NCBI RefSeq assembly: GCF_000426725.1
Contig: NZ_KE384561.1
Span: 494,445 to 558,444 of the forward strand
Direction: 5' to 3'
DNA length: 64,000 nucleotides
DNA from: Sporocytophaga myxococcoides DSM 11118
GTDB lineage: Bacteria > Bacteroidota > Bacteroidia > Cytophagales > Cytophagaceae
A model generated the notes under the pieces. It was not told the origin of the DNA and made no database searches. It was given only the letters and a program-made list of their open reading frames with translations. A program made the position numbers and the translations under genes. Below, piece by piece: positions 1-64,000 of the stretch (positions within the stretch are counted from its first letter, which is position 1; each line of letters opens with the position of its first letter).

Positions 1-267
1 ATAGCCTATTAATTGAATGATGATTGTATATTTCCCTTGTTTTAACTGTAATTCAAATCTTCCTTCTTCATCCGTCAAAACTCCTTTACTCTCACCTTTT
101 ACCCCAATTGAAGCAAAAATTGCAGGTTCACCATCTTCAAGCTGAATGCGTCCTTTTACTGTCACCATTTCTACATTTTGAGCCTGAGCTGAAAAAAAAG
201 AAAAAAAGATCAACACATAAACTACTGTTTTACAAATGATTTTACCGAATCTAACCCTCTCACTCAT
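1..267 (-). CDS. TonB-dependent receptor, N-terminal part (runs off the window start)
   Basis: The reverse strand from an ATG at 267 stays open to base 1 (89 codons). It encodes a signal peptide (hydrophobic VVYVLIFFSFFSAQAQ) followed by the start of a carboxypeptidase-regulatory-like/CarboxypepD_reg domain (VKGRI.LEDGEPAIFASIGVKG...GVLTDEEGRFEL). This domain is the usual N-terminal extension of Bacteroidota outer-membrane TonB-dependent receptors. The barrel lies outside the window. The gene is divergent from an AraC regulator of the kind often paired with siderophore receptors, so a role in iron-siderophore uptake is an inference from context. The Ig-like domain could also open another outer-membrane protein, but the combination favours a receptor. 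Confidence 0.75.
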   Translation of the reverse strand, partial: MSERVRFGKIICKTVVYVLIFFSFFSAQAQNVEMVTVKGRIQLEDGEPAIFASIGVKGESKGVLTDEEGRFELQLKQGKYTIIIQLIGY

Positions 268-495
268 TATCTCGTACTTTTTATTTAGACTAATTCCATT
301 TAAATTTGAACAACAAAGATAATTTTCTCCACCCCAAAATCGGGTACGCCAAACGGAGTAAAATATACAAATGAGGGATTAATTGAGTTTTACCTCAAAC
401 AATTCAGAGGGCATTAAAAAGTAGTGCATTAATATTACAATTGCTTATTCTGAAAGGCAACACAAGCCTGCAGTATAAGCTTATATAGAGGGCAA
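268..495. promoter_or_regulatory. Divergent promoter region between receptor and AraC regulator
   Basis: This 228-bp AT-rich region separates two divergently transcribed genes and must hold both promoters. A GAGGG ribosome-binding sequence lies just before the AraC start at 496. I could not assign the -33/-7 boxes or an operator with confidence. Confidence 0.4.
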
Positions 496-1497
496 ATGAA
501 ACTTAAGATTATAAACCTGGAGCCTTTTAAAGGTGAATTGGATATACTATATCCAGCCGCAATTGAGAGTCCGCATGTCCCGCTAACCGAGACCATATAC
601 GATATAGGCTTTAACACTACCTTTGGTAATGCTCATGATATATACATGAAGGATCTCTGGCTTAGCTATAGCGCAATCACTTTAGATGAAAATTTTAAAT
701 TTCTCTTTCAGTATGATTTTTCTATCATTACACTTCAATTCCTGCTTTCAGGAAATTCATTAACTGAAATAATTCAGGATAGAGAACCAGTTACTTACTT
801 TGCAAACCAGCATAACATACTTTATTACTCTAATTATGAAGCACAACATGAACATACTCCTTCGGACAACATTCAGCTTGTAAGAATTCATGTTAACCCT
901 GTACTATTCTTAAAGCTGCTGCCAGAGAGCGAGCTGTTTGACGCATTCAGACAAGCTATTCTAAATGGTAATCCCGGGAAAATCAGTCCGGCAAATCTGC
1001 CGCTAAGCCCTGCCATGCTAAGAATCATTCATGATATAAAGAATATTCAAAGCACAGGCTACTATAGAAGATGGATGATTGAAGCCAAAGTGACAGAATT
1101 GCTTATGCTTCAGTTTGAACAATATGAACTATACTCACAAACAGAGAATAGTTTATCGAGAAAATCATTAAGAAAAAAAGATATAGAAATAATGGAGCAT
1201 GCAAGGGACATCATTATGAATAACATACAATCTCCTTGCTCTTTGATAGATCTCGCCCACATGGTAGGTACCAATGAGTTTCACCTAAAGAAGACGTTTA
1301 AAGAAGTTTATGGTACAACAGTATTCGGTTATCTGCTTCAGCAACGCATGGAAGAAGCCAGGAAATTACTGCTTTCAGGTGAGAAGAACATTAATCAGAT
1401 TGCTCTTCATCTGGGATATAAAAATTCGAACCATTTCAGTTCTGCCTTCAAAAAGCACTATGGATTTTCCCCTTCTGAACTGAGGAGGAATGTCTAA
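496..1497 (+). CDS. AraC family transcriptional regulator (PchR-like)
   Basis: The 333-residue protein has a poorly conserved N-terminal sensing domain (about 1-220) and a C-terminal AraC double helix-turn-helix at about 232-333. The first HTH is seen in SLIDLAHMVGTNEFHLKKTFK and the second in INQIALHLGYKNSNHFSSAFK, ending with the signature HYGFSPSELRR. Such proteins bind operator DNA in the cytoplasm and activate or repress target genes. Length and layout match the PchR-type siderophore-responsive AraC regulators of Bacteroidota. The divergent TonB-dependent receptor is its probable target, by context. The start is supported by GAGGG a few bases upstream. Confidence 0.88.
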   Translation: MKLKIINLEPFKGELDILYPAAIESPHVPLTETIYDIGFNTTFGNAHDIYMKDLWLSYSAITLDENFKFLFQYDFSIITLQFLLSGNSLTEIIQDREPVTYFANQHNILYYSNYEAQHEHTPSDNIQLVRIHVNPVLFLKLLPESELFDAFRQAILNGNPGKISPANLPLSPAMLRIIHDIKNIQSTGYYRRWMIEAKVTELLMLQFEQYELYSQTENSLSRKSLRKKDIEIMEHARDIIMNNIQSPCSLIDLAHMVGTNEFHLKKTFKEVYGTTVFGYLLQQRMEEARKLLLSGEKNINQIALHLGYKNSNHFSSAFKKHYGFSPSELRRNV

Positions 1498-1574
1498 ATA
1501 GTATTACACAAATCAATCTTTTAGCAATTTAGGATTCACTTAATGATCTTCTTACAGGAGATGAATTTTTCACT

Positions 1575-2465
1575 TCAACTTTTTGAATAAATCAACAAGC
1601 CGATAGAACATAATACAATACCAGCCTGCTCAGTAAATGAGAGTGATTCCTTGAGAAAAAAGAAAGCCAGAATTGCCGTTACAACAGGTACATATGATAA
1701 AAATACAGACATTGTACCTGAACCAAGCTTACTAACACTATAAGTAATTAACAGCAAAGCAAAAACACTTACTACAACTCCCTGATAGATCATTTGTACT
1801 AACACATCCTGAACAGGAGAACTCAGGATAGCAGATGGATTCATAAACCACAGCGGCAAGAACAATATCGCGTTCACCAAGGGCACAAATGCGATAACAT
1901 CTTTCATACCATATCCCCATCGCTTTGTAGCTGCCATATAAGTTGAAAATACCAATGCCGCAGAAAGCAAACAAAGAATTCCAGGCAGGTATGAAGCTGA
2001 AAATCCTGAGGTGAGATTTGCTATCAGCAGGTTGGCAATCAGCAAAACGAAGATTGCCAGATATTTCATGTTGCTGACTTTTTCTTTAAACCAGAACAAG
2101 GTAAAAAGTAAACCGATCACAGGAAGCATACCGTTCACCAGTACTCCAGCATTTGCAGCCTTGGTCGTTTTCAAGCCAATAAATGATAACATTGTATAAG
2201 GAAATCCGCAGCCCAGAGCAACCAATAGAATCTGATGCCATTTAATGCTCTTCCAGTCATATCTCAAACTAAAAGGTAAGGTTAATATGGCAGCTGTTCC
2301 AAATCTTAGTAATGTTATATCATAAGGAGTGAGATTTGTATGTACCCCCATTCTCGACAAAGTTATCCAACCAGACCAGATAAACACAACAATAACAGCA
2401 GCTATATATGCACTAATTTTTCCCGACTTGACTACCAGATTTTCCGAATGCTCCATAAAATGCAC
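1575..2465 (-). CDS. EamA/DMT-superfamily transporter
   Basis: The 296-residue protein is almost wholly hydrophobic, with about ten predicted membrane helices forming two EamA repeats. The first repeat begins at IAAVIVVFIWSGWITLSR (a typical EamA opening with a conserved W and R) and the second around LCLLSAALVFSTYMAATK. It ends in a short cytoplasmic tail (LLIYSKS). Members are inner-membrane drug/metabolite exporters (amino acids, nucleosides and others); the substrate cannot be read from the sequence. The start lies 3 bp after the stop of the TPR gene, so the two are probably co-transcribed in that order. Confidence 0.88.
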   Translation of the reverse strand: MHFMEHSENLVVKSGKISAYIAAVIVVFIWSGWITLSRMGVHTNLTPYDITLLRFGTAAILTLPFSLRYDWKSIKWHQILLVALGCGFPYTMLSFIGLKTTKAANAGVLVNGMLPVIGLLFTLFWFKEKVSNMKYLAIFVLLIANLLIANLTSGFSASYLPGILCLLSAALVFSTYMAATKRWGYGMKDVIAFVPLVNAILFLPLWFMNPSAILSSPVQDVLVQMIYQGVVVSVFALLLITYSVSKLGSGTMSVFLSYVPVVTAILAFFFLKESLSFTEQAGIVLCSIGLLIYSKS

Positions 2466-2468
2466 AAT

Positions 2469-3215
2469 TTAGGACTTCACCTTATCCAATTCCCTTAGCA
2501 GCTTTTTAGTTTCACTGACCAGAGGTTTGTTTACCTTTCTTTCAAGTGGCTTCATGTGATCAAACTCTTCCATCAATACTTGCAGTATTGTCTCAGCAGA
2601 CTCATGTTGGTCCAGTTTTATAAGAAGCTTTGAATACTCTATTCGATGTCTGAAATTCGTATAACTCTTATCCAAGTCCTTAAAAATATCTATTGCAACA
2701 GATTGCTGATTATCAAAAAAGTAAGACCAGGCTAATGCAATCCTTTCTTCCGCATTTTTAAAAGTTTTATTCGAAGAAAGTTTTTCACCAATGAAAATTA
2801 CCTTTTTATAATTTCCATTCTGATAGTACGCGCTTAGCAATTTCATCAACAATACTGGGTCTTCCGCCATAAATCCTTCGAGACATTTTTCATACAGATT
2901 AACCGCGTCCTCATACCTCTGCACTCTCATATAAGCGTCAGCAAGGTTTACTTTATTGGTATAACTGTCGTTAAATTTGACTTGTCTCTCCAATTGTTCT
3001 ACCCTATGATTACTGTTCCCAAGAGCCTTTACGCCTTCTGACAGGTTACTAATAAGGCGTTTGCTGTAAAAATTTTCATACAGATAAATAAGGCATCCAA
3101 AAACAGGAAAAAACAATATCAGCCAATACCATTTTTGCTGATTATTATTTTTGTAAGCATGATATAAGCATAAAGCCTGCAATATAAGAACAGGGGTATA
3201 GTATCCCAGCATCAT
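2469..3215 (-). CDS. Membrane-anchored TPR protein
   Basis: The 248-residue protein starts with two hydrophobic segments (about 6-20 and 28-46; the latter is WYWLILFFPVFGCLIYLYENF), resembling the PLDc_N module found at the N-terminus of cardiolipin synthases. Tetratricopeptide-like helices follow from about residue 85 (VNLADAYMRVQRYEDAVNLYEKCLEG, then LLSAYYQNGNYKKVIFIGEKL and further units). TPRs mediate protein contacts, probably cytoplasmic here. It is first in a two-gene operon with the EamA transporter. No enzymatic motif is visible and the partner is unknown. Confidence 0.75.
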   Translation of the reverse strand: MMLGYYTPVLILQALCLYHAYKNNNQQKWYWLILFFPVFGCLIYLYENFYSKRLISNLSEGVKALGNSNHRVEQLERQVKFNDSYTNKVNLADAYMRVQRYEDAVNLYEKCLEGFMAEDPVLLMKLLSAYYQNGNYKKVIFIGEKLSSNKTFKNAEERIALAWSYFFDNQQSVAIDIFKDLDKSYTNFRHRIEYSKLLIKLDQHESAETILQVLMEEFDHMKPLERKVNKPLVSETKKLLRELDKVKS

Positions 3216-3567
3216 AAAAAAGTATATTTAAATTTAATATCATAAATATACGAAAAAATCTGCAGTGCCTTTTTCATATTTCACCAAGTAGCTCGTTTAT
3301 TCTAAGATTTTAATAATCTTTTTTAGACATGAGAAATAAACTTCTGATTCTTTCATACTTAATCAATTGACATCTTTTTTTCCATTGCAAATAAAATTTA
3401 AATTGCTTATTCCGTCTATCAACTTCACATTGATAACAACTTTAAAATGAGAGGATAAAGCAAATATGCAATATATGAGCAGATGCTTATACTAAGTTAT
3501 ATATTTGAAAATCAAAAGCCGACTACATAGTCGGCTTTTGATTTGTCAGTAATAATTAGAGGCTTCC
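3216..3567. other. Intergenic region (352 bp)
   Basis: It contains the terminator at 3511-3542 behind the expansin-like gene and, nearer 3216, the presumed promoter of the TPR/EamA operon. I see no ORF or RNA gene. Confidence 0.5.
3511..3542 (-). terminator. Rho-independent-type hairpin after the expansin-like gene
   Basis: A perfect stem of about 14 bp (ATCAAAAGCCGACT with its complement) surrounds a tiny loop, starting about 25 bp beyond the stop codon at 3568. On the minus strand an AT-rich TTTCAAATATAT tract follows. The A-rich/T-rich flanks could make it work on both strands. Confidence 0.8.
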
Positions 3568-4716
3568 TTACTTTATTAATATCTTACTGCCTATAATACT
3601 ATTGCTTCCATAAAAAACCACTCTAAAACACCCTCCAGATAAAGACCCCGGCTCAAGAGAGCCCTTTACTGAATCTACTTTAAACTCTTTTACTGTTCTG
3701 CCCAACAAATCAACAAGCTGTACAGAATAAACCAATTCATTAAGATCCCACATAATTATATGATTATCGTTAGCACCTCCTACATAAAAGAATTTATCTT
3801 CACTGTCAGTATTTACTGATGTTATTACAGGGTCATTTATCTGGTAGGTAGCTTTTGTAGCCGGAACGGGACATTTGCTTCCACATGCAGCAGGTAAAGA
3901 AAATACATACTCTCTCCCATTGTTAATAAGCTTATCTTCGGCATCCCATACTCTTATTCTATATGGCTGCTCCGCTGGGTCCAGAAGGTATGCTTGCCCC
4001 ATATCGCTATTAGTTTTTAATTTGACCCATTGCTTTCCCACTTTTTGTTCTACATTATGGATTCCATTCTCCAGGTGGTTTACAAATATACTAGCCCAAT
4101 ATTGTTGGGAGTTTTGCATAAAATAAATATCTATATCTCCAGTATATCCGGGAGCTTTAATATATTCCCACTCAATCTTTCTATTATTAAAATGTCCCGG
4201 ATACATATCCGCTATAGTCTGTCCATCTTTTTCAAATTTATTCAGAGCTGGAGTATGGAGATCGAGATGGTATTTGCTGTCTCTGCACCATCCGTTGCCA
4301 TCTCCACATGCATCTGTTACAATCATATTGAGATAAGCATAGGAATATTTATCATGTGTCCACTTGGCATTTCCACCTCTGCAAAATTGCTGTCCTAGTG
4401 CTCCGTCATTGGTTCCTCCGATACAGTCTTCCATAATAGAAACTCTGACCCATCGACCACAGTTTCGACCATTATTAAATTCACCTTTAAAGAGAGTATC
4501 TGTTCCTGTCAAAGGGCGTGGCCAAGTGGTACTTACTCCAGGTGAGTGATAAACATTCAATGCAACGAAATACTCAGATTCAACAAGGTCTGGTGGAACT
4601 CCACACCCACCATAAGGTGTACCCAGGGCCTCAAAGTGCGTAGAAACTCCTGAATACTTTTCCTGAGCATATGTCAATTGTGACAGTAGAAGAAAGAATA
4701 AAAATATTTTTTTCAT
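3568..4716 (-). CDS. Expansin-like protein with T9SS sorting domain
   Basis: Signal peptide 1-17 (MKKIFLFFLLLSQLTYAQ). Residues about 20-160 match the double-psi beta-barrel D1 domain of expansins: STHFEALGTPYGGCGVP near the start, and VTDACGDGNGWCRDSKYHLDLHTPALNKF at 133-161, with D135 and D152 at the positions of the two functional aspartates of bacterial expansin EXLX1. Residues about 165-275 look like the D2/CBM63 beta-sandwich (IEWEYIKAPG...YWASIFVNHLENGIHNVE...PYRIRVWD). The C-terminal 60 or so residues are a type A T9SS sorting domain (VQLVDLLGRTVKEF...GSKILIK). Expansins loosen cellulose/hemicellulose networks without hydrolysis. The protein is probably secreted by T9SS and attached to the cell surface. 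Alternative: a GH45-like barrel, but GH45 catalytic motifs were not seen. Confidence 0.82.
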   Translation of the reverse strand: MKKIFLFFLLLSQLTYAQEKYSGVSTHFEALGTPYGGCGVPPDLVESEYFVALNVYHSPGVSTTWPRPLTGTDTLFKGEFNNGRNCGRWVRVSIMEDCIGGTNDGALGQQFCRGGNAKWTHDKYSYAYLNMIVTDACGDGNGWCRDSKYHLDLHTPALNKFEKDGQTIADMYPGHFNNRKIEWEYIKAPGYTGDIDIYFMQNSQQYWASIFVNHLENGIHNVEQKVGKQWVKLKTNSDMGQAYLLDPAEQPYRIRVWDAEDKLINNGREYVFSLPAACGSKCPVPATKATYQINDPVITSVNTDSEDKFFYVGGANDNHIIMWDLNELVYSVQLVDLLGRTVKEFKVDSVKGSLEPGSLSGGCFRVVFYGSNSIIGSKILIK

Positions 4717-4931
4717 AAAGTTAATTTTGATGAAATGAATTGGTTAATAGATAGAAGTAAATATAGGTAAGAATTTATTTTTTCGAAAAGAGCCTATTCA
4801 ATGCTATCTGGAATGGCGAGCTTCATTAATTATACTTTGAAATATATTTTTTTTAAATCGATTTTTTCGCGATAATTTCAAAAACAATAACTACTATTTT
4901 AAGTTATACGTGAGAATTAATCCCACTTTTA

Positions 4932-5336
4932 ATGGATACAAAACCTGTTTACGAAATTTTTTTTAACCCTGATCTTAAAGCAGTAGTAATGAATTGGCAT
5001 GGTTATTCAACCAGCAGACAATTAAAGGAAGGATCTGAAAAAATGTTAAGCACATTGATAGAACATAAGGCAAATAAGGTATTGGCAAATCTCAAAGAGA
5101 TGATCCTTATAAGTACGGAAGATCAAAACTGGATTGAGCACAGTTTTATTCCACGAGGATCTGAAAAAGGATTTAAAGCTATCGCCATAATAAAGCCTAC
5201 AAGCTATTTTAATCGGGTTGCAATAGAAACAATCGCATCTAAAGTTGAGAATAGAGATTTAATGCAAATCAAACATTTTGACACAGAAGGAGAAGCCATT
5301 GCATGGCTTAATGAAGTAGAAATAAAAAGATCTTAA
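4932..5336 (+). CDS. STAS/SpoIIAA-like small protein
   Basis: This 134-residue soluble protein has no signal peptide. The pattern of beta strands and helices (AVVMNWHGYSTSRQLKEGSEKML, then KVLANLKEM, then FKAIAIIKP) and the C-terminal GEAIAWLNEV resemble the STAS/SpoIIAA-like proteins common as single genes in Bacteroidota. Its function is not known; STAS folds usually bind partner proteins or small molecules in signalling. It is a monocistronic gene convergent with the giant protease gene and ends before the shared terminator at 5381-5405. Confidence 0.6.
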   Translation: MDTKPVYEIFFNPDLKAVVMNWHGYSTSRQLKEGSEKMLSTLIEHKANKVLANLKEMILISTEDQNWIEHSFIPRGSEKGFKAIAIIKPTSYFNRVAIETIASKVENRDLMQIKHFDTEGEAIAWLNEVEIKRS

Positions 5337-5380
5337 ATAAAAAGACTCCCATTGTGATTCTTCAAAAAATGTAATAAAAA

Positions 5381-5405
5381 AATGACCGGATAAAAGCCGG
5401 TCATT
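5381..5405. terminator. Bidirectional terminator between convergent genes
   Basis: AATGACCGG and CCGGTCATT form a 9-bp perfect stem with a 7-nt loop. On the minus strand it is followed by TTTTTTTATTACATTTTTT, so it is a strong terminator for the giant gene ending at 5432. It also lies just beyond the stop (5336) of the plus-strand gene. Confidence 0.85.
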
Positions 5406-5431
5406 CTCACATGAAAGGCAAACTATAAGTA

Positions 5432-8400
5432 TTATTTCATTATAGTCATTTTCTTGCTGATCATTTTACCATTACTTATAATATTTACAGCATAAAATCC
5501 TGCTCCCAGCTCCATAGCCTCCACATTAATCTTATCCTCAGAGCTACTGAACTCTCTTACTTTATTGCCTTTGGCATCTATAATCTGGATAGTAACGGAC
5601 TGAGCTTGATTCATAGAAACAGCAAACGAACCATTATTCGGATTGGGGTAGATTTCGATTCCCTCTTCCTCCAACCTATGAATATTGGAAACAGAAGACG
5701 GACCGTCAATACCAAATTGCTGAGCTACCAAACTTTTTGGTGCGCATGGAGCAGGTTGTACATTTACTTTAGTAAAATCCTTTGCTTCACAACCTGAAAC
5801 TGTTTTTTTCACTACTAAGGAATAGGTCGTAGTTTGTAAGGGTGTTACACTTAAGTCTGGTCCTGACTGAAGACCGGCCGGTGAACTCCAGAAATATGTT
5901 GCATTGGCAGAAGGATACATAAATGTCCATGTTGGTCCGTTTATTGTGCCATTAATCCCATTTCCGGATTTGTCTTTGGCTACGCTTCCCGAACCTTCAT
6001 GCATTTGAAGATAAAGCTTTAGCCCCAGAGTACCTGCTTCTATTGTATGATACATCCCGTCTTTAATCTCTGCCTCAGTTCTCATTGTATTCCATATTCT
6101 GAATTCATCAATATTTCCATTTAGAAAAAAGCTGTTATTAATAAAACTTCCTATTCTCAAATTCGAAAGTAAGATGTTATTTCCATCTGATGTATTAGCT
6201 GAAGCAACAAGCTTACCATTAATATATATCCCTTTAAATGTATTTGCTTTTCCAGATGAAACAAATGCAATGTGAGTCCACCTTCCAAGATATGGTTGAT
6301 AATCAGCAGTTATTCTACTTGAAGAATTATTAATATTTCCATAATCAAACACGAGTAATCCATTGGCACCAGGCGTGTGAGCCTGAAGTCTTTCATTATT
6401 ATCAGAACCCACCGAAAATGCTGACCTAGTCCTTCCATTTGCAGGATCCACATTCAGCCAGAACTCCACGGTAATCGCTCCGCCATTTGCAGGATTGGAA
6501 AAAGAAGGTACTGTCACTTTATCGTCAACTCCATCAAAACTTAAGACTTTTCCTCCGGTTAAATTTATGGTCTCACCTGGACAAATATTCGTCGAAGAAA
6601 ATGAACTGACAGCTCTTGCTCCTTCTTTTACTACCACAGTTGCATCATCATAAACAACAGGATTTGAACTTTGCACCCTAATTTTATAACTGCCATTTAG
6701 AATTAAATCCCTGGGCAATTCTGCACGCATTTGAGCACTACCTGAATTGGAGTATGGAAAACTATTTAAAATAACAGGATTAGTAAAACTTCCGGAAGCA
6801 TCTGAAAGCATTAACGTAAAGGTATTACCTGGATAATAAAATCCTTCCATAATAATTGGCACATATATTTCTCCAGTACAGATAGTGCTTCCTTCTGCTA
6901 AATCTACTGTGACGCTTGGGGCCTTTACAGTTATATTCTCTGGATTTTGGGTACCGATAATGTTAGGATTTGCTGATACTACACGTACTCTGTAATCAGA
7001 TCCTATAGGCGTATTTATGGGTATGGTAGCATTAATTGTTCCTATCTGGGTGCTACTTCCTATAATTTGATAATTTGCAAAACTACCTTTAACATCCGAT
7101 AACTGGACATTAAAAATGGTACCTGCAGGAAAACTTATATTAGTTTTAAAGCTTACCTGAATACTTTCGCCTCTGTAATATGATACCGGATTTACACTAT
7201 TGGTATATATTCCGTCCTTAACATTTACTTTAGTAGTATATTGCCCAACACATCCTGTGGTATTATCTGTAACTGTTGAAACGAAGTTCCCCGTATAGTC
7301 AGGACTTGCAGTTACATTTGGTCCAGATGTCGGGTTAGTTGCAGGCATCCAGTTATATGTCATATTTGTAGATGGAGAAGTCCACTCAGCTCCATATACA
7401 GTTCCATTCAAGCCTTTTCCGGATTTGTCTTTTATCTCAGGACCTTTTCCTTCGTGCATCTGAAGATATAACTGTAGACCGGCAGTATTTTCATCTATAA
7501 ATTTAATCATACCAACCTGAATTTCTTCGGCCGTTCTCATTACATTCCAGACTCTGAATTCGTCAATCATTCCTTTTACAAAAAGAGTGTTGTTGACAAA
7601 ACATCCAATTTTCAAACCACTGAGTGCCATTGCATTTCCATCCGAAGTGTTTTCAGACTTTACCAGTTTTCCATTAAGATAAATTCCCTTAAAGGTATTG
7701 GCCTTCCCTGATGAAACAAGAGCCACGTGAGTCCACTTATCCAGATATGGATTATAATCTACATTAATCCGACTTGCTGGATTATTTAAATTCCCATAAT
7801 CAAATGTAAGTATTCCGTCATTATATGGTGCATGCACCTGAAGCCTGTCATACTCATCAGTCCCAACTGAGAATGTAGAACTTTTTCTAAGGTCTGCGGC
7901 ATTTACCTTTAGCCAGAACTCAACTGTTATGGGGCCTCCATTGGCAGGTTTTGAATAACCAGGTACAGAAACATAGTCATTTATACCATCAAAACTCAAC
8001 ACACTTCCACTTCTAATATCTATGGTTTCATTCAAATTGATATTGGTGGAAGAAAATGAATTAATAGCTCTTGGGGTCTCTTTTATAGTAACGTTTACAT
8101 CACTTTCAAGATACGGACTGGAACTTTCAACCCTTATTTTATAACCAGATCCTGCTAGTATATACTTTGGAATAGTAACATTGATCATCCATGAACCAGA
8201 ACTTGGAAAACTATTCATTTCCAAAATATAGGGATCGTCAAAATTTCCTGTTGCGTCTGAGAGTAAAACAGTAAATATATTGTCAGGATTAAAATTACCT
8301 GTTGTCGTAAACGGTATAGCTATTGCACCAGGGCATATAACAGTTTGTGTCAGATCTACAGTTAATGATGATTGATTAATCGTTATATTCTCAGGATTTG

Positions 8401-11400
8401 ACAAACCTGTCACCGCCGGATTAATTGATACCACCCTTACCCGATATAAACTTCCAGAAGGCACATCCATTGGGATTAATGCATTAACAGGGCCTGGCTG
8501 CGAACTACTGCCAATAACTCTCGGATTTACAAAACTTCCGCTGGCATCGGACAGCTCTACATTAAATTTATTACCAGAGGCAAATTGTAGATTAGTCAAA
8601 TAACTAACCGTCATTGCATCACCGGCATAATATATTGCAGGACTCACAGTGTTAGTTAATATGCCAAAGATTGAAATATCTACGCCATTATCATTGCTCA
8701 CAGTTGCAGGTAAAGATGAAATGATCCTGATTCTATAACCTGAGCCCATTGGAACTGCCAATGGAATCTGAACATTAATAGAGCCACTTGTTGATGATAT
8801 TACAGATCCGAGAGTTACAGGCCTCAGGAAGCTACCCTGAGCATCCGACAACTGCACTGTAAATTTATTTGTAGCACTAAAAATACCATTTACAGTATAG
8901 GGAACAGATATAGTTGAGCCTGAAAGTATTCTATTGGTTGATAAAGAACCTAATGTTACTATCGGGAACCCAACAATAATATCTTTGGTATTTACCGTAC
9001 CATCAATAGCAGGATTGCTTGAAACTACTTTAATCCGATAAGTAGCTCCTGGAACTGTCGATATTGGAATTACTGCATTAATCTGTCCTGAAATTTTTCC
9101 AGAAAGTGTTCCAATGTTTACTGTATTTGCAGTAAAGCTTCCGGTAACATCAGACAATATTGCTGTGAAAGTATTTCCGGAATTGAAAGTACCAAGCGCC
9201 GTGAAAGGCACCATAACAGGATCTCCCGGATAATAAACTTTATCGATTATGGTTTCAGTAAATAAACGCCCTACCGAAATATTAACTCCATTATCGCTGC
9301 CATTAATAAGCGGATTTGAGCCCACAACCCTGATTCTGTATCCGCGACCTACAGGAGTGTTAGCAGGTATAGTTGCGCTGATGGTTCCTGCATTTGTTGA
9401 AGTAAGCGTACCTATGTTTACAGAATTTACAAAATATCCATTGGCATCAGAAAGCTGCGCTGTAAACACATTGCCACTCTTGAATACTCCCAATATGCTG
9501 TATGGAACAGAAAGTGTTGCTCCAGGCATATAAGCCAGTGGAGATATAGTTCCGGTTGTGATCTGAGAGGGTTTTATGGTAATATATTGTCCGTTATCGG
9601 CAGATGTTGTCTGTGTAACAGAAGATATAACCCTTATTTTATAGCCAGTTCCAGGTATAGCATCGGCAGGAATAGTACCATTGATTGTACCTGAGGTCGC
9701 TCCTGATGTACCTATGTTTACAGGCATGCTTGCAGGATTGGTAAAACTTCCGTTCTGGTCTGATAACTGAGCAGTAAATGTCTCACCCGGCTTGGTGCAT
9801 GAAGCATTAAACGGAATAGCAACTACAGCAGAAGGAAAGTAAGCGGTTGGATTTATATTTCCCAAGGTCATGGATCCCGAATTTTGACCACTACCAACTT
9901 TTAGTATCCAAATATCAGAGCCACCACGACCTGCTTCAGATTTATCTCCGCCTCTAGGAGAACTAGAAGCCCCCGCCATCAAAAAATCATCATCATTAAC
10001 CACGGCCAGGTTCCCGAGCCTATCACCTGATGTACCTCTAATAGTTTTATCCCAAAGAATATTACCTAATTTGTCTGTTTTAAGAAACCAGTAGTCTTCA
10101 CCTCCATACGAAGGCTCCGATTTAGCCCCACTCTTAGGAGAGCCGGAGCTTCCTCCAATCAAAAGATTTCCATTGGGGAATTCCTTTACGGAATAGAAAC
10201 GATCTCCACCACTACCACCATATTCTTTTTTCCATATTAGAGTTCCATTAGGATCTACTTTTAGTAAAGCATAATTTTCATTATTAATTGTTCCTATAAT
10301 ATAGTTGCCATCGGAAGTCATTATCATTGAAGCTATCCCGCTACCTCCATAAGAACCAGAACTTGCCGCATAGGTATAGGTCCATAATTTTTTTCCAGCA
10401 GCATCGATTTTTGTTAATCTTATCAAACCAGGTGTAATGCCCGATGCATTTTGCACACTTTCACTGGCAATTAAATATCCTCCATCAGCGCTTGCACAAA
10501 GCGAGTGTATAGATTCATTCATGTCCAAATTCCCAATAGTCTTATCCCAAATTTTGTTGCCCGTTCCATCAATCTTTAAAATCCATAAATCATAATTTGG
10601 AAAATAATAGTTCCAGGAATTGGTACTGACATAGCCTTCGGACTTGTCACCTCCAGCAGGAGAATTTGAATGACTCCCAATTATAAAACCTCCATCGCCG
10701 GACGGAATAATTGACCCTGGATGCTCAGAATTAATGTTGCCATACTTTTTCCCCCATATTTGCACACCGGACTTGCTTATTTTAGTAACATAAGTATCAT
10801 AACCTGATAAAACATTATTGAAAGCGCTACCAGAATTTGGATACCATCTCCTGCCCAGAAGGACGTATCCGTCTGAAACCTCCACAAGATCCCGAAATTC
10901 ATATGATTCTTCAAAAACATTAAATTTCTTATCCCAAACTTTATTGCCACAGGCATCCAGTTTTACAATCCACATGGTACTTAATCCTCCCACCAGGCTT
11001 GTACCAGATCCTGAAGAATGATTCTCTGAAACATCAAATCCTGCATTAGACTTTGTTGTCGCCCCCAAGATATAACCACCATCTGTTGTAGGATATATTT
11101 TCACGTCAGACTCATCAACACTACCACCGTATGTTTTGTCCCATGCTATAGGAATATTGGTATAAGCGCTTGAGTTATTGCTAGTACCAAGATTCGGTGT
11201 TGTTGCATTTTTTGCATATACTCGGTAATAATAAGTAACTCCAAGTGAAGCAGAATTATCTGTAAAGGATGTTATATTCTCTCCTACCGTTGCTATTGCA
11301 ACAAAACCCGATGTCGCATCTGTAGATCTTTCAACTACAAAGGCCGTCTCTGTGGTAGAATTATCAATCCAGGTAAGTTTCACTTCTTTAAATCCACCCA

Positions 11401-14400
11401 CTGTAACAAGCCCGCTCGGAGCTACTGCACTGACATTTACAAGGGCAGTACCTGTACCCTTGCAGCCTTTGCTGTCTGTAACTGTTAGATTATATAGTAA
11501 GCTCGTTCCCATTTGGGGGGCCTGTACATTTGGAGTAAGTATATTGGCATTTGTAAGATATGTTGATGGAGTCCATACTCCTGTAAAACTTCCCGACCCT
11601 CCGGCAACAGGTAAATTCAGCGTCTCGATGCCTCCTTTGCAAGTATTATAGGTTTTATTACCCACGGTCACCGGTTGAATGGTAATTTTTACATCATCAG
11701 AATTTACACAACCAGAAGTTAAATTCCTGGCATTTACAGTATAGTTATATGTTCCTGGTATAACAGTATTAAATTTAGGATTTGATATTGCAGCATTACT
11801 TAAATAATTAACTCCGGTGCTTGGGCTGCATGACCACGAATAAGTGGTATTCGGCTTTGAAGCGCTCCCCAGCTGCAGTTCATTTCCCGGGCAGACGGAA
11901 ATATCAGGACCGGCATTTGCTCCGGGATAATACAAAGTCACAGTAATTGACTTTGAATCCAGCTGAGTAAGACTTTGGCAATCATTATGGGCGAGGCTTA
12001 TTATAAAGGTATCTGTATAAGGGAATACAGGAAGATTCGTTCCGTTCTTAAAATCAATCTTATTATTTTTTAATTCACCTGTTTTGGCACCATGTATTTT
12101 TATTTCATAAGGACAAGTGTATGAATCGACCTCCACATTAAATTCAGGATATGCGCCTTTATTCCAGCAGGTAGTTGATAAGGATACATTCCCCAGAACT
12201 GCCTTACAGTCTCCGGGTCCCATGCCAGGTACAACTATTACTGCATCGTTCTTAACTTGTTTTTCCCATATTAAATAGGGCCTTGGTTTATGGTTTTTCA
12301 CGAACAAGGATGAGCTATATTTGCCTGGTTGCGTGTAAAATACAGTATGCGGTCCATAACCGGTTGCAGTTGGTGGACTTGCAAATGTACCTGACCAGGC
12401 ATCCTTATCAAATTCCCAAGTATATTTCATGTCTGGTGATTCAGGAAAATAACCGGCATACATAACTGGTACGTTACAGCCTACAGTTATCGGATCGTCT
12501 TTTGACGCAGGTTCTCCATTTATTAAATAAGCAGCAGATGAACTTGGGATATCTGAAATATTCACACAGCCCTTACGAATCTTTGTATCGCAGTTATCCC
12601 CATCACAAACCTTTAGAGAAACCGTGTAGGTACCAAAATCGCGGTAAACATGACTTCCATGCATTGACGATGATGTCGTACCGTCTCCAAAATCCCAAAG
12701 ATAACTGGTAAGCGGAAAACTACTTCCGCCGGTACTCTCATCCGAAAACGCCACATTGCCACCAGGTCTGATTCCTATCGGAGGGCAACCACTAAACTCT
12801 GCTCTTAAAGGAGTTATTCTTGGATCGTTTACGGTTATAAAAGCATTTTTTATTTCTATAACAGTACCTGTATTATCAGTTACCTGTAGCGAAATATTTT
12901 TAATACCTGATGAGCTAAAAGAGACTGTAGGATTTGAAGTTACCAGGCTTGATGCGTCTGCGTCTGGTCCAAAATTCCAGAGGTAGGCTGGAGAACTTTC
13001 ATTGCCGGAAACAGTGCTGGTAAATTCAATTTCTTCACCGGGTTGTATATATCTCCTAGACGAAGTAAAATCTACCAGCATGGTGCTGCTGGAATTTTGA
13101 ACATCAATATAGGCTGCCTTTTGTTCTGTAATACAACCTTCATCGTCGCATACTGTCAGCTTTACCCACTTATTCCCTGTAGATGTATAATAAACTGAAG
13201 GAGGTTCTTCTTCATCACTAGTGGCAGGTACAGCGTCTATTCCAAAGTCCCACTCATACGTCACATCACCAACTCCTCCTGAACTCCCGTTCGTAAAAGT
13301 AACTTCTTCGTTGACTAAAGCTTCGGTTTTATCTGCTGAGAAATTTACTTCCATACATGTAGATAATGTACGCATCTGAGCACCTGTACGCGCTTGTTGT
13401 TGATTGTTGCCGGGACAAGATTCTACTTCAGGTGCAGGGCAATAGGTATCTGTTTCCTGAACATTTCCTAAATAGACCCCAAAGTGGCCATGATCAAATG
13501 ATGTGGAAAATCTTCCGTATACAGAAGTTGCTATTGGTAGGTCATTTGGAGGATTAGGATTAGGATGAATTCTGGGATCAAAATTAGGGTCAGTTTCACA
13601 GAGATCTCCTCCAAAACCTTCCTTGAGAACGCCAACAATTCTCTTATTATTATCAAACAAAGCTGAACCGGATGAACCTTCGGCAGTATATCCGGAATTC
13701 CAATTGTCAACTTCCCAAAATACAGGAACTCCTGAACCTAACTGACGATTATAGAAACTTATCTTTTTTACATCGCCATGCGGATGGTGAATACCAACAA
13801 AAGGCGGTTGCGGGCTTGAGGCTCTGGACCATCCAGCATAGCAGACATTTTGAGGTGTTGAATTCAAACGCATCAATAAATAATCCCTTTCCCTATCTCC
13901 GGATAAACGTCTTGCGCCTGTAATTGAATTTATTGCGTTAACGGAATTGGAAATACTATGCCCATCACCGTTGCAATCAGGATCATAGTGATTAAACAAT
14001 ACAACCCATTTAGAGAAATCAAAACAAAGATCGGTCTTATCACTACAATCTGCATTTGCATCATCAATATTGTGAAATGCTGTTAAAAAGTATGGTTCTT
14101 TGTCATTATTGGAATTGTTAATTAATGTTCCCGTTGCATGACCTACATATCTCCCACTGGGCATTTTATATAAAATTAAAGCTACCGCTTTCGCTTCATT
14201 TGCATAAGGCAGAGCTTCTGGACAAGAAACATTCTTTATACAAGAAACATCTCCATAACTTAACATAGGATTAGGAACAAATGGACCTACCCCCTTTAAA
14301 AATTGTAAAACATTGGCAAAGTCATGTATAACTTCGCCGACTACTACCTCTCCATGAAATTCAACATTTGAAGGCTCATAGTACTCTATTATTATTGAGC

Positions 14401-14875
14401 TTCCATATATTGGTTGTGTTGCCAGTGTTCCTTGAGCACTATTGTTCAAAGAACTCAATGCGCCCAATACCACGGAATGGTCCTCATTGTAAATAAAAAG
14501 CTGAGCTTTATCAGGCAAATGAAACCTGCTAAAAACAACTTCCATTGAATAGGCAGTTGAGGAGCTTACTTTATATCTCCAAAGCGCACCTCCGTCAGAC
14601 AAAACTTCTTTGAATCCTTGTTTAATAATATCGACATTGACAGCATTTATCAATCCATATATATTCGGACTGATCTTTTTTGCCTTCTCCAGCTCTTCTT
14701 TGTTATCAATAGCAGGAACTGTACTAACAGGAATAGAAGGCTCTCCCCGACTCCTTTTATTCTTTTCTATTGTAAATGATTTGGGAGTACCTCCTGTTGT
14801 TCTCTGTCCTTCTGCAATAAAGGGTAGCCGGATCAACAACAAAACCAAAATAATTAATCGTAAAAATGTATTCAT
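5432..14875 (-). CDS. Giant T9SS-exported trypsin-like protease/adhesin (3147 aa)
   Basis: Signal peptide about 1-24. Residues about 205-480 form a trypsin-like serine protease domain of the lysyl-endopeptidase type, with a complete triad: His268 (FLTAFHN), Asp331 (RERDYLLMRL) and Ser402 (EGSSGSALF). Next come several PKD-like domains (about 505-780, e.g. SYLWDFGDGTTSSSMHGSHVYRDFG), further Ig-like modules and an FN3 domain near 1150-1220. A six-fold repeat follows, each unit ending like LKIDGTGNKIWDKTIG (about 1230-1640, probably a propeller), then tandem Ig-like repeats (YYPGDPVMVPFTALGTF type), two LamG-like domains and a T9SS type A sorting domain (IYPNPNNGSFAVSM...KKMTIMK). The protein should be surface-bound or released and may bind and cleave proteinaceous material. 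The last part carries a tandem duplication (see repeat entry). The start ATG at 14875 directly precedes the hydrophobic leader. Confidence 0.88.
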   Translation of the reverse strand: MNTFLRLIILVLLLIRLPFIAEGQRTTGGTPKSFTIEKNKRSRGEPSIPVSTVPAIDNKEELEKAKKISPNIYGLINAVNVDIIKQGFKEVLSDGGALWRYKVSSSTAYSMEVVFSRFHLPDKAQLFIYNEDHSVVLGALSSLNNSAQGTLATQPIYGSSIIIEYYEPSNVEFHGEVVVGEVIHDFANVLQFLKGVGPFVPNPMLSYGDVSCIKNVSCPEALPYANEAKAVALILYKMPSGRYVGHATGTLINNSNNDKEPYFLTAFHNIDDANADCSDKTDLCFDFSKWVVLFNHYDPDCNGDGHSISNSVNAINSITGARRLSGDRERDYLLMRLNSTPQNVCYAGWSRASSPQPPFVGIHHPHGDVKKISFYNRQLGSGVPVFWEVDNWNSGYTAEGSSGSALFDNNKRIVGVLKEGFGGDLCETDPNFDPRIHPNPNPPNDLPIATSVYGRFSTSFDHGHFGVYLGNVQETDTYCPAPEVESCPGNNQQQARTGAQMRTLSTCMEVNFSADKTEALVNEEVTFTNGSSGGVGDVTYEWDFGIDAVPATSDEEEPPSVYYTSTGNKWVKLTVCDDEGCITEQKAAYIDVQNSSSTMLVDFTSSRRYIQPGEEIEFTSTVSGNESSPAYLWNFGPDADASSLVTSNPTVSFSSSGIKNISLQVTDNTGTVIEIKNAFITVNDPRITPLRAEFSGCPPIGIRPGGNVAFSDESTGGSSFPLTSYLWDFGDGTTSSSMHGSHVYRDFGTYTVSLKVCDGDNCDTKIRKGCVNISDIPSSSAAYLINGEPASKDDPITVGCNVPVMYAGYFPESPDMKYTWEFDKDAWSGTFASPPTATGYGPHTVFYTQPGKYSSSLFVKNHKPRPYLIWEKQVKNDAVIVVPGMGPGDCKAVLGNVSLSTTCWNKGAYPEFNVEVDSYTCPYEIKIHGAKTGELKNNKIDFKNGTNLPVFPYTDTFIISLAHNDCQSLTQLDSKSITVTLYYPGANAGPDISVCPGNELQLGSASKPNTTYSWSCSPSTGVNYLSNAAISNPKFNTVIPGTYNYTVNARNLTSGCVNSDDVKITIQPVTVGNKTYNTCKGGIETLNLPVAGGSGSFTGVWTPSTYLTNANILTPNVQAPQMGTSLLYNLTVTDSKGCKGTGTALVNVSAVAPSGLVTVGGFKEVKLTWIDNSTTETAFVVERSTDATSGFVAIATVGENITSFTDNSASLGVTYYYRVYAKNATTPNLGTSNNSSAYTNIPIAWDKTYGGSVDESDVKIYPTTDGGYILGATTKSNAGFDVSENHSSGSGTSLVGGLSTMWIVKLDACGNKVWDKKFNVFEESYEFRDLVEVSDGYVLLGRRWYPNSGSAFNNVLSGYDTYVTKISKSGVQIWGKKYGNINSEHPGSIIPSGDGGFIIGSHSNSPAGGDKSEGYVSTNSWNYYFPNYDLWILKIDGTGNKIWDKTIGNLDMNESIHSLCASADGGYLIASESVQNASGITPGLIRLTKIDAAGKKLWTYTYAASSGSYGGSGIASMIMTSDGNYIIGTINNENYALLKVDPNGTLIWKKEYGGSGGDRFYSVKEFPNGNLLIGGSSGSPKSGAKSEPSYGGEDYWFLKTDKLGNILWDKTIRGTSGDRLGNLAVVNDDDFLMAGASSSPRGGDKSEAGRGGSDIWILKVGSGQNSGSMTLGNINPTAYFPSAVVAIPFNASCTKPGETFTAQLSDQNGSFTNPASMPVNIGTSGATSGTINGTIPADAIPGTGYKIRVISSVTQTTSADNGQYITIKPSQITTGTISPLAYMPGATLSVPYSILGVFKSGNVFTAQLSDANGYFVNSVNIGTLTSTNAGTISATIPANTPVGRGYRIRVVGSNPLINGSDNGVNISVGRLFTETIIDKVYYPGDPVMVPFTALGTFNSGNTFTAILSDVTGSFTANTVNIGTLSGKISGQINAVIPISTVPGATYRIKVVSSNPAIDGTVNTKDIIVGFPIVTLGSLSTNRILSGSTISVPYTVNGIFSATNKFTVQLSDAQGSFLRPVTLGSVISSTSGSINVQIPLAVPMGSGYRIRIISSLPATVSNDNGVDISIFGILTNTVSPAIYYAGDAMTVSYLTNLQFASGNKFNVELSDASGSFVNPRVIGSSSQPGPVNALIPMDVPSGSLYRVRVVSINPAVTGLSNPENITINQSSLTVDLTQTVICPGAIAIPFTTTGNFNPDNIFTVLLSDATGNFDDPYILEMNSFPSSGSWMINVTIPKYILAGSGYKIRVESSSPYLESDVNVTIKETPRAINSFSSTNINLNETIDIRSGSVLSFDGINDYVSVPGYSKPANGGPITVEFWLKVNAADLRKSSTFSVGTDEYDRLQVHAPYNDGILTFDYGNLNNPASRINVDYNPYLDKWTHVALVSSGKANTFKGIYLNGKLVKSENTSDGNAMALSGLKIGCFVNNTLFVKGMIDEFRVWNVMRTAEEIQVGMIKFIDENTAGLQLYLQMHEGKGPEIKDKSGKGLNGTVYGAEWTSPSTNMTYNWMPATNPTSGPNVTASPDYTGNFVSTVTDNTTGCVGQYTTKVNVKDGIYTNSVNPVSYYRGESIQVSFKTNISFPAGTIFNVQLSDVKGSFANYQIIGSSTQIGTINATIPINTPIGSDYRVRVVSANPNIIGTQNPENITVKAPSVTVDLAEGSTICTGEIYVPIIMEGFYYPGNTFTLMLSDASGSFTNPVILNSFPYSNSGSAQMRAELPRDLILNGSYKIRVQSSNPVVYDDATVVVKEGARAVSSFSSTNICPGETINLTGGKVLSFDGVDDKVTVPSFSNPANGGAITVEFWLNVDPANGRTRSAFSVGSDNNERLQAHTPGANGLLVFDYGNINNSSSRITADYQPYLGRWTHIAFVSSGKANTFKGIYINGKLVASANTSDGNNILLSNLRIGSFINNSFFLNGNIDEFRIWNTMRTEAEIKDGMYHTIEAGTLGLKLYLQMHEGSGSVAKDKSGNGINGTINGPTWTFMYPSANATYFWSSPAGLQSGPDLSVTPLQTTTYSLVVKKTVSGCEAKDFTKVNVQPAPCAPKSLVAQQFGIDGPSSVSNIHRLEEEGIEIYPNPNNGSFAVSMNQAQSVTIQIIDAKGNKVREFSSSEDKINVEAMELGAGFYAVNIISNGKMISKKMTIMK
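5760..8665 (-). repeat. Tandem 1.46-kb duplication inside the giant gene
   Basis: Two copies of a module (two Ig-like domains, one LamG-like domain, one short Ig/PKD-like domain) follow each other, about 8665-7215 and 7215-5760. Landmarks recur at a constant offset of about 1.46 kb: YYAGDAMTV/YYRGESIQV, LSFDGINDYV/LSFDGVDDKV, SSGKANTFKGIY in both, LYLQMHEGKG/LYLQMHEGSG. Whole stretches are identical at protein level, so the duplication is fairly recent or kept similar by recombination. Confidence 0.85.
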
Positions 14876-15171
14876 ATTACCTATTTATTGAAAAATTGAG
14901 TCACTGAATTCACAAAGTTACCCCAGACCTACCCCAAATTCAATAGCCAAACCTGGTCATTTTTTTGCAAATCGACCCATTAACAGATTTCCGAACCTGA
15001 AGATTTTATGGTACTTTTAGCAAAGAGGCTACCCGGTAGAACTACTTTATAATAAAGAAAATGAGATAAATACAATAGAAACAAGGGGCGCAAAAAAAAT
15101 TACAAAGGCACACTAGCCTGAAAATTAAAAATAAACTACTTAATAATTCATTAACAGAATTAGGATTTGAT

Positions 15172-15630
15172 TTAATCTATCATTTCATCCCCTCTTTGCA
15201 CTTCTCCACCTTCAAGCTTCAGGTAAAAATCATTCCATTCCATGTAATCAAAAGGGCCATATTCAAGCAGTTTATCAAGGTTTGTGTTAAAAATTTTTAT
15301 CTCTGATCTTTCATCAATAAGTATAAATAATTGTTTTAACATTTTACCATCTTTATTCTGAAGAGCTATTAGATAATCACCATATGTTCCGACAGCGAAT
15401 ACCAACCCATTCAAATTCCATTGACTTTTAAACCACATAGACTTTGACACAATGAAGTTTTCAGAAGGGTCATCCGGGTTATCTGTCACAGTGGGGAAAG
15501 TCCATTCTTCTTCGCCAAACATTACATCGGGACTTTCAAGCTTTCTGATGAAATCAAAAAGCTTTTTTGGAAATCGTAGCTCAAGTTTTAATTCAGCTTC
15601 ACGAAGCTTATCGGATACATGCTTTAACAT
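15172..15630 (-). CDS. SMI1/KNR4 (SUKH)-like protein
   Basis: The 152-residue protein begins with an amphipathic region (AELKLELRFPKKLFDFIRKLESPD) and continues with strands such as WNLNGLVFAVGTYGDYLIALQNKDGKM and a C-terminal FNTNLDKLLEYGPFD. This is the layout of SUKH superfamily proteins, where a leading helix with an L.FP.. motif precedes a beta sheet. Many SUKH proteins are immunity proteins of polymorphic toxins, but no toxin gene is next to this one. It lies 24 bp downstream of the 5'-nucleotidase gene on the same strand and probably shares its transcript. Assignment is by pattern only. Confidence 0.62.
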   Translation of the reverse strand: MLKHVSDKLREAELKLELRFPKKLFDFIRKLESPDVMFGEEEWTFPTVTDNPDDPSENFIVSKSMWFKSQWNLNGLVFAVGTYGDYLIALQNKDGKMLKQLFILIDERSEIKIFNTNLDKLLEYGPFDYMEWNDFYLKLEGGEVQRGDEMID

Positions 15631-15654
15631 TTTAAAAATCTTTATAATAGTTGG

Positions 15655-17226
15655 TTATTCATTCACCCATAATGGACTTTTCATTCCAGACTTAATATAT
15701 GTAATAACGGAATTTCTGACATCGTTTTTAGAATAAGCTTTATCAATACTTGTATTAGCAAGAGCATCAGGTGTTGTTTGAGTAAATTTATTTATAAACT
15801 CAAGATTTTTTTCTTTACCTTTTGAAAGGAAAGTAGGCATCACTGCAGTATAGGTATTACTTAAGATGATCTGCTTTCCATTTAAAACCCATACATTATT
15901 TTTCCTTTCAGCACCTTCAATCTGTAAAAATCCTCCACTCCCTTTCTGATATACTGCAGTGCCGATATTAAGTATCTTCAATAGTTCCTCTCCAGTAAGT
16001 TTTACAAGGGAAAGACTTCCTCCAAATGGTAAAGATCTTAATATATCTGCTTGAGTTATTTCACCCTTCATCTGATCATCAATCCTTATACTGCCGCTAT
16101 TTAAAATAGCAATATCTGCTTCCGGGAAGGAGTATAATAGCGAATTAGTAACAAGTCTTGTAAAATTAGTTGACTGTGACCTAATGAACGGCTCTCTTGC
16201 TTCCAGCGGCAAATCTGCCCTCATCAGTTTTTCCTTCGCAACAAAACCCAGAGAATACACCACACTATCTCTGAATGCAACCCATTTTTGCACTGTTTTA
16301 TTAACCTCACTATCAAAAGGAACTGATGAGTTTATTATTTTCAATTCGGAAATAACATTCACTTCACGAGTGTCTGGCGCATACGTCACCTTATGAATAC
16401 AGGCAGATTTCGCATTGGCATCTGCTTTACAAATCAAAACTTTTCCAACTTCCTGATACATGTGCATATGTTCATGACCACCGATGATAAGATCAAGACC
16501 AGGTACAACCTTTGCCAGCTTCTTATCCATTTCCATTTCAAGATGTGTAAGCCCTACAATTACATCACAGCTATCTTTTATTCTTTCATAAGTATCCTTG
16601 ACAGAACTATATATATCGTCATACACAATTGAATCTGTCTTATTAAAAGGAAGTGTTACCCCAATAATTCCGAGTCGAATCGATTGACCTTTTTCATATA
16701 TAAACTGATGAATTACATAGGGCCTGATTACCTCTGAAGTACCATTTTTATATTTCATGAAAGGCCCCGTGCTTCCATCTACTCTTTTTTCTTCAACATT
16801 GGAAGATACCCATGTAAACTCTGATTCGTTGATTCTTTCCTGTAATTGCCTTTTCTCAATATCAAATTCATGATTTCCGAAAGTGACATAATCAATACCT
16901 GTTGCATTCATCACATCTACCATCTGTTTGCCTGCAAGACGTTGACCATTATACTTTAGTGTTCCCATAAAAGAAGGACTGACAAAATCACCTGCAAGCA
17001 CCGCTATCGTGTTTTTATTATCTTTGACTAAATCCTTTCGAACTTTGGCAACGCGAGCCATACCGCCTTCTTCTCCTCCTGAAAGCGGTTCTATTTCATA
17101 AACATCATTGATCTGAAGAATAGTAAAAGTTAGTGGTTTATATTTGCCGGAAAGTTTCCTCTGACAGGAAATATAATTTAAGGAGACCAGCAAACATGCA
17201 AATACAAAAAAGCTATGTGGTTTCAT
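15655..17226 (-). CDS. 5'-nucleotidase/2',3'-cyclic phosphodiesterase family protein
   Basis: The 523-residue exported protein starts with a hydrophobic leader ending in YISC, possibly a lipobox. A calcineurin-like metallophosphatase domain follows (about 30-290) with the metal-binding blocks LQINDVYEIEP, AGDFVSPS, GNHEFD, VGLTHLEMEMD and GGHEHMHM. The usual first block is NDxHG/S, so the DVY version is slightly unusual. The 5'-nucleotidase C-terminal substrate-binding domain lies at about 335-500 (NSGSIRID, GGSLSLVKLTGEELLKIL). Family members hydrolyse nucleotides or UDP-sugars in the periplasm to salvage nucleosides and phosphate. Downstream, the SUKH-like gene follows after 24 bp. Confidence 0.88.
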   Translation of the reverse strand: MKPHSFFVFACLLVSLNYISCQRKLSGKYKPLTFTILQINDVYEIEPLSGGEEGGMARVAKVRKDLVKDNKNTIAVLAGDFVSPSFMGTLKYNGQRLAGKQMVDVMNATGIDYVTFGNHEFDIEKRQLQERINESEFTWVSSNVEEKRVDGSTGPFMKYKNGTSEVIRPYVIHQFIYEKGQSIRLGIIGVTLPFNKTDSIVYDDIYSSVKDTYERIKDSCDVIVGLTHLEMEMDKKLAKVVPGLDLIIGGHEHMHMYQEVGKVLICKADANAKSACIHKVTYAPDTREVNVISELKIINSSVPFDSEVNKTVQKWVAFRDSVVYSLGFVAKEKLMRADLPLEAREPFIRSQSTNFTRLVTNSLLYSFPEADIAILNSGSIRIDDQMKGEITQADILRSLPFGGSLSLVKLTGEELLKILNIGTAVYQKGSGGFLQIEGAERKNNVWVLNGKQIILSNTYTAVMPTFLSKGKEKNLEFINKFTQTTPDALANTSIDKAYSKNDVRNSVITYIKSGMKSPLWVNE

Positions 17227-17359
17227 GAATGTTTAGACGGAAAGATGATTAGCTTGAGAAATTAAATTTCCAATTGATGATAAAAGTATAAAAAATATTA
17301 TTCAGATCTATAATTGGTATTTCCGTTGCTTAATTTAATTAACCTATTATCCCTACTGA

Positions 17360-18181
17360 TTAATACAGTTTGATTTTTTGTTTCTTATTGTTATTAAACT
17401 CTTCTTTTAAGTCAAAATGTGTAACCTTAGAGTTGTCAAGTTTGTAGATTAAAACAAACTCCATATCTGTAATATCAATGAACGTAGAATAGAGTGTTCC
17501 TGCTGTTTGATTTTCTTTATTTTCTGAAGGCAACTGAACAGCCTTCGCTGCGACGTTTCCTATTCTCTTTAAATTAACAGTTTCGTTATTTTCTTTTATA
17601 TAACTTATGTCTTTCTCCATTGCATTGTATCGTTGACATGGATAATTTCCTTTGGTAGTATCAGTCAAAAGAAAGTTTGTAGCCAACAATACATTGTCCT
17701 TAATGAAAACCAAATTTCGTTTTCCATTTGCCCATTCTACCACAGCAGCATTACCTGTCTTATCACCCAAAAATAAGTGTCCATTAGTTAATGCAATTTT
17801 TTCCTGCTCTAATAAATCAATGGCTTCGGTTACCGTTTTACATTTAGATATAATTCTATCACCCAGATTCCCTTTTGGTTTACTATACCCATCTATTGCA
17901 GGCTCCTCAGGAGTAGCCGCTCCATCAAAAAATAATCCATATTCATTTACACCACCTTGTGCAAAATTGTCCCATCCATACCATAACCTGGCATATTCGT
18001 TCTTTGAACTGGGAAGAATTTCGATATATGGCTTTATGTCATACCAATAATCCTCATTATTGGCAACATAAATCTTACCAGTTGCAGGATCAACATAATA
18101 CAATATAGAGCAAGCATTGGTATTACAATAAATCAATGTGAAGATAAGAAGCCATGTTATTTTGTAAAATAATATTCTCAT
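17360..18181 (-). CDS. Exported choloylglycine hydrolase/linear amide hydrolase-like protein
   Basis: The 273-residue protein has a leader (MRILFYKITWLLIFTLIYCNTNA) directly followed by Cys24, so removal of the leader would expose an N-terminal cysteine. That is the nucleophile position of the Ntn-hydrolase choloylglycine hydrolase/penicillin V acylase family. The following sequence fits the family (CSILYYVDPATGKIYVANNEDYWYD, later WARFAQGGVNEYG-like text seen here as WDNFAQGGVNEYGLFFDG and AVVEWANGKRNLVF). These enzymes cleave linear amide bonds such as bile salts, penicillin V or acyl-homoserine lactones; the substrate here is unknown. The Cys could instead be a lipoprotein cysteine, but NTNAC is a poor lipobox. 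Confidence 0.75.
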   Translation of the reverse strand: MRILFYKITWLLIFTLIYCNTNACSILYYVDPATGKIYVANNEDYWYDIKPYIEILPSSKNEYARLWYGWDNFAQGGVNEYGLFFDGAATPEEPAIDGYSKPKGNLGDRIISKCKTVTEAIDLLEQEKIALTNGHLFLGDKTGNAAVVEWANGKRNLVFIKDNVLLATNFLLTDTTKGNYPCQRYNAMEKDISYIKENNETVNLKRIGNVAAKAVQLPSENKENQTAGTLYSTFIDITDMEFVLIYKLDNSKVTHFDLKEEFNNNKKQKIKLY

Positions 18182-18261
18182 AATTCAGATTCAGAATTTC
18201 AATTAACACATTAGTACCCAATCATCAAATCTTTCAGAAGACATAATATGTAAGGAGGTTC

Positions 18262-18630
18262 TCATTTTACCTCAATTATATATTTTTCAGGTACCCCATA
18301 ATCTTCATCGCAACTCATAGTTGCTGTTAATAGCTTTAATTCGACAGTATCAATGCCGATAGATTTTCCCTGCAAAGTAAAAGCTGCTACAAAATTACAC
18401 CCTTCGCAATCTTCAGGTCCCTCATCAATCGTTTTTCGTCCTAATAAGGTCACATGCTTTAATTCCTTTTCATTGGACAGGCAGTAATAACAGCAAGAAT
18501 TAGTAGAATAATAGAGATCCAATTTTTCACCGATTGAAATAATATATCTGTCTTTATTAGTATACCTCTTACATCCGCCCAAAGTCAATCCTAATAATAT
18601 TACTAAAAGTCTTAAATGCCTATTTTTCAT
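18262..18630 (-). CDS. Small putative lipoprotein
   Basis: This 122-residue protein has a clear lipoprotein signal: a basic start, hydrophobic LLVILLGLTL and lipobox LGGC with Cys20. The mature part is small, with several cysteines (NSCCYYCLSNEKE, EDCEGCNFVA) that could form disulfides or bind metal in the periplasm. I do not recognise a family. It lies about 80 bp upstream of the choloylglycine-hydrolase-like gene on the same strand and may be co-transcribed. Confidence 0.65.
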   Translation of the reverse strand: MKNRHLRLLVILLGLTLGGCKRYTNKDRYIISIGEKLDLYYSTNSCCYYCLSNEKELKHVTLLGRKTIDEGPEDCEGCNFVAAFTLQGKSIGIDTVELKLLTATMSCDEDYGVPEKYIIEVK

Positions 18631-18767
18631 ATTTAATATAAAAATATCTATTTAAGCAGTAATAATCAAAATGCAGAATAAATAAGGATTGTCTGCTGAC
18701 ACTTCCGGGAAGTGCAGCAGATGTCGGTATTGATGAATATAGGTTAAATAAATGTATGTTTTAGAAA

Positions 18768-19772
18768 CTATAACTGATCGAAAAGATCATTTGGTTTTAT
18801 CAGGGTGTAATTGCTTATTTTCTTCATTTCAAGCAATGTTTCACCATGCCTGTCAGTTTGAAACATGGATTCAAAAACGGCTCCCCAAACGATTTCGTTA
18901 TGTTTGTACGAAACCCTCGAGTGCACGACCTGACTGTATACATCATCAAAAGCCTTAAACAAAACAAGAAATTCAACATTAGATTCTTCCAGATCCTCTT
19001 TGGTCCAGCCCTGAATAGGACTTTCTGAATCAATAACATGAACCACTGTCCAGTTTAATGGGAAGAAATTGATTTTATTAATTTCTAGTTTAAGATTATT
19101 AAATTTCCGTATTGGTCTATCACACGAAGCATCTACCCAAGAAAAAATCAGTTGCACCTCAGCGTCCAGTAATTGATTTTTACGAGCATTGGCAATTCTG
19201 AACTGAAATGATTTCTGACCCTTATAAGGCGCTATTAACGCCTGGTCGCTGGAAAGTAGTTTTACATTAGGCATAGAGAAACGACCGTACATGATACCAG
19301 TGGCCACTGCAAAGCACATCAAGCCGGTAAGAGACTCAAAAAAAGCAACCAGGTTAGCACCTAATCCCAATGGACTCACTCTTCCATATCCCACTGTCGT
19401 CAATGTTTGAGACGAAAAGAAGAATACCTCGAAAAACTTTTCAATGGTATTTAAGCCTGGCCTTCTTACGACGCCCTCTATCCCAGCGATATAGTAAAGG
19501 CCAGTAAAGAACAAATTAAAAACCAGGTAAAGAATGATAATGGCAATAGTAAACGTAGCCCAATCAGCAGAAGTAAACCAGTGATACAGACTATTATTAT
19601 TACCATACAGCATTATCCCTGATCTTCTCACATTAAATCTACCGTCATGGAATATCAGACGTTCGTTCTCTGTTTCAGGAGAACTACCAAATCCTAATTC
19701 TTCAATTTTATATTGAGTAGTAAAGGGGTGTTTATTGCATTTTTCTGATTTATTCTCGGAACCTTGCTCCAT
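18768..19772 (-). CDS. Inward-rectifier potassium channel (KirBac type)
   Basis: The 334-residue protein has the KirBac architecture: a cytoplasmic N-terminal slide helix, TM1 at about 72-97 (FTIAIIILYLVFNLFFTGLYY), a pore helix and selectivity filter T126-V-G-Y-G-R131, TM2 at about 140-162 and a C-terminal cytoplasmic Ig-like gating domain (SFQFRIANARKNQLLDAEVQLIFSW..., LNWTVVHVIDSESPIQGWTKEDLEESN, HEIVWGAVFESMF). TVGYGR, with the Arg directly after the filter, distinguishes Kir channels from voltage-gated ones. It conducts K+ across the inner membrane. It appears to be a stand-alone gene. Confidence 0.93.
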   Translation of the reverse strand: MEQGSENKSEKCNKHPFTTQYKIEELGFGSSPETENERLIFHDGRFNVRRSGIMLYGNNNSLYHWFTSADWATFTIAIIILYLVFNLFFTGLYYIAGIEGVVRRPGLNTIEKFFEVFFFSSQTLTTVGYGRVSPLGLGANLVAFFESLTGLMCFAVATGIMYGRFSMPNVKLLSSDQALIAPYKGQKSFQFRIANARKNQLLDAEVQLIFSWVDASCDRPIRKFNNLKLEINKINFFPLNWTVVHVIDSESPIQGWTKEDLEESNVEFLVLFKAFDDVYSQVVHSRVSYKHNEIVWGAVFESMFQTDRHGETLLEMKKISNYTLIKPNDLFDQL

Positions 19773-19891
19773 AACCCAAAAACTGCCTTAAGGAGTCAAA
19801 GTTTGAGATATAAGAAAAAACTATTCAGTAAGGGAGAAAAACGACTTTGTTGCCTTGTTTAAAGCATGAATGAAAGAAATTATGTAGGTGG

Positions 19892-20134
19892 TTAACTATT
19901 GTTATTTAAAATTCTCTTCCAGGGCAGCCATATCAGAATTATAAATATCACTCCTACAACTAAACTAATATACAAATGTCGTTCTGCATCTTCTCTGCTT
20001 TTAAATGGAATATTATGAGAAGAAGCTCCGATTGCTGTGTCTAATAAAAATGAGAATGGGATATACAATACAATAATGATTGTTACTATAATTTTAAAAG
20101 CTTTCTTCATGTAGTTTAACACTTCGTATTCCAT
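19892..20134 (-). CDS. Small two-helix membrane protein, unknown function
   Basis: The 80-residue protein has two hydrophobic segments (about 13-32, IVTIIIVLYIPFSFLLDTAI, and about 50-68, LYISLVVGVIFIILIWLPW) joined by a polar loop. ATG choices are residue 1 or MKKAFKI at residue 9. No family is recognised. It is transcribed towards the Kir gene's upstream region with no obvious partner. Confidence 0.5.
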   Translation of the reverse strand: MEYEVLNYMKKAFKIIVTIIIVLYIPFSFLLDTAIGASSHNIPFKSREDAERHLYISLVVGVIFIILIWLPWKRILNNNS

Positions 20135-20384
20135 CTTAAATTAAAGAATCTTTAACTCCTTTCAAAAACACATGAAAAGATCTTCTCACCTATCCTTCTT
20201 AGGGCATAGTCATTTAACATTCATTACATCAACAATCATTTAGAATTCAACGAAATACAATGTAATTAAAAACCAGTATTCCCTAGTGTTAACTTTTAAA
20301 CAATCTCACTAGTTCTTTAAAAAGGGACGATTCTAAATTAAGAATCAAGCCAGCAGAAAATATAAAAGAACTTAAAGGATAGAT

Positions 20385-21539
20385 ATGCTTGCAATGAATT
20401 ATCGGGGCCCAGGAAGGGTCCGTGCAGAAGAAAAGCCAATGCCTGAAATCCTTCATCCGGAGGATTGTATAGTAAAAGTGTTACGTTCATGCATTTGTGG
20501 ATCTGACCTGCATTTATATAATGGAAATGTACCTGATACACGTGTAGGTACGACTTTTGGTCATGAGTTCGTGGGAGAAGTAGTAGAGTTGGGATCAGAG
20601 GTCCATAAGTTAAAGCTCGGAGATAAGGTATTGGTGCCATTCAATATTGCTTGCGGAAAATGTTCTTTCTGCAGACAGGGATTGTATGGCAATTGTCATG
20701 AATCTAATCCTGAAGCTACAGCAGTGGGTGGTATCTTCGGATATTCTCATACTGCAGGTGGATACGATGGAGGACAAGCAGAGTATGTAAGGGTACCTTA
20801 TGCAAATTTTGGACCTACTATTATACCGGAAGGAATGGATCTTGATGATGCAGTATTGTTAACAGACGTAGTTCCCACTGGCTACCAGGCAGCGGAGATG
20901 GGTGGAATCCAGCCAGGAGATACGGTGGTAATATTTGGTGCAGGGCCAATTGGAATAATGGCAGCTAAATGTTCATGGTTGTTTGGTGCAGGAAGAGTCA
21001 TTGTCATTGACCAGAATGAATTCAGGCTGGAGTTTGTAAAGAACTACGCTAAATGCGAGTCCTATAACTTCAAATCGATTGAAGATCCTGTACAATTTAT
21101 CAAACAAACTACTGACTGGCTTGGCGCTGACGTTTGCATTGATGCCGTGGGTGCCGAAGCAGCCGGTAGTGCTATGCAGACAATAACAGGAAGAAAAACA
21201 CTGTTACAGGCAGGTTCTGCTACTGCTTTATTCTGGGCTATCAACTCGGTAAAAAAAGGTGGTATTGTCTCTATTGTAGGTGTATATGGACCTACAGGAA
21301 ATCTCGTACCTATAGGTAACGTATTGAATAAAGGTATTACAATACGTGCTAATCAGGCTTCTGTAAAAAGGCTGTTACCTAAACTGATCGATCACGTTCA
21401 GAAAGGAACCATCAAGCCAAAAGAGCTAATTACTCACAGAATGCCATTAAGGAATGTATCTGATGCATACAGAATCTTTTCGGATAAACTGGACAACTGT
21501 ATCAAACCTATTCTGATTCCACCTACAGCAAAAGAATAA
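20385..21539 (+). CDS. Zinc-dependent alcohol dehydrogenase (formaldehyde-dehydrogenase-like)
   Basis: This 384-residue medium-chain dehydrogenase has the catalytic zinc site CGSDLHLYNG and GHEFVGEV, and the structural zinc motif with four cysteines CGKCSFCRQGLYGNC. The Rossmann NAD(P)-binding signature is GAGPIGIMAA, followed by an acidic VIDQNEFRLEF that suggests NAD+ preference. The long insertion and overall layout resemble the glutathione-independent formaldehyde dehydrogenase/threonine dehydrogenase-like branch. It oxidises an alcohol to an aldehyde or ketone in the cytoplasm; the substrate is unknown. It is followed after 12 bp by a conserved small gene, forming an operon that ends at a terminator (22085-22115). 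Confidence 0.92.
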   Translation: MLAMNYRGPGRVRAEEKPMPEILHPEDCIVKVLRSCICGSDLHLYNGNVPDTRVGTTFGHEFVGEVVELGSEVHKLKLGDKVLVPFNIACGKCSFCRQGLYGNCHESNPEATAVGGIFGYSHTAGGYDGGQAEYVRVPYANFGPTIIPEGMDLDDAVLLTDVVPTGYQAAEMGGIQPGDTVVIFGAGPIGIMAAKCSWLFGAGRVIVIDQNEFRLEFVKNYAKCESYNFKSIEDPVQFIKQTTDWLGADVCIDAVGAEAAGSAMQTITGRKTLLQAGSATALFWAINSVKKGGIVSIVGVYGPTGNLVPIGNVLNKGITIRANQASVKRLLPKLIDHVQKGTIKPKELITHRMPLRNVSDAYRIFSDKLDNCIKPILIPPTAKE

Positions 21540-21551
21540 ACGGATATTCAT

Positions 21552-22082
21552 ATGGAAAAAATATTAAAAGAACAGCCAAATATTAAAGACTGGGGAATAG
21601 ATGCGGATCCGGAAAATGATCCTACTTATCCTATGAAGCCCAACCGTACAGATGAAGAACAAAACGGCTATACATGGGAAAGGCCGGCTTTACAAAAGCC
21701 AACTGTAGAAATTTTAAAATCAACAGAAAGGCCAAACTTAACTGCAGTATTTGGAACAACCTTACCTCCTAAAGGGCTTAGCGGTATGATTCGCCGGAAT
21801 GCATATAAAAAGAGTGAAGGACAGTTCAGTCACTGGCTGCCTTTGCTCATTGCAGATCGCGTAGATGTTATAGAAGGAATCATTGATGATTTGAGTAAAG
21901 GAAAAATTCCAAATATTTATGCTGAAATAGGATTCAAAGCTATGTGGAAGTATAACAGGAAAGCTGCAATTGCCAGAATAGCTGCTCATGTGGCAGTTGC
22001 TTCTGCTATTGGACTAGTTCTATTCAGAGGCAGGATATTTAATGATGAAAAACTCATTAAAAAGGCTTTGAAAAATATTTAA
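21552..22082 (+). CDS. Hypothetical protein in alcohol dehydrogenase operon
   Basis: The 176-residue protein has a proline-rich polar N-terminal half (DPENDPTYPMKP, ERPALQKP) and a C-terminal hydrophobic segment at about 138-160 (AAIARIAAHVAVASAIGLVLF), possibly a single membrane helix. It has no signal peptide. It starts 12 bp after the dehydrogenase stop, so it is co-transcribed and probably works with that enzyme or the same stress response. I do not recognise a named domain. From memory, similar small proteins sit next to this type of dehydrogenase in other Bacteroidota; this was not checked. Confidence 0.7.
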   Translation: MEKILKEQPNIKDWGIDADPENDPTYPMKPNRTDEEQNGYTWERPALQKPTVEILKSTERPNLTAVFGTTLPPKGLSGMIRRNAYKKSEGQFSHWLPLLIADRVDVIEGIIDDLSKGKIPNIYAEIGFKAMWKYNRKAAIARIAAHVAVASAIGLVLFRGRIFNDEKLIKKALKNI

Positions 22083-22084
22083 AT

Positions 22085-22115
22085 AAATCCCGGAAAGCTT
22101 GTCTGTCCGGGATTT
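22085..22115. terminator. Terminator of the alcohol dehydrogenase operon
   Basis: AAATCCCGGA and TCCGGGATTT form a perfect 10-bp stem with an 11-nt loop, beginning 3 bp after the stop at 22082. TCATTATTAAAT follows on the plus strand. It could also serve the convergent beta-helix gene. Confidence 0.8.
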
Positions 22116-22166
22116 CATTATTAAATAAAGTATCGATAGTATTATACAATAGTCTTCATATTCTTC

Positions 22167-23660
22167 TCACAATTTCACCACTTCCTTAGTACTAATTCCT
22201 TTATGAGAACTAACTATAAGTATATAGATTCCTTGTGGATAAGAGGACAAGTCAAACGATGGATCATTCTGTTTGCTTGCGTTATTACTGCTTTGCAAAA
22301 CTCTTCCATTAATATCGATCACTTTCCACTCATAGTTTCCTTGCATGGTATTGTCCACTTCAAATCTATAATGACCATTACTGTAGTCGGAGAAGATCTT
22401 TACATCGTGTTGTTTTTGTGCTGATATAGAGGCTAGAGAATACTGGTATTCAAATGCTCCTATATCTATTTGTTCTACCCTTTCCTGACCGCATTGATCC
22501 TTGGAAGGTGCACTTTCAGTGGTCCCTGCATTAATGGCCAGTGCACCTTCTGTCAATGATATAGTTTCTATTTTTGATCCGTTAAAAAATCCGTTGGTAC
22601 TTCCCGTACCAAAGGCAGATTCAGGGGTAATACCCATTTCGTTGTTAGGACCTTCAATTGTTAACCACTTACCAACGTTACCAAATAAGCAATTAGTAGC
22701 GCTTATAAAAGCCTCTGACGTGCTGTAGATATCTTCTTTAGTTTTAGTCAGGCTACCTCTATTTCCCGTAACAATCGTATTTGTAAGGGTTACATCGGTG
22801 CTTTTATTTACATAAATACCTCCTCCTATATCATTAGCGCTAATGGTGCAGTTGATCAGTATAGTATTCCAGTAGCTGCTAATTGCCCCTCCTATCTGTG
22901 CCTGATTGTTAAACATAGTCACGTTGGTTAATATGGCATAATTTCTATTACATAAAGCTCCCCCTTCTCCACCCATATTATTGACAAAAGTCATATCTGA
23001 AAGCTCGACCTCTCTTCCGTTATTAAAAAGTCCTCCGCCTCCAGATGACGTCCAATTAGCACCAATTGTAGTTTTGGAAATCTTCACTCTGCCATTTACA
23101 CTACTGCAAATTCCTCCTCCGGAATTTGATTCTCCCCCTGTATTGTGGTTATTGATAATCCAACTATTTGTAATTTCCAGATAACCGTTATTATAAATTC
23201 CCCCTCCATATCCATTACCTATGATCTCATTTCCATCTACACTGACGTTGTCCAGCCATAAACCTCCTGAATTTAAAATACATCCTCCAACTCCTGAAGT
23301 TAAACTTCCCTTTGAAAGTATTAACGAGCTGAAGAATACATACTTTCCGGATTTTATTTCAAATACTCTAAACCCTGATCCGCCTAAAATTTTTACATAT
23401 TCAGCTTGGCCATCTACAACTAAATGATTTTCAATTGCAGGAAGAGCAGAGAGCAAGGAGATTTCTCTACTTCCATCTGCCAGATTAAAATGGATAATAT
23501 GTGGATTTTCCATTGTTGCTGTAAGGTCTGCATTGGCATCTGCAATACATTGTCTCAGAGAACCTGGACCGGCGTCATTTTTATTTAAAACTGTGAATGT
23601 GGTAGCACTCAGAACATTAAAAGCAAATAAGAATACAATAGAGATGTAAAATTTTTTCAT
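22167..23660 (-). CDS. Right-handed beta-helix T9SS surface protein
   Basis: The start chosen is the ATG at 23660, which opens a signal peptide (MKKFYISIVFLFAFNVLSA). A longer frame back to 23780 adds 40 residues ahead of the leader and is unlikely. The mature protein begins with DAGPGSLRQCIADAN, the classic opening of parallel beta-helix proteins of the choice-of-anchor Q type. Degenerate helix rungs rich in N and G follow (GNGYGGGIYNNGYLEITNS, GGGGLFNNGREVELSD, GGALCNRNYAILTNV). It ends with a T9SS sorting domain (NYEWKVIDINGRVLQ...YPQGIYILIVSS...KEVVKL). Such proteins are exported to the surface and may bind or act on polysaccharide; no pectinase-type catalytic residues could be assigned. 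Confidence 0.85.
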   Translation of the reverse strand: MKKFYISIVFLFAFNVLSATTFTVLNKNDAGPGSLRQCIADANADLTATMENPHIIHFNLADGSREISLLSALPAIENHLVVDGQAEYVKILGGSGFRVFEIKSGKYVFFSSLILSKGSLTSGVGGCILNSGGLWLDNVSVDGNEIIGNGYGGGIYNNGYLEITNSWIINNHNTGGESNSGGGICSSVNGRVKISKTTIGANWTSSGGGGLFNNGREVELSDMTFVNNMGGEGGALCNRNYAILTNVTMFNNQAQIGGAISSYWNTILINCTISANDIGGGIYVNKSTDVTLTNTIVTGNRGSLTKTKEDIYSTSEAFISATNCLFGNVGKWLTIEGPNNEMGITPESAFGTGSTNGFFNGSKIETISLTEGALAINAGTTESAPSKDQCGQERVEQIDIGAFEYQYSLASISAQKQHDVKIFSDYSNGHYRFEVDNTMQGNYEWKVIDINGRVLQSSNNASKQNDPSFDLSSYPQGIYILIVSSHKGISTKEVVKL

Positions 23661-23802
23661 TATGGATAAATAATCAGATTCAAAAGATACATACGTATCA
23701 AAGATAAAATGCTTTACTTTTTTATACCAAAGGTTCTGAATATTTTGAGTTAATTTGATAGTTATAGCGCTTTTTTTCAAGTGTGAGATTGATAATCAGT
23801 GA

Positions 23803-23892
23803 TATCATAAATATTACAAAGTACAAGACGAGCAGGTTGGTGAATTTTCCAATACCATTAACATCACTGTCAGCCGACAGGTGGAGGTGTAA
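23803..23892 (+). pseudogene. Possible 3' remnant of a lost gene
   Basis: A 29-codon open stretch without a start encodes a protein-like C-terminus (QVGEFSNTINITVSRQVEV) and is followed 20 bp later by a terminator-like hairpin on the same strand. This pattern suggests the tail of a deleted gene. The fragment is short and could be open by chance. Confidence 0.22.
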
Positions 23893-23912
23893 TAGAGCTT
23901 AAATGGTTGGTT

Positions 23913-23950
23913 AAAAAGGCTGTCGTTTCCGAAAGGAGGCGGCAGTTTTT
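23913..23950 (+). terminator. Terminator-like hairpin
   Basis: AAAAAGGCTGTCG pairs with CGGCAGTTTTT (one G-T wobble), leaving a T-run on the plus strand. No intact plus-strand gene precedes it, only the fragment ending at 23892. Confidence 0.6.
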
Positions 23951-24127
23951 ATTTATATGAATTCGGATTAAAACTGAAAAATACATAGAATCAAAAGGAG
24001 CCTAATAATGAAGATTACTTTTATCAAAGATTGATTATAAAGTAAGTCTCGATACTCCTAATACTAGCTACCTCTCATAGACTTCAAAAACATCCCCCAA
24101 CTCCATAATAATCCCTCTTCCATAAAC

Positions 24128-24167
24128 AACAATGCCTTTCAGCTGATATAGGCTAAAAGGCATTGTT
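24128..24167 (-). terminator. Terminator of the NHL/cohesin T9SS gene
   Basis: AACAATGCCTTT and AAAGGCATTGTT form a perfect 12-bp stem about 20 bp beyond the stop at 24187. Confidence 0.8.
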
Positions 24168-24186
24168 ATTATTCAGAGATTAACTT

Positions 24187-26814
24187 CTATTCCTCTATCA
24201 CAAGTTGATTTACTCTATTAAAATTATCCCCTACCAGCTTTAACTGATATACTCCTGCTTTTAATTCTGAAAGATCAAATTCATTTATAGAATTACCTTT
24301 AAGACTTGAAAACCTTGCAACCTCAATACCTAACACATTATAAACAACCAGTTCATTTGCGAGGTCTGCATTCTTAAGTTCTACAGTGAATGCACCTTTA
24401 GTCGGATTAGGATAAACATGAAAATCTGTAATACTATTATTTTCAACAATACCTGTAGTAATTCCTGCAGTGCCGATTTTTGAAGAAACCGGAGTACCAT
24501 TGATATATGCATTAAAACCACCAAAGAGATTTTCATTTAACTTCTGACCATCATTAATTTTTAGACTTACTGAAAAAACTTTGCTATCTACAATATATCC
24601 GTCAGAAACATATGACCCCACTAAAAGGCTTCGCCCATAAACGTTTTTATCAAAAATCAAATCGGGAGTATCAGATGTTACTTTCAAAATAGATACAGTA
24701 CTATCAACATCAATCGAAAAATCTACTGATGAAATATCATCATCTGCTGAAACATAAACAGGTACTGAAAAGGCACCTCCACCTGTATAAGTGGCTTCTG
24801 CAAGATTAAATAAAACTTCTGTTTCATTCTGAAATGCCCTTCTTTGCGCTTTATTTGCAACAGCCCAGCTTCCATCCACATCTCCCAGCAATATTCCTCT
24901 ATATTTGTCCTTTGTCGTGGGACATACATTCAGAGGTTGAATACAATTTGGTATTGAAGGTACATTTTTAATACTATAATTTGAATATTTCACAACTGAA
25001 CTATCATCAATAAAAAGCCAGTCTTTTGACAGTTCTCTATTCTCATTTGGTACATACCCATTATAATTCCATAGTTGTGGAAACTCTCCTATTTTTAACA
25101 AATAACGTCTTGTCATTAACGTTAAATCACCAGCTGTAACTCTTCCATCAAGATTCACATCTGCAGCAACGAGCTGATAAAAATTTGGTAAAGTTTTTCC
25201 AACAATAAAATTAGAAGCAAGGACAACATCATTTCCATTAATAACAGACATAATAGAAGGAAGCCCTATGCTATCTTCATATGAACCTCTGATATCTCGC
25301 TCAAATACAATTTCGCCATTGGTAAACGGAATTGTGAACACGCCGCTTGTATCTGGTTTCACAGGAGCGACATTGGTGCTTCTACAATTAAAACCAGGAT
25401 AAATTCTGGTAACATTATAATAAGAGCCAGCAACTGTTGAGGTCCCCATAGGAACATAGGTACCCGCATAATACAACTTACTTGTAAACTGATTTGTAGA
25501 AACATACAAACTTCCTTCATGGACAGGATATTCAACATACCCTCCGTTATTCATATTACTTTCTGTAATACCACATGAAGTAAGAGGGCTTGCTTGTGGT
25601 TGTATGTTTGATTTCAGACTAAAATCAAATGTGATGATATCTCCAATGCCTTTAAAGCTTGTGGTTGCAGGAGCACTTGAAGTATAATAAATGGTAGCTT
25701 TAATTTCACCCGGGGTTGATATATTGAGATTTGCAACTGCCCACGAAGCCTTTCCAGCATTTACTACTTTACCAATTGTGTAGGTAGACTTTGCCGTCAT
25801 GATAGCAGGATCATATTTCAGGCAAACATCTAAACCAATTACACCAGGAGTCGGATTAATGTAATTTTGAACCTTCACAGAGAAATTTCCGGAACAGCCA
25901 ACAGTAGGACTTGAAATACCATATGCAAATGGTTTAAACTTTTGTATTCTATTATTGCCCGCTTCCACAACATAAACAAAGCCTTTGCCATCCACAGCTA
26001 CCCCTTTGGGTGCATCTAAAAACCCATCGCCATTACCTGTACCGCCAATGAAGCCGAGGTAATTCCCATTTGAATCATATTTAAAAACAAAATTATACTG
26101 AGACTCTCCCATATAAATATTTCCGTCCTTATCAACGAATACACTCGCAGGAGTGAACCATAAAGCAATTGTTTTAATATAAACACCATCTGAAGTATAT
26201 ATCTGAATTCGATTCCCATCAGCTACATATACATTCCCTTGCAAGTCTACATCCAATGCTAGTGGACCAAAATTCAACTGTTCATTTTCAGGACCAGACG
26301 CTCCCCATTCTGTGATATATTCACCCTCTGTAGTGAATTTCTGAACACGGTTATTTTCATAATCCGGTACATACACATTATCAAACTTATCTATTGCCAG
26401 ATCTCCGATATTTTTAAACTGTCCTTTACCAGTACCCTCACTACCCCACATCGAAGCAAATCCTCCGGAAGGAATAAACTTCTGTATTCTATGATTAAAA
26501 TTATCTGAAATATAAATTTCCCCTTTACTGTTCACAGCAATACCAGTAGGGCCATTCAACATTCCCGGGCCTTCGCCACCCCGTCCAAATTGAGACAAGA
26601 ATTCGCCTTCAGGTGTAAATTTTTGAACTCTGAAGTTATTTACATCTAAAACCACAATATTCCCATCCCTATCTACCAGCAATTCCCTTGGCTGTCTAAA
26701 CTGCCCAGCTTCAGAGCCGGTAACTCCCCATTTGGATACATACTGAAATGGCTGTTGCGCCCATGTCGTAATACAATAAAACAATAGCACAATCTGTAAA
26801 AATAGTTTTTTCAT
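24187..26814 (-). CDS. NHL-repeat T9SS protein with cohesin-like and dockerin-like parts
   Basis: The start at 26814 opens a signal peptide (MKKLFLQIVLLFYCITTWAQQ); the frame extends 16 codons upstream without a leader, so the shorter 875-residue form is preferred. Residues about 20-300 hold six NHL repeats (e.g. LLVDRDGNIVVLDVNNFRVQKF), a six-bladed propeller. A segment at about 310-430 resembles a cohesin beta-sandwich (VIGLDVCLKYDPAIMTA..., GDIITFDFSLK). At about 550-660 there are Ca-binding, dockerin-like lines (DVNLDGRVTAGDLTLM and LGDVDGSW). A second Ig/cohesin-like domain and a T9SS sorting domain (VYPNPTKGAFTVEL) end the protein. It is likely a surface protein for carbohydrate or protein binding. 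No catalytic domain is seen. Confidence 0.85.
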   Translation of the reverse strand: MKKLFLQIVLLFYCITTWAQQPFQYVSKWGVTGSEAGQFRQPRELLVDRDGNIVVLDVNNFRVQKFTPEGEFLSQFGRGGEGPGMLNGPTGIAVNSKGEIYISDNFNHRIQKFIPSGGFASMWGSEGTGKGQFKNIGDLAIDKFDNVYVPDYENNRVQKFTTEGEYITEWGASGPENEQLNFGPLALDVDLQGNVYVADGNRIQIYTSDGVYIKTIALWFTPASVFVDKDGNIYMGESQYNFVFKYDSNGNYLGFIGGTGNGDGFLDAPKGVAVDGKGFVYVVEAGNNRIQKFKPFAYGISSPTVGCSGNFSVKVQNYINPTPGVIGLDVCLKYDPAIMTAKSTYTIGKVVNAGKASWAVANLNISTPGEIKATIYYTSSAPATTSFKGIGDIITFDFSLKSNIQPQASPLTSCGITESNMNNGGYVEYPVHEGSLYVSTNQFTSKLYYAGTYVPMGTSTVAGSYYNVTRIYPGFNCRSTNVAPVKPDTSGVFTIPFTNGEIVFERDIRGSYEDSIGLPSIMSVINGNDVVLASNFIVGKTLPNFYQLVAADVNLDGRVTAGDLTLMTRRYLLKIGEFPQLWNYNGYVPNENRELSKDWLFIDDSSVVKYSNYSIKNVPSIPNCIQPLNVCPTTKDKYRGILLGDVDGSWAVANKAQRRAFQNETEVLFNLAEATYTGGGAFSVPVYVSADDDISSVDFSIDVDSTVSILKVTSDTPDLIFDKNVYGRSLLVGSYVSDGYIVDSKVFSVSLKINDGQKLNENLFGGFNAYINGTPVSSKIGTAGITTGIVENNSITDFHVYPNPTKGAFTVELKNADLANELVVYNVLGIEVARFSSLKGNSINEFDLSELKAGVYQLKLVGDNFNRVNQLVIEE

Positions 26815-27264
26815 ATAATTTGTTTTAAGTGTGTCTAGCGTATGTAAATTCAAATTTGTCACAATTTAAATTCGCTGACAATACAGGAAAAGGGTATATT
26901 TTTAATCTGAGAATATGCCAGTTTTATGGTAAGAATTGAAACACTGGCCTGAAGTATATATAAAATTTGAATTTACATCTGTAAAAAATATGATTGGGTA
27001 TAAAGCGAAATAGAAAATAAGATATTAATAAAGTCCTCGCTTACAAAAATGATTTTCGAAATAGCACTTACATTGCTATTTTCTATAATCTTAAAAATTC
27101 GCTAACTTTTCAATAGTTCAATTAAACTGATTCTTTAAGACAAACCTTACTTAGCTACTCCCCAGTCCGAATAACGATTCAATATCCATCTTCTGCTGTT
27201 TGTAAAATTTACCTCCCTCACAACCACTTAAACATAATTACTTAATGCAGGTAAATAGCTTATT
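26815..27264. other. Divergent intergenic region (450 bp)
   Basis: Promoters for the NHL gene (minus) and the CapA-like gene (plus) must lie here. The sequence is very AT-rich. I see no ORF, clear operator or terminator. Confidence 0.4.
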
Positions 27265-28215
27265 ATGGAAAATACTTGCACCATCAGGTTCATGGGCGAT
27301 GTAATGATTGGAAGAAATGTTAATCTTAAGATTTCTGAATCAGGATATGAATATCCATGGGGAGATGTTTTACCTCTGCTCAGACAGGAGGGAGTAAATA
27401 TTATAAACCTTGAAGCAGCTATTACCACATCTAAACGGCCTGTCAATAAAGTATTCAACTTCAAAGCCGACCCTGACAAAATTAATACCCTTAAAGTTGC
27501 CAATATCCATGTTGCTAATATTGCCAATAATCATATTGGTGATTATGGAATAGACGGATTGGAAGAAACCATTCGGATCCTTGATCATCATTCCATTGGT
27601 CACGCAGGTGCTGGAATAAATATAGCTCAAGCCAAAAAGCCCATAATTATTAAAGAAAACAACATTAAGATAGGAATCATAGGTTGTACTGACAATGAAC
27701 CATCATGGAGAGCTAACCTTCATCCAGGTACATTTTTTATAACAGTTGATGATCCGGAAGAATTGGAATCTGAAGTGGTAAAATTAAGAAGCGAAGTAGA
27801 TGTATTGATTATATCGATTCATTGGGGACCAAATATGGAGATAGAACCCAACAAAAGACAAATTGAGTTTGCTCACAGACTTATAGATCTTGGTGTAGAT
27901 ATTATCCATGGACATAGCGCACACATCTTTCAGGGAATTGAGATATACAAAGGAAAGATAATACTATACGATACAGGGGATTTTATTGATGATTACGTTG
28001 TAAATGAGCTACTAAGAAACGATAGGTCATTTTTATTTGAATGCATAATAAAAAACAAGAAGTTAAGTGAATTTAAATTAAGACCTGTTATTATTCAAAA
28101 CATGCAGGTCTGTCTTGCTATCGGTCATAACAAAGAATATGCAATTGCCAGGATGCAATATCTTTCATCGGTATTTGGGACTAGAATAACTGATGAAGGA
28201 GAAGTGGTACTATGA
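27265..28215 (+). CDS. CapA-like metallophosphatase family protein
   Basis: The 316-residue protein has the CapA/PgsA family blocks: GDVMIGRNV at 10-18, NLEAA(I) near 50, ANNHIGDYG at about 90 with the metal-binding NNH, IHWGPNMEIEP, and GHSAHIFQGIEIYKGKIILYDTGDFIDDY near 225-250. The fold is a calcineurin-like phosphoesterase. CapA proteins are linked to poly-gamma-glutamate capsule production, but many stand-alone homologues have unknown roles. There is no signal peptide or membrane anchor here and no capBCE neighbour, so a capsule role is not supported. Confidence 0.85.
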   Translation: MENTCTIRFMGDVMIGRNVNLKISESGYEYPWGDVLPLLRQEGVNIINLEAAITTSKRPVNKVFNFKADPDKINTLKVANIHVANIANNHIGDYGIDGLEETIRILDHHSIGHAGAGINIAQAKKPIIIKENNIKIGIIGCTDNEPSWRANLHPGTFFITVDDPEELESEVVKLRSEVDVLIISIHWGPNMEIEPNKRQIEFAHRLIDLGVDIIHGHSAHIFQGIEIYKGKIILYDTGDFIDDYVVNELLRNDRSFLFECIIKNKKLSEFKLRPVIIQNMQVCLAIGHNKEYAIARMQYLSSVFGTRITDEGEVVL

Positions 28216-28384
28216 TTTTTCCTATTTATAAATCTTAGAAGAAGGTTGGATTTATTTTACCAATAAAACCTAATTCTCTATTCTGGAGTGACGTCAAATA
28301 TTCATAAAAATTGTTTAAATTCACGCTAAGTAAAACAAGTGAAGATGTACACTCAAATTCTTTAATTATTTAAACTTATTTTTT

Positions 28385-29170
28385 ATGAAAACTACCATTT
28401 ACTTTCTTTTATTTATTCTTCTCATTAATAAAAGTTTTTCACAAGATTATATACCAACTATAAAGACAGGTCGGATATGGGAAGTATTTTATCCTCATGG
28501 TTTAGGAAACTCCTCTATTGACAAATACCAAATCAGATGCGATACGACTATCAATAACACAACTTATAAGAAGGTTTCTTATTTAAACAATGTTTATATC
28601 GGGGCTGTCAGAGAAGATATTGATAATAAAAAGGTTTATTTTTTTCGTAAAGATGCAACTCAGGAAAGACTTGTAGCTGATTATTCTCTTGCTGTGGGTG
28701 AATTATTTTACGATGGTCTAATAGCCAAAGATCTTGATTCAATTAAAGTTCAGTATATACATGGAGCAAATCGAAGGGTATTCTACTTTGATCCATTAAC
28801 CATACTTATTGAAGGAGAAGGATCTAACTTTTCCGGAATAATAAATAATCGTAATTACGTATCTATCAATAACCTAACTGACAATGTGTATACTTGTGAT
28901 ATTTCATCTACCAAATCTGAAGAGCCAAAGCCTTCTATAAATATTTTCCCTAATCCGACGACTTATTCTGATTTTATTTACATAAACGGACTGCCAATTA
29001 ATAAGGAAGTAAATTACCAAATATATTCCTTAACAGGGCAGATGCTAAAAGAAGGCTTAACAAAAAATCTATGTATTGAAATTAAAGACATTTCTGAGCA
29101 ATCAGTTATGCTAAAACTAATCGAAGGTAATTCTTCTATATACAACAAGATCTTATTAATCAACAGATAA
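28385..29170 (+). CDS. Small T9SS sorting-domain protein
   Basis: Signal peptide about 1-19 (MKTTIYFLLFILLINKSFS). The mature region (about 20-175) is a beta-rich domain of unknown type with repeated Y and F (GRIWEVFYPHGLG, KYQIRCDTTINNTTYKKVSYL). The C-terminal 75 or so residues are a T9SS type A sorting domain (NIFPNPTTYSDFIYIN...YQIYSLTGQMLKEG...NKILLINR). It is probably exposed at the cell surface or released. It has its own terminator at 29183-29210. Confidence 0.82.
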   Translation: MKTTIYFLLFILLINKSFSQDYIPTIKTGRIWEVFYPHGLGNSSIDKYQIRCDTTINNTTYKKVSYLNNVYIGAVREDIDNKKVYFFRKDATQERLVADYSLAVGELFYDGLIAKDLDSIKVQYIHGANRRVFYFDPLTILIEGEGSNFSGIINNRNYVSINNLTDNVYTCDISSTKSEEPKPSINIFPNPTTYSDFIYINGLPINKEVNYQIYSLTGQMLKEGLTKNLCIEIKDISEQSVMLKLIEGNSSIYNKILLINR

Positions 29171-29484
29171 TTTTCAATCATTGGCCTGTCTATAACACCT
29201 ATGACAGGCCTCTATAATACCTCTGAGATTTCTGCCTTAAGTCCCACATCCAGACTTACACTTACAAAGTCAAAGTTTTTTGTCAAAAAATATTTTCAAC
29301 CTCACTACTAATAAACTCGTCGGGATAATTAAATACAATCTAGCATTGAATCTATCATAGTCTTTGTGAAATTATATCTTTCATTTTTCCATGATGTGTC
29401 TTACAACAGTCTACTGTAAAGAAATGACACTACTACAAAAGTGTAATATATGATTTAGTTATAAAAAAAAACATAAGCAACTAA
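29171..29484. other. Intergenic region between convergent genes (314 bp)
   Basis: It contains the terminator at 29183-29210. The rest is AT-rich and without recognisable features. Confidence 0.45.
29183..29210 (+). terminator. Terminator hairpin after the small T9SS gene
   Basis: GGCCTGTC and GACAGGCC form an 8-bp stem with a 12-nt loop, 12 bp after the stop. The following tract (TCTATAATACC) is only weakly T-rich. Confidence 0.65.
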
Positions 29485-30180
29485 TTAAAATCTATAGCCT
29501 ATTTTGTAATGCAATGGAAGATACAACCTATAATACTTACCTTTTCTATGTATGTGATTAGGTGTTTCGTTCAATCTATCCTCTGGGTTATCTCGATTAG
29601 TTTGCGTAATATTATTATGTCTCAAACCTACTCCTGAATTAAATTCCATTATCATTCTGCCGAACATAAATTGCATACCAAATTTTAGACCAACACCTAC
29701 CACTTCTTTGTGTACAGTAAAATAGTCTGTATAAGTAAGCTCGGAAGGCCCGGGAGAAGCCGATCCATTTACTTCATTTCTTTCATTCTTATAAAAAGCT
29801 TCCACAGAACAGAAAAGGTTATGCCTGCCACTTATGGTTTCGGCTAAAATATATTTTGTTTCCCCCATAATTTTATAGCCACTAAATCTATAATAATCTT
29901 TATTGGGTAATAGTCCTACAAAACCAAATATGCTATGAGGCAAGATAATACCTCCACTTATTTGAATGACAACATTTTCCCGTACTTTTCTATCATATCC
30001 AATTTGTAATGATGGATCAAGTATATTAAGCACCCCAACCGGATAAAGACTGATAACATTTAATTTATCTTTATGGAATCTATTCCTTTCAAACATCCTT
30101 AATCTTTTCTGACAAACGCCATCAATTACAGTGAATAACCCAAGGACTAAGAATACAACTCTTATTAATACTTTTTTCAT
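29485..30180 (-). CDS. Putative outer-membrane beta-barrel protein
   Basis: The start chosen is ATG at 30180, which opens the signal peptide MKKVLIRVVFLVLGLFTVIDGVCQ; the frame extends 7 codons upstream. The mature part alternates amphipathic strands (LQIGYDRKVRENVVIQISGGI, YRFSGYKIMGETKYI, VGLKFGMQFMFGRMIMEFNSGVGLRH) and ends in the aromatic GYRF, as many outer-membrane barrels do. It resembles the small DUF3575-like barrels of Bacteroidota. Its function is unknown. It appears monocistronic. Confidence 0.65.
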   Translation of the reverse strand: MKKVLIRVVFLVLGLFTVIDGVCQKRLRMFERNRFHKDKLNVISLYPVGVLNILDPSLQIGYDRKVRENVVIQISGGIILPHSIFGFVGLLPNKDYYRFSGYKIMGETKYILAETISGRHNLFCSVEAFYKNERNEVNGSASPGPSELTYTDYFTVHKEVVGVGLKFGMQFMFGRMIMEFNSGVGLRHNNITQTNRDNPEDRLNETPNHIHRKGKYYRLYLPLHYKIGYRF

Positions 30181-30419
30181 ATCAAAAAATTTAATTAACA
30201 TAAAACAATTTTTAATTTAACTCAGCTGACAAGACAATGCTTGTAAAAAAAAATGGTAGCACTGTTGGATTCTGTATTCAAATTAATAGGACTAAAATAA
30301 TCATTCTAGGATTAATAAACAATGTTGGTAAAAATGAAGGATATCCCTTTTAATTGAAGAATATTTAATATCCAATCTTTCTATTGCGGACTTTGGGAGA
30401 CGAAAAAAAGGACATCAAA

Positions 30420-30899
30420 CTAATAACCCTGATGAGAATATCCATCAATATATTCAAGTATTGAATCTATCTCTGCTTTTGTGAAATTAAACTCTTTCAT
30501 TTCTGTTTTAGCATATTTATTGTATAGCTCTACAGCATAAGGATCTCCGGACTTAATAACCGCATTTGACTTATTAATAAACTTATAAAGCCATTTCTTA
30601 GGTCTTCTTTTTCCAACATCTTTTAAAGCTGGTCCTACAACAACATCGTGAATACTATGACAAGCTCTACAATTATTAGTAAATAACTGCTCTCCTGTTT
30701 TATTAAATTCTACACCACTGCTTATCTGTCTTAAATAATTTCCACAGACAGGTTGCTCTTCAACAACACCGCAATTAAACTGTTTTGACTGCCTCTTTTC
30801 TTTTACAATATAAAAACAGAACAATGTTACAATAATCGCAAAAGCTGATACTGCAACTGTCATCTTAAAAAGTGAAATAAACTGATACCCCTTCTCCAT
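30420..30899 (-). CDS. Membrane-anchored monohaem cytochrome c
   Basis: The 159-residue protein has an N-terminal membrane helix at about 13-31 (AVSAFAIIVTLFCFYIV). A class I cytochrome c domain follows, with one haem site C77-R-A-C-H81, the conserved VGPALKDVGKR segment and Met134 (TEMKEFN) as the probable sixth ligand. The C-terminal helix is EIDSILEYIDGY. It should carry electrons on the periplasmic face of the inner membrane. Extra cysteines at about 43 and 52 (FNCG, PVCG) may form a disulfide. No oxidase genes lie nearby. Confidence 0.88.
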   Translation of the reverse strand: MEKGYQFISLFKMTVAVSAFAIIVTLFCFYIVKEKRQSKQFNCGVVEEQPVCGNYLRQISSGVEFNKTGEQLFTNNCRACHSIHDVVVGPALKDVGKRRPKKWLYKFINKSNAVIKSGDPYAVELYNKYAKTEMKEFNFTKAEIDSILEYIDGYSHQGY

Positions 30900-30933
30900 T
30901 TATTGATTATAATCTCTTGTTACAATATTAAGT

Positions 30934-30972
30934 AAAAATGGGAATAACGATTGTATCGCTATTCCCATTTTT
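30934..30972 (-). terminator. Terminator after the Lcl-domain lipoprotein gene
   Basis: AAAAATGGGAATA and TATTCCCATTTTT form a 13-bp stem, with A and T runs on the two sides. It lies about 90 bp beyond the stop at 31061 and upstream of the cytochrome gene. Confidence 0.8.
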
Positions 30973-31060
30973 TATGTATCAAATCTTGTCACAAGCAAGT
31001 ATTGATAGAGGCTTTGACCTTTACAATTTTAAAAGTTAAATTTGTTACTTCTTATGATTT

Positions 31061-32962
31061 TTAAAATGCTCTTGCAGCTCGAACGCAATATGCAGTTCCT
31101 TTAGCATAATTTCTGGAAATACCATTTACAAAAAATCTTCCCCACGCGTCCGTCGATTCAAGCCCAGGATATTCAGTAGAGCTCCAGTATACTCCTACAA
31201 GATTATTAGGATCCGCAGTGAAATTGCCCAATCCTTTAAGATGTAAATTTTCATACATCAAATCCAGCTCAGATTTGGATGGCAGAAACCAGTCATCATA
31301 ACCATTAAGCACAAGATTCGAACAAATGTAAGCCGCACCAATAGGCTGAGAACAAGCCTTCACAATATCTGCCGTATTCCACTTTCCAAATCCTACTGCC
31401 GGATTATCGGCTCCAACGATAGCAGTATTATGACAGCCCCAACTTCCCGGATCTTCCCAACCCTTTCCTACTACCTGATCATTAGGAGCTGCTACTAATC
31501 CATGATGTTTGGTTTCATCAAGATAAAAGATAATACCTCCTGCATATGACTGGCCTATTTCCAAAGGAGGTTGCTTAATTGTAACCGAGAGATCTTCAGA
31601 ATAGGAGAAGTCTCCATTGTTATAGACTAACTTGCAATTAATGTTTATGTCATCAGAAGAAGTTCCTGAATACTTAAAGGTAACTTTGGCTTTATTGTTA
31701 CTCACTCCTGTCAATGTTCCCTGTACTAAGGAATTACTTATCCCCTGGAGTGATATATATCCGGATGACTCCAGCGGCCTCAGTCCCAATCTTGGTGAAT
31801 TAGGAATAAGCAGATAAGATACTGTCTTAGTGGTATAAAGAAAACCAATCACAGCATTCACTCCTTCAATGGTTTCATTAATTTTATTTATATAACCGGT
31901 TAACTTATTAAAGCCTCCAAAAAAAGATTGAATAACAGAATTGCTGTTTGAAGCATCTGCATTAGTTAAGGAAGCCTTCCTTATATTAATCCCGATAGAG
32001 GTAGGTTCTTCATTATTCACTGTTAGCATCTGAGCAGTAACTTGTGACTTGCGTTGCTGACTTTCTGATGAAAGTTTATCTATGATTACCGAAACAGGCT
32101 TATATAAATCATCTCGGGATTTTTTGCCGAAATAAATGGAAGCTTTATATGACACAAATACTCCTGCAAGACTTAACAGGGCTTTATCATATTGTTTTGC
32201 GCTATACATGATATAAGAAGCCCAAACAGATCCCCCCAATGCCAGTACCGAAGCTTTGAATAATAAAAGGCTATTGTATTCGCTTGTAACTCGGGCATTG
32301 GAAATCAGATTTTTATTTTCAAGATTAGTTGAGTTAACTTCCAGAAAATTTGCTAAGCTCTGCTGCTTGGAAGCATCCATTGATTTAACCTTTGTCAAAA
32401 CATCGGAAATGAATTGCCTGGTTTCATTTACCTCTGTATTTTTCTCCTCTATCGTAATAAGATTTGAATCAACCTCTACCTGTAGGGCGCTATCCAATTT
32501 ATTTATCTGGGCTTTAAGATAATTTTCGTATTGATCAAATCTTGCAGGCACATCACTAACTACAACCTTATTTTCTATTACTATTCTTGATTCATAAGTC
32601 GTGTTGCCAAGTACAAAGCTGATCGGATATTCTCCGGGAGCAAGATCAGCAGGAGTAATAAAGGTAAGCATATTTTCATCTGATTTTATGAATACCACTT
32701 CCTTGTCTCCGATCTTACCGGTGATTTGCTGTTGAGATATATTTGTATTAAGAGTAACTGTGTTTATTTCGTCAATATTGACAGTTGTTTTGTCAATAGA
32801 ATTCCCATTGGATTGAAGGTCTGTATGTGTGTTTGGGGGAGCTTCTTCTTTCTTCTTATTACAGGCTGTCAAAAGGAAAATAAACAGAATGGCAGCTGGG
32901 ATTGTAAGAGATTGTTTTTTAATCAACTTAACAACAATTTGAAAATTTCTGAACATAAACAA
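31061..32962 (-). CDS. Lipoprotein with IPT/TIG-like and Lcl (DUF1566) domains
   Basis: This 633-residue protein has a lipoprotein leader ending in FLLTACNKKK (lipobox LTAC, Cys about 34). Residues about 60-130 look like an IPT/TIG Ig-like domain (GKIGDKEVVFIKSDENMLTFITPADLAPGEYPISF). A long helical section (about 140-330) with a hydrophobic stretch near 235-275 follows, then a linker. The C-terminal 160 residues form an Lcl/DUF1566 domain of C-type-lectin-like fold (GGIIFYLDETKHHGLVAA, DDWFLPSKSELDLMYENL, YWSSTEYPG, CVRAARAF). Lcl domains are found in surface adhesins that bind collagen or polysaccharide. The protein is probably anchored in a membrane by lipid. Confidence 0.8.
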   Translation of the reverse strand: MFMFRNFQIVVKLIKKQSLTIPAAILFIFLLTACNKKKEEAPPNTHTDLQSNGNSIDKTTVNIDEINTVTLNTNISQQQITGKIGDKEVVFIKSDENMLTFITPADLAPGEYPISFVLGNTTYESRIVIENKVVVSDVPARFDQYENYLKAQINKLDSALQVEVDSNLITIEEKNTEVNETRQFISDVLTKVKSMDASKQQSLANFLEVNSTNLENKNLISNARVTSEYNSLLLFKASVLALGGSVWASYIMYSAKQYDKALLSLAGVFVSYKASIYFGKKSRDDLYKPVSVIIDKLSSESQQRKSQVTAQMLTVNNEEPTSIGINIRKASLTNADASNSNSVIQSFFGGFNKLTGYINKINETIEGVNAVIGFLYTTKTVSYLLIPNSPRLGLRPLESSGYISLQGISNSLVQGTLTGVSNNKAKVTFKYSGTSSDDININCKLVYNNGDFSYSEDLSVTIKQPPLEIGQSYAGGIIFYLDETKHHGLVAAPNDQVVGKGWEDPGSWGCHNTAIVGADNPAVGFGKWNTADIVKACSQPIGAAYICSNLVLNGYDDWFLPSKSELDLMYENLHLKGLGNFTADPNNLVGVYWSSTEYPGLESTDAWGRFFVNGISRNYAKGTAYCVRAARAF

Positions 32963-33198
32963 TGTTAACTATATTGAAAATCAATGAATTCCAAGCAAAA
33001 AAGCAAAACTTTGCCTGGCCTTCTGACTCTTACGCCTCTGACGTGGCTAAGTTTCACATCGTGTATTAATCATATTACCAATCTTCCTATGGGTTCTACT
33101 TCCTATTGTAAAGATTAACTATGTACCTACATTGACAAGTATTAAGATATGATAACAGATTGGAAATTTAGTCAAGTGATATGATATTTTTATATAAT

Positions 33199-33477
33199 TT
33201 AATTCCGACTTATTCTCAGGATTTTCTTGTAATAAATAAAAATTATAGTGCTAACAATGACCCAATAATAAAAGGAAAAAGCTATAAGATAAACTAAAAA
33301 CCACAACGTCCAAAGTCCTATATAATCCGCCCAATGATCTTTCCAATATCTTTCTATAAATATCCAGTCATCCCAGATAACATAAATCCAAAATATGATT
33401 GTAAATAAAATTACTAAATACTTAAATATATTTCCTGCTTTTTTGAAAACTGCTTTCATATTAAGACCATAATCCAT
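33199..33477 (-). CDS. Small two-helix membrane protein
   Basis: The 92-residue protein has two hydrophobic helices (about 16-34, IFKYLVILFTIIFWIYVIW, and about 55-82, LWTLWFLVYLIAFSFYYWVIVS). An ATG at residue 7 (MKAVFKKAG) is an alternative start. It begins 21 bp after the stop of the 204-residue gene upstream on the same strand, so the two are likely one operon. Its function is unknown. Confidence 0.6.
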   Translation of the reverse strand: MDYGLNMKAVFKKAGNIFKYLVILFTIIFWIYVIWDDWIFIERYWKDHWADYIGLWTLWFLVYLIAFSFYYWVIVSTIIFIYYKKILRISRN

Positions 33478-33498
33478 TCTTCGTTCTACCTTTATGCT

Positions 33499-34113
33499 TT
33501 ATGCAAGTTCTTCAGATATAATATCGATAGTTTTTCCTTTCTTATTTATTGCCCAAATTTGTAAGGTATCATAACCATTTCGTTTTACAATGCTAAATTT
33601 ATCTTTGCTTCCATCTACAAGTTCTATTAATCCATCTTCATCAACTTCACTTGCAAATTCATCATCATAGTCGATACCATTATATGTTGAGATAATTATT
33701 TCAAAAGTATCATTACCCTCTTCGTCAATATAGTAATTTGTTGCTGGCCTGTTTTTGATCTGGTCTTCGGTGTATGTATCACAGAACAATGCATTATATC
33801 CATGTTTACAGCCATCAAACAATAAGATTTCTTGCCCGGTCGATACCTCTACAGCAAAAACTAATGAAGGTGCAAAGTCAGTCCCAATGATTAAACTTTT
33901 GTAATTCTCATGTAACTCTCCAAAATATTTTATTTTAAAATTAGTATGACCATTTGAGAATTTTAAGCGTCTTCGCCATTCATGTGAATGCAAGTCTTTA
34001 GGATTTTGAATATGTTCAGTCAATCCGTCAAGAAAAGTAGGACCTAAAATTCCATTATCTGTTGATGAGTCATTAGGTGATTGATCCTTTTTAAAAATAT
34101 CTGAAAGTCCCAT
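33499..34113 (-). CDS. Acidic cytoplasmic protein, unknown function
   Basis: The 204-residue soluble protein has no leader and opens with MGLSDIFKK. It is beta-rich and strongly acidic in its second half (YNGIDYDDEFASEVDEDGLIELVDG). A conserved-looking stretch reads FAVEVSTGQEILLFDGCKHGYNALFCD. It resembles the style of immunity-type proteins of Bacteroidota, but no toxin lies nearby and I recognise no named family. It is first in an operon with the two-helix membrane protein. Confidence 0.65.
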   Translation of the reverse strand: MGLSDIFKKDQSPNDSSTDNGILGPTFLDGLTEHIQNPKDLHSHEWRRRLKFSNGHTNFKIKYFGELHENYKSLIIGTDFAPSLVFAVEVSTGQEILLFDGCKHGYNALFCDTYTEDQIKNRPATNYYIDEEGNDTFEIIISTYNGIDYDDEFASEVDEDGLIELVDGSKDKFSIVKRNGYDTLQIWAINKKGKTIDIISEELA

Positions 34114-34300
34114 TGTTGATTATTTAGTATCTAAAGTTATTAAATATAACACTAGATTATCAATTGTGAATTTATAAGCGTAATTATTTAGCAATACATA
34201 ATCCTATTTCACCAACATACACATAATGAACTATCTACATATCTTTTCTTTGCACTTTATAGCTTTTATAATATTTTTGTAAACCCGATATACTTTACAC

Positions 34301-34639
34301 ATGAGCGTATTAAAACATTCTCTTCCAGGAATTTTATTTGCTATATGCATTATCCTCATTGGTCTATTCGGTATTTTCCAGGCGACGGATTTTACTCAAA
34401 GTAAAAATTCCCCAGAGCGGATGATATATGCTAATAGTTATGAAGATCTCGCTGACAATGATTCTATAGATCCTAAGCATCTGCTACCAATCGATACATT
34501 GCCTTTTGTGATACAAAAACAACATGCAAAACAAGAACCTATACCGATCATAGGGAAAGTTTTAAAAATATTGTCCGACGGAATTGCCAAGAAATATCCG
34601 TCTTATAAAGATTCTGTAGAAACTGATTCTTTCAAATAA
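34301..34639 (+). CDS. Single-pass membrane protein, unknown function
   Basis: The 112-residue protein has an N-terminal hydrophobic helix (about 7-27, LPGILFAICIILIGLFGIFQA) acting as anchor or uncleaved signal. A polar tail of about 85 residues contains no recognised motif. It is a stand-alone gene divergent from the operon ending at 33199. Confidence 0.5.
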   Translation: MSVLKHSLPGILFAICIILIGLFGIFQATDFTQSKNSPERMIYANSYEDLADNDSIDPKHLLPIDTLPFVIQKQHAKQEPIPIIGKVLKILSDGIAKKYPSYKDSVETDSFK

Positions 34640-35037
34640 AATTTTCAAATTATAATTGAAAGAAGTTCTTTGCTAATAGTTCTACACGCACTCCTAATCA
34701 AAATCTTTTCCTGCTTCTCTCCTATATTGCTATAAACTGATCTATTAAAAAATATAAACTAAAGGATTCAATCTATACATTTACATTTTCATCCTTTAAT
34801 AATCCCTAAGAAGTTTTTGAACAATAATTAATACCTCTCACTATCCATATTACCTTTAGATTTAAAGCACCTGGGCGAAAATTCAAAGGTTTTAAGATCA
34901 ACACACAAAATTTTTTTCTTACGAAAACATCCCTGATATTCCATTACAAAAATTTTATTACCCTAATCCAATACAATACTTTGAAAATAAACAAGAATCA
35001 ATATTTTTAGAGTTATATTATTGGATTCCTTTAGATA
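34640..35037. other. Intergenic region upstream of the sensor gene (398 bp)
   Basis: AT-rich sequence that must hold the promoter of the PAS/GAF gene at 35038. I see no ORF, repeat or clear hairpin. Confidence 0.4.
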
Positions 35038-36945
35038 ATGAAAAAGAACCCTTCTCAACCATTAATGAATGTTTATAGCCAGGAGAATTTATTAGCAGTA
35101 CTCGAAAGAATATCTGATGCTTTTGTGGCTCTTGACAAAAATTGGCGCTACACATATATGAACAGGAAGGCAGGGGAAATTTTCAACAGGGATCCTTTAA
35201 GCATGATCGGGAAACATATCTGGACAGAATTTCCGGAAGGAGTCGATCAGCCGTTCTACAAAGCCTATAATAAGGCTATGGAAACGCAACAGTATATTCA
35301 CCTTGAAGAATATTATGCTCCCTATAATAAATGGTTTGAAAACAATATCTATCCGTCCTCTGAGGGACTAACAATTTATTTTCGAGATATCACGGCTCGT
35401 AAGCTGGAAGAACAACAGATTCGGATAGATAAAGCACGGTTATTAAAAGCACAGGAAATAGGACAGGTTGGATACTGGGAACTTGAGAAAAACAAAGACG
35501 TAATCTGGGGATCTGAAAAAGCATGTGAAATATTTGGGTTCCCTCCCGAAGCTGCGGAGATTCCAATCAGCAAAATTGAACCATTGATTAAAGAAATTGA
35601 AAAAGTCAGAAATGCCGGTAAAAAGCTCATTAAGGAGCAAATGAAATACGATATTGAAGTTCAAATCTTTCCAGAAAATGAAGACAAGCCAAGAATAATT
35701 TCTGCGAAGGCTGAAATTGCAAAAGACCTGTTTGGTAAAGCTAAGATTATGGGGGTAATAAGAAATATTACCGAGCAAAAAAGAATCGAGAAGCTTGAAA
35801 ATCTGGAGAAAGAGGTTCTTCAGCACTACGTCCAACCTAATTCTTCCGTAGAGGAATTGATTACGTTCCTTTTGAATGGTTTAAAAGAAATTCACCCGGA
35901 TATGCTATGTTCCGTGCTAAAAGCTAAAAATGGCAGATTATATAACTGGTCCTCTCCGCATCTTCCTGAAGCCTTCAATAAAGAAGTGGAGGGAACCCAG
36001 ATAGCTGAAGGAAAAGGTTCTTGCGGAAGTTCTGCGTTTCTACGGAAAAAAGTTGAAGTTTCGGACATTTTTAACCACCCCTATTGGAACAATTATATAG
36101 ATATTATAAAAGATTTTGACCTTCGATCATCATGGTCTTATCCTATCATCAATTCAAAGAATGTCTTATTAGGAACATTTGCGATTTATCACAAAACAAT
36201 TCGAGAGCTTTCAAAAGAGGAAGAAAACAGTATAGATCGGATCAGGAGAATCCTAGTTTATGTAATGGAGAGGAAACTTGCAGAAACAGAAGCAAGGCTC
36301 CAAAAAGAAAAACTGGAGTTAGTGTTCAATTCTACAAATGAGGTAATGTTTCTTATTGATATAGAAAAAGAAAAAAGCTTTCGTTTTTCCACTGTTAACA
36401 GAAGATTTCTTGAAGTTACAGAACTCTCCAGAGAGCAGGTTGAAGGTAAACTTGTTGAAGATGTAATTCCAAAGCCATCTTCTTCTCTGGTTTTATCTAA
36501 ATACCATGAGGCCATAGAAAAAAGAATACCCATTTCATGGGATGAAACGACTGATTATCCTTCTGGTCAGAAAAAAGGGATAGTGACTATTTCACCTGTC
36601 TTTAATGAGGAGCATGTATGCATTAATCTGATAGGTAATGTGCATGATATCACAGAGAGAAAGAAAAGTGAAGAGAAAATCAAGAGGGCAAATGAAAAGT
36701 TAAAAGTCAACAATGAATTAATTATTGAAAAGAATAAAAAACTGAAAGAAATAGCTTGGTATCAATCACACAAAGTAAGGTCTCCTGTGGCAAGAATAAT
36801 GGGACTGATAAACTTGATCACAATTAACAAAAAAAACGGAGAGAGCACAGATGATCTTCTTGAATATGTATTGCAATCAGCTGTTGAATTGGATGAAGTA
36901 ACCAAAGATCTGGTAGAAAAAATTGCTGATTCTGATGCGTATTGA
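35038..36945 (+). CDS. PAS-PAS-GAF-PAS sensor with HisKA-like end but no ATPase domain
   Basis: The 635-residue soluble protein contains a PAS domain at about 16-125 (DAFVALDKNWRYTYMNRKAGEIF ... YFRDITARK), a second at about 135-247 (WELEKNKDVIWGSEKACEIFGF ... GVIRNITEQK), a GAF domain at about 265-412 (SSAFLRKKVEVSDIF; SSWSYPIINSKNVLLGTFAIYH) and a third PAS at about 420-543. A coiled coil follows, then an H-box-like helix with His578 (WYQSHKVRSPVARIMGLI), and the protein ends about 57 residues later. The HATPase_c domain of histidine kinases is absent and the next gene is on the other strand. It could be phosphorylated by another kinase, work as a scaffold, or be a truncated kinase. Confidence 0.85.
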   Translation: MKKNPSQPLMNVYSQENLLAVLERISDAFVALDKNWRYTYMNRKAGEIFNRDPLSMIGKHIWTEFPEGVDQPFYKAYNKAMETQQYIHLEEYYAPYNKWFENNIYPSSEGLTIYFRDITARKLEEQQIRIDKARLLKAQEIGQVGYWELEKNKDVIWGSEKACEIFGFPPEAAEIPISKIEPLIKEIEKVRNAGKKLIKEQMKYDIEVQIFPENEDKPRIISAKAEIAKDLFGKAKIMGVIRNITEQKRIEKLENLEKEVLQHYVQPNSSVEELITFLLNGLKEIHPDMLCSVLKAKNGRLYNWSSPHLPEAFNKEVEGTQIAEGKGSCGSSAFLRKKVEVSDIFNHPYWNNYIDIIKDFDLRSSWSYPIINSKNVLLGTFAIYHKTIRELSKEEENSIDRIRRILVYVMERKLAETEARLQKEKLELVFNSTNEVMFLIDIEKEKSFRFSTVNRRFLEVTELSREQVEGKLVEDVIPKPSSSLVLSKYHEAIEKRIPISWDETTDYPSGQKKGIVTISPVFNEEHVCINLIGNVHDITERKKSEEKIKRANEKLKVNNELIIEKNKKLKEIAWYQSHKVRSPVARIMGLINLITINKKNGESTDDLLEYVLQSAVELDEVTKDLVEKIADSDAY

Positions 36946-37038
36946 ATTTGAATAAATTGAGGAAAATAAATAAATGCGCCCTGACAGTTATATTTTATTT
37001 AATGACATGTATTAAAATTAAAGACGAATTAAATTTAT

Positions 37039-37386
37039 TTATTCATCCTCAAATTCCTCATTTAGAAATTCAATGTAATTCTTTAATAAGCCATCGATTT
37101 GTTTAGCCGCAACGGGATTTGCGGAATGAACATCAAATTTCAAATTCCTGAGATCAATGCCGGATTCATAAACTAACCACTTTGCTGCCACATACCCATC
37201 AGGTGCCAATTCTCCATTTTCATCAAGGCCTGGATCATTATCAAAACTAATAAAATCAGGTAGTTCGTTCCTTTGAATGTAACTAACAAAGTCTTTATAA
37301 TTTCTCACAACATCAAACTTGGGCTCCAGTATCTTATCATAGATCATGTCAATAGTTCTTATATCGTCAAGGAATATTTTTTTCAT
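37039..37386 (-). CDS. Cyclic-phosphate-processing receiver (cREC)-like protein
   Basis: The start at 37386 (MKKIFLDDIRT) is preferred to the ATG six codons upstream. The 115-residue protein resembles the receiver-like cREC domain: an N-terminal strand ending in LDD, a middle strand FISFDNDPGLDENGE with an aspartate-rich site, then YVAAKWLVYESG and KFDVHSANPVAAKQIDGLLKNYI, which carries a conserved His-Ser-x-Asn. Members are predicted to act on cyclic phosphates or bind phosphorylated ligands; this is family knowledge, not visible proof. It is a single gene. Confidence 0.75.
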   Translation of the reverse strand: MKKIFLDDIRTIDMIYDKILEPKFDVVRNYKDFVSYIQRNELPDFISFDNDPGLDENGELAPDGYVAAKWLVYESGIDLRNLKFDVHSANPVAAKQIDGLLKNYIEFLNEEFEDE

Positions 37387-37516
37387 ATGAAAAATAAGTA
37401 ACAATAAGCGCTCATGTAGTATTCTGATATATCATTTAAAGCCTTGCATTAGCTATAACTTCAATTGAAAAAAATCCCTGTTTCAATTTTAAAAAATCAA
37501 TTTCATCAAATAATTA

Positions 37517-37552
37517 GGGCTTGCAGTGAGTTCTAACCCATTAAGCAAGCCC
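37517..37552 (-). terminator. Terminator after the 150-residue lipoprotein gene
   Basis: GGGCTTGC and GCAAGCCC form an 8-bp GC-rich stem about 28 bp beyond the stop at 37580. Confidence 0.65.
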
Positions 37553-37579
37553 AAGATTTTTATATGATAAATTGTAACT

Positions 37580-38032
37580 CTACTTAGTCGTTACTTCAAA
37601 CGATATAGGCCTTGTATAATTTTTATCTGTATATCTATAGATCTCACAGCTTGTGCAAGTTGAAGTGATATAGCCTTTTCTTACTTTAACGTCCACTGTA
37701 CCTGAAGAACCATACATTTGGTAAGTATCCGGAGCATCAAAATATACTATTAAAAAATCCTGCTTGCTCAAATCCAACACAGTATCTCTCAATGGCTTTT
37801 GATCAAATACTAACTGCAGCCCCCAATGAGGGGTTGGTTGTGCTCTTTGCGTGAATACTCCATTCCAAGTACTATCTTTAGTAGATTCCATTGTATATAG
37901 TTCGCCTTCATAGATGAATGTTCCTGCAACTACAGGGTCATCAGCAGGTGAAGGATCTTTACTTTTTTTACCACATGAAAATGTAAAAGCAACCAACAGG
38001 CCAATGAAATAATTACAAAGAGTTTTCTTCAT
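37580..38032 (-). CDS. Putative lipoprotein, unknown function
   Basis: The 150-residue protein has a lipoprotein leader (MKKTLCNYFIGLLVAFTFSC; Cys20). The mature part is a beta-rich single domain (GTFIYEGELYTMESTKDSTW, TVDVKVRKGYITSTCTSCEIYRYTD, PISFEVTTK) with a CTSC pair. It has no recognised family. It is probably periplasmic, anchored by lipid, and is transcribed alone with a terminator at 37517-37552. Confidence 0.65.
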   Translation of the reverse strand: MKKTLCNYFIGLLVAFTFSCGKKSKDPSPADDPVVAGTFIYEGELYTMESTKDSTWNGVFTQRAQPTPHWGLQLVFDQKPLRDTVLDLSKQDFLIVYFDAPDTYQMYGSSGTVDVKVRKGYITSTCTSCEIYRYTDKNYTRPISFEVTTK

Positions 38033-38222
38033 AAGTTTATTTTAGATTTAATTGAAAAATGATATTTATTATTATTAAAAAATATTGATTTAAAAATATT
38101 TTTTTTTTCTCGAATAACAAGGTATTGAATCCTTTATAACATGTATCGGATATATCGGCTTTTGATGAAAGACTATTCTTTAACCAAAAAGAGAACTAAA
38201 GTAGTGCTATAGGTTACAATAA

Positions 38223-38339
38223 CACGATAATCAATATGGCCTTAGTGATAATGAGAGGAAGCTCTATGAAGATAAAACTCTTGGAAGAGATGTGGAGATG
38301 AGGAATCGAGAGATAGAGAGACTGAAGGGACTTAATTAA
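38223..38339 (+). pseudogene. Remnant of a coiled-coil C-terminus (HTH-regulator-like)
   Basis: A 38-codon open stretch ends in TAA at 38337-38339 and reads ...NERKLYEDKTLGRDVEM then RNREIERLKGLN. This heptad-rich tail is like the C-terminus of XRE/HTH regulators or transposase OrfA-type proteins (LYE...RDEEIERLK). It has no start and an in-frame stop directly upstream. It looks like the end of a deleted gene. The identification is by style only. Confidence 0.35.
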
Positions 38340-38540
38340 ATACTATTGGCGTTTATGTATATAACAGAACAATTCTGATATGAAGTGAATTACAGTATTT
38401 TTTTTTTTAGACTAATGATACTCGGGACACAGTTACTTCGTCTCTACCTAATGACTTTTATCTGCAAATTTTTTATTGATATCCTTTAAAACTGATGAGT
38501 TGCATGAAGATAAGAGGAGTGCTTAAATCTATCATAAGCT

Positions 38541-38571
38541 TAAGCCGGAATTTGAAAATGCTTCCGGCTTA
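38541..38571 (-). terminator. Terminator of the sigma factor gene
   Basis: TAAGCCGGAA and TTCCGGCTTA form a perfect 10-bp stem with an 11-nt loop, about 60 bp beyond the stop at 38633. Confidence 0.75.
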
Positions 38572-38632
38572 TTGTAATTACTTTTATCTTAAAGAGGTAA
38601 ACCCATTTGGCAACTCGGTACCTAGATTTAAT

Positions 38633-39496
38633 CTAACCAAGGTAGGATTTTAATGCTTTACTCCTGGATGTATGTCTTAATCTTCTTGTAGCTTTCTCTT
38701 TGATCTGCCTTACCCGTTCTCTTGTAAGATTAAATTTCTCACCAATTTCTTCCAGGGTCATTGAGTTTTTATTATTCAACCCAAAATACAAACCTATAAC
38801 CTCTGATTCTCTCGATGATAACGTAGATAAAACCCGCTGTACTTCCATGGTAAGAGAATCAATTATTAACTGAGAATCGGGAGTTGACTCATTTACATCA
38901 GAAAGTACGTCTAGCAAGCCATTTTCTTCACCTTGAGTGAAAGGTGCATCCACCGAAACTTGGCGACCGGATACTTTGAGATCTGCAATTACCTCCTCAT
39001 TGGTTACTCCCATTAATTCTGCTACTTCCTCAGTAGATGGTTCACGTTGGAACTTTTGTTCAAGGTCTGAAAAGGCTTTTGAAATCTTGGTTAGAGAACT
39101 AACGCGATTTAAAGGCAATCTTACTATTCGTGATTGCTCTGCTAATGCTTGCATGATTGATTGACGAATCCACCAAACTGCATATGAAATAAATTTAAAT
39201 CCACGTGTCTCATCAAATTTTTGCGCTGCTTTTATTAAACCCAAATTACCTTCATTGATTAAATCTCCGAGTGTCAGCCCATTATTCTGGTATTGTTTAG
39301 CTACTGAAACTACAAAGCGTAGATTGGCTTTCGTCAGTTTTTCTAATGCCACCTGGTCTCCTTCCTTGATTCGCTTCGCAAGCTCCACTTCAACTTCAGC
39401 AGTAATCAAATCAACCTTCCCTATTTCTTGTAAATACTTGTCAAGGGATTGGCTTTCACGGTTGGTAATTTGTTTACTAATCTTAAGTTGTCTCAT
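38633..39496 (-). CDS. rpoD: RNA polymerase primary sigma factor (RpoD/SigA)
   Basis: The 287-residue protein has region 1.2 ([25 protein letters not shown]), region 2 with the core-binding and -10 recognition helices ([40 protein letters not shown]), region 3 ([21 protein letters not shown]) and region 4 ([15 protein letters not shown], then [22 protein letters not shown]). It lacks region 1.1, which is normal for the primary sigma factor of Bacteroidota. It directs core RNA polymerase to the group's unusual -33/-7 promoters. It appears monocistronic. Confidence 0.95.
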
Positions 39497-39814
39497 GTAT
39501 TACTATTTAGTTATAAATTAATTATCGAATAGAAATTTTACAATCCTTTAGCATAAATTTCAAAATCGCTAAATAAATCTGATTTTAGAATATGGTGCCA
39601 AAAGAAGAATTATCTCAATATACACAAATAAAGCTATATATCTAAGAAAGGATACATATTAATCGTTCAATTAATATCTGGCTTTCAGCAGCACTTGTCA
39701 ACATAGTCCAGGACTGATGTGCTAATAAGATTATCAGCGCCTATAATAAAGGAACCATGGTGCATCTGTAGCTCTGATACTTGTATAATAATTATAAAGC
39801 TGAAGGGTAAAAAA

Positions 39815-39848
39815 AAAGAAAACCACTTTACTAGAGTGGCTTTCTTTT
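39815..39848 (-). terminator. Terminator of the cold-shock gene
   Basis: AAAGAAAACCACT pairs with AGTGGCTTTCTTTT (one extra C). On the minus strand a run of T follows. It lies about 40 bp beyond the stop at 39885. Confidence 0.78.
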
Positions 39849-39884
39849 GAATCAAATTTCAAATAATATATCTATTAAGATTTC

Positions 39885-40076
39885 TTAATTCAAGACTTCA
39901 ACGTTCACCGCATTCATACCTTTTTTACCTCTCTCCATATCAAATTTAACTTGATCGTTCTCACGAATTTCGTCAATAAGACCTGAAGAGTGTACGAAGA
40001 TATCTTCTTTAGAATCTGATGATGTAATAAAACCAAATCCTTTTGCGTTGTTGAAAAATTTTACTGTTCCTTGCAT
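39885..40076 (-). CDS. Cold-shock domain protein
   Basis: This 63-residue single cold-shock domain carries both RNA-binding motifs, RNP1 KGFGFI and RNP2 DIFVH, and the usual opening GTVKFFNNAKG. The protein binds single-stranded RNA/DNA and acts as an RNA chaperone. The gene stands alone, with a long upstream non-coding region that may hold a structured leader as in other csp genes (not demonstrated). Confidence 0.95.
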   Translation of the reverse strand: MQGTVKFFNNAKGFGFITSSDSKEDIFVHSSGLIDEIRENDQVKFDMERGKKGMNAVNVEVLN

Positions 40077-40823
40077 TGTTTATATATTTATTATTAAAAA
40101 ACACTAATAGTTATGAATTGACTCCATAAGTAGCACTAATTATTCTGCTAATGTTATCTTAGAAAAGAATGATTATAAATTAAGAAAGGGTGAGAAAAAC
40201 TGAGGTATGATTAATACAGAGCAGCTAAAAAACACAATAACTTAAATGTTCAGTAAAGTTAAGTATATAATTCGAACATACCTAATAATAGAACAAATAT
40301 TTTTCTTTTAGTGTCAGGTCTTTTGACCATGATCTACTTAAATGATCTGATTGATGCCATTGCTCTATGCGGCATCAATTATAGTTCAAGCATCTTCTTA
40401 CCCTTAAAGTATATACAACTCTTTATAATTTATACTGTCAGTTTTAACATTATGTAATGAGCTTAAGAACAGGGTTTAATATTTTTTAAATTTCAGACTT
40501 TTTTTTGAGGTGTGTTCAGACTGTCCCTTAAAAGGTAGCAAGAGTTTGAGCAAGAGCAACAGGTTTGTAGCTTTATCAATGTATATTTTACCCTCTTGCT
40601 GTTGCACCATACACTTGCTGCCAAATCTCTTACTGTCTCATTGCATCTGATAAGTAAAAAATCTAAACAATTTCTAAGAATAATTTAACCTTTATTCAAA
40701 AATTTGGTTTTCCATCCTGGAATTAATATATGAGGAAAACTTCTGTATTTCCATACATCCTGCAAAAAACTGCATAATCCGAATCTACGGTTTTATAACA
40801 TTTAAGTATCAAGAAATATTTTT
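40077..40823. other. Intergenic region (747 bp) between csp and the type III PKS gene
   Basis: It contains the csp leader/promoter, a 9-bp hairpin (ATTGATGCC/GGCATCAAT, 40350-40379) with no gene next to it, and one copy of the 80-bp inverted-repeat element at 40537-40619. No ORF of note is present. Confidence 0.45.
40537..40619. repeat. Inverted-repeat element, copy 1 (upstream of PKS)
   Basis: An 83-bp imperfect palindrome begins with AGCAAGAGTTTGAGCAAGAG and ends ...ACACTTGCT. The central part reads CAACAGGTTTGTAGCTTTAT. It is the same family as the two copies at 41982-42065 and 42074-42154, but is the most diverged. The element could fold into a long hairpin in DNA or RNA. Confidence 0.82.
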
Positions 40824-41978
40824 ATGAAGAAAGAAGCACATATTTCGGGCATTGGTACTGCCCTTCCCTACCCGGTTTCAACAGAAAGAATGCTGGAAAT
40901 TGATGAAGCAATGAGAAGATTCCATGGTCAACCAGATTCAGTTATCTCCAGAATGAAAAGTTTTGTGAAAGGTACAGGCATCCATACCCGGCATTATTCA
41001 CATCCTGTCTGGATCGAAACCAATAGATCAATTGATGATTTTGAGGAAGCAAAACGCGTAGCGCTTTCACACGATATTTATACACCTAATGATTTCATCC
41101 CACCCTATTGGCAACGTATGGAAGTTTTCAATGATACAGCAATAAAACTTGCTGTTGAAGCTGCCCGCAAAGCACTTGACAATTGGGGAGGAAAAGCTTC
41201 TGACGTTACTCATATTATTACGACCTGCACAAGCGGATGGAGCGAGCCCGGTGTTGCTGTTTCTGTTATGGAAGCCTTAGGACTTTCAGATGATTGCCAG
41301 AAGGCAGAATTAAATTTTAACGGATGCTTTTGTGGCGCCACTTGCTTAAGAATCGCAAGAGACATCATTCGAGCCGGTGATGCCAAAGCAGTATTGGTTG
41401 TTGCTGTTGAAGTTGCCTCATCACATTATGACGTGAATGCCACTGATATTTCTTCACTGGTAGCACATTCCTTATTTGCAGATGGAGCTGCTGCAATAAT
41501 CCTTTCAGATGAAGGGAAATGGAAGTACACACAAACGGGAATGTCACTTGTACCTAAAAGCCAGCATTTATTAGGATTAGTGCCTCCAACAGGGCCTGAT
41601 CATACAAGCTATCGCATGACATTAAATCGTGAAGTAGGGAAAAAATTAGGTGAGTATTTCTGCGATGGAGCAGGAAGTAAGATCCTTAATAAATTGCATC
41701 CAAATTTGGATAAGCCAACACCGGCACTAGGAATTCATCCAGGAGGACCAAATATATTAGATCATGTTGGAAGTGTATTTTATGGTTTGGGCTGGCCAAC
41801 AAATGCTCTTCAGTCTTCCTATGATACATTACAAAGCATTGGAAATTTAGGTGCAGCAGCTATGATGTTTGTATTAGCAAGAAGATTGGACACTATAGAA
41901 GAAGACGAATTGATTACTCTTGCTTTTGGCCCAGGCGTAACGGTAGAGTGGGCTAAGCTTGAAAAAGTAAGCTCATAA
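40824..41978 (+). CDS. Type III polyketide synthase (chalcone/stilbene synthase family)
   Basis: This 384-residue thiolase-fold enzyme has the catalytic triad of type III PKSs in order: Cys168 in NGCFCGA, His305 in GIHPGGPNILDHV and Asn341 in SIGNLGAAAMMFVL. The C-terminal signature FGPGVTVEWAKL matches the family's GFGPG loop. Such enzymes condense malonyl-CoA units onto an acyl-CoA starter in the cytoplasm, giving pyrones, resorcinols or phloroglucinols. The starter cannot be predicted here. KAS III is the main alternative but its motifs differ at the Asn region. No methyltransferase or oxygenase is adjacent. The gene is bracketed by copies of a repeat element on both sides. Confidence 0.85.
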   Translation: MKKEAHISGIGTALPYPVSTERMLEIDEAMRRFHGQPDSVISRMKSFVKGTGIHTRHYSHPVWIETNRSIDDFEEAKRVALSHDIYTPNDFIPPYWQRMEVFNDTAIKLAVEAARKALDNWGGKASDVTHIITTCTSGWSEPGVAVSVMEALGLSDDCQKAELNFNGCFCGATCLRIARDIIRAGDAKAVLVVAVEVASSHYDVNATDISSLVAHSLFADGAAAIILSDEGKWKYTQTGMSLVPKSQHLLGLVPPTGPDHTSYRMTLNREVGKKLGEYFCDGAGSKILNKLHPNLDKPTPALGIHPGGPNILDHVGSVFYGLGWPTNALQSSYDTLQSIGNLGAAAMMFVLARRLDTIEEDELITLAFGPGVTVEWAKLEKVSS

Positions 41979-41981
41979 ATC

Positions 41982-42065
41982 AGCAAGAGTGTGAGCAACA
42001 ACAACAGGTTGTAGCTTTTTATCAAAGCTTTTTTTATCCTGTTGCTGTTGCTAATTACTGTTGCT
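41982..42065. repeat. Inverted-repeat element, copy 2 (downstream of PKS)
   Basis: This 84-bp imperfect palindrome starts 4 bp after the PKS stop: AGCAAGAGTGTGAGCAACAA ... AACAGGTTGTAGCTTTTTAT ... CCTGTTGCTGTTGC ... TGTTGCT. The arms can pair over some 25 bp, so it may also serve as the PKS terminator. Confidence 0.85.
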
Positions 42066-42073
42066 GAAAATGA

Positions 42074-42154
42074 AGCAAGAGTGTGAACAAGAGCAACAGA
42101 TTGTGCTTTTATCAAGCGCCTTTCATCCTGTTGCTCTTGCTCACCACTCTTGCT
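42074..42154. repeat. Inverted-repeat element, copy 3
   Basis: This 81-bp palindrome lies 8 bp after copy 2 in the same orientation: AGCAAGAGTGTGAACAAGAG ... CAACAGATTGTGCTTTTATC ... CCTGTTGCTCTTGCTCACCA then CTCTTGCT. Arms match nearly perfectly. Confidence 0.85.
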
Positions 42155-42366
42155 GTCCCTGTACCCCCGACAGACAATTTGTCGAACCAAATTCTCAAAA
42201 GACCTACATATACTCTACTCATTATCAAGCATTTTAAAAAGTCGACTACAAAGTCTCCTAAACTCTACAGTTTCAGGGCAGATTTAAAGTCTATTACCAT
42301 CAATATACTTTAAGACAATCCCCCAAACAAGAAGAAATATTTCAGGTTTTTTTAAAAATTATTCAC

Positions 42367-42612
42367 ATGGCTATAATACAAATCAACTTGAATATTACAA
42401 ATGCAGAGGAAGTCCTGCATGCAAAAAAGAGCGAGCTTACCAGCTTTATCGCTGATTTGGCTTTAAGTGATAAAAAGATTAAGAAAAAGGTTGAAGAAGA
42501 AGTTTGTAAACAGTTAGTAAAACAACTTAAAGAAAAAATAGAAACGGGTTTAATTGAAGAAGGAGTAAAAGCAGAACTAGAGTTTTCCATTATTACAAAA
42601 AAGAAAGTCTGA
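42367..42612 (+). CDS. Small cytoplasmic protein, unknown function
   Basis: The 81-residue protein is rich in Lys and Glu and mostly helical (AEEVLHAKKSELTSFIADLALSD, KKKVEEEVCKQLVKQLKEKIETGL), with a beta-like C-terminus (VKAELEFSIITKKKV). It has no signal peptide or membrane helix. It begins an apparent run of three plus-strand genes and ends 31 bp before the permease. No family is recognised. Confidence 0.55.
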   Translation: MAIIQINLNITNAEEVLHAKKSELTSFIADLALSDKKIKKKVEEEVCKQLVKQLKEKIETGLIEEGVKAELEFSIITKKKV

Positions 42613-42643
42613 TTTCCCTTTAGGTTTATTAAATAATAACATT

Positions 42644-43735
42644 GTGAGAAAAGATCCTTTACTTCGTTTTGTCCTGATATTATTTGCCGGCTTTCTTTTC
42701 TTTTGTGCATTGTATTTTGCCAAAAGTATATTAATACCTTTAAGCTTCTCGGCTTTGCTTTCAATGCTCATTCTCCCTTTATGCAAGAAACTGGAACACT
42801 GGAAATTCCCAAGATGGCTAGCTATACTTTCATGTTTTTTGGTAGCAATAATTATTATCGGAGCTTTTGTCACACTATTTATTTTCCAGGTTATTTCCTT
42901 TACAGACAATCTTCCCATGTATAAGGAACTTATCAATTCTAAAATCGGACATATTCAGAGATTTTTGGAAGGACTAATAAAAGTTTCTCCGAAAGACCAG
43001 ACAGCCTTCATGAAGGAAAAAATGTCTGGCTTTATGTCAAACGGTGGTGAGTATATAAAAGTCGCATTTGTAGAAACTACAGGAACTTTTGCAACTATAG
43101 GGATTGTGTTTATATGTACATTCTTTTTTTTATATTTCAGAGATAGATTTAAAAATTTTATTTTAAAAATAGCAAACCCTATCTATGAAGAAAAAACACG
43201 GATGATTATAACAGCATCAAGTAAAGTAGCTGCAAGATATCTGTCTGGTGTTTTTATAGTGATAATTATCCTGTCTGTTCTAAATTCTGTCGGACTTATG
43301 ATTATTGGTCTGGACAATGCCATATTTTTCGGAATATCAGTGGCTATATTAAATATTATACCTTATATCGGGGTTCCTATAGGGGCAGTTCTGCCAGTAG
43401 TAATGGCCTTGATCACCAGAGAATCCCTTTGGAGTGCAGTCGGGGTAATTGCTGTATTTTCTTTTAATCAGTTTATAGAAAACAATTTCCTCACTCCCAA
43501 TATTGTTGGAAACAAGGTAAACATAAATCCTCTGGCAACAATAATTGTGTTGCTAATAGGAGGTAATCTATGGGGCGTTTCCGGTATGATCATTTTTCTT
43601 CCTTTCCTAGGCGTACTAAAGATTACACTAGATCATGTAAAACCTCTCAACCCATACGCTTATCTGATCAGTACAGATGAAACAGAGACTTCAATTTTAA
43701 GTAGAATTAAATCTCTCTTTAACCGAAAGAAATGA
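42644..43735 (+). CDS. AI-2E family transporter (PerM-like)
   Basis: The 363-residue inner-membrane protein starts with GTG. Hydrophobic helices lie at about 6-40 and 55-85. A soluble segment (about 90-145) then precedes four or five helices, including LNIIPYIGVPIGAVLPVVMAL and FNQFIENNFLTPNIVGNKVNINPLATIIVLLIGGNLWG, the family signature region near the C-terminus. The family (DUF20/PerM, AI-2 exporter TqsA, Na+/H+ antiporters) has diverse transport roles; the substrate here is unknown. It is part of a same-strand run with its neighbours. Confidence 0.9.
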   Translation: MRKDPLLRFVLILFAGFLFFCALYFAKSILIPLSFSALLSMLILPLCKKLEHWKFPRWLAILSCFLVAIIIIGAFVTLFIFQVISFTDNLPMYKELINSKIGHIQRFLEGLIKVSPKDQTAFMKEKMSGFMSNGGEYIKVAFVETTGTFATIGIVFICTFFFLYFRDRFKNFILKIANPIYEEKTRMIITASSKVAARYLSGVFIVIIILSVLNSVGLMIIGLDNAIFFGISVAILNIIPYIGVPIGAVLPVVMALITRESLWSAVGVIAVFSFNQFIENNFLTPNIVGNKVNINPLATIIVLLIGGNLWGVSGMIIFLPFLGVLKITLDHVKPLNPYAYLISTDETETSILSRIKSLFNRKK

Positions 43736-43821
43736 TGAAAAGGATAGACCCTTTGTCCTTAAGCAATAACCTCTAAACATCTTAATGAACATTTGGTTGA
43801 TTTTTCAATAGTTTTCTATGA

Positions 43822-46482
43822 ATGAATCTTAAGAACCACCCATTTCTTTCTGCCTTTTTCGGAGTAATTGCGATATTTCTTATAACAGGATTTATCCTTA
43901 TAAATTTCTTCCTGGACTCTTTCGTAAAAAGTCGGATTGCTAATGAAGTATACAGGTCTTCAAAAGGTCTTTACAGTATAGAAATTAACGATTTAAACAC
44001 CCGGTTCTGGACTGGTACTGTAAATATGACAAAGGTATTGTTGTATCAGCATTCTACCAGATTGAAAACACTTAAGAGTGAACAACCGGATACAAATATT
44101 TCAACTGTAAAACTATACATTCCCGTTTTGCGCATTCGTCGGATAAGGTGGGTAAATTATTTGATAAGCAAAGATCTTCGGGTTGGTACAATAAGTATAA
44201 AATCACCTGAAATTCAGGTAAAGGGAAGTACAGTTTCAGAGCAATTCAGAGAAACAAATAAGACATTTATTGAAATACTTCCTGCGATTATTGCTGGCTT
44301 TGCCGGCTCTTTAAGAATAGAAGAGATGGATATTGAATCAGGGAAATTAAAGTATGATCTTGAAACCGAACAAAATAAAATTGTGCAAACAGCTGAGAAT
44401 ATCTTTATCGAATTAAATGATATCATAATTGATACTATCCCAAGAAAAAAAATCTTATACTCTGAAGACATCCATATCAGTCTGGGTAATTATCGCTTAA
44501 GGTCAAGTGATGACTCATACACATTGGGCATAGATAAGATTGAGGGACAGCTTTCAGATTCGACGCTGCAGTTTAAAAAATTCTATTATTCTAAATCGGA
44601 TATCATTAATAAAAAGGCTAAAGAAACTGAAGCAGTTTTTGACGAAATAAAAGGAGAACAAGTAAACTTCCGTGATTTCTTTTATAACAAAAAAATATTT
44701 ATAGGGAAGTTATCATTGGAGTCTCCCCGAATATCAACTATTTTTCATCAGGAAGAAAACAAGCAAAATGTTTCAATAAAGGGTAAGTCAGGGGGGGAAA
44801 ATAAATTATTTGTTTCCTCATTTGCCTCTGATGTTATCAGATCATTTACGATTAATGATATTGAAGCTCACAATGGAAGTATAAAAAATCTTATTTACAC
44901 AAATCAAGACTCGATATTTCAGAAAGCAAATAATGTTAACCTTCGAATCATGAAAGTTGCTGGAGAAATAATCGATTCAATCAAATTTAAAAATCCCGAC
45001 AATATATATTTGGACTTTAGTAATTATGAGTTAACCAGCTTTAATCCTGAAGTAAAAATCTCCGTTGAAAAGACAAATGCCTCTTCCTTTGACTCTACAA
45101 TAACGATATCCTATTTAGGAATAAATTATAAGGATAAAGAAAACAAGTCCGGAAAGATCTACTTTAATAATTCTGCAAATCATATTTCAGTAAAGGGATT
45201 CAACCTGCGTGCTTTTTTTGACGAGGGCAGAGTTAAACTAAAAGAGATAGTTATTAAAGATCCGAAAACAGATTTCCAGACTGTTATAAAAAAAGAAACG
45301 ACTAAAAAGAAACGACCTGCTTTTGCCAATTTTAACAAGTTCATTAAAGCTCTGGACATAGACAGAATAGCTATTGAGAATGGATCCTTCTCACATACTG
45401 CAATTACCGCTGGAGATAGTGTAGTTCACAAGTCAAAAAGTTATGCTCTGAATATAAATGGAATTTCTGCAACAATAGATAATTTACTTCCAGATGTAGC
45501 TCAAATATCAGGGGAGTTTAGAGATTATGAATTAAAGTTGGTGAAGGAAAAACTTATCCTTAAGACGGATCTTTGTTCAGTATCATCGCAAACGTCTTCG
45601 GCTGTATTAAAAAAATTCAGGATAAGTCAATATAAGCCTCATTCGCAGAAAGAAAATGTATTTAATACCTTTATAAAGGAAATCAGGATAAATCAATTTG
45701 ATATTAAAAGGACATTGTATAAGTCAGAAATTGTTGCCGGAAAAGTCTTGATGAATAGTATGAACATGAATGTGTTTTTTAAGGAAGGAAAAGGATTGAA
45801 GCCTGATTACGCAAAGTTAATGCCGAACGAAATGGCAAGAGCAATTCCATTTTATTTCAGAATAGATAAAGTTATCTTTGATAATGGACAAATAACTTTT
45901 ATGGAAAAGAAAAATGCGACAGTGCTTTTCACGTTAAATAATACAATTGCTTCCATCTTTAACCTCACGAATGATCCAAAAATCATGACCGATAAAACCC
46001 CTGCCCGCCTTATAGGAACGACAATACTGCAAAAGCAAGGAAAGCTTCACTTTAATATTTCAGTACCGCTGATGTCTCCTAAATTTGATTGCAAGTATTA
46101 TGGAAGAATGGGCCCTATGAGCGCAATTGCTTTTAACAATGTATTCACTTATACTAATATGCAAGCGGAACAAGGTCAGGTCGACTCTGCCTCCTTTAAT
46201 GTCGGTATACTCAATGGCGTCGCAAACGGAAATTTAAAATTAGTTTATCACGACTTCAAAATAAAAGCATTGGATGAAGAAGGAGAAACAAAAAGAATTA
46301 AATCCTTAATCAGTAATTTTATAATAAAAGATGGAAATCCTAATAATAATAAAAATGAGCCGGAGGTAGTAGAAGTACAAGCCACCAGGGAACCTGATGA
46401 TAGCGTATTTTCTCTGCTTTGGAGGCCTTTAAAAAAAGGGATCATCAGAACTGTAACCAAAGATACTTTTGTACGGAATTAA
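43822..46482 (+). CDS. AsmA-like large membrane-anchored protein
   Basis: The 886-residue protein has a single N-terminal hydrophobic helix (about 10-32, FFGVIAIFLITGFILINFF). A long repetitive beta-rich periplasmic region follows, with recurring patterns such as IGKLSLESPRISTIF, IEDMDIESGKLKYDLE and FNVGILNGVANGNLKLVYHDFKIKALD near the end. This is the style of AsmA/DUF748 proteins, which form long grooves that move lipids between membranes or affect outer-membrane assembly. The similarity is by architecture; no specific family signature was verified. It lies 86 bp after the permease on the same strand. Confidence 0.65.
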   Translation: MNLKNHPFLSAFFGVIAIFLITGFILINFFLDSFVKSRIANEVYRSSKGLYSIEINDLNTRFWTGTVNMTKVLLYQHSTRLKTLKSEQPDTNISTVKLYIPVLRIRRIRWVNYLISKDLRVGTISIKSPEIQVKGSTVSEQFRETNKTFIEILPAIIAGFAGSLRIEEMDIESGKLKYDLETEQNKIVQTAENIFIELNDIIIDTIPRKKILYSEDIHISLGNYRLRSSDDSYTLGIDKIEGQLSDSTLQFKKFYYSKSDIINKKAKETEAVFDEIKGEQVNFRDFFYNKKIFIGKLSLESPRISTIFHQEENKQNVSIKGKSGGENKLFVSSFASDVIRSFTINDIEAHNGSIKNLIYTNQDSIFQKANNVNLRIMKVAGEIIDSIKFKNPDNIYLDFSNYELTSFNPEVKISVEKTNASSFDSTITISYLGINYKDKENKSGKIYFNNSANHISVKGFNLRAFFDEGRVKLKEIVIKDPKTDFQTVIKKETTKKKRPAFANFNKFIKALDIDRIAIENGSFSHTAITAGDSVVHKSKSYALNINGISATIDNLLPDVAQISGEFRDYELKLVKEKLILKTDLCSVSSQTSSAVLKKFRISQYKPHSQKENVFNTFIKEIRINQFDIKRTLYKSEIVAGKVLMNSMNMNVFFKEGKGLKPDYAKLMPNEMARAIPFYFRIDKVIFDNGQITFMEKKNATVLFTLNNTIASIFNLTNDPKIMTDKTPARLIGTTILQKQGKLHFNISVPLMSPKFDCKYYGRMGPMSAIAFNNVFTYTNMQAEQGQVDSASFNVGILNGVANGNLKLVYHDFKIKALDEEGETKRIKSLISNFIIKDGNPNNNKNEPEVVEVQATREPDDSVFSLLWRPLKKGIIRTVTKDTFVRN

Positions 46483-46749
46483 ATCTCCCAAAGCTGGAGT
46501 AAAGCATTTAATATATCATCCAATTCCCTGAAAGCCCAAAAATACTATTTAAAAGAACTGCACGAAATACCTATCAAATTATTTGCAATCTTATCCCATA
46601 GAATAATTCTCTTTTTTGTTCCCTTCATAAGAGGTTAAGAAAACTTGTACTAACTAGAAATAAAACAAGGTTATTTCCATAAGCTTCTGTTTCTATTCAA
46701 AGCTATCATTTATTCCCGTTCGAAAATTTCCACTTGCATTTTTGAGTAT

Positions 46750-47889
46750 TCATTTCAAATTTAAATTATGCAATTCTTGATCAGCAACTTCCTCTTGACT
46801 TTCCTGTGCTTCAATCCCAAACTTTCGAAGCATTTTGTAATGAGATCGTACAGCGCCTAAAAAAGTTTTATTTTCCAGGTATGGAACATTAAACTCCTTG
46901 GCTGTCTGTTGAACAATAACTGATATTTTCGGATAATGCACATGACAAATTTTAGGAAAAAGGTGATGCTCTATCTGCATATTTAAGCCGCCACAAAACC
47001 AAGTGATCCAGACATTGTCTTTAGAAAAATTAGCTGTGGTTCTCATTTGATGTACTGCCCATGCTTCTTCTATATTTCCGTCAGAGTTAGGTATGGGAAA
47101 TTCAGAATCTTCTACTACATGAGCAAGTTGAAATACGATACCCATAATCCAACCTTCAACGAGATGCATTGCTATGAAGCCAATTATAAACTGCCACCAA
47201 CTTAACTGAAGTACAAGAAGAGGTAGGGCTATAAATAAAAAATAATAAACAGCTTTAAAGAAGTACATCTTTGCAATTTCTTTTTTGGGATGTTTAAAAT
47301 TCGTTCCTCCCAAATTGTTTTTATGAATCAATTGGTAGTCCTTATTAAATACCCAGGCGAGACTTGCAAATCCGTAAATCAGAAAAGCATAAATATGTTG
47401 ATACATCTGAATTTTGCATATTTTATCCTCAAGAGTAATCCTTATAAGACCCGGAGCTATCTCAATATCTCCATCATGACCGGAAATATTGGTATATGTG
47501 TGATGAATGATATTGTGACTAATATTCCATACATATGCATTCGCCCCCAGAATGTTAAAAACACAACCTAATGCTCTATTGACATAGGATTTGGACGAAT
47601 ATGCTCCGTGGATAGCATCATGACAAATATTAAATCCTACAAAGGCTGTGAACATTCCCAGGAGGATAGAAAGTAGAAACATGGATAGTAGATTAAATTT
47701 ATTCGAAAGTATTAAGCAATAAATAAAAATTAACCCGCCAAGAAAGAAAGTAGTTTTAAAATACATGAGCATATTGGCATTTTTGGTAAGCTTTTGCTCT
47801 TTGAAATAATCGTCAACTCTTCCTCTTACAGTTGAATAAAATTGAGATTTTCGTGCATCAATAAATCTTACTTTACCTGACATAGTCAA
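46750..47889 (-). CDS. Membrane fatty acid desaturase (front-end type)
   Basis: The 379-residue protein has three histidine boxes of the membrane di-iron desaturases: HDAIH at 90-94, HNIIHH at 125-130 and QIEHH near 305. The Gln at the start of the third box marks the front-end (delta-5/delta-6, linoleoyl-CoA-type) branch. Four membrane helices are visible (e.g. LLSILLGMFTAFVGFNI). There is no fused cytochrome b5, so an external electron carrier is needed. It introduces a double bond into membrane fatty acids, probably to adjust fluidity. The start could also be residue 3 (MSGKVRF). Confidence 0.9.
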   Translation of the reverse strand: MTMSGKVRFIDARKSQFYSTVRGRVDDYFKEQKLTKNANMLMYFKTTFFLGGLIFIYCLILSNKFNLLSMFLLSILLGMFTAFVGFNICHDAIHGAYSSKSYVNRALGCVFNILGANAYVWNISHNIIHHTYTNISGHDGDIEIAPGLIRITLEDKICKIQMYQHIYAFLIYGFASLAWVFNKDYQLIHKNNLGGTNFKHPKKEIAKMYFFKAVYYFLFIALPLLVLQLSWWQFIIGFIAMHLVEGWIMGIVFQLAHVVEDSEFPIPNSDGNIEEAWAVHQMRTTANFSKDNVWITWFCGGLNMQIEHHLFPKICHVHYPKISVIVQQTAKEFNVPYLENKTFLGAVRSHYKMLRKFGIEAQESQEEVADQELHNLNLK

Positions 47890-48296
47890 TAAACATTTAG
47901 CTCTTTTTTAAATATCACATTAGTAAATTATCAGAAGGATAAAACTGTAAAACAGATGAATATGTTTACTTATGTGAGTACCTGTTGCCTATCAAACACA
48001 ATAAAGGTAAAACTACAATATATGAAATGAGAAACTAAAAGCATGTTGGGAACACGTAGACTTTTACATTACTCAATTCTGTGCTTTCTGGCGCGAGGCA
48101 TCCTATTATGCCGAATCTGTGAGAAGAGAGTTAATAAATCTTATAATTTTCTTGATTATTATATTTTTTAAGCACCTCATATTCGAAAGCAACCCGTTTA
48201 TAAAAGCATCTCTGATTAAGTCAGGACTTACCTCTCTCACCGGACTTCAAATGGTAATTTAAACAGGACCATTCTTAGAACATTTCACTTATTAGT
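47890..48296. other. Divergent intergenic region (407 bp)
   Basis: It must contain the promoter of the desaturase (minus) and of the small gene at 48297 (plus). I see no ORF, repeat or strong hairpin. Confidence 0.4.
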
Positions 48297-48686
48297 ATGT
48301 TTTTTATATACAACTTAAATCAACCTATGCAAATACCTATTCTTCAAACCTATGAATTAGATTTCTATGATTCAGTAAGACTATATTTAAAGGAAGGCTC
48401 TGGTATTTTCGAATATTTACTAAGTAAGCAGAAGTTACATAATGAAAATGGCAGAATATTTATAAGGGGAAAGTTTATTAAAATAGCAACCACGGAAGAG
48501 GGAAAATCATCCAATCGCCCAAAAGCCGAAAAATATTACTTTATAGAGAACAACGATATTTCAAAACTAAAAAATCCCAATATACTGGAATTAGATACTG
48601 ACTCTGATCTTCCGGAATATATTTTGGAAATCAATCAATCCGATATTATAACAATTGAGTTACTCCTTGATTATAGTGTGAGATAA
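48297..48686 (+). CDS. Small cytoplasmic protein, unknown function
   Basis: This 129-residue protein has no leader or membrane helix. It begins either here or at the ATG ten codons on (MQIPILQTYELDFYDSV), which looks more like a natural N-terminus. Neither has an obvious ribosome-binding sequence. Notable stretches are SVRLYLKEGSGIFEYLLSKQ and YFIENNDISKLK. No domain is recognised. It is a single gene. Confidence 0.5.
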   Translation: MFFIYNLNQPMQIPILQTYELDFYDSVRLYLKEGSGIFEYLLSKQKLHNENGRIFIRGKFIKIATTEEGKSSNRPKAEKYYFIENNDISKLKNPNILELDTDSDLPEYILEINQSDIITIELLLDYSVR

Positions 48687-48808
48687 GATTCTCATTTTTT
48701 TCAAAACATGACTATCCCTCTAAAACTGGCTGATTTCAAAAAAAAACTGTTATAAAAATATCAATCATAACTTTGGGCTTAAGCAAAAATAGTCGCTTTC
48801 AAGCAACA

Positions 48809-48874
48809 ATGGATAATCAAATAAAGCCCTTGGAAAATAGACGAAGGTCCTTTGAGGTTCAATTACTATCTTGA
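48809..48874 (+). CDS. Candidate micro-ORF (21 aa) or small RNA
   Basis: ATG to TGA encodes MDNQIKPLENRRRSFEVQLLS, ending 8 bp before a 13-bp terminator stem. Such a placement is seen for small RNAs or micro-proteins. There is no clear ribosome-binding sequence, so chance is possible. Confidence 0.18.
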   Translation: MDNQIKPLENRRRSFEVQLLS

Positions 48875-48882
48875 TTTAAAAA

Positions 48883-48919
48883 AATAAAGCCTGAAGTTTC
48901 TATAATTTCAGGCTTTATT
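48883..48919. terminator. Strong hairpin terminator
   Basis: AATAAAGCCTGAA and TTCAGGCTTTATT form a perfect 13-bp stem with an 11-nt loop. It is almost 200 bp from the stop at 48686 and about 145 bp from the stop at 49064, so its cognate transcript is unclear. Confidence 0.75.
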
Positions 48920-49063
48920 GATTTGTCAAACAGAATTCATTAAAGAGATTCTATCAATTTATTCACTTTCATACATTCGAACATAAATCTTATAAAATGA
49001 ATAATATAATTACCTAGCCTAAAACTAAACGACCTGTTCAATAAAGGTAGTATACTATAAATG

Positions 49064-49306
49064 TCAGTTTAAAAACAAAACAATGACGCTATCATTAAAT
49101 TGCGTTGTTATCGCTTGTTTAGTACAATCGGATTGTTGCTTTGAAATCAAGCATTCTACCTGATTATACTTTATTTCCAGTTCTTCTCTTCGAGAGAGTA
49201 ATAAAATATTCTGAAGAATTAGTTCATCCTGCAGACTCTGAATCTCTTTAATTCGTGTACTTAAATATGCACTATATCGTTTAAGTCTTTTACCTTTTTT
49301 ATTCAT
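49064..49306 (-). CDS. Small coiled-coil protein, unknown function
   Basis: The 80-residue, strongly helical protein (LSTRIKEIQSLQDELILQNILLLSRREELEIKYNQVECLI) is a likely short coiled coil with no leader. It lies upstream of the helicase gene's 3' end on the same strand, about 140 bp downstream of it. It is possibly a real small gene, but evidence is limited to length and regular heptads. Confidence 0.4.
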   Translation of the reverse strand: MNKKGKRLKRYSAYLSTRIKEIQSLQDELILQNILLLSRREELEIKYNQVECLISKQQSDCTKQAITTQFNDSVIVLFLN

Positions 49307-49447
49307 TTACAAATGTTCATTTCATTAATAATATAATTGAAGCTTTAGGATATTTGAAGCTTTATGAATGATTTTTTCCAGAGATATTGCGATGATTTTT
49401 AGCCTTTCTGTTTCGCTGCCTATTAGATCTTTCACTTATATCGTGTA

Positions 49448-50629
49448 CTATCTCTTTGAAATATATTTTTTTAATCCACTTGTTATTTCACCCTTAGAAG
49501 CTATCGGATATCCCTCTGCGATTGGTATAGATTTGTCGATTAGTTTATGAATCCGCTTTAGAAAATTTATCTCATCGGCACAGCAAAATGAAATTGCACT
49601 TCCGGATGCCCCTGCTCTACCTGTTCGGCCAATTCTGTGAACATAAGTTTCGGGTTCGTTAGGTATATCATAATTTATAACATGAGAAAGGCTTTCAATA
49701 TCAATTCCACGGGCTGCTACATCTGTAACAACAAGAGTTCTTATCTTTCCCGCTTTGAAATTTTCTAATGCTCTTTGTCTTGAACCTTGTGACTTATCCC
49801 CATGCATAGCATTTGATTTTATCCCTGCTCTGTTAAGCTTATCGGCTAGTCGGTCAGCCTGATGTTTTGTCTTGGAAAAGATTAAGGCGTCAGATATTAA
49901 TGGACCATTTAATAACTCAAACAATAGGTCCATTTTCTTTTCTTTATCAATAAAATAAAGAAGCTGCTGAATTGATTCAGATGCAGAAGATTCAGCGGCA
50001 ATCTGAACTTTTACCGGATTATTTAAAAGAGTATCGGCTAATTGTTTTATTTCTCGATTAAGTGTTGCCGTAAAAAAAACAGATTGCTTGTTTACCGGGA
50101 TTTTCGAAGACAAAAATCTGATATCATGAATAAACCCCATATCCAGCATTCTGTCAGCTTCATCTAAAACCAGAAATTCAATATTGCTTAGATTTATATA
50201 ACCCTGATCCAAAAGATCCTTTAATCTTCCTGGAGTTGCTATTAAGATGTCTACTCCCCTGTTTAAGGAAGCTACCTGTGCTTTTTGTGAAACTCCACCA
50301 TAAATTACAGTGTGAGTACATTTGGTATATTTACCGTAAGCACTGAAACATTCTCCTATTTGAACTACTAACTCACGTGTAGGCGATAATATCAAAGCTC
50401 TAGGCTTTTTTACCATACCTTGATTTTTATTCTGTAATATCTGAAGTATAGGAATTGCAAATGCAGCAGTCTTACCTGTACCTGTTTGGGCACATGCTAA
50501 GATATCTCTTCCTGATAAGATATAAGGAATGGCTTCTTGTTGAATAGGTGTCGGTTCTATATAACCTTCATTATCTAATGCTTCAAGTATTGATGCTATC
50601 AGATTTAAATCTTTAAATGATTTTGACAT
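49448..50629 (-). CDS. DEAD-box RNA helicase (RhlE-like)
   Basis: The 393-residue protein has all core helicase motifs: Q motif (F..L.....I...GY.EPTPIQQEAIP), I AQTGTGKT, Ia PTRELVVQI, Ib TPGRL, II DEAD, III TAT (SAT in most members), IV ALIFSKTKHQAD, V TDVAARGIDI and VI HRIGRTGRAG. It has only a short basic C-terminal tail. It unwinds RNA duplexes with ATP, in ribosome assembly or mRNA decay and often in cold adaptation. It is transcribed alone or with the small coiled-coil gene downstream. Confidence 0.94.
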   Translation of the reverse strand: MSKSFKDLNLIASILEALDNEGYIEPTPIQQEAIPYILSGRDILACAQTGTGKTAAFAIPILQILQNKNQGMVKKPRALILSPTRELVVQIGECFSAYGKYTKCTHTVIYGGVSQKAQVASLNRGVDILIATPGRLKDLLDQGYINLSNIEFLVLDEADRMLDMGFIHDIRFLSSKIPVNKQSVFFTATLNREIKQLADTLLNNPVKVQIAAESSASESIQQLLYFIDKEKKMDLLFELLNGPLISDALIFSKTKHQADRLADKLNRAGIKSNAMHGDKSQGSRQRALENFKAGKIRTLVVTDVAARGIDIESLSHVINYDIPNEPETYVHRIGRTGRAGASGSAISFCCADEINFLKRIHKLIDKSIPIAEGYPIASKGEITSGLKKYISKR

Positions 50630-51084
50630 AAAATGTGAACTTGATTGTTATGGGAAGAGAACTAAAGTGGATCTACTTACTAAAAGTAGCTATACTAAAA
50701 ATAGAAGTCTTCTCGGTGAGAAATAATTTATACTTACAGACAATTAAAACCCATAAAGAGTTCAAACTTTTAGTTAAGGTAATTAAATCTGTATGCTAAG
50801 ACGTAAGGAAAGGACAACAACAAGGAGAAGAATTTTCGTTGTAGTACGATGCTAATGCTATAACAAAAGTAAGCGATATTATTGACATTTCCTATTTATT
50901 TTTTTATTTAGACTCCATTATCTGGCTTTCTGAACAAAGAATATCTACATTTGATTATCTCCAGAAGATAGTATTAGATTTGGAAAATCTCGCTGGTTCT
51001 CCTTGATGGTCGCATAAACATCAAATTCTGCCTCCCACTCATAAGATCAATAATATTTTTACTTATAGTTTAAACCTCTTTAAA
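50630..51084. other. Divergent intergenic region (455 bp)
   Basis: Promoters of the helicase (minus) and acyl-CoA desaturase (plus) lie here. A stretch at 50945-51043 is open on the minus strand for 33 codons and reads protein-like (YEWEAEFDVYATIKENQRDF), but has no start. It may be a remnant or chance. Confidence 0.35.
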
Positions 51085-51819
51085 ATGATCATTATCGTAT
51101 TCTTTTTATTTCATTGGTATCTTTCTTTATTTATGCAGACCTTTTTTCTTCATCGATATGGAGCTCATAAAATGTTTCATATGAATAAATTCTGGGAAAA
51201 GGTATTTTATATAAGTCTGTATATATTTCAAGGCTCTTCATTTCTTACACCCAGGGCTTATGGAATCATGCACCGTAAGCATCATGCCTTTAGTGACACA
51301 ATAAATGATCCTCATTCACCTCATAATCATAAGTCCGTTTTTGGAATGATGTGGACGACCAGAAAAATTTATAATAATTTAGTAGATAGAAAAGACATAG
51401 AAGAAGAAAGATTTACTTCTGATATACCTGAATGGAAACTGATAGATAATCTGGGAGAAAATGGATTATCAAGAATAGGTTGGGGCATTATATATATTAC
51501 CTTCTACATCATTTTTGCCACTCAATGGTGGATGTATCTCTTGTTGCCCGTTCACTTTCTTATGGGTGCTGTTCATGGCGCCATTGTCAACTGGTGTGGG
51601 CATAAAGTAGGTTATACTAATTTTAACAATAACGATAAATCCAAAAATTCGCTTATAATTGATTTTATAATGATGGGAGAACTATTTCAGAATAACCATC
51701 ACAAACACTCTAAGAATCTTAATTTTTCATCTAAATGGTATGAGATAGACCCTTCTTATCCAATCATTAAATTATTCTCTTTTTTTAGAATAATTCGTTT
51801 TAAGCCATCTATCATCTAA
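51085..51819 (+). CDS. Acyl-CoA (stearoyl-CoA-type) desaturase
   Basis: The 244-residue membrane di-iron desaturase has histidine boxes HRYGAH at 23-28, HRKHH at 63-67 and NNHHKHSKN near 205. Hydrophobic helices include the N-terminal MIIIVFFLFHWYLSLFMQTFF and a pair near 140-170. The family places a cis double bond, usually at delta-9, in a saturated acyl-CoA or lipid chain. With the front-end desaturase at 46.8 kb this makes two desaturases within 5 kb, but they are not in one operon. A hairpin terminator follows. Confidence 0.88.
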   Translation: MIIIVFFLFHWYLSLFMQTFFLHRYGAHKMFHMNKFWEKVFYISLYIFQGSSFLTPRAYGIMHRKHHAFSDTINDPHSPHNHKSVFGMMWTTRKIYNNLVDRKDIEEERFTSDIPEWKLIDNLGENGLSRIGWGIIYITFYIIFATQWWMYLLLPVHFLMGAVHGAIVNWCGHKVGYTNFNNNDKSKNSLIIDFIMMGELFQNNHHKHSKNLNFSSKWYEIDPSYPIIKLFSFFRIIRFKPSII

Positions 51820-51854
51820 TTCATAAAAGTAAATCTATCTAATTAACAACAAAC

Positions 51855-51890
51855 ATAAGCGAACAATGTCTTCAAGATTTGTTCGCTTAT
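51855..51890 (+). terminator. Terminator of the acyl-CoA desaturase gene
   Basis: ATAAGCGAACAA and TTGTTCGCTTAT form a perfect 12-bp stem with a 12-nt loop, 35 bp beyond the stop. Confidence 0.78.
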
Positions 51891-51908
51891 ATAAGTTAGC
51901 TTTGTTTG

Positions 51909-52148
51909 TTATTTTCTGTTTTCCTGCTGCTTTTTATAGAGTCTTATATTAAATGTCTCTTTAGTTGTTATTTTATCATTAAAGTCTTCTCCTGAAATGG
52001 TAATAGACAGATGCCACGGAATAAAAGAAAGATAAAGCCGTCAAAAAAGGATTGGATATTCGCCTTTCAATGAGAGCAACATGATTGGGTAAATCGGATT
52101 TTTCCTTAACCCATTCATGACAACCTTCAATGGAAAGTTCTACTTATA
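51909..52148 (-). pseudogene. Possible frameshifted gene remnant
   Basis: On the minus strand one frame reads VELSIEGCHEWVKEKSDL then PNHVALIERRISNPFLTA, and after a shift of frame another continues SFIPWHLSITISGEDFND then KITTKETFNIRLYKKQQ to a TAA at 51909-51911. Both halves look like real protein, and the second has a natural-looking basic end. There is no start codon. The parent family is not recognised. Confidence 0.33.
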
Positions 52149-52456
52149 TGATTACTGGGCTTGAGATAAAAGTAAGAGCCAAAAAAATTTAAAAGCGGCA
52201 AACAAAGAATCGAATAATAAACTGTCTCTCATAATTCTCAAAAGATTTGTGTATGGGCCACTGTCAAAAAAAACTAAATATAGTTGCACATGGAAAGTAA
52301 CATTTTTCATAGGTATTCTCATTAGTTTTTATGTTTAAAGATGATCTCAGATATGCAGCTGTCTTTCGTTATATTAGAACTATCTATCAAGTAAAAATCC
52401 GTTTTTTTAAACAGCGGAAATATATCTAGACTGGCGTATTGATCATGAACTAAACG

Positions 52457-52690
52457 TCATTGCACAATAAATCCAATAGTCCTGAAATGAGTCGGTGTCA
52501 ATATCTTCATCAGATAAACTCCTGTTCCTAACGGCAGTGAGAAGTTAAGAAGGTAATTCTCTTGTCCATTATAAGAGGCCTTTGAAATTGGAAGACCTTG
52601 AGAATTGATAATCTCAATATCTATAGCTTGCTCTTTATCTAAATCAATTTGAGCATTGAATATTCCATTGTTAGGATAGGGAATATGATT
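52457..52690 (-). pseudogene. Orphan T9SS C-terminal sorting domain (decayed gene)
   Basis: Seventy-seven codons ending in TGA (52457-52459) encode a full sorting domain: NHIPYPNNGIFNAQIDLD at the start (compare the canonical YPNPNNG), IDIEIINSQGLPISKA in the middle, then GTGVYLMKILT and RTIGFIVQ at the end. An in-frame TAG stop (52691-52693) lies immediately upstream and no passenger protein is found in any frame, so it is the leftover 3' end of a secreted-protein gene. Confidence 0.8.
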
Positions 52691-52736
52691 CTAAGCCTGG
52701 CGCATTTAATTAAGTTAAGGATATATAAGACATATT

Positions 52737-52952
52737 GTGCGTACTTATAAGATTACTTTTACCAATAACCAGACAATAACGGAGACGGAACGTATCTTTA
52801 AGGAACATGAGCTAAAGGCAGTAAAAACAAATTTCATCAAGAAACAAGATAAAACCATTTGCATCTGGACTGTGGCAAGGAATGAAAGCAAACACAAAAT
52901 ATTTACCGAAAGGCTGCTTTTTTTAACTGGAGTTTTAGAATATGAATATTAG
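52737..52952 (+). CDS. Small protein, unknown function (GTG start)
   Basis: The 71-residue protein starts at GTG (MRTYKITFTNNQTITETER) and has an alternating strand-helix-strand pattern (MRTYKITFTNNQTI, ERIFKEHELKAV, KQDKTICIWTVARNE, KIFTERLLFLTGVLEYEY), compatible with a small alpha/beta fold. The sequence is coherent and protein-like, but there is no recognised family, and it sits next to decayed sequence. Confidence 0.4.
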   Translation: MRTYKITFTNNQTITETERIFKEHELKAVKTNFIKKQDKTICIWTVARNESKHKIFTERLLFLTGVLEYEY

Positions 52953-53087
52953 GAGAGAAAGCATTTTGCTTTTTTTACTAAACTCACTTATGCTTGATTT
53001 TTTTGTGCTATGGATAGATTTCGGCTGAGAGGCTGAGGAATTAGAGAAATTAAAGTTAACAAACTAGGGTGTTTTGACTATCATTCA

Positions 53088-53134
53088 TTAATCAACATTA
53101 CGGCTTGTGAGCCGCAGGTCGAAATGTTGATTAA
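53088..53134. repeat. Nested inverted repeat/hairpin
   Basis: TTAATCAACATT and AATGTTGATTAA form a perfect 12-bp outer stem. Inside it CGGCT/AGCCG forms a second hairpin. It lies 11 bp from the terminator at 53145-53187 and could be a second terminator, a structured RNA or a cruciform. Confidence 0.6.
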
Positions 53135-53144
53135 TTAGCTCTAA

Positions 53145-53187
53145 AAGAGCACGCCTAACAGGTCTCTTAATCCTGTTAGGCGCTCTT
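53145..53187 (-). terminator. Terminator of the large NHL T9SS gene
   Basis: AAGAGCACGCCTAACAGG pairs with CCTGTTAGGCGCTCTT (11-bp GC-rich core plus 5 bp beyond one bulged A), about 20 bp after the stop at 53209. Confidence 0.85.
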
Positions 53188-53208
53188 CTTTTGGTAATTT
53201 TATTTCCT

Positions 53209-56200
53209 TTATTTTATAATCTTGTGTTGAACAGCCCCTGTTCCATCATTTAATTCCAATAGGTAAATACCTGCAGGAAGTGAAGAGAAATCCATTTCAA
53301 ATGCGGCGGCCCCACTTTTTTCAGTAGATAAAACTTCTATTCCTTGCATATTTAAAAGCTTTACTGACAAAGTTTCACTTTTACCCGTATTTGGAATAAT
53401 ATGAAGAAGACTTTGAACAGGATTTGGATAAACTGCAAATTCATTTTCATCTGCATTTTTCACTGATGAAACTACGCCTGTTACTGTTCCCTGTACATCT
53501 AACGTTTTAAATTCAGCAGTAGAAGCGCTAATAACCACTTTGTCATTATAGCTTGATGCATTAGCAGTGGCAGCCAATCGAATGTAAATTCTTTTTGACG
53601 CAATATTTCCACTTACAGGTGCCAGGCTTAAACTATTTGAATAGCCTGTGGTTGCCGAAAAAGACAATTCAAATCCTGCCGGGGCAGTTATAGTCATGCT
53701 TTCTGTCAGGTTAAATCCTTTTACATTAAAGGACTGACTAGGTGAAACAGATCCATATTCAGCTTGGAATGGGCTCAAAGAAGGCTTGGATATCTTTCTG
53801 ATATTATTATATTCAGAAATATAAATATTACCATTAGACCCCACTACCAAAGCATTAGTAGCACTGAAAGTAGCTGAGGATCCCAGACCATCTGCAGTAC
53901 CGGAGGTTCCCGTTCCCGCAATAGTCGTGACGATGCGAGCAGGTGTCATTTGTCTGATTTTGTAGTCCAGACCATCTGCTATGTAAAAGTTGCCATCTTT
54001 ACCCCTTGTAATACCTGATGGGTAATAAAAACCTGCAGAAGATCCTACTCCATCTGCGCCAGAAGTGCCGCCGCCCGCAAACACACTGTATTCATTATTT
54101 GGTGTTATTTTTACTATTTGATGATAATTGTTATCAACCACATAAATATTCCCGGCATCATCAAGAGCAATTCCTTTCGGATTTTTGAAATAAAATGGAA
54201 GAGATGTAACTACGCCTTCCGGACTAATTTTTCGAATCTTGTTATTCCCTACATCGCATAGATAAATGATACCCGACACATCAATAGCCATCATTGAAGG
54301 GTTATAAAATAAAGCCTGGCTTCCAGTTCCGTCAGCATTTCCAGAGAATGATCCCCCAACGAATGTTGATACAATGCCATCCGGTGTAATTTTTCGAATT
54401 ACATTGTTGCCATATTCGGAGACATATAGGTTTCCGGCAGCATCAAAAACTAATCCTTGAGGGTTGTTAAATGTTGCAGTAGCTACTGGTCCATTCGCAG
54501 CCCCTTTAGTTCCGGTACCTGCATAGGTAGTTACTTCACCATCTGGAGTAATTTTTCTAATTCTGTGATTAGTGTAATCTGCTACAAAAAGATTGTCATT
54601 TTTGTCTAGTGCAAGACCATAAGGGGTATTAAACCTTGCATCCACTCCTTTACCATCCTGAAGACCTGATGTTGCTGTACCTGCAAGTGTAGAAACAATA
54701 GGATCAAAGTGAATAACTGATTTCATTGGTGATACATATGCCTCAACAGGAATTCTCAGAATTTCCGCTCCTAAAGATGAAACAATTATTGTATCAAATA
54801 TGGCCCCCACAGGAGCTGTAGATTTTGTTCTTATTGATAAAGTGAAATTCGCAGTTCCGTTTGTAGGAATAATACTCAAACTGTTTAAAAAAGATACATA
54901 GGAGGAAACTTCCAGATTAGCAGTACCCGTTACAACCAGATTATTGGTAAGTGCAGCAGCGATTACCGGGAAATCAACTTTAGCTGAAGGAGAACCTTGT
55001 ATTCCATATAGCCCAGGCATTTGATATGCACTTAACTTTCTGATTTTACCACTTCCTACGTCAGCTACATAAACATTTCCTTTTAGATCAGTAGTGAGCC
55101 CTTGAGGAGAACTAAAAACAGCACTGGTACCAACACCATCCACTGATCCTGAACTCGAAGCACTTCCTCCCAGTGTTACGACAACACCTGTTGGCAATAT
55201 CTTTCTAATCATATAATTATTCATATCAGAGACATAGATATTGCCTTCAGCATCTACGGTAAGCGCAGAAGGGTAATTAAACTTTGAGCTTAATGCATTT
55301 CCATCAAGATATCCTGCTGAAGTTCCTGCAATAATAGAAATTGTACCATCAGCAGTTATCTTCTTAATCTTTTGATTTGATTGATCAGCTACATAAATAT
55401 TTCCATTTAAATCAGCAGCTACTCCGGAAGGATAGTTGAAAGAAGTTGCTCCTACTGTGGAGACGATCAGGTCAGTGCTGATCTTTCTTATTTTACTGTT
55501 ATTTTTATCTGCTACAAAAATATTTCCATAGATATCAATTGCTATGCCGCTTGGATTATAAAATTGGGCTGAAGCTGCTGCTCCTTCAAGAGATCCTGAA
55601 GTGCCTGTTCCTGCAATAGTACTTACCTCTCCATCCTGAGTTACCTTTCTTATTCGGTGGTTATTTGAATCTGTGATATATAGATCCCCATTTTTGGCTA
55701 TTGCAATACCAGATGGATAACTAAATTTAGCTTCAATGCCTTTTCCATCAGCAAAACCACTTGTGCCAGCACCTGCCAGAACAGTTATGGTTCCATCTTT
55801 GGAGATTTTTTTAATTACATGGTTCGAGCCATCCGCAACAAATAAATTTCCGTCAGAATCTGCTACTACGCCAACAGGCTTTAATCCTGAAGCAATTGTA
55901 CTAACATATATTCCCTTCATAATAGTCGGAGAAGCAGTATTGGGAATTGTTTCCCCTGTAAAATTCAATATTACATCCTGGGCTCCTGATGATGTAATGG
56001 AAATGGTTCCATTGTTTGTCCCAGGTTTAGCTGTGTTAGAGATTCTTATAAAAATTTCTACTGATATAATCGAACCGTTTGTGGCTGTTAAATTTAATGA
56101 ACTGGCAAAGCCTGATGTTGATGAAAGAGATACTTCGTAACCATCTGAAGCAAGTATGTTTAAATTTCCAGTTAAAGAAGTGGCGCTTATAGCAATGGAT

Positions 56201-57312
56201 TGATTAGTTGATGGATAATTTTGAACGGATGAAAAGGCTTTAAAAGAAACTGGGGCTATTTTTCGAATACAACTATTATCCGACACATAAAGAGCACCAT
56301 CAGGACCAAATTCTACATCACTGACAGATCTGAAAGATGATTTACCACTAAGACCATCTGTATATGCAGAAGTACCATTGCCTGCAAAAGTAGATACAAT
56401 GCCATCTGGAGATATTTTCCTTACTCTATAATTGTAACAATCTGCAACATATATATTACCAGATGCGTCAAGAGTGAGACCACTTGGTCTATCAAATTTG
56501 GCAGTGGCTGCACTCCCATTTGCAAAACCTTCTTCACCTGTTCCTGCTACAGTTGTAACAACACCTTGAGGTGTCACTTTTCTAATCCTGCTGTTTAGGT
56601 AATCGGCTACATACAAGTTGCCCTGAGCATCAATATCTATTCCCATTGGCATATTAAAGCTTGCTGCAGTTCCTGTACCATCAGCAAATCCTGCCACGCC
56701 ATTGCCAGCAAAAACAGTTACAAGTCCCTGTGGTGTTATCTTTCTGATCTGGTGATTGAATTCGTCAGTAACAAATAAATTTCCATTTTTATCAAAAACA
56801 GCACTATATGGTTGGTTAAACTTTGCCGACCCTCCGACACCATCTACATTGCCATAGTCAAGGCTTCCTGCAAAAGTTGTTACATTGCCCGAGGTAGAAA
56901 TTTTTCTTATCTGGTGATTTCCATTGTCTGCAACATAAGCAATGCCGTCAGTGGAAAAAATAAGATCGGTAGGCTGGCTGAATTTGGCAACAGAAAGATT
57001 ACCGTTTGCAAAACCCTGAACTCCATTTCCTGCATAAGTACTTACCACGCCATCCGGAGTTACTTTTCTGATGATGGATCTGTTTATGTTGTCTGCAACA
57101 TAAAGGTTACCTTTTTGGTCAAAAGCCAAGCCCATGGGATCAAAAAATTGTGCAATACTTTTTGGACCATCGGTATACCCGGAAAGACCCGTTCCCGAGA
57201 ATGTTGTCACCTGATTGTCTAATGTAATCACCTGGCCTTTTACCTTTACCTGTAAAAGTAAAAGCAAGGCAAAAATTACTTTTAACTTCTGAACTGAATT
57301 AATCTTAATCAT
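53209..57312 (-). CDS. Giant NHL-repeat T9SS protein (1367 aa)
   Basis: Signal peptide about 1-26 (LKVIFALLLLLQVKVKG). Three blocks of NHL repeats follow (about 30-350, 470-770 and 870-1195), each of five or six units of the form LAFDQKGNLYVADNINRSIIRKVTPDG with a spacer such as VVTTVAGTGEEGFANGSAATAKFDRP. The blocks are separated by Ig-like domains (about 355-465 and 775-865, also 1200-1285), e.g. SGFASSLNLTATNGSI. The protein ends in a T9SS sorting domain (VYPNPVQSLLHIIP...LNMQGIEVLSTE...VQHKIIK). It is presumably a string of beta-propellers displayed on the cell surface. NHL propellers bind proteins, sugars or RNA, so the function is open. No catalytic domain is seen. Confidence 0.88.
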   Translation of the reverse strand: MIKINSVQKLKVIFALLLLLQVKVKGQVITLDNQVTTFSGTGLSGYTDGPKSIAQFFDPMGLAFDQKGNLYVADNINRSIIRKVTPDGVVSTYAGNGVQGFANGNLSVAKFSQPTDLIFSTDGIAYVADNGNHQIRKISTSGNVTTFAGSLDYGNVDGVGGSAKFNQPYSAVFDKNGNLFVTDEFNHQIRKITPQGLVTVFAGNGVAGFADGTGTAASFNMPMGIDIDAQGNLYVADYLNSRIRKVTPQGVVTTVAGTGEEGFANGSAATAKFDRPSGLTLDASGNIYVADCYNYRVRKISPDGIVSTFAGNGTSAYTDGLSGKSSFRSVSDVEFGPDGALYVSDNSCIRKIAPVSFKAFSSVQNYPSTNQSIAISATSLTGNLNILASDGYEVSLSSTSGFASSLNLTATNGSIISVEIFIRISNTAKPGTNNGTISITSSGAQDVILNFTGETIPNTASPTIMKGIYVSTIASGLKPVGVVADSDGNLFVADGSNHVIKKISKDGTITVLAGAGTSGFADGKGIEAKFSYPSGIAIAKNGDLYITDSNNHRIRKVTQDGEVSTIAGTGTSGSLEGAAASAQFYNPSGIAIDIYGNIFVADKNNSKIRKISTDLIVSTVGATSFNYPSGVAADLNGNIYVADQSNQKIKKITADGTISIIAGTSAGYLDGNALSSKFNYPSALTVDAEGNIYVSDMNNYMIRKILPTGVVVTLGGSASSSGSVDGVGTSAVFSSPQGLTTDLKGNVYVADVGSGKIRKLSAYQMPGLYGIQGSPSAKVDFPVIAAALTNNLVVTGTANLEVSSYVSFLNSLSIIPTNGTANFTLSIRTKSTAPVGAIFDTIIVSSLGAEILRIPVEAYVSPMKSVIHFDPIVSTLAGTATSGLQDGKGVDARFNTPYGLALDKNDNLFVADYTNHRIRKITPDGEVTTYAGTGTKGAANGPVATATFNNPQGLVFDAAGNLYVSEYGNNVIRKITPDGIVSTFVGGSFSGNADGTGSQALFYNPSMMAIDVSGIIYLCDVGNNKIRKISPEGVVTSLPFYFKNPKGIALDDAGNIYVVDNNYHQIVKITPNNEYSVFAGGGTSGADGVGSSAGFYYPSGITRGKDGNFYIADGLDYKIRQMTPARIVTTIAGTGTSGTADGLGSSATFSATNALVVGSNGNIYISEYNNIRKISKPSLSPFQAEYGSVSPSQSFNVKGFNLTESMTITAPAGFELSFSATTGYSNSLSLAPVSGNIASKRIYIRLAATANASSYNDKVVISASTAEFKTLDVQGTVTGVVSSVKNADENEFAVYPNPVQSLLHIIPNTGKSETLSVKLLNMQGIEVLSTEKSGAAAFEMDFSSLPAGIYLLELNDGTGAVQHKIIK

Positions 57313-57401
57313 GATTTTTCATTTAGTCACTATAAAAATATTTTTAAAAAATATATACGTTAAAATCTGTATTTTTTTTACAAATGTAAAAATAAGTGTT
57401 C

Positions 57402-57523
57402 AACTGCGCAATTTGGTGTAGAATATACGGGCTTTTTAGAATTGGGGTTGGTAAGTATAGAGCGTTTAAATTCTGAAAAATAATTGGAAAGGTGCAGCCG
57501 CTATAGGTTATACAATGTTATCT
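57402..57523 (-). other. attC-like site 1 (end of array)
   Basis: It begins 5 bp after the stop of the cassette E gene with AAGATAACATTG. The arm TGTATAACCTATAGCGGC pairs imperfectly with the far arm GCCCGTATATTCTACA, and an inner stem TTTTTAGAATT/AAATTCTGAAAAA is present. The far boundary (GTT at 57402-57404) is uncertain, as there is no following cassette to confirm it. Confidence 0.55.
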
Positions 57524-58024
57524 TCAGTTTCTTTGTTTCTCAAACCATTCAAGTTGATTTTTTATTCGCTTGAGAATATTCTCGTCAGAATCTCCATGAA
57601 TGTCTCTTAATCTAAAATTTTCTTTTGCAGGATCACCCTTGTCCATAAACTCCATAATGCCTAAATTGAAAAGAGCCTGCCCAAACCTTTGATCATAATG
57701 TTTAGCCAAATAGTCAGAAATTAAATTTAGTATTTCCTGATGTTCCTGTTTAGGGTTTGATTTATTCCATTCAAAATCAAATTCATCTTGATTAATTTCA
57801 AATTCTTTGAATTCATCTAAATCTAATGGTTGGCTTCCAAGTCCTCCATAATCATCAAATCTTTTATCTAAATGATATTTCAGTCGGTTCCCATTATCAT
57901 ACAATTCAATTTGTTTAACAGCATACCCGTTATCCTCCACTTCAAAATACCAAATAGATGTTCCCCATGAATCAAATTCATCACCTCTTGTTTCATTCCA
58001 TTTTCTTTTGAAGTATCTATTCAT
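57524..58024 (-). CDS. Cassette E: small acidic protein (DUF6881-like)
   Basis: The 166-residue soluble protein is rich in aromatic and acidic residues: ETRGDEFDSWGTSIWYFEV, then NGYAVKQIELYDNGNRLKY and DDYGGLGSQPLDLDEFKEF. The pattern of a strand pair with YDNGN and a later YGGL.QPLDL resembles DUF6881-type proteins, a family of unknown function; this is a tentative match. The C-terminal half is helical. The start directly follows attC-like site 2 (GTTATC 15 bp upstream) and the stop precedes site 1 by 5 bp, so gene and cassette have almost the same length. It is the last cassette of the array. Confidence 0.7.
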   Translation of the reverse strand: MNRYFKRKWNETRGDEFDSWGTSIWYFEVEDNGYAVKQIELYDNGNRLKYHLDKRFDDYGGLGSQPLDLDEFKEFEINQDEFDFEWNKSNPKQEHQEILNLISDYLAKHYDQRFGQALFNLGIMEFMDKGDPAKENFRLRDIHGDSDENILKRIKNQLEWFEKQRN

Positions 58025-58033
58025 TTTATTAAA

Positions 58034-58198
58034 GATAACGTCGATTATAAAAAAAAGTGCCAGGATTTAAAGAGCGTCCCTACCCTCTAGTAGCCCGCCA
58101 GCATGGCCATAATTTACAATTAAAATCCATGCGAGTTTTATAGATCATCAGTTAACTCTTCTTCTGAAGCCAGGCATTTTTTTTATATAATGTTGCCT
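58034..58198 (-). other. attC-like site 2
   Basis: On the minus strand the 5' end GGCAACATTATATAAAAAAA then ATGCCTGG pairs with the 3' end CCTGGCACTTTTTTTTATAA then TCGACGTTATC. The stem has mismatches, G-T pairs and unpaired bases on one strand (the TCG insertion), features typical of attC. Total span is about 160 bp. The inner part is similar to that of site 3. Confidence 0.72.
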
Positions 58199-58212
58199 GA
58201 AGCGCTAATTTA

Positions 58213-59571
58213 TTAAATCGCCGTAGGAAATTCTTTAGCTACTAGTTCATCAAGGGATTCTTGTGGCTCTTGATTCTTCATTCTATTTAAAATTGCCATT
58301 GTTTCCCTATATTCCATAGCTTCTGGTAATCTTATAAACTCAGCATCAATTCCCAATTCTTTTATTTTTGCCTCAATCTCTTCAATTGACACATTAAAGA
58401 ATTCACGTTTAGAATTAATCATATTCACTTTTCTATCAGAAAAAGCTTTATGCAATTCATTCTCTAAAGTCGGTGCTTCGTCAGAGAAAATCATAGAATG
58501 TATATCAAATTGAAATGGAACAGATGCATCTCCAAGCTCTTTTACCCTGTCAGTCGGTTCTAACCTCCTTGTCATTCCAATCTTAAATACATTCTCTCCA
58601 AATGAACCAATATTAGAAATTATATAAACATGCCCCCTTTTAGTTTGTTGAGCCATAGATAGGGCTCTCTCTTTTCGCTCATGTGCCTCCTTTAATTCAT
58701 TTTCAAGTAATTCAATTTTCATTAGTAGCTTTTGTTGCTTTTCACCCGTTAATTCTGCCACCTCTTTTCGAGCCTTTTCTAACGCCTTTTGATAATTCGC
58801 TTCATCTTTTTCAGCTTGCTTTTGAGCTTGTTCAAACTCTCTTCTTGCTCTTTCTTCATCTCTTAATTCTTCTTGAGCCAACCTTAATGTCTCTTTTTCC
58901 TTTTGTCTTTTAAGCTGATATTCATGTTCAAGGATTAACTCTTGTATTTTTAATTCTAAATATGGTCTTTGAATTGATGCTGTATAATTATCGCCTAATT
59001 TATTTATTGCTTCAAATGATTTATTAATGCGTTCTTTCATTTGGTTTACATTGTTCCATTTTACTTTCGCAATCAATGCATCACATTCTCCATTAAATGC
59101 TCTCAGCATCAATTTAAGGACCTTTTTTGTTATTGCACGTCCCTTGGCCTCACTACCCTCCACACTCCAACTTGTCCTGCAAACTGCTGCCGTTTCATTA
59201 GCTATAAGTTGCTTTTGCTTTTCAATAATATTGTTTTGTTCAGCTCTATAGTCATCCGACTTTTCGAAATCATAAACAGGTTCATATATTCCAAATTCTA
59301 CAAGGTCAAGCTTATTTTCATATACCCCTATTTCTTTACGTAAATTAGTATATATGCTTAAGGCTGTTCGATAATTAGCTTTTAAATTTTCATATTCAGT
59401 TTCAACTGTAAGAATCTCATTATTTTTAGCAGAAATTTCAGATTGCAATTTCTGCTTGATAGTTTCCGCTTCTTTTTCAACATCAATAATTGGCTTGTAT
59501 TTTTCAAGCTGTTGTTTAAGGAACCTGATTTCTTCAAACTCCTTCTTCTTTAAAAAGTCAAAAAGTCCCAT
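58213..59571 (-). CDS. Cassette D: coiled-coil DUF4041-like protein with GIY-YIG (T5orf172) domain
   Basis: The 452-residue protein starts MGLFDFLKKKEFEEIRFLKQQ. A long coiled coil occupies about 10-110, a DUF4041-like helical domain about 115-215, a second coiled coil about 220-310 (LRLAQEELRDEERARREFEQ) and a C-terminal T5orf172/GIY-YIG-type domain about 315-425 (RGHVYIISNIGSFGENVFKIGMTRR, ELHKAFSDRKVNMINSKREFF). The GIY-YIG fold is seen as VYII...FKIGMTRR. Such proteins occur in phages and defence islands; a nuclease role is inferred. The gene sits between attC-like sites 2 and 3 and fills its cassette. Confidence 0.85.
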   Translation of the reverse strand: MGLFDFLKKKEFEEIRFLKQQLEKYKPIIDVEKEAETIKQKLQSEISAKNNEILTVETEYENLKANYRTALSIYTNLRKEIGVYENKLDLVEFGIYEPVYDFEKSDDYRAEQNNIIEKQKQLIANETAAVCRTSWSVEGSEAKGRAITKKVLKLMLRAFNGECDALIAKVKWNNVNQMKERINKSFEAINKLGDNYTASIQRPYLELKIQELILEHEYQLKRQKEKETLRLAQEELRDEERARREFEQAQKQAEKDEANYQKALEKARKEVAELTGEKQQKLLMKIELLENELKEAHERKERALSMAQQTKRGHVYIISNIGSFGENVFKIGMTRRLEPTDRVKELGDASVPFQFDIHSMIFSDEAPTLENELHKAFSDRKVNMINSKREFFNVSIEEIEAKIKELGIDAEFIRLPEAMEYRETMAILNRMKNQEPQESLDELVAKEFPTAI

Positions 59572-59604
59572 AATATTATGTTAAGGTTGATAATGTTATC
59601 GCAT

Positions 59605-59775
59605 TTCAGGCAACGATTCGTGTATGAAATGTGCCGGGTTTAAAAGTACTGAACTATCCACTAGCACTGAAACCCCGCACACCTTTTAAAAATAAACAAA
59701 ATAGCGGGATTTAGAAGCATTGCTCCTTCCTAAACATTATTACCCCGGTATATTTTATACACAATGTTAGCGATA
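59605..59775 (-). other. attC-like site 3
   Basis: The 5' arm (minus strand) GCTAACATTGTGTATAAAAT then ATACCGGGG pairs with the 3' arm CCCGGCACATTTCATACACG then AATCGTTGCC. Pairing is interrupted by G-T pairs and an extra base on one side. The span is about 165 bp. GTT at 59612-59614 opens cassette D. Confidence 0.75.
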
Positions 59776-59782
59776 GTTATTT

Positions 59783-60661
59783 TTATAGATTTCCAAATGT
59801 CCCGTTCAGAAAAATTGGTCCTTCTGAGATCGCTGTATACTTAGAGAATGCCTTTGTTTCAGTGGTTCGATACCCGCGCACTACTTCATTCAATCTATTG
59901 ATTAAAAATTGGAAATTATTGTCTCTCTTTGGAGTTATATAAATTGAATCAGCATCATCTCCATACCAATACCTTATCTGCCCTTTAGCTCTATTCATAT
60001 AAAGTAACAATCCGTGATTTAATATTGAAATTAAATTTATCAGGTTTTGTTTTGGGTAAATTTTACTTAATTCAATAAACTTATTAATAAGAGTTTGTGG
60101 ATGAACTCCAAGTTCTCCGCAAAATGCAAAGTAGAAAATTTGGTCGGTTCTTTTTTTATCCTGATTAAACTCCTCTTCTTTGGTGCACTCAAATGCTCCC
60201 GTATTACCGTAATGTCTAAATGAAACAGTTTCATCAGGAACAAGAACACCTTTAGAAGGAATCGCAAATCTTCTTAAAGATTTAACCGATTCAGTTTTTC
60301 TAAATATATCTTCCAACTCCGAGTTATTCAATGTACTTTTTATTTCTCCAACCGCAATAACTCCTTCACAAGGATAATAAGTTGTTTCAGGGTTATCATT
60401 TATTGAAAATACTGGACAAAGGTGTTTTTCGAACAAAATTATATCCATTTGCTTACTAGTTCCACCAAAACTATCAATAACACATCCACTTCCAACTCCA
60501 ACCATTGGCGGTAACAAAGTCTCCAGCTTCTGGCGAGTAATTTTCTCTCTAGCGCTTCCAACAAGTCCTGGTGTAGTCGCTTGTCCAGCAAATGAAAAGT
60601 TATTAATTAGCTCGTAAGCTAAATGTTTTAAAAATGCATTTATATCAAACTTCTGTTGCAT
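59783..60661 (-). CDS. Cassette C: PD-(D/E)XK-like nuclease-fold protein (DUF6602-like)
   Basis: The start at 60661 (MQQKFDINAFLKH) is chosen because the 36 upstream codons lie inside attC-like site 4. The 292-residue protein shows the restriction-nuclease core: an N-terminal helix, then GGTSKQMDIILFEKH with the catalytic-type Asp, and GVIAVGEIKS with E-x-K on the next strand. That matches the PD-(D/E)XK fold of DUF6602-type proteins. The C-terminal half (from about 190) is of unknown fold. A nucleic-acid cutting role, possibly in defence, is an inference. The stop lies 15 bp before the AAC of site 3, so gene and cassette coincide. Confidence 0.75.
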   Translation of the reverse strand: MQQKFDINAFLKHLAYELINNFSFAGQATTPGLVGSAREKITRQKLETLLPPMVGVGSGCVIDSFGGTSKQMDIILFEKHLCPVFSINDNPETTYYPCEGVIAVGEIKSTLNNSELEDIFRKTESVKSLRRFAIPSKGVLVPDETVSFRHYGNTGAFECTKEEEFNQDKKRTDQIFYFAFCGELGVHPQTLINKFIELSKIYPKQNLINLISILNHGLLLYMNRAKGQIRYWYGDDADSIYITPKRDNNFQFLINRLNEVVRGYRTTETKAFSKYTAISEGPIFLNGTFGNL

Positions 60662-60679
60662 ACTCCATTTATAATTATC

Positions 60680-60812
60680 ACTAACGTTGATATATGACTC
60701 GGTGGGGAATTTTAAAGCAGTAAAGTATCCCACGAGACACTGTGAAAATAATGAGAAAAAGCCTGACAAACAATGCCCGCCCCCACTGAGGTATATATAC
60801 TGTTAGCGGCTG
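60680..60812 (-). other. attC-like site 4
   Basis: Minus strand: GCCGCTAACAGTATATATAC then CTCAGTGGGG pairs with CCCCACCGAGTCATATATCA then ACGTTAGTG over about 20 positions with mismatches and G-T pairs. The site is about 130 bp long, like the classical long attC sites of Vibrio. It overlaps the upstream extension of the cassette C reading frame. Confidence 0.75.
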
Positions 60813-60844
60813 CCCTACTGTATGTCCGAAGATGTTCCATTGGA

Positions 60845-62392
60845 TCATTCATTGAGTCCGATTGGCGTTAAAACAGTTGTCACGAAATGTTGAATAGAAC
60901 CATTGTCCTCATGATATTGATATGGAATCTTGTCAAATTCATTCCAGGCGTCTTGTAATGCTGCTAAGTATTCATTTGTTCTTTCTGGAACTCCAAAATC
61001 AACACCTTTAGGATTTAAAAATAATTTCTCTAACCATTGTCGTGCAGTTGTAGCCGCAATGTTGTCGGGATAGTGAGAGAACTTAAAGTAAGTTGAAAGT
61101 ATTAAATCTAGTTGCCTTCGTCTAAACCAAACAGAAATTTTTGAATTGTCAGCTTGGCAAATTGAATGAACACACCATCCTAAACACCTGATAGTATCAA
61201 TTACACGATTGTCTGTTTCCTGCTCCTTTGCCAAATCAAGCCAGTTGGTCATTATTGAGAATTGCTCGTAAATCATTTTATGAGCAAACGAAGGGTATTC
61301 AGAATTTCCTTCGTAGTCATTAGGAGAAGGAATTATTTCTATCAGAAGGTCGGTGAAATGCCTGAAATAAAAAAGCCACATATGCCACTCACTGTCTCGG
61401 TAAATAGTTTCTCTTACCATGTAGTTAAAATAAACAATAGCAATGTAAATTTTTTGATTCCAAAGTTCTGATTCTAAATCATGGTCATATTTCTTTGTCA
61501 AAAATTCTTTTTGTACTGAATCGTGCTTTAAAGATTTAACAGCTTCCTCGCCAACTGGATACCAAACATAATTTTCTGAGGCTACTTTTGTATGAGCAAA
61601 AAGTGAGAATAGGATTGGAATGTCATAATTCTTGTTCATTTCCAATACTGATGAGTTTGTCCCGTTCATAATTTTTAATTCCTGAATCAGTAATTGGTTT
61701 TTGTTTTCAAACAAGCATTCAATATAAAGCTTGACAAGGTCTTCGTTAGAAGATTCTTTTGTTTCCATTCCACTAAAAGCTGTTGCAAAAAGTTCTGGGT
61801 ATTTATTTGCTGTCTTACGAACAAAATTTTCGTTCTGAATTATGTGTCCATAAACCCATGAGGCAAATAATATTCTCTTCGGTTCTACCAATTTATCGTA
61901 TGCTTTGTCTTTGTCGGTTCGTCTTCTTAAGATGATGTCAATGCTTTCCTTTTGTGGAAGGTGCGATATTCCTTGAAGATATTTTCTTATGTCCTTAATG
62001 TGATACTTGGTTATGTAGTTTACCAAAAGGTCAATCTCATTTTCCTTTAAATAAGTTTCGTAAAGTGCAATCATGCTTTTTAATCGGCTTGCAGAAAAGT
62101 AGCCGAATGACACTTTGACAATTGGAAAAAATATTATCGTCAAGGCTATCATGTAAGCCCATGTTGAACTTGGCAAACCATTGTCAACTGTGAAAATTGA
62201 AAGACACGGAAACCAGTTAGCCATTAACCAGTCAAAACACATCAGGTAATGAATAACAAAAAGGGAAGCGATGAAAACTCCAATTTCAAATTTTGAAAAG
62301 AAAAGTAAAATAAACCGTCTTTCCTTACTTGGGATAATTGCCCAAACTGCAAGTGCTAATCCTAAAATTGTAAGAAAGTCCGATGGTTGCAT
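60845..62392 (-). CDS. Cassette B: membrane protein with large helical cytoplasmic region
   Basis: The 515-residue protein has three or four hydrophobic helices in its first 100 residues (FLTILGLALAVWAIIPSK; IGVFIASLFVIHYLMCFDWLM; WAYMIALTIIFFPIVKVSFGYF). A long, mainly helical soluble part without signal motifs follows. Charged segments such as IKDIRKYLQGISHLPQKESI and a tail of KLFLNPKGVDFGVPERTNEY are seen. No catalytic motif or named family is recognised. Its position as the sole gene of a cassette, between sites 4 and 5, suggests independent acquisition. A membrane effector or sensor is possible but not shown. Confidence 0.72.
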   Translation of the reverse strand: MQPSDFLTILGLALAVWAIIPSKERRFILLFFSKFEIGVFIASLFVIHYLMCFDWLMANWFPCLSIFTVDNGLPSSTWAYMIALTIIFFPIVKVSFGYFSASRLKSMIALYETYLKENEIDLLVNYITKYHIKDIRKYLQGISHLPQKESIDIILRRRTDKDKAYDKLVEPKRILFASWVYGHIIQNENFVRKTANKYPELFATAFSGMETKESSNEDLVKLYIECLFENKNQLLIQELKIMNGTNSSVLEMNKNYDIPILFSLFAHTKVASENYVWYPVGEEAVKSLKHDSVQKEFLTKKYDHDLESELWNQKIYIAIVYFNYMVRETIYRDSEWHMWLFYFRHFTDLLIEIIPSPNDYEGNSEYPSFAHKMIYEQFSIMTNWLDLAKEQETDNRVIDTIRCLGWCVHSICQADNSKISVWFRRRQLDLILSTYFKFSHYPDNIAATTARQWLEKLFLNPKGVDFGVPERTNEYLAALQDAWNEFDKIPYQYHEDNGSIQHFVTTVLTPIGLNE

Positions 62393-62460
62393 TTGTCTAT
62401 ATGATTGTTTTTCTGTTTATTCAAAATTCGTCAGTTCAAACTTAGCACTCTTGTTATAGG

Positions 62461-62550
62461 GTTGCCGCTAACCCCAGTATATGCGCTATTTAAATTTACC
62501 TTTAAAATTTAATAATCAAATTTAAATAGCGCATATACGTTGTTATAAGC
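62461..62550 (-). other. attC-like site 5 (perfect stem)
   Basis: Between GCTTATAACAAC and GGGGTTAGCGGC (minus strand) lies a perfect 21-bp inverted repeat (62477-62497 with 62518-62538; core TATGCGCTATTTAAATT) around a 20-nt loop. The site is about 85 bp, shorter and more symmetrical than the others. GTT at 62470-62472 opens cassette B. Confidence 0.72.
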
Positions 62551-62578
62551 TGGCCGCGATCACACGCCCCTTTGAATT

Positions 62579-63094
62579 TCAAATATTTAGATATGACTTT
62601 GCTATCTCTTCTGCTTTTCGTCTTGCACTTGTTCCACCAATAAATCTTGAACTATAGTTATTCGAGCTGTCAATGGTCACTTCATCGTTCTCCATATCGT
62701 ATACCGCCCACCACCAATAATTTTCGTCCATCAATTCAGCTCTCAACATAAGTCCGGCCCATTGTGCAGTGCAGTCATCTGACAAGTCTCCCGTCCATTC
62801 AATTGATCCCGTGACCAATCTTTGTCTTTCCTTTATTTTAATAATTCTCAGTTCGCTTTTTGTTAAATCAATTCCTTTCAGTTTATCAAAGTCCGCGAAA
62901 GAAATAAGTAGCCCAAAATGTCCCGCCTCCTTTTTAATTGACACACCACCAATTCTTAGAATAACACCTTCATAACCATCAGTAACTAAAATCTTGTCGC
63001 CTGCAAGAATTGCTTCCTTGTCACTAGTAATTCCAGACAGTACGTGTCCTCTATCTGTGATTTTAAAAATGTCTTTGATTTTAAATGTCGACAT
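62579..63094 (-). CDS. Cassette A: EF-Tu domain 2-like fold protein, unknown function
   Basis: The start at 63094 (MSTFKIKDIFKITDRG) is preferred because it has an AGGAAAG ribosome-binding sequence; the longer frame from a GTG at 63172 begins inside the cassette boundary sequence. The 171-residue protein opens with a beta-barrel pattern like translation factor domain 2: FKIKDIFKITDRGHVLSG, then DKILVTDGYEGVILRIGGVS. A linker follows, then a second domain with tryptophans (ENYWWWAVYDMENDE) and a helical end (SARRKAEEIAKSYL). It has no catalytic motifs. It is the only gene of cassette A and the first of the array. Confidence 0.68.
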   Translation of the reverse strand: MSTFKIKDIFKITDRGHVLSGITSDKEAILAGDKILVTDGYEGVILRIGGVSIKKEAGHFGLLISFADFDKLKGIDLTKSELRIIKIKERQRLVTGSIEWTGDLSDDCTAQWAGLMLRAELMDENYWWWAVYDMENDEVTIDSSNNYSSRFIGGTSARRKAEEIAKSYLNI

Positions 63095-63111
63095 AGATAG
63101 TCTAATCTTTC

Positions 63112-63172
63112 CTAGCGGCTTGCTTATAACATTTGAATATCCGCCATATGGCGTATATTTTTCTTTTATCAC
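63112..63172 (-). other. Leading boundary of cassette array
   Basis: GTTATAAGCAAGCCGC on the minus strand (GTT at 63128-63130) matches the end of cassette A (GCGGCCAGCTTATAAC). Just upstream is a hairpin ATATACGCCATATGGCGGAT, which could be half of an attC or an attI-like site. No second arm with AAC was found. Confidence 0.5.
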
Positions 63173-63684
63173 TAATCTATCTAATTTTTAAATTTCACAA
63201 CGTCCTCAAATAATCATCAGATGTAGATGACCAAATTGCCAACTTGAAATTTCCAGAGCAGAACCGGATAAATTGATCCAACAATGGTCTTTTATAAATG
63301 TGATAATTAAATACCATAAAATCCGCTTACCTGAAAAGTTCTGTCTTAGAGGCATGGATCATAGTTTCATCATGATTCTGTATTAAAAATATCCTCTTGT
63401 CTGATTGCATTTCCCCTAATCTTCAAAATATCCCCGTCAACAAATATATAAAATGTGTTACAACTTACGATATTTCCCGAGCTAAGTTACCTGAAACATA
63501 AAGAATTAAGTATTTTTCACAATCCAATCTCAATAAATACCACTCAATAAAGGAAGTCACGCAAAATCCTTAAAAACTGCCATCCGCCGCTATCTTAAAG
63601 GCTTTCCCCTCCCTCCCCACTGCTTAAGCCCATCCCCATAATACTTCAATAAAATCCTCTCAGTCATAAGCCTCCCCCATTTTT

Positions 63685-63908
63685 GCTTTAGCCTCGAGTT
63701 TTCAGGCTATAGCCTGAGGCCTCCAGGCTTTAGCCTCACCGTTCCAGGCTTACTCCTGGAGTCTCCAGAAGCCTCCTGATAATTCCGGGAGCGCTCCTGA
63801 CGCTTCCGGGGATACTCCTGGCTCTTTCAGTGGGCTGCTGAAAGGTCCAGGAGTAAGCAAAAAGACAGGAGGCTAAAGCCTGAGAATCCCAGGCTATAGC
63901 CTCAGACC
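63685..63908. repeat. Cluster of short palindromic repeats
   Basis: About ten copies of short related motifs occur in 220 bp: CAGGCTATAGCCTGA, CAGGCTTTAGCCTC, GGAGGCTAAAGCCTGA, CAGGCTTACTCCTGGA, GTCCAGGAGTAAGC, TCCGGGAGCGCTCCTG and variants. Core AGGCTATAGCCT is itself a palindrome. Copies occur in both orientations and without regular spacing. The GC content is clearly higher than in surrounding sequence. Confidence 0.85.
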
Positions 63909-63910
63909 TG

Positions 63911-64000
63911 TGTCGTCCTAAAAAAAGTTTACAGTTTGGATTGGTAATCCGATTATAAATTTACACTTTTTTATTAATCCTAAAATCGCTTTACATTTGA
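63911..64000. mobile_element. Possible terminal region of an insertion sequence (runs off window)
   Basis: TGTCGTCCTAAAAAAAGTTT opens a stretch with three spaced copies of TTTACA(G/C/T)TTT at about 63928, 63959 and 63991. Such an arrangement resembles the ends of IS3-like elements of Bacteroidota, where transposase-binding sites follow the TG terminus. The transposase would lie beyond the window. This is a pattern-level guess. Confidence 0.3.

Follow-up and report, generated by a model that had tools for sequence, protein, structure and literature searches.

Cassettes and inter-gene sites in the window

The window analyzed here, a stretch of 64,000 nucleotides from Sporocytophaga myxococcoides DSM 11118 that ends where its contig ends, carries an array of five minus-strand cassette units (63129-57517), which stops ~870 bp short of the contig end. 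Five bounded units had been proposed at this place in the preliminary description, and all five are present in the sequence: each starts at G^TT, ends with AAC and has complementary ends that are specific to the cassette. With coordinates set at the first T after the G and the last C of AAC on the minus strand, the units span 63129/62542 (E), 62471/60802 (D), 60684/59766 (C), 59613/58192 (B) and 58038/57517 (A). The cassettes are co-directional (5/5 on the minus strand, as are all features described below) and hold about one gene each.

Cassette E (62472..63129) carries a gene of 172 aa at 62579-63094, the start of which was placed by hand, and its ends are complementary at 10/12 of positions 3-14; the longer open frame, 62579-63172, matches nothing in Pfam or PADLOC. 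Site S1 (62472..62556), between cassettes E and D, contains a perfect inverted repeat of 21 bp (62477-62538), and its L arm lacks the A.C mark at nt 15 (see below). Cassette D (60685..62471; end complementarity 10/12) encodes a protein of 515 aa (60845-62392) for which all Pfam families fall below the cut-off and PADLOC gives no match, and is separated from cassette C by site S2 (60685..60816), an imperfect hairpin with the A.C mark at nt 15. Cassette C (59614..60684; 10/12) encodes a DUF6602 protein of 292 aa (59783-60661) that is PD-DExK/NucC-like (PF20247, E 2.5e-23; PADLOC PD_DExK, E 4e-34, and NucC, E 5.7e-16). The nt-15 mark recurs in site S3 (59614..59780), between cassettes C and B, and sites similar to S3 occur in genomes G142 (81%), G187 (73%) and G000 (C12:4012, 75%). 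Cassette B (58039..59613; 9/12) encodes a PD-Lambda-1-like protein of 452 aa (58213-59571; PADLOC PD-Lambda-1, E 2e-187) with a T5orf172 domain (E 7e-17); a check for homologs of this protein traveling in units elsewhere was negative. Two of the five cassettes look like anti-phage genes. Site S4 (58039..58206), which bears the nt-15 mark in its best ungapped alignment, leads to cassette A (57517..58038; gene 57524-58024, 166 aa; 7/12).

Palindromic sites had been claimed between all genes. The sites between cassettes are indeed hairpins, but the segment 63130-63197 is an attI-like element rather than a palindromic inter-cassette site, and the last one (57402-57517) does not form a long hairpin when folded (-10.8 kcal/mol). 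The latter belongs to a remnant (57402..57531) that holds only the AAC half, followed by ATTGTATAACC, with no matching second arm seen. An Rfam search matched no family, and a self-made pattern of the L'/R' half gave nothing useful in the same genome (4+2 matches versus 20+8 in the control).

Unit ends pair within their own unit

Over the five units, positions 3-14 of the start are complementary to the end of the same unit at 46/60 positions. When all 120 start-end pairings are enumerated the mean is 23.6, and 46 is reached by the own pairing alone, above the 119 re-pairings, which bears out the earlier proposal that complementarity is cassette-specific. When GTT and AAC are paired at random within the window, 10/12 occurs at a rate of 1.2e-4. 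Between array neighbors, the end of one unit and the start of the next match at only 5-7/14 positions. The arms are broken at a fixed place, positions 9-10, where all five starts have AA facing CA or CT at the ends.

An attI-like element with breakpoints at G^TT

Upstream of the first cassette lies an attI-like insertion site of ~68 bp (63130..63197, minus strand), ending in ATATACGCCATATGGCGGATATTCAAAT and then G. In a sister species this flank is 94.5% identical over 73 nt; conservation extends as far as the first unit's G^TT, at which a different cassette begins. Fifteen further copies of the element are found in the sister genomes G103, G142 and G187, 12 of them bounded by GTT, so that among the 17 copies examined (window, sister species and the 15 others) GTT stands at the boundary in 14. 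Mean pairwise identity drops from 0.71 over the last 25 nt before the boundary to 0.38 over the first 25 nt beyond it. The 14 starts behind attI-like copies were collected through the flank only, and each of them has A at position 10. Additionally, a genome of the same family (G171) has a recombinase, then a similar attI-like sequence, then a cassette. By sequence comparison, the conserved element thus extends to G^TT and is followed by different cassettes, as expected of an attI site. Breakpoints exactly at G^TT in related genomes were the test suggested in the preliminary description, and this comparison, made between species, came out in its favor.

Recombinase-linked arrays in relatives

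In 80 named loci of relatives that encode a tyrosine recombinase, 95 units (92 without overlaps, from 37 loci) lie downstream of the recombinase and co-directional with it, compared with 4 upstream, 3 in the opposite orientation and 4 among reversed controls. A relaxed search, in which positions 9-10 were left free, returned 85 units downstream and 12 upstream; its reversed count of 16 is void, as these are the same pairs viewed from the other strand. The longest frame runs in the sense direction in 77 of these 85 units, whose median length is 760 nt. Such arrays are widespread in Bacteroidota.

The array-linked recombinases differ from integron integrases in the I2 region. The insert of ~43 residues that holds the I2 helix in IntI1 is absent from 13/13 aligned proteins, and the five that were scanned score 188-212 bits against an IntI cut-off of 265. 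The recombinases of 60/80 loci carry a HARP-like N-terminal domain, predicted to consist of five strands and two helices and present in tandem in some of them; no such domain was found in Xer proteins, IntI1 or 20 full IntI frames (322-414 aa). A profile search has as its best PDB match the HARP domain of SMARCAL1 (4o66, E 0.0035; next match E 0.36), and with single sequences Pfam HARP is reached by 4/36 at E<=1 (best 4.9e-7), 32/36 falling short of E 1. As the ranges matched in a structure comparison lay mainly at 211-479 of the model, the N-terminal domain was also searched alone, and its fold match to HARP is weak. Where at least 2 kb of downstream sequence is available, arrays accompany 30/36 loci with the HARP-like domain versus 3/11 without it. 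A tree of the family with IntI left IntI1 without a settled place, with unsettled bootstrap values, and was not used.

The absence of an integrase from the window, noted earlier, holds, and the PF00589 tyrosine recombinases of the whole genome are limited to two Xer-like and two other proteins. A search for recombinase remnants in the window flanks and four other stretches of the genus found none, with one 38-residue match (E 0.065, locus L054). Since none of the four genus genomes has a HARP recombinase, the array of the window would be either an integrase-less relic or fed in trans.

Predicted strand marks and folding

In the 85 units of the relaxed search, the matching of unit ends falls off after position 14, and at position 10 an A.C mismatch, which reads as G.T on the complementary strand, is present in 71 units. 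The R arms contain 79 A.C against 4 G.T mismatches, whereas 402 other inverted repeats contain 957 and 969; these were gathered one locus after another from the sequence upstream of the recombinase, up to that number. A second mark lies at nt 15 of the L (second) arm, where A.C is found in 32/40 sites from 17 loci. Bulges in the first 20 columns of 47 sites have no fixed position (none in 19 sites, L' in 13, L'' in 12, both in 3). The fixed A.C/G.T marks are predicted to mark the strand in place of the extrahelical bases used by IntI. By folding energy, the circle form is more stable than the array form in 46/47 sites and the bottom strand more stable than the top in 42/47, although this is weak evidence because the sites were picked with the R marks required.

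A model for cassette insertion and its alternatives

The five genes form an integron-like array, not a standard integron. We consider it probable, at roughly three chances in four, that this is a gene-capture array with an attI-like site, likely assembled by a HARP-domain recombinase now missing from the genus. This reading draws on sequence evidence: the self-complementary unit ends, the attI-like flank, the cassette switch at G^TT in the sister species, and the presence of the same kind of units downstream of I2-less tyrosine recombinases in relatives. In the proposed mechanism, excision would yield a circle in which a cassette's own start is joined to its own end, so that one strand can form a hairpin made up of an L arm and an R arm of 15 bp. 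The predicted substrate is the bottom strand, because both fixed marks are G.T wobbles in continuous arms there and A.C mismatches on the top strand. The recombinase would bind both hairpin arms. Recognition of the folded DNA, which in classical integrons involves the I2 helix and extrahelical bases, would be aided here by the HARP-like domain or domains, and the enzyme would then link hairpin and attI at G^TT. Once in the array, the R arm is poorly paired, since its other half comes from the next cassette, which would favor insertion of circles over excision.

The cassette logic, the G^TT boundary and the missing integrase would also suit a classical CALIN, that is, ordinary attC cassettes that a normal IntI integron left behind or supplies. 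Pairing of 9-11 nt is likewise described for most classical cassettes (PMC2727003), and IntI is present in the phylum (39/118 genomes). However, the class to which the window belongs accounts for only one of these 39 genomes, and the genome itself has nothing above the curated TIGR02249 cut-off. The classical core (RYYYAAC/GTTRRRY) appears at 0/5 unit starts in the window and 7/85 in relatives. Moreover, 20 loci around true IntI genes contain none of the units described here, in stretches that hold few classical cassettes, and the classical attC candidates near IntI (5 places, one doubtful) have single-base one-arm bulges and no nt-15 A.C. This origin is therefore unlikely. Together with the scores of the array-linked recombinases and their lack of I2, these results speak against the earlier suggestion that an integron integrase produced the cassettes.

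Hardly more probable is that the genus cassettes are moved by another unlinked enzyme, such as the chromosomal Xer pair, and that the HARP recombinase serves elsewhere only. The HARP recombinase is present in 0/4 genus genomes, yet three of them contain scattered attI-like copies, and the recombinase set of the genome includes two Xer-like proteins. Against this, the attI-like sequence downstream of a HARP recombinase in the same family resembles that of the genus, and the arms vary by unit without a conserved dif-like sequence in common. An origin of the sites as terminators, REP-like elements or other imperfect inverted repeats between unrelated genes is very improbable. In its favor, they are hairpins between co-directional genes and their mobility is a prediction; against it, complementarity spans the whole gene from unit start to unit end, beyond the spacer, the conserved flank yields to other sequence at G^TT, and no Rfam family matches. 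The sense-strand arm mismatches are also A.C, where an RNA hairpin would presumably favor G.U.

Implications

Extending the HARP-recombinase reading beyond the genus, we lean somewhat toward a second integron class, Bacteroidota-wide and also in Bacillota and Spirochaetota, defined by an I2-less HARP recombinase, bottom-strand hairpins and two symmetric G.T wobble marks that take the place of extrahelical bases, with the attI-like sites of the genus dispersed along the chromosome and fed in trans. A second route of gene collection is likely to exist in bacteria, since arrays in relatives adjoin a recombinase that lacks the part with which integron enzymes recognize folded DNA. Recombination on folded single-stranded DNA has its textbook example in integrons, where the I2 helix is regarded as the innovation that enabled it. 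A 2020 eLife paper on this step mentions a lack of intermediates (PMC7790495). If the model is correct, an I2-less cassette system with a predicted junction-binding domain would represent either an intermediate or an independent solution, making the question testable. In that case, tools that rely on IntI and classical attC could also miss arrays of a whole bacterial class. In this regard, the IntegronFinder authors at first saw nothing but In0 elements in Bacteroidetes, and their 2022 work reported one complete integron there, that of Salinibacter ruber (PMC9024848). No description of such a system was found in the retrieved text of the matches listed by a literature search that excluded preprints and most subscription journals.

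Comparison with known systems

The arrays share with IntI integrons the tandem, mostly one-gene cassettes, the attI-like insertion point, the G^TT boundary, self-pairing cassette ends, hairpin sites with R and L arms and a central spacer, and adjacency to a tyrosine recombinase. They differ in that the recombinase lacks the I2-helix insert, scores under the IntI cut-off, mostly carries a HARP-like domain, and lies upstream of the array and co-directional with it. The R arm is 15 bp long, lacks GTTRRRY and bears fixed G.T/A.C marks, and an extrahelical base at a fixed place is not seen in 47 sites. Similar to a CALIN, the array of the window has no recombinase nearby, but its sites lack the classical core and attI-like copies are scattered in sister genomes. 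The pdif (XerCD/dif) modules are genes bounded by inverted recombination arms, an arrangement shared by the arrays; here, however, the arms are cassette-specific and differ by unit, and the unit ends compared share no 28-bp dif sequence. An explanation by pdif modules was set below the main one; the ends differ from unit to unit. Compared with XerC/XerD, XerA and the "integron-like" subgroup of simple tyrosine recombinases (PMC8138268), the recombinases here have extra N-terminal domains and linked cassette arrays. The HARP domain of SMARCAL1 and T4 UvsW is described as binding DNA junctions specifically (PMC4666394). The domain found here resembles it in the 4o66 profile match, the predicted strands and helices and the tandem copies, but is fused to a tyrosine recombinase.

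Cassette units and their self-complementary ends

The array comprises five consecutive units on the minus strand (E, D, C, B and A, at 63129-57517), each starting at G^TT and ending with AAC, and separated by sites (S1-S4) of 70, 117, 152 and 153 nt, measured from AAC to the next TT. The ends of each unit pair with the start of that same unit and not with those of the other units: over positions 3-14, counted from the unit start, own pairings match at 46/60 places, compared with an average of 23.6 across 120 start-end pairings, among which 46 is reached by the own pairing alone. The units with unit-specific complementary ends proposed in the preliminary description are real and not to be expected from chance. 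At positions 9-10, all five starts carry AA, with CA or CT opposite at the ends, indicating that the arm consists of 8 bp, an interruption and then more pairs. This interruption, absent from the preliminary description, proved to be a signature of these units.

Two of the five cassettes, both on the minus strand, are anti-phage-like: cassette B (58213-59571) matches PD-Lambda-1 (E 2e-187) and cassette C (59783-60661) matches a PD-DExK / NucC-like nuclease. Homologs of cassette B are patchy, occurring in 7/231 genomes of the order, the own one included, and none of those elsewhere was seen within units. The own genome holds a second S3-type site (C12:4012-4159); a single unit there has ends that pair at positions 3-8. 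The array is adjoined by a gene for a 1367-aa repeat protein (53209-57312, minus), which we take, by eye, to combine NHL-like repeats with a type IX secretion-like C-terminus.

Recombinase-linked arrays in relatives

In a pattern search of 241 genomes of the order, matched units arranged in arrays turned up in other families. Four of these genomes carry a tyrosine recombinase upstream of the units and on the same strand; the first detected unit is about 130-140 nt away in two of them, and about 1.8 and 3.5 kb away in the remaining two. At least 7498 relatives were found at E 1e-60 among 8000 candidates scored. A scan of named genomes with these recombinases gave 582 relatives, from which a capped set of 80 loci was taken. 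A strict detector (unit length up to 2500) found 95 units (92 without overlaps, spread over 37 loci) in 407,724 bases downstream of the recombinase, compared with 4 in 692,307 bases upstream; the other strand gave 3 and reversed sequence 4. When unit length was extended to 3000, at least one unit was present in 38/80 loci and in 33/47 loci with at least 2 kb downstream. The first unit starts less than 200 nt from the recombinase match in 13/29 loci (units found without requiring the marks). Contigs end within 2 kb of the recombinase downstream in 33/80 loci and upstream in 3/80, an excess that repetitive arrays would cause.

Unit-bearing hosts include Pontibacter, Rufibacter, Flavobacterium, Winogradskyella, Polaribacter and Paenibacillus, as well as Halanaerobacter and a Spirochaetota genome with one unit each. 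The Chryseobacterium plasmid NZ_CP041688.1 carries the recombinase ahead of a series of small genes that mostly run in the same direction, where one matched unit was detected; given this location, the recombinase platform may itself be mobile.

Fixed marks and folding of the sites

When positions 9-10 were left free, 85 units were found downstream (29 loci), 12 upstream and 16 in reversed sequence, so that some of the 85 must be due to chance. Of the downstream units, 81-85 match at positions 11-14, in part through selection, and 28 at position 15; at position 10, A stands opposite C in 71/85. Pairs with exact complementarity at positions 3-8 and 11-14 number 74 downstream (6 in the reversed control), with A opposite C in 66/74. 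An A.C mismatch on one strand is a G.T on the other. On the sense strand, the R arms of the cassette hairpins contain 79 A.C vs 4 G.T, whereas the counts are 957 vs 969 in 402 further inverted repeats from this collection; whole L/terminal stems contain 101 vs 66, and the window alone 6 vs 10. The L arm carries a further fixed mark: A.C occurs at nucleotide 15 after AAC in 32/40 alignable sites (of 47) from 17 loci, and in the window in S2, S3 and S4 but not in S1. The distance to the central spacer would be about equal for both marks, which would fall near base pair 11-12 of their arms. No bulge at a fixed place was found in the site arms; in the same phylum, candidate classical attC sites next to true IntI have single-base bulges in one arm (five places, one doubtful). 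Of 47 sites selected by requiring the R marks and folded as DNA, 46 are more stable as the joined circle than in the array, and in 42 the bottom strand is the more stable.

The recombinase and its N-terminal domain

The recombinase core is similar to XerA, XerH and the integron integrase 2a3v. A predicted model of the N-terminal extension of one protein from the order (21 rows, mean pLDDT 81.6, pTM 0.57) contains two similar beta-beta-alpha-beta-beta-alpha repeats. A profile of 36 domains, drawn from 62 segments, had the SMARCAL1 HARP structure 4o66 as its best match among PDB sequences (E 0.0035; next 0.36). When modelled alone, the domain is predicted to form five strands and two helices, the same composition described for HARP in an excerpt of one study (PMC4666394). 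Foldseek placed 4o66 second (E 0.047), after YciH, and also ranked N-terminal domains of XPB high; all of these matches were weak.

The HARP-like domain occurs in 60/80 loci (the 36 profile members and 24/44 of the rest) and is doubled in 21 of the proteins scanned; none was found in the Xer proteins scanned, IntI1 or 20 full IntI frames. Arrays track the domain: among loci with at least 2 kb downstream, they are present in 30/36 with it vs 3/11 without. Five loci with recombinases of gut Bacteroidales and Gracilimonas (L186, L198, L212, L189 and L194) show neither a HARP-like match nor a detected unit downstream, L198 having only 1.6 kb of sequence there; these recombinases perhaps serve another use.

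The attI-like flank and the source of the window array

The flank of the array (63126-63904) shows 88% identity in the sister species (G103), ending at the unit boundary, where a different unit with ends matched by eye begins. Thus, the breakpoint exactly at G^TT that was to be sought in relatives exists, here between species. The ~68 bp beside the boundary (63130-63197) are repeated in three genus genomes. A set of 17 copies selected by flank alone (the window, one sister-species locus and 15 others) has a mean pairwise identity that drops from 0.71 over the 25 nt preceding the boundary to 0.38 over the 25 nt that follow it. GTT stands at the boundary in 14/17, all 14 with A at position 10 of the following start, although these are not all independent, since at least one pair (L316/L321) has near-identical starts. 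The 15 further copies are scattered over G103, G142 and G187 (L313-L323, L327); 12 have GTT at the boundary, and the gene starts that follow differ apart from one near-identical pair. Inspection of the listed frames in seven loci showed no recombinase directly upstream of such a copy.

The contig end (63640-63910) bears a repeated GC-rich block (GGCTTTAGCCTC / CCAGG units) with related copies elsewhere in the genus. A plus-strand open frame at 40824-41978, perhaps an insertion element, encodes a product that shares 98% identity, across 384 residues, with its counterpart in the sister species (L054 3144-4295), which sits near the array there.

The own genome encodes no IntI above the cut-off; of its four PF00589 proteins, two are Xer-like. 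Recombinase matches at E 1e-40 or better, some in pieces or with a stop, occur in 10/19 same-family genomes and in 0/4 of the genus. In one same-family genome, the order is recombinase, attI-like sequence (with a short palindrome nearly that of the window flank) and cassette. From this layout and the lack of this recombinase in the genus, the window would contain five cassettes behind an attI-like site, their enzyme having been lost, left out of the assembly or provided in trans; as the contig ends nearby, a missing piece next to the array is possible.

Relation to integrons

As far as sequence can tell, the array system appears to work like an integron. The proposal that an integron integrase produced it does not hold as stated: five recombinases scanned scored 188-212 bits with the integron-integrase model, in two stretches (cut-off 265); the IntI1 insert of about 43 residues (I2 region) is missing in 13/13 aligned array recombinases and in two Xer proteins; and the classical core GTTRRRY occurs in 7/85 units in relatives and in none in the window. 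These integrase and site-core results set the system apart from IntI integrons. In the integron-like subgroup of tyrosine recombinases, the insert is described, in part of one source, as not fully conserved yet essential for integron function (PMC8138268). True IntI occurs in 39/118 genomes of the phylum, one of these in the window's class, and no unit of the new kind was found around it in 20 loci, a limited control given the few classical cassettes there. No earlier description of the system was among the literature matches listed, a scope excluding preprints. Long arms alone are not new, since pairing over 9-11 nt is reported for the majority of classical cassettes (PMC2727003). What distinguishes the new system from classical integrons is its wobbles at fixed places, a HARP-type recombinase that lacks I2, and attI-like sites in scattered positions.
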